Shown one piece after another: positions 1 through 11,197 of a DNA stretch of 11,197 nt. Each line of letters opens with the position of its first letter. The stretch's first letter is position 1. The position numbers and the translations under genes were made by a program. The notes beneath the pieces were generated by a model, which was not told the DNA's origin, searched no databases, and saw nothing but the letters and a program-made list of their open reading frames with translations. The stretch lies in the NCBI GenBank assembly GCA_028679485.1, contig JAJRBL010000252.1:1-11197 (forward strand), given 5' to 3'. The stretch is from Methanospirillum sp. GTDB taxonomy: Archaea; Halobacteriota; Methanomicrobia; Methanomicrobiales; Methanospirillaceae.

Positions 1-2118
1 GGCTCTTCTTATGTCGTGAATAATAATTTCGAGATCGTTGACAAGGTACAGGGTCTTGTCGGCGGGGCAGCCACGGTTTTCCAGAAGAATGGCACCCAGG
101 CGTTCCGGGTATCCACGAATGTCATCGGTGCTGACGGAAAACGGGCTATCGGAACACCGGTCTCGGATGCTGTGTATGATGCCGTCATCAATAAGGGACA
201 GACCTATTACGGCACGGCAAATGTCGTCGGGAAGCCATACATCGCTGCATACGAACCGATCAAGAACGCGGCCGGTGAGATAATCGGAATCCTCTTCGTC
301 GGTGTTGAAGAGGCTTCAACGGTTGGCATTCTTCAGAATCAGATAAAACAGAAGAAGATTGGCGAGAACGGGTACATGTTCGTGCTGAACAGCACCGGAT
401 ATACCCTTATCCATCCGCAGAATGAAGGCAAGAATGATTCAAATCTTCCCTTTATCAAGGAGATACTCACAAAAAAAGAGGGATACCTGGAATATACCTG
501 GAACGGGGCGAATAAGGTTGCAGCCTTTGCATACTTCGAGCCGTTTGACTGGATTATTATTGCAAGCAGCGATCTGAAGGACTTTACCGGGCCGCTTGAA
601 CAGATCAGGAACACGATAATTATCGTCATAATCCTGGGTATCCTTGCGGGTACGGTTATCGCATACCTCTTTGGCCGGTCAATCTCCCGGCGTATGAATG
701 AACTGGTGTTGCTTGCCCACCGGGTCAGGGACGGCGATCTCTCCGGCGATATGAGCCTGGTTAAAAGCGGGGACGAGATCGGGATACTGAGCCGGGCCTT
801 CTTCGATGTCGTGGGTACCTTCCAGCTCTTCAGGGATGAGATCAAGGCGATAAGCACGGCGGCAGCGTCGGGCAACCTGAATGCCCGGGGAGATACGGGA
901 AGATTCCAGGGCGATTACTCTGTCATTATCGAAGGAGTGAACGATATCGTCCAGGCCATGGTGATCCCGCTTCAGGAGGCTATGACGCTCTGCAAGAAGT
1001 ATGCTGCAGGTGATTTCACGGCACGGGTAAACCCTGATCTCAAACTGGAAGGTGACTTTGTTACCTTCCGTGATGCGCTCAATACCATCGGGGTTGACGT
1101 CTCCAGTGCACTAAATGCTGTCAGTACCCAGATAAAAGAACTCTCTGAACGCGTTTTGGAAGTAAGTACCAAGGTTGATAGCGTAACCAATGAGACAGCC
1201 CAGGCCCACAAGAGCATCGAGGACGTATCCGAGGGGACCGGCCAGGTTGCCAGGATTGCGGCCGCAGTCAACACCCTTGCAGACAAGAGCGGGATGAATA
1301 CCCAGCAGATCCTGGGAGCAATGCAGGATCTTGCAACTACGGTATCCTCCGTTGCAACAAAGATGGAACATGTCTCTGTTATGACGAATAATGCCGCTGA
1401 ACTCTCTGAAAAAGGGAAAGAGGCAGCAAGCCAGGCAGAGACCGGCATGAACGGGATTATGCAGTCATCATCTGATATCGATCAGATGAACAAGGAGATA
1501 AGTACCCAGATGCAGGAGATCGGCCGCATCGTTGACATAATCAGTTCGATTGCTGAAGAAACGAACCTCCTTGCCTTAAATGCAGCAATTGAGGCTGCAC
1601 GTGCAGGAGATGCAGGTCTCGGGTTTGCCGTGGTTGCTTCAGAGGTAAAGGAACTTGCGAACGAGTCCCAGAAATCAGCAGAACATATCGCCGGCATAAT
1701 CTCCGGCCTCCAGAAAAAATCCGGTGCGATGGCGGAAGCCGTAAAGAAATCCATAACCGAGGTTGATGTCGGGAATAAACTGGTAATTGAAACACTGGAG
1801 GTCTTTAACGAGATCGTTACAGCCATCTCCCAGATCAATGCAAATATGGGTGAAGTCGCGGCAGCCAGTGAAGAACAGGCAGCATCGGTTCAGGAAGTCA
1901 CGGCAACGGTAAATGAGTTCAGCGAGATGATCCAGCAGACTGCAAAAGAGTCGATTGGCCTTGCTGCTGCAAGTGAGGAGTCTTCTGCAGCGGTCGATCA
2001 GATCACCCACATGGTATCGCAGGTAAATGATTCAATGGCATATATTCATGAAACTGTAAAACAGGCCCATGATGCAGCGAACCGGATTCAAACCGAGATG
2101 GACCAGTTCAAGGCCTGA
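1..2118 (+). CDS. Methyl-accepting chemotaxis protein, 5'-truncated by the window edge
   Basis: This is a membrane chemoreceptor that would signal to CheW/CheA and control archaellum rotation. The frame is open to base 1, so the protein starts upstream; the GTG at 16 is only an internal codon. Counting the codon at base 1 as residue 1, residues 1-105 are the end of a membrane-distal Cache module (with [14 protein letters not shown]), and about 110-190 a second Cache_2-like module (ENGYMFVLN...GYTLIHP). One hydrophobic helix lies at about 205-225. It is followed by a HAMP domain (about 224-275) and two HAMP-like units, each with a G-[ND]-[LF]-x-A-R motif (about 280-370). The signalling coiled coil has its conserved hairpin ([17 protein letters not shown]) at about 521-547. 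The usual Arg in the tip motif G-R-G-F is Leu here. No CheR-tethering pentapeptide is seen at the C-terminus. The ligand cannot be predicted; Cache domains typically bind small organic acids or amino acids. Confidence 0.95.
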
Positions 2119-2119
2119 C

Positions 2120-2133
2120 TTTTTTCCCTATTT
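2120..2133 (+). terminator. Oligo-T terminator after the chemoreceptor
   Basis: Six consecutive T (2120-2125) begin two bases after the chemoreceptor stop and are followed by CCC-TATTT. Archaeal RNA polymerase commonly terminates at T-rich tracts without a hairpin, and none is evident here. This fits the end of the receptor transcript before dapL. Confidence 0.5.
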
Positions 2134-2173
2134 CTGAACACCATTATGTGGCGTGGGGGCGTACCTGTACCCC

Positions 2174-3322
2174 ATGTTTGCACATAGAATAAAGAATCTT
2201 CCTCCGTACTTATTTGCCAGGATAGATGAGATGAAGGCGAAAAAAAGGAGTGAGGGGGTGGATGTTATTGACCTGGGTGTCGGGGATCCGGATCTTCCGA
2301 CACCTTCCCATATCGTTGATGCCCTGGTTGAAGCGGCAAAAAATCCGGACAATCACCATTATCCATCATACCTTGGCATGCCTGCATACCGGGAGGCGGT
2401 AGCATCGTGGTACAAGAACAGGTTCGGTGTCGAGGTTAATCCTGAAAACGAGGTCATCTCGCTGATGGGATCCAAGGATGGCGTGGCCCATATTCCCGAG
2501 GTTCTGGTAAGCCCCGGAGACTATGTCTTGGTTCCCAGTCCCGGTTACCCGGTTTACAGCACCGGAACCCTGTTTGCAGAAGGCAGGGTACATGAAATGC
2601 CCCTGACAGGTGAAAACGGGTTCCTTCCTGACCTTGATGCCATCCCGAAGAACGTGGCAAACCAGGCACGTCTCATGTGGATCAACTATCCGAATAACCC
2701 GACATCTTCCATCGCCCCTCCGTCCTTTTACCAGGAGGTTGTTGAATATGCAAGGGAACATGAGATCGTCGTCGTCAGCGACAATGCCTACTCGGAGATC
2801 TCCTTTGACGGGTACAGGGCACCATCGTTTCTGGAGACAGACGGGGCAGGTGAAGTGGGGATAGAGATGCATTCCCTCTCAAAAACCTACAACATGACCG
2901 GGTGGCGTATCGGGATGGCTGTCGGGAACCCTGATATTATTCGTGGCCTTGGGATTGTGAAGACCAACATCGATTCCGGTGTCTTCAACCCGGTGCAATA
3001 TGCAGCTGCTGCTGCACTTACCGGTCCTCAGGACTGCGTGGCCGATGCATGCAGGATCTACCAGGAAAGGCGTGATGTCCTGGTAGGCGGTCTCCGCAGA
3101 CTGGGATTCGATATTACCGCACCAAAAGCAACCTTCTATGTCTGGCTCAGGGTTCCTGACAGCATGACATTCGCCGCGAAGATGCTTGATGAGGCAGGAA
3201 TCGTGGTGACACCGGGAATAGGGTTTGGCAGGGCTGGAGAAGGGTATGTCAGGTTTGCCATCACCCGTTCCGTGGATCGCATCAGGGAAGCCATCAGCCG
3301 CATGGAAGAGGTGTCATGGTGA
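2174..3322 (+). CDS. dapL: LL-diaminopimelate aminotransferase (DapL)
   Basis: A PLP-dependent fold-type I aminotransferase of 382 residues. It converts L-tetrahydrodipicolinate and glutamate directly to LL-2,6-diaminopimelate in one step, bypassing the succinylase and acetylase routes of lysine synthesis. The N-terminus (RIKNLPPYLFARIDEMK, DLGVGDPDLPTP) is typical of DapL. Other marks are the NYPNNPTS segment, the cofactor-contacting SDNAYSEI, and SLSKTYNMTGWRIG, in which Lys237 (counted from the ATG) forms the Schiff base. A late Arg in GYVRFAITRS fits the substrate carboxylate-binding position. I chose the ATG at 2174 because the family homology begins there; a GTG at 2153 would add seven unconvincing residues (MGAYLYP). 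No strong Shine-Dalgarno is visible. The gene overlaps lysA by 7 bp, so the transamination and decarboxylation steps are encoded together. The epimerase gene dapF is not between them. The general family is certain; the exact substrate rests on family similarity and the lysA neighbour. Confidence 0.9.
   Translation: MFAHRIKNLPPYLFARIDEMKAKKRSEGVDVIDLGVGDPDLPTPSHIVDALVEAAKNPDNHHYPSYLGMPAYREAVASWYKNRFGVEVNPENEVISLMGSKDGVAHIPEVLVSPGDYVLVPSPGYPVYSTGTLFAEGRVHEMPLTGENGFLPDLDAIPKNVANQARLMWINYPNNPTSSIAPPSFYQEVVEYAREHEIVVVSDNAYSEISFDGYRAPSFLETDGAGEVGIEMHSLSKTYNMTGWRIGMAVGNPDIIRGLGIVKTNIDSGVFNPVQYAAAAALTGPQDCVADACRIYQERRDVLVGGLRRLGFDITAPKATFYVWLRVPDSMTFAAKMLDEAGIVVTPGIGFGRAGEGYVRFAITRSVDRIREAISRMEEVSW
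3308..3313 (+). promoter_or_regulatory. Ribosome binding site of lysA, inside dapL
   Basis: GAGGTG lies in the last codons of dapL. Its spacing suits the GTG at 3319 (5 nt) better than the ATG at 3316 (2 nt), so the exact lysA start is uncertain by one codon. Confidence 0.5.
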
Positions 3323-4611
3323 ATCTTCCCCCCAATCTCTCTGTCAGAAACAACCACCTGTTTATCGGCGGGTGTGATACGACCGAACTCGCCGGGACCT
3401 ATGGTACCCCCCTGTACGTCACCGACGAAGACCGGATCAGGGATAATTACCAGGGATATGTGACTGCCCTGTCATTGTATTATCCCCGCACCCGGGTGTT
3501 GTATGCCGCAAAGGCAAACGGAAATCTCTCCATCCTGAAGATTCTCGCGCAGGAAGGTGCCGGGGCAGATGTTTTCTCCTCGGGAGAGGTTCATCTTGCC
3601 CTTCTTGCAGGGATGCAACCCGGGTTTCTTCTCTTTAACGGCTCTTCCAAGACAAAAGAAGATCACCGGCTTGCAGTCGAGAAAGGGATTCGTGTCTCCC
3701 TTGATTCCCTTGACGAGCTCTCCCAGCTGAACCAGGTCGCCAAAGAGGCGGGAAAAGTCGTCGAGGTCTCGTTCCGTGTCAACCCGGCACTGGATGTTCC
3801 GACACATCCGAAGATAGCGACCGGTCTTGCCACTTCAAAGTTTGGTATTCCCGCGACAGAGATCCTTGATGCATACAAAGCCGCCCTCTCCTGTGAACAT
3901 GTCACTCCGGTCGGCATTCACTGCCATATCGGATCGCAGATCCTTGACATAGAACCGTTTGCGCAGGAAGCACGGGTCCTGATGCAGGTTGTCAGTGAAC
4001 TACACCGTCTCGGCGTGAAGTTTGCATTCGTGGATCTCGGCGGTGGTCTCGGCGTGGCCTATGATCACCATGGGAGTGCAGCCCCGACCTTCTCCGATTA
4101 TGCCGGAGCGGTCATTCCGGTATGTACGGATACGTTCAGTCGCCTGGGGATACAGCCTGAGATCTGGATCGAACCAGGCAGGTCGATGGTCTGTGACTCC
4201 ACGATCCTTCTCACCAGGGTGAACTCGGTGAAAAGGGCACATAAAACTTTTGTGAATGTTGATGCAGGATTTAATACGCTGATACGGCCGGCCATGTATG
4301 ATTCGTTCCATGAGGTACTCGTGGCAAACCGGGCAGGGGAGGCTGCGTGCGGTACCTTCACGGTGACCGGGCCGATCTGTGAGACCGGGGATATTCTCGC
4401 CCATGACCGGCAGCTTCCCGATATCACTGCCGGGGATCTCGTGGCAGTTCTTGATACAGGAGCGTACGGGTATGCCATGGCCTCCCAGTATAACGGGAGG
4501 GGAAGGTGTGCCGAGGCTCTTGTGCGGAAAGGAGAGGCAGATCTCATGCGCCGGGCGGAGACGACTCAGGACCTCATGCATGCACTCGTAACTCCGTCCT
4601 GGCTGAAGTAA
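3316..4611 (+). CDS. lysA: Diaminopimelate decarboxylase (LysA)
   Basis: A PLP-dependent fold-type III decarboxylase (alanine-racemase-like barrel) of 431 residues that converts meso-diaminopimelate to L-lysine and CO2 in the cytoplasm. Lys66 in YAAKAN is the PLP-binding lysine. HCHIGSQ (about 200) and the glycine loop DLGGGLG are phosphate and active-site elements. EPGRS and the CETGD motif, which supplies the cysteine from the partner subunit, are present, as is GAYGYAMASQYNGR near the C-terminus. Length and motif order are normal. The start overlaps the dapL stop (ATGGTGA), pointing to translational coupling. A GAGGTG ribosome site lies only 2 nt before this ATG but 5 nt before the next codon, a GTG at 3319, so translation could begin one codon later. 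The reading frame is the same either way. Confidence 0.95.
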   Translation: MVNLPPNLSVRNNHLFIGGCDTTELAGTYGTPLYVTDEDRIRDNYQGYVTALSLYYPRTRVLYAAKANGNLSILKILAQEGAGADVFSSGEVHLALLAGMQPGFLLFNGSSKTKEDHRLAVEKGIRVSLDSLDELSQLNQVAKEAGKVVEVSFRVNPALDVPTHPKIATGLATSKFGIPATEILDAYKAALSCEHVTPVGIHCHIGSQILDIEPFAQEARVLMQVVSELHRLGVKFAFVDLGGGLGVAYDHHGSAAPTFSDYAGAVIPVCTDTFSRLGIQPEIWIEPGRSMVCDSTILLTRVNSVKRAHKTFVNVDAGFNTLIRPAMYDSFHEVLVANRAGEAACGTFTVTGPICETGDILAHDRQLPDITAGDLVAVLDTGAYGYAMASQYNGRGRCAEALVRKGEADLMRRAETTQDLMHALVTPSWLK

Positions 4612-4613
4612 AC

Positions 4614-4618
4614 GGAGG
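4614..4618 (+). promoter_or_regulatory. Ribosome binding site of the RPA gene
   Basis: A strong GGAGG sits 6 nt before the GTG at 4625 in the 13-bp gap after lysA. It fixes the non-ATG start of the RPA gene. There is no room for a separate promoter, which supports cotranscription with lysA. Confidence 0.75.
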
Positions 4619-4624
4619 AGAGAG

Positions 4625-5914
4625 GTGGTCAGGTATCATTACGCACTTGTTGATGATCTCGTAAGCAGGGAGGAGTTTGACCGCCTGATCGAGGAGAAGA
4701 TCACTGCCTGCGGAAACCTTGCAGACGAGGTTGCGGCAGCACTGCTCGTAGTAAAGGATCTCGGCAGGTCGCATGTCAAGATCCGTGGTCTGCGGGGAAG
4801 ATCCTCCCTGTTTTGTTTTTATGCAAAGATTATTGCATGTTCCGGCGCAAAAGAGTTTGACCGCCCGTCAGGGGAGAAAGGACTGGTGGCACGTCTGACG
4901 GTTGCCGACGAGACCGGGCAGATCGATCTCGTCTTCTGGGACGAACAGGCTGCAGCCCTTGAGGAGACGTTTGAGATTGGGGATGTCGTGGAGGTGATCG
5001 GCAGGCATGGGAAGAACCTGAGGGAGATAATGCCCCTGAACCTTCGGAAGACGTGTGTCGATATCGATTGTGTCACGGAGGTCAGGGAGCGGAAAGAGCC
5101 CGAACGGATCCATTCCACGCTCCTGGTTTTGAATCTCTCCCCTCCCAGGCAGTTTACCCGGCGTGACGGAACCGCCGGGGAGATGGTGAGCGGCCTTATT
5201 GGTGATACGGCCGGAACTGCCCGTCTCCTCTGCTGGGAAACAACCCTGCTTGCAGGTATCTCTCCGGGCATGGCCGTATCAGTGACTGATGCCCTGGTCC
5301 GGGACGGGGACTTCGGGGGCAGGGAGATCATCCTCGATGAAGAGAGTACCCTCTCTCCTGCCGAGGAGGTTCCTGATATCCCGATGACTCCGCTTGCCAT
5401 GGTCCTGCCAGAACAGACGGTATCTATCAGGGGAAGGATCACCCGTATCAATCCTCCAAAACCGTTCAGCCGGCGTGACGGAACCAGGTCATGGGTACGG
5501 AACCTGCAGATTTCAGACGAAAATACCGAAATAGCACTCGTGCTCTGGGATGAAGAGGCAAAACGGTCTCTTCTTGCCGGGGAGACGATCATCCTGTATC
5601 ATGCCTTTGCGAAGACCGGGAGATCCGGGGATACCGAGGTCTCCCTGGGAAAAGGAGGTGCTCTCTTTCTGGTTCCCGGGGATGGGGAACAGGTACGGAT
5701 GGAAGGGGTCATTCTCCATCTCCCGGAGGGAATAGTCCTCACGAACAGGGAGGGATCCTGGCTCGTGGAGACGGCTCTGCCCCATGGATCACGTGTCCGG
5801 ATTACCGGGACCGTATCGGGCAGGCGTCTTTGTTCTGAAAGTGAAACTCTCCTTGAATATGACCTAAATGTAATAAAATCCCGTCTTGATGCATTTATTT
5901 CATCCCTGACCTGA
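4625..5914 (+). CDS. Replication protein A, OB-fold single-stranded DNA-binding protein
   Basis: A 429-residue archaeal RPA, which coats single-stranded DNA in replication, recombination and repair. At least three OB-folds are recognisable from their core strands: about 65-150 (LVARLTVADETGQIDLVFWDE), about 165-255 (FTRRDGT at 177-183, then GTARLLCWE), and about 265-350 (FSRRDGT at 281-287, then EIALVLWDEEA). A fourth, more diverged fold is likely at about 355-415. The second and third folds share a 16-bp identical stretch 312 bp apart, showing that they arose by internal duplication. No C-terminal zinc finger is present. The four-OB architecture resembles Methanosarcina RPA1 rather than the zinc-finger RPA subunits. 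The GTG start is backed by a strong ribosome site. The gene shares a likely operon with lysA and lies just upstream of radA, its functional partner in strand exchange. Confidence 0.88.
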   Translation: MVRYHYALVDDLVSREEFDRLIEEKITACGNLADEVAAALLVVKDLGRSHVKIRGLRGRSSLFCFYAKIIACSGAKEFDRPSGEKGLVARLTVADETGQIDLVFWDEQAAALEETFEIGDVVEVIGRHGKNLREIMPLNLRKTCVDIDCVTEVRERKEPERIHSTLLVLNLSPPRQFTRRDGTAGEMVSGLIGDTAGTARLLCWETTLLAGISPGMAVSVTDALVRDGDFGGREIILDEESTLSPAEEVPDIPMTPLAMVLPEQTVSIRGRITRINPPKPFSRRDGTRSWVRNLQISDENTEIALVLWDEEAKRSLLAGETIILYHAFAKTGRSGDTEVSLGKGGALFLVPGDGEQVRMEGVILHLPEGIVLTNREGSWLVETALPHGSRVRITGTVSGRRLCSESETLLEYDLNVIKSRLDAFISSLT

Positions 5915-5947
5915 ACATTATTTCACTTTCACCCCGTTTATTTCAGG

Positions 5948-5955
5948 CTTAAATA
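5948..5955 (+). promoter_or_regulatory. radA: Probable TATA box of radA
   Basis: CTTAAATA lies in the 79-bp gap between the RPA gene and radA, 38 nt before the radA ATG. The usual spacing of about 25 bp would put transcription start near 5976, leaving a short leader with the purine-rich GAGGGA (5979-5984) as ribosome site. The preceding part of the gap is T-rich in short runs and may terminate the upstream operon weakly. Confidence 0.5.
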
Positions 5956-5993
5956 CCCGGTTCTGCCACCCATATAGTGAGGGATAAACTACT

Positions 5994-7217
5994 ATGGCAG
6001 CAGACGCATACAATCTTGAGAACATTCCCGGTGTCGGACCGACGACTGCAGAGAAGCTCCGTGAAGCCGGGTATGAATCGGTAGAGAAGATAGCGCAGGC
6101 AAGCACAACCGAACTCTATGAGACAGCCGAGATCGGGGAGGCAACGGCTCGCAAGATGATCAAGTGGTGTACCAGCCAGGTAAGCCCGGATTCATCGGCC
6201 TCTGCTGAAGCTCCTGTCACAATTCAGGAAGATAACCCCAGTATGACTGCACGGAGAATGGATATTGAGGATATCCCGGGTGTCGGCCCGGCGATTGCTG
6301 AAAAACTCAGGGATGCCGGGTACCTGACCGTTGAAAGCATCGCTACGACGCTTCCTTCGGCCCTTGCCGAGGCGGCTGAGATAGGGGAGACCACGGCGAA
6401 GAAGATGATCAAGTGGTGCCGTGATCAGGCTGATATCGGGGGGTTCAAGACCGGCACCGACGTCTTCGAACAACGGCTGAAGGTGAAGAAACTCAAAACC
6501 CTTGTTCCCGAAGTGGACGAACTCCTTGGAGGAGGGTTTGAAACCCAGGCTATCACCGAGATGTACGGTGAGTTCGGTTCAGGTAAATCCCAGATTGTGC
6601 ACCAGATGGCAGTCAATGTCCAGTTGCCTGAGGAACTCGGAGGCCTTGGCGGATCGGTTATCTACGTGGATACCGAGAATACATTCCGTCCTGAACGTAT
6701 CGAACAGATGGTAAAGGGGCTTGAGGTAGAAGACGCCGATCCAAAGGAGTTTCTGAAGAATATTCATGTTGCACGTGCACAGACTTCAGATCACCAGATG
6801 CTCCTGATCGAGACGTCCCGCGAACTTGCCAAGGAGTTGAAGGATGCAGGCAAACCCGTAAAACTGGTGATTGTCGACTCCCTGACCAGCCTTTTCAGAT
6901 CGGAATATGCGGGACGGGGTACCCTTGCAGAACGCCAGCAGAAACTGAACCGGCACATGCATGATATCTTCAAGCTCTGTGATGAATACAATGCCATCGG
7001 CCTCGTCACGAACCAGGTCCAGTCCAATCCGGCAGTATTCTTTGGTGATCCCACCAAACCAATAGGAGGAAATATCGTGGGTCATACGGCAACATTCCGG
7101 GTATACCTGCGTAAGAGTAAAGGAGGTAAGCGTATCTTCAAACTGGTTGACAGCCCGAACCTCCCTGAAGGCGAAGCCACGTTCCTCGTTGAAGAAGGCG
7201 GCCTCAGATCCTGCTGA
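5994..7217 (+). CDS. radA: RadA recombinase with duplicated N-terminal helix-hairpin-helix domain
   Basis: The archaeal Rad51/RecA-family recombinase, an ATPase that forms filaments on single-stranded DNA and carries out strand exchange in homologous recombination. The core is standard: an FKTG polymerisation-type motif (about 148-151), [12 protein letters not shown], Walker A GEFGSGKS (192-199, Lys198), and Walker B LVIVDS (Asp295). These are followed by the FRSEYAGRG segment, NQVQSNP, and [23 protein letters not shown] for the DNA-binding and ATP-cap regions. The length is odd: 407 residues against about 310-325 for the family. The excess is a second copy of the N-terminal HhH DNA-binding domain. 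Residues 7-63 and 90-146 align without gaps at 35 of 57 identities, joined by an acidic, Ser/Ala-rich linker. The 324-residue form starting at Met84 would have normal length. The start at 5994 has a TATA box and a ribosome site upstream. The phosphatase gene follows 21 bp later. Confidence 0.96.
6012..6182 (+). repeat. radA: First copy of duplicated HhH domain in radA
   Basis: Codons 7-63 of radA, running from [10 protein letters not shown] through AEKLREAGY and AEIGE to KMIKWC. This is the extra copy relative to ordinary RadA. It shares 35 of 57 residues with the second copy and a 17-bp identical stretch (6153-6169 matching 6402-6418). IPGVGP is the hairpin turn that contacts the DNA backbone in HhH domains. 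Confidence 0.92.
6261..6431 (+). repeat. radA: Second copy of duplicated HhH domain in radA
   Basis: Codons 90-146 of radA, running from [10 protein letters not shown] through AEKLRDAGY and AEIGE to KMIKWC. It is joined directly to the recombinase core as in ordinary RadA, so this is the positional equivalent of the family's standard domain. The offset from the first copy is exactly 249 bp. Met84 (base 6243) stands in the same position relative to this copy as Met1 does to the first. Confidence 0.92.
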
Positions 7218-7228
7218 AGAAAAAACAA

Positions 7229-7232
7229 GGAG
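7229..7232 (+). promoter_or_regulatory. Ribosome binding site of the phosphatase gene
   Basis: GGAG within AAGGAGA, 6 nt before the GTG at 7239, supports that start. A second GTG at 7237 is out of frame. The 21-bp gap after radA leaves no space for a promoter. Confidence 0.65.
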
Positions 7233-7238
7233 ACACGT

Positions 7239-7937
7239 GTGTTACGGGGAGTCATAACTGATATCGACGGAACACTGACCGACGAAAAGCGGAGGCTCTC
7301 CACGGCTGCCATAGAGACAATACGTCAGCTCCAGGAAGGTGGTGTTGAGGTGGTGCTTGCATCAGGAAACACCTCCTGCCTCCTGAAAGGGCTCTCAAAA
7401 CTGATCGGCACCAGCGGTACGTTTATCGGGGAGAACGGGGGGGTATACCGGATAGGATTTGACGGGGATCTCAGGACTATCTCTGACCGGAAGATTGTTC
7501 TGGACTCTCTCCGGATTGTGGAACAGTATTATACCGAAAAAGGGGTCCGCCTTGAGATGTATTCACTGGGTGAACGCTTTACCGATGTTGCATTCGCCCG
7601 AAAGGTTCCGGTTGACGAAGTACGGGATCTCCTCCGTGACTGGCCGGTGGCAGTCATGGATACGAATTTTGCCATCCACATCCACCAGGTTGGTATCGAT
7701 AAAGGAAAGACATTCCAGATCGTCTCCGAAAACATTGGCATTCCCATGGAGGAATTCCTGGCAATAGGAGACTCAGAGAATGATATCGGCATGATACAAC
7801 GGGCAGGAGCCGGATGCTGTGTTGCCAATGCCGAGGAAGATGTCAGATCCGTGTCGGGTTACTGTGCGGTAAAGTCGTATGGAGAAGGGTTTGTTGAGAT
7901 AATGAGGACGTACTTCCCTCACATCCTTGCCAGGTAA
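7239..7937 (+). CDS. Phosphoglycolate phosphatase, archaeal HAD type
   Basis: A 232-residue HAD-superfamily hydrolase (type IIB cap) of the archaeal phosphoglycolate phosphatase family, which dephosphorylates 2-phosphoglycolate to glycolate. All HAD motifs are visible: DIDGTLT with nucleophile Asp8 and acid/base Asp10; VVLASGN with Ser42; the lysine in GIDKGK (155/157); and GDSENDIGM with Mg2+-binding acids at 178 and 182. Length matches the family. The start is GTG with a good ribosome site. The gene follows radA by 21 bp and is probably cotranscribed. 2-Phosphoglycolate can arise from DNA 3'-phosphoglycolate ends during repair, so the pairing with radA may be functional, though operon neighbours in archaea are often unrelated. 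The last 19 bp overlap the PRC-barrel gene on the other strand. Related sugar-phosphatase activity cannot be excluded. Confidence 0.88.
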   Translation: MLRGVITDIDGTLTDEKRRLSTAAIETIRQLQEGGVEVVLASGNTSCLLKGLSKLIGTSGTFIGENGGVYRIGFDGDLRTISDRKIVLDSLRIVEQYYTEKGVRLEMYSLGERFTDVAFARKVPVDEVRDLLRDWPVAVMDTNFAIHIHQVGIDKGKTFQIVSENIGIPMEEFLAIGDSENDIGMIQRAGAGCCVANAEEDVRSVSGYCAVKSYGEGFVEIMRTYFPHILAR

Positions 7938-8170
7938 CGATCGATCACGATAAAGTCTTTGATATCCCTGACCGCTTCGAAAGGAACCAGCATGCGATCC
8001 CCGTCCAGGTTATATCCAGTAGTATCAAATCCCTCGTCAGGTTCAAGAACCAGATCCGTAATAAGGCCGGTATCAAAATCAACCATGAGGTTCCGGAGTG
8101 ATCCGATAGCCTTCCCGTCATTTGTCACGATCTGTTTGCGGGAGAGGCTCCTGGCAAGTATAGACTTCAT
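7919..8170 (-). CDS. Single-domain PRC-barrel protein, CdpB-like candidate
   Basis: An 83-residue protein made almost entirely of one PRC-barrel: an N-terminal lead (ARSLSRKQIV), then DGKAIGSLRNLMVDFDTGLITDLVLEP, an acidic loop, and LVPFEAVRDIKDFIVID. No membrane helix or signal peptide is present. PRC-barrels are small beta-barrel adaptor domains. In archaea, stand-alone versions of this size include CdpB proteins, which bind SepF and take part in FtsZ-based cell division; others are of unknown role or linked to RNA processing. The resemblance to CdpB in size and motif pattern is from memory of the family and is an inference. There is no Shine-Dalgarno, and a TATA-like element lies about 28 nt before the ATG, so the mRNA is probably leaderless. 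It converges on, and overlaps by 19 bp, the phosphatase gene. Confidence 0.85.
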   Translation of the reverse strand: MKSILARSLSRKQIVTNDGKAIGSLRNLMVDFDTGLITDLVLEPDEGFDTTGYNLDGDRMLVPFEAVRDIKDFIVIDRYLARM

Positions 8171-8194
8171 ATATCAGTTTTCAGTTGTATCCGG

Positions 8195-8201
8195 TAATAA
8201 A
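8195..8201 (-). promoter_or_regulatory. TATA-like element of the PRC-barrel gene
   Basis: Minus-strand TTTATTA lies in the 53-bp gap after the methyltransferase gene, centred 28 bp upstream of the ATG. Transcription would start within a few bases of the start codon, giving a leaderless mRNA. This agrees with the lack of any ribosome binding site there. Confidence 0.5.
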
Positions 8202-8223
8202 TCCTCCCGATCGAATGCTGCCA

Positions 8224-9219
8224 TCATTGTTTTTCTCCTGGTTTAATTCCAGCCCGGCGAAGGGTCTTTTCAATCGACCAGTGCCCGCGATTGAATTCGC
8301 TTTGGAGAATCAGGGTAATATTCTTCTTTTTTTCCCCGGCAACAGCAAGTTCATGGTACCGGCTACGAAGCAGATCTATCTCTTCCGGTGACCAGGGCCT
8401 TCGGGTGAGGGGTGCATTCTCCTGTTCGGGCACCCGGATCGAATCCATCATGAATCCGGTCTTTAGTGCTGCTATCTCTTCAATCCGTGCATCAAACATC
8501 TCTGGAGAGAGTTCGAACCCGGTGACCTGCCGGTTCAGCCCTATTGCCGCCCGGGCGGTGGAGAATCCCCCGAGAAAGAGATCACAGATCATGTCCCGTT
8601 CATTGCTGCTGTACTGGATGATCTTGGTTAAAAGAGCGAGGGGAAGTTCGTTCTTGTTTTTAACCCTTCCCGGTTTGTACTCCCTGTTTATGATCCAGAC
8701 ATCCTCGCGATCCTGGTAGTTCAGGGAACGGCCATCCTCGTTTTTTTCAGAGAATACAAACCTGCATTCAGCATTAAAAGTTCTTTTCCCCCCTGGTTTT
8801 GCATAATAAAGGATGTGGTAATGTGAGGATACGTACTTGCGGCTGGTAAAAACACCGAAGTTATACCGCCAGACCAGATGGTTTACCTCTTCAAGACAGG
8901 TCTGGTGAAGGGCGCTTAAGATCTGCACGAGGTTGGTGTATCCGGAAACAATGTAGATGGATCCGCCGGGCCGCAGGATCCGTGCAGCCTGTTCTATCCA
9001 CTCCCTACTGAATCTCTCGTAATCAGATGCCCTGATCTCCACATACCCGCCGGTAACGAAGGATTCATCCCGGTTGTAATGCCGGTGAAGGGTATCGCCC
9101 TGGATACCGTATGGGGGATCGGTGATGATGAGATCAATGGAATTATCCGGAATTACCTGTGATCCTGCAATACAGTCTCCGTTATAAAAAACACCCCCCT
9201 GGATGGCAACAGATCGCAT
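8224..9219 (-). CDS. Orphan beta-class DNA methyltransferase (N6-adenine or N4-cytosine)
   Basis: A 331-residue S-adenosylmethionine-dependent DNA methyltransferase that modifies an exocyclic amino group. The catalytic motif IV, TDPPYG (33-38), precedes the SAM-binding motif I, DLFLGGFS (213-220), with LNRQVTGFELSPE after it. This order defines the beta class. DPPY is compatible with either adenine-N6 or cytosine-N4 methylation. Residues about 95-115 (ILRPGGSIYIVSG) are the usual strand-helix after the active site. The C-terminus (about 272-331, with RPWSPEEIDLLRSRYHEL and HWSIEKTLRRAGI) is not part of the catalytic fold and looks like a Myb/SANT- or HTH-type DNA-binding helix bundle. No restriction endonuclease is in the window. 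The gene starts 3 bp after the stop of the HTH-CBS gene (TGATCGATG), so the two are probably cotranscribed and coupled. The recognition site is unknown. Confidence 0.88.
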   Translation of the reverse strand: MRSVAIQGGVFYNGDCIAGSQVIPDNSIDLIITDPPYGIQGDTLHRHYNRDESFVTGGYVEIRASDYERFSREWIEQAARILRPGGSIYIVSGYTNLVQILSALHQTCLEEVNHLVWRYNFGVFTSRKYVSSHYHILYYAKPGGKRTFNAECRFVFSEKNEDGRSLNYQDREDVWIINREYKPGRVKNKNELPLALLTKIIQYSSNERDMICDLFLGGFSTARAAIGLNRQVTGFELSPEMFDARIEEIAALKTGFMMDSIRVPEQENAPLTRRPWSPEEIDLLRSRYHELAVAGEKKKNITLILQSEFNRGHWSIEKTLRRAGIKPGEKQ

Positions 9220-9222
9220 CGA

Positions 9223-10101
9223 TCAGTTTGTCGGCAGAGTCCTGAAGATATCCGACTGGGTGAGGATACCAACCGGCTTGTTGTCTTCAAACACCACAAG
9301 CCGTCCGATGGATCGTTCCTTGAATTTCCTGATCACTTCATAGAGCTGGACCGATGCATCGGCGTACACAACATCTTCTGTCATTACCTCGCTAACCTGC
9401 GTATCCAGGGTGTAATTCTTCTCAATCGCCTGGAGAATGTCAGACATCGTCACGATCCCCCTTAAAAACCCCCCGTCCATGACCGGTGCGCCGTGAATAT
9501 GGTAATTATTGAAGAGTTGAATCGCTTCCATGAGCGATGACCTGGTGGAAAGCATCTTTATGGGAGTTGACATGTAATCCCGGATCGGCTTTTTCGGCAG
9601 GGATACCATCTCAAGGATGGAGACGATGAGTGCCGGTTCATTCTCATCCTTTCCGAATACCTCTCCCTTGATGAGCAGTTTGTTGACAGGCGTGGGGCCG
9701 ATGGTAATGACATCCCCGTTGCTAAAGAGTTTCACGCTGCCGATGATGCGAATCTGGGCGTGACAGATATCAGCGTGCGACAGGGTGGTGAAGATAATCT
9801 CTCCGACTTTGACCCCGGGAACGATCTCCCCGTCCCGTGATATCTTGACTTCGTATGCTTCACCCGAACGTTGCAGGTTAAGTTCCTTGTATGCAAGGGA
9901 AGTAGGATGGTATCCTCCTTTCGGGCCTGGAATCCCATCGACAAGGCCTATCGCCTTGAGAGCCTGCATCTGGTTCCGGACAGTTCCCGGGTTTCGCAGG
10001 ATGATATCGGCTATCTCTTCCCCTTTGATCGGAATAGATTTTTTTTCATACAAACTGATCAGGGTAATCAGGATGTCATTTTGAATAGGAGAGAGATCCA
10101 T
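9223..10101 (-). CDS. HTH-CBS predicted transcriptional regulator
   Basis: A 292-residue protein of an archaeal regulator type. Residues 1-70 form a winged helix (GEEIADIILRNPGTVRNQMQALKAIGLVDG, then a glycine-rich wing GPKGGY), like Rrf2/IclR-type domains. About 75-165 is a beta-rich middle region of unknown function (GVKVGEIIFTTLSHADICHAQIRIIGSV). Two CBS domains follow at about 172-228 (DYMSTPIKMLSTRSSLMEAI, with GIVTMSDIL) and 236-290 (EVMTEDVVYADASVQLYEVI, with GILTQSDIFRTLP). CBS pairs bind adenosyl ligands such as AMP, ATP or SAM, so DNA binding is probably tuned by one of them. The ATG start matches the family's beginning (MDLSPIQNDIL). A 12-bp palindrome lies one base upstream and may be its own operator. 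The methyltransferase gene follows by 3 bp. The ligand and target genes cannot be read from the sequence. Confidence 0.88.
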   Translation of the reverse strand: MDLSPIQNDILITLISLYEKKSIPIKGEEIADIILRNPGTVRNQMQALKAIGLVDGIPGPKGGYHPTSLAYKELNLQRSGEAYEVKISRDGEIVPGVKVGEIIFTTLSHADICHAQIRIIGSVKLFSNGDVITIGPTPVNKLLIKGEVFGKDENEPALIVSILEMVSLPKKPIRDYMSTPIKMLSTRSSLMEAIQLFNNYHIHGAPVMDGGFLRGIVTMSDILQAIEKNYTLDTQVSEVMTEDVVYADASVQLYEVIRKFKERSIGRLVVFEDNKPVGILTQSDIFRTLPTN

Positions 10102-10150
10102 AATGATTAATCATATAGTTTATCGGAGTAAGTAATGAGGATGACGCACC
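10102..10150. promoter_or_regulatory. Divergent promoter region between the regulator and the GTPase
   Basis: This 49-bp AT-rich gap must hold both promoters. For the plus-strand GTPase, a TATA-like CATATAG (10112-10118) or AGTTTATC (10117-10124) is at a suitable distance, and GAGGATGA (10137-10144) can serve as ribosome site for the GTG at 10151. For the minus-strand regulator the best-placed element is the weak TTACTTAC near 10127-10134, about 28 bp from its ATG, which would give a leaderless mRNA. The exact boxes are uncertain. Confidence 0.45.
10103..10114. promoter_or_regulatory. Perfect 12-bp palindrome, candidate operator
   Basis: ATGATTAATCAT is its own reverse complement. It lies one base upstream of the start codon of the HTH-CBS gene, within the 49-bp divergent region shared with the GTPase gene. 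A dimeric winged-helix protein bound here would cover the predicted start of its own transcript. The function is inferred from position and symmetry only; short AT-rich palindromes also arise by chance. Confidence 0.4.
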
Positions 10151-11125
10151 GTGAGTTTTGAAAAGATACCTACTGTCCCTACTGCAGATGAAGTGCTTGA
10201 CCGGGCATTTCGGCGGGCTGCAAAAAAGATACCGGAGAAGAAGAATAAAAAGAAGGCAAACGAGGAGTTTGTCCAGGCAGCATACCTCTCGGTCCATGAC
10301 AAACTGGTCGCAGTCATCCAATCTTTTCCGAATCTCTCTGAGGAACCGCAGTTCTACCAGGATATCGTGGAGATCATGTGGACCACCGACCGCCTGAAAA
10401 AGTCCCTCGGGGCAGCCGGGTGGGCTGCACGCTGGGCGAAGGATCACCGGGGCGGGCTTGCTAAGGATGTACGGTATGCTTCAGAGAGTAATGCCCTTGC
10501 TGCAAGAAAAAAAGCAGTGGCACGCCTTGCATCGGTGGTTCACCAGATTGAGGATGATCTTCTCTTCCTGAACGAAGTCAGGAACGTCCTGCGAAAACTG
10601 CCCGTGGTGGAGGATGTGTTCACGATAGTCGTAGCAGGATTTCCGAACGTAGGCAAGTCATCCTTTATCCGGAGAGTATCCTCAGCCGAGCCTGAGATTG
10701 CTTCATACCCGTTTACCACAAAAGGAATCATCATCGGTCACTGTTATGCCGGCAGACAGAAGATCCAACTCATCGATACCCCCGGACTTCTGGACCGCCC
10801 CGGGATAGAGCGGAATGCAATTGAGAGGCAGGCACTCTCTGCAATCGTGAATATTGCCGATATTCTCCTCTTTATTCTAGATCCAAGTGGTCATTGCGGG
10901 TATCCCCTTGATGATCAGCTGAACCTCCTGGAGGAGGTGCAGGGTATCGTCAGTGTTCCGGTTCTGATCGTGGCCAATAAATGTGACGTGGAGATTCTTC
11001 CGGGTTATCTCTCCATGTCAACCGGATCAGGTGAGGGGGTAGAGAAGGTTCTTGCCGAACTCCTGGTTCACCGGCAAGACTGGGTCCCGGAAAAACCGGG
11101 GATTGATCAGGCAAACCTGTTATGA
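10151..11125 (+). CDS. Nog1-like GTPase (Obg superfamily), probable ribosome assembly factor
   Basis: A 324-residue archaeal relative of Nog1, the GTPase needed for large-subunit ribosome assembly in eukaryotes. Residues 1-155 are an alpha-helical, lysine-rich N-terminal domain that opens with FEKIPTVPTADEVLDRAFRRA, a typical Nog1 start. The GTPase domain shows G1 GFPNVGKSS (Lys169), a G2 threonine in YPFTTKG, G3 DTPGL (209-213) and G4 NKCD (276-279). The G5 loop is probably STGSGEG. The segment DPSGHCGYPLDDQ is also characteristic of Nog1. The protein ends soon after the G domain, as is usual in archaea; the long C-terminal tail of eukaryotic Nog1 is absent. The start is GTG with GAGGATGA about 6 nt upstream. 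The stop overlaps the next start (ATGA). Confidence 0.9.
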   Translation: MSFEKIPTVPTADEVLDRAFRRAAKKIPEKKNKKKANEEFVQAAYLSVHDKLVAVIQSFPNLSEEPQFYQDIVEIMWTTDRLKKSLGAAGWAARWAKDHRGGLAKDVRYASESNALAARKKAVARLASVVHQIEDDLLFLNEVRNVLRKLPVVEDVFTIVVAGFPNVGKSSFIRRVSSAEPEIASYPFTTKGIIIGHCYAGRQKIQLIDTPGLLDRPGIERNAIERQALSAIVNIADILLFILDPSGHCGYPLDDQLNLLEEVQGIVSVPVLIVANKCDVEILPGYLSMSTGSGEGVEKVLAELLVHRQDWVPEKPGIDQANLL

Positions 11126-11197
11126 GTGTTTTTTCCCGCCGGAACAGACTCATTTTTACTGTCTGGGGGATCTTCATCATTGAAATGGAAGATCTCA
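11122..11197 (+). CDS. Start of an unidentified gene, cut by the right edge
   Basis: An ATG at 11122 overlaps the GTPase stop in the common ATGA coupling arrangement, and the frame stays open for 25 codons to the window end. The visible peptide starts MSVFSRRNRLIFTVWGIFII: a basic stretch followed by a hydrophobic run, which could be the start of a membrane helix with the N-terminus inside. No family can be recognised from so little. The T-run at 11129-11134 could instead be a terminator of the GTPase transcript, which lowers confidence. No clear ribosome site is visible. Confidence 0.45.
   Translation, partial: MSVFSRRNRLIFTVWGIFIIEMEDL

Follow-up and report, generated by a model that had tools for sequence, protein, structure and literature searches.

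A RadA recombinase with two tandem N-terminal (HhH)2 domains in Methanospirillum and two sister genera

The radA gene described here lies on a contig (JAJRBL010000252.1) of a Methanospirillum sp. genome bin, the whole analysed stretch of which, 11,197 nucleotides long, is referred to as the window (Table 1). Its ORF opened with an ATG preceded by a TATA-like element and a Shine-Dalgarno-like AGGGA. By family models the product was an archaeal RadA, scoring 536.6 bits with NF003301 (cut-off 259) and 525.4 with TIGR02236 (cut-off 361.15) over residues 88 or 90 to 405; the recombinase core is thus intact, as the first-pass annotation had held, and ATP-dependent strand exchange is a predicted activity. 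The domains followed the archaeal RadA order of an N-terminal (HhH)2 and then a Rad51 ATPase domain, and GEFGSGK (residues 192–198), which we take to be the Walker A motif, formed invariant columns among 29 aligned RadA. One further match was found in the same genome, RadB-like in length and range.

Table 1. Features of the radA locus, with positions in the window.
Feature	Position	Strand	Evidence
Promoter element TTCACTTTCACCC, 5' of TATA-like CTTAAATAC; holds most of the published TTTCACTTTCA	5922..5934	+	Pattern and PMC2556686
radA, encoding a 407-residue recombinase whose N-terminal (HhH)2 domain is doubled	5994..7217, stop included	+	ORF, Pfam, RadA models
Extra (HhH)2 domain, copy 1, residues 7–63	6012..6182	+	Pfam, self-alignment, predicted fold, dN/dS
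W58-C59 of copy 1, clade-specific pair	6165..6170	+	12/12 distinct copy-1, 0/70 distinct single domains
Variable linker, residues 64–89, mostly predicted disordered	6183..6260	+	pLDDT, dN/dS
ATG of Met84, place where single-domain radA genes start	6243..6245	+	Alignment of double sequences
Standard RadA (HhH)2 domain, copy 2, residues 90–146	6261..6431	+	Pfam, RadA models, alignment, domain tree
W141-C142 of copy 2, clade-specific pair	6414..6419	+	11/11 distinct copy-2, 0/70 distinct single domains
Interdomain segment and RecA-type ATPase core, residues 147–407, conserved	6432..7214	+	Pfam, RadA models, alignments

The usual form of the protein has exactly one N-terminal (HhH)2 domain, and two were found here. 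The whole protein scored 95.6 with Pfam HHH_5 (cut-off 27), with two significant stretches ahead of one Rad51 domain; two stretches were likewise present in the double relatives L003, L012 and L039, and one each in the single-domain RadA of L045 and L109. Both copies were RadA-type (HhH)2 domains by sequence as well as by predicted fold. Re-alignment reproduced exactly the two ungapped copies of the first-pass annotation, identical at 35 of 57 residues, and its motifs IPGVGP, AEKLR-x-AGY, AEIGE and KMIKWC each occurred in both. At the DNA level 108 of 171 positions agreed; third codon positions were identical at just 23 of 57, which marks the duplication as old.

Among 41 genomes, 13 carried copy 1 and 26 had a single-domain RadA, while one same-genus genome held a 3' fragment and one had no radA match. 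The carriers were 11 of the 12 same-genus genomes, the window's included, together with G017 and G012, so that the double form spans Methanospirillum and two sister genera; in one same-genus genome the double RadA was split over two contigs. Across 110 RadA loci it was confined to the Methanospirillum type, a Methanospirillaceae bin (L012/L037) and Ca. Methanofilum arcanum (L013/L039). Five loci from genome_contigs (L032–L036) were 82–89% identical over the whole protein, four of them deposited as Methanospirillum and one as a Methanomicrobiales archaeon. The cultured species Methanospirillum stamsii is represented by the double locus L032. A single-contig double genome of 3,544,738 bases is presumably that of the M. 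hungatei type strain, which would make M. hungatei a probable carrier too. One bin deposited as Methanospirillum sp. (L073) had a single-domain RadA; its core was identical to that of L020 and grouped with L069 and L092 (Methanoregulaceae-type rows), away from the double clade. With its core placed outside Methanospirillum, this bin was probably deposited under the wrong name.

The source genome is a fragmented bin, 64.64% complete, which could in itself prompt the suspicion of an assembly or binning artefact. The same build nevertheless recurred in independent genomes, among them single contigs of 3,393,136 and 3,544,738 bases, and the copies differed at 34 of 57 third codon positions, so that this explanation was refuted and has a negligible probability. 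The architecture is also not due to chance, as 12 distinct sequences, the window's included, were built alike. The earlier view of an old duplication rather than an assembly error is therefore upheld by three genera and by independent assemblies that agree.

Wider searches pointed to a restricted distribution. At the level of the order, 218 of 232 genomes matched, with no further double RadA among the matches listed (down to E 2.3e-156). A sample of the phylum, which did not include G012, gave matches to the two-domain query in 386 of 392 genomes, and no additional double form was seen among the matches listed, of which four began at residue 1–2 (the window, two Methanospirillum and G017) and the others at residue 56 or later. 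Archaea beyond this phylum were covered through PDB chains: each of 50 RadA, RAD51 and DMC1 chains aligned as one stretch from query residue 78 at the earliest, and a second lobe was not seen. The double domain is hence not ordinary across archaeal RadA as far as the matches listed go, in keeping with the first-pass annotation. A viral source was considered and rejected on the basis of 14 IMG/VR viral contigs (L147–L160) with RadA-like recombinases, which shared 31–63% identity with the query over the best segment. Two of these loci were cut off before the N-terminal part, and the 12 that reached it had one HhH each (very weak in L158); a long charged N-terminal extension was present in L150 and L151, which encode the same protein, and a second significant HhH was found in none of the 14. 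Searches of the open-licence PMC literature turned up no description of a doubled RadA (HhH)2; in one paper, "two HhH" denotes two motifs within one domain (PMC1964548).

The neighbourhood of radA was largely conserved. Of 80 loci, 77 had an RPA-like gene nearby on the same strand and 74 a phosphoglycolate-phosphatase-like (PGPase) gene, and most loci shared the order of aminotransferase, LysA-like, PRC-barrel, CBS/HTH and NOG1-like genes where contigs reached. Of these genes, only those for RPA and PGPase were retained in L039; L076 and L108 were rearranged downstream of radA. A separate comparison left out L032–L037, L039, L023 and L095. Because these neighbours are common to most radA loci, the doubled gene is the orthologous radA and not a paralogue. 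A lone DNA methyltransferase gene (8224–9219, minus strand) was located between the PRC-barrel and CBS/HTH genes. Its product matched N6_N4_Mtase, with a CcrM-like model far below cut-off, and among L032–L111 it was detected only in L032, L033 and L034 (E 1e-15), which suggests that it was inserted in a single subgroup of Methanospirillum.

Upstream of radA, the promoter has TTCACTTTCACCC ahead of its TATA-like element, an arrangement published both for UV-induced haloarchaeal genes, whose element is TTTCACTTTCA, and for M. hungatei radA (PMC2556686). Exact TTCACTTTCRCCC occurred at 12 sites in each of two single-contig Methanospirillum genomes, against 1 and 0 for the backwards control. Seventeen of the 23 sites read (L124–L146) were at most 76 bases from the start of an ORF picked by script, although some picks are perhaps spurious and one site lay inside an ORF. 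Among the ORFs at these sites were radA, one for an RPA-like protein with an OB fold (598 aa), one for an RNase_H_2 protein of 361 aa and seven for look-alike proteins of 140–192 aa; a Pfam scan of eight site ORFs took in three of the seven look-alikes, all without a match. The TTCACTTTCRCCC element may mark a DNA-damage regulon.

Phylogenetic analysis of the ATPase core, a region free of the trait, placed the 12 double sequences in one clade (support 100/99); this tree had 63 rows, 62 of them loci, leaving out the duplicates L032–L039 and all but 11 of the loci above L060. In a tree of the (HhH)2 domains (94 rows, 59 columns, L107_s excluded), copies 1 and 2 formed one group (100/92), with copy 1 as a nested group (99/84) and copy 2 as a weak one (76/59). 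The one core clade and the grouping of the copies together argue for a single old duplication and not an assembly error. Copy 1 in related species, which the first-pass annotation had proposed as one means of dating the event, was found across the three-genus clade. The joint group depended on the columns of the K-W-C residues, and once these were removed it was not recovered by free search; the tree with the copies held together was 0.20 log units better (AU p 0.518). It is almost certain that the N-terminal (HhH)2 of RadA was duplicated to give copies 1 and 2, most simply by a single intragenic tandem event on the branch leading to the three genera. On the simplest reading of the sequences, the duplication would have followed or accompanied the W-C change; subsequent exchange between the copies would look alike.

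The nearest solved relative of copy 1 was Pyrococcus Rad51 (E 1.9e-12), which places it among RadA domains, and the second-nearest was the N-terminal HhH extension of haloarchaeal ribosomal protein L32e (9l94, E 5.7e-9), the same domain type on an archaeal protein that is not a recombinase. Derivation of copy 1 from another protein is disfavored, since this nearest non-RadA HhH scored below the RadA domain and the copies group together as long as the K-W-C columns are kept. Copy 2, the interdomain segment and the ATPase core were like those of archaeal RadA (TIGR02236/NF003301; Pyrococcus 1pzn, Sulfolobus 2bke, Methanococcus 1t4g), to which the double form adds an (HhH)2, a flexible linker and W-C in both copies, reaching 407 residues compared with 349, 324 and 322, respectively. 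Eukaryotic RAD51 and DMC1 have a homologous core and one N-terminal lobe of the same type, and a second lobe was not seen in the PDB chains aligned. Structural matches of the tandem model also included the acidic repeats of NusA and the (HhH)2 repeats of topoisomerase V, proteins that carry repeated (HhH)2 domains in one chain; these hosts are unrelated to RadA and the likeness is in architecture alone.

Purifying selection on copy 1 is strong. Among 10 Methanospirillum coding sequences, copy 1 (residues 7–60) had a median pairwise dN/dS of 0.058, compared with 0.032 in copy 2, 0.025 in the core and 0.617 in the linker (residues 61–86). Synonymous sites approached saturation in the most distant comparisons (mean pS ∼0.6); within the two subgroups copy 1 gave 0.057 and 0.045. 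Low values both overall and within subgroups indicate that copy 1 is a working part, and the earlier claim of a maintained duplication with both copies under selection agrees with them. The remainder of this RadA is standard, as would be expected if copy 1 were a functionless leftover, neutral or slightly harmful, yet the contrast with the adjoining linker and the retention of copy 1 across three genera make such a leftover very improbable.

The linker had a pLDDT <50 at residues 67–87 in one prediction and 66–87 in another, and was about 25 residues long, but ∼90 in Ca. Methanofilum arcanum, whose RadA (L039:5004–6422) has 473 residues, with a glutamate-rich linker about 65 residues longer and Met missing at the ancestral start place. 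Met84 was kept in the other 11 of 12 double sequences and, across 11 that were aligned, no other residue between C59 and I91 was invariant, a conservation that fits a tandem duplication leaving the old start codon inside the gene. A second translation start at Met84 is possible, and would give two isoforms, the double-domain protein and a 324-residue RadA, in mixed filaments. This is suggested by the position and conservation of Met84 and by anti-Shine-Dalgarno complementarity before it, which exceeded the mean of the other in-frame Met in 11 of 11 sequences. The signal vanished, however, against all codons of the same gene, where 25–75% of positions were equally strong in a −16 to −4 window and 14–73% in a 20-base window; the internal start was accordingly rejected as a candidate, and with Met84 lacking in Ca. 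Methanofilum the two-isoform explanation is improbable.

The residues of the copies bear on what copy 1 does (109 of 110 loci counted, leaving out L028, whose VPGVGP fell outside the search pattern). Sulfolobus RadA needs lysines K27 and K60 to bind duplex, and both copies kept these positions with a single K-to-R exception; in copy 1, one equivalent was K in 11 of 12 and R in one, and the other was K in 12 of 12. Duplex DNA binding by copy 1 is inferred from these two positions. Copy 1 also had a signature of its own, Y42 in 12 of 12 and E28, K32 and Q35 in 11 of 12 distinct copies, not among the residues common in copy 2 or in single domains, which suggests a job somewhat diverged from that of copy 2. 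In both copies the W-C pair lay near the end of the last helix. These signature residues and the W-C pairs would also fit a protein–protein or self-interaction module, contacting RPA, another repair factor or the neighboring protomer and setting filament nucleation or length rather than DNA capture. Such a role would suit the RPA-like gene found close to radA on the same strand (77 of 80 loci), and the RAD51 N-terminal lobe with a histone tail (8xbw), found among the structural matches of the tandem model, implies that lobes of this kind can bind proteins. With both duplex-binding lysine positions kept in copy 1, and no candidate binding partner for it identified, we consider an interaction module possible but rather unlikely.

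On balance, copy 1 probably serves as an additional module for binding duplex DNA, mobile on the surface of the filament. The N-terminal part of radA would have been duplicated once in an ancestor shared by Methanospirillum and the two sister genera. The usual filament would be built by copy 2 and the core, with copy 1, a second (HhH)2 domain, attached through a flexible tether of ∼25 residues; each protomer would then have two points at which to grip or sample double-stranded DNA in homology search. Copy 1 would thereby widen duplex capture by an otherwise normal filament. The effects on duplex affinity, filament spacing or homology search put forward in the first-pass annotation are likewise predictions. 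More tentatively, with a fixed and a tethered lobe that both bind duplex in each protomer, the filament might hold two duplex segments simultaneously and search for homology in a manner closed to single-lobe RadA and RAD51, and the W-C pairs may dock the lobes on each other.

To our knowledge, the contribution of the RadA/RAD51 N-terminal lobe to homology search is unsettled. The mechanism was called incompletely understood in 2007 (PMC1964548). A lineage that doubled the RadA lobe and kept both copies by selection is a natural experiment on how the number and reach of lobes may affect duplex capture and D-loop formation.
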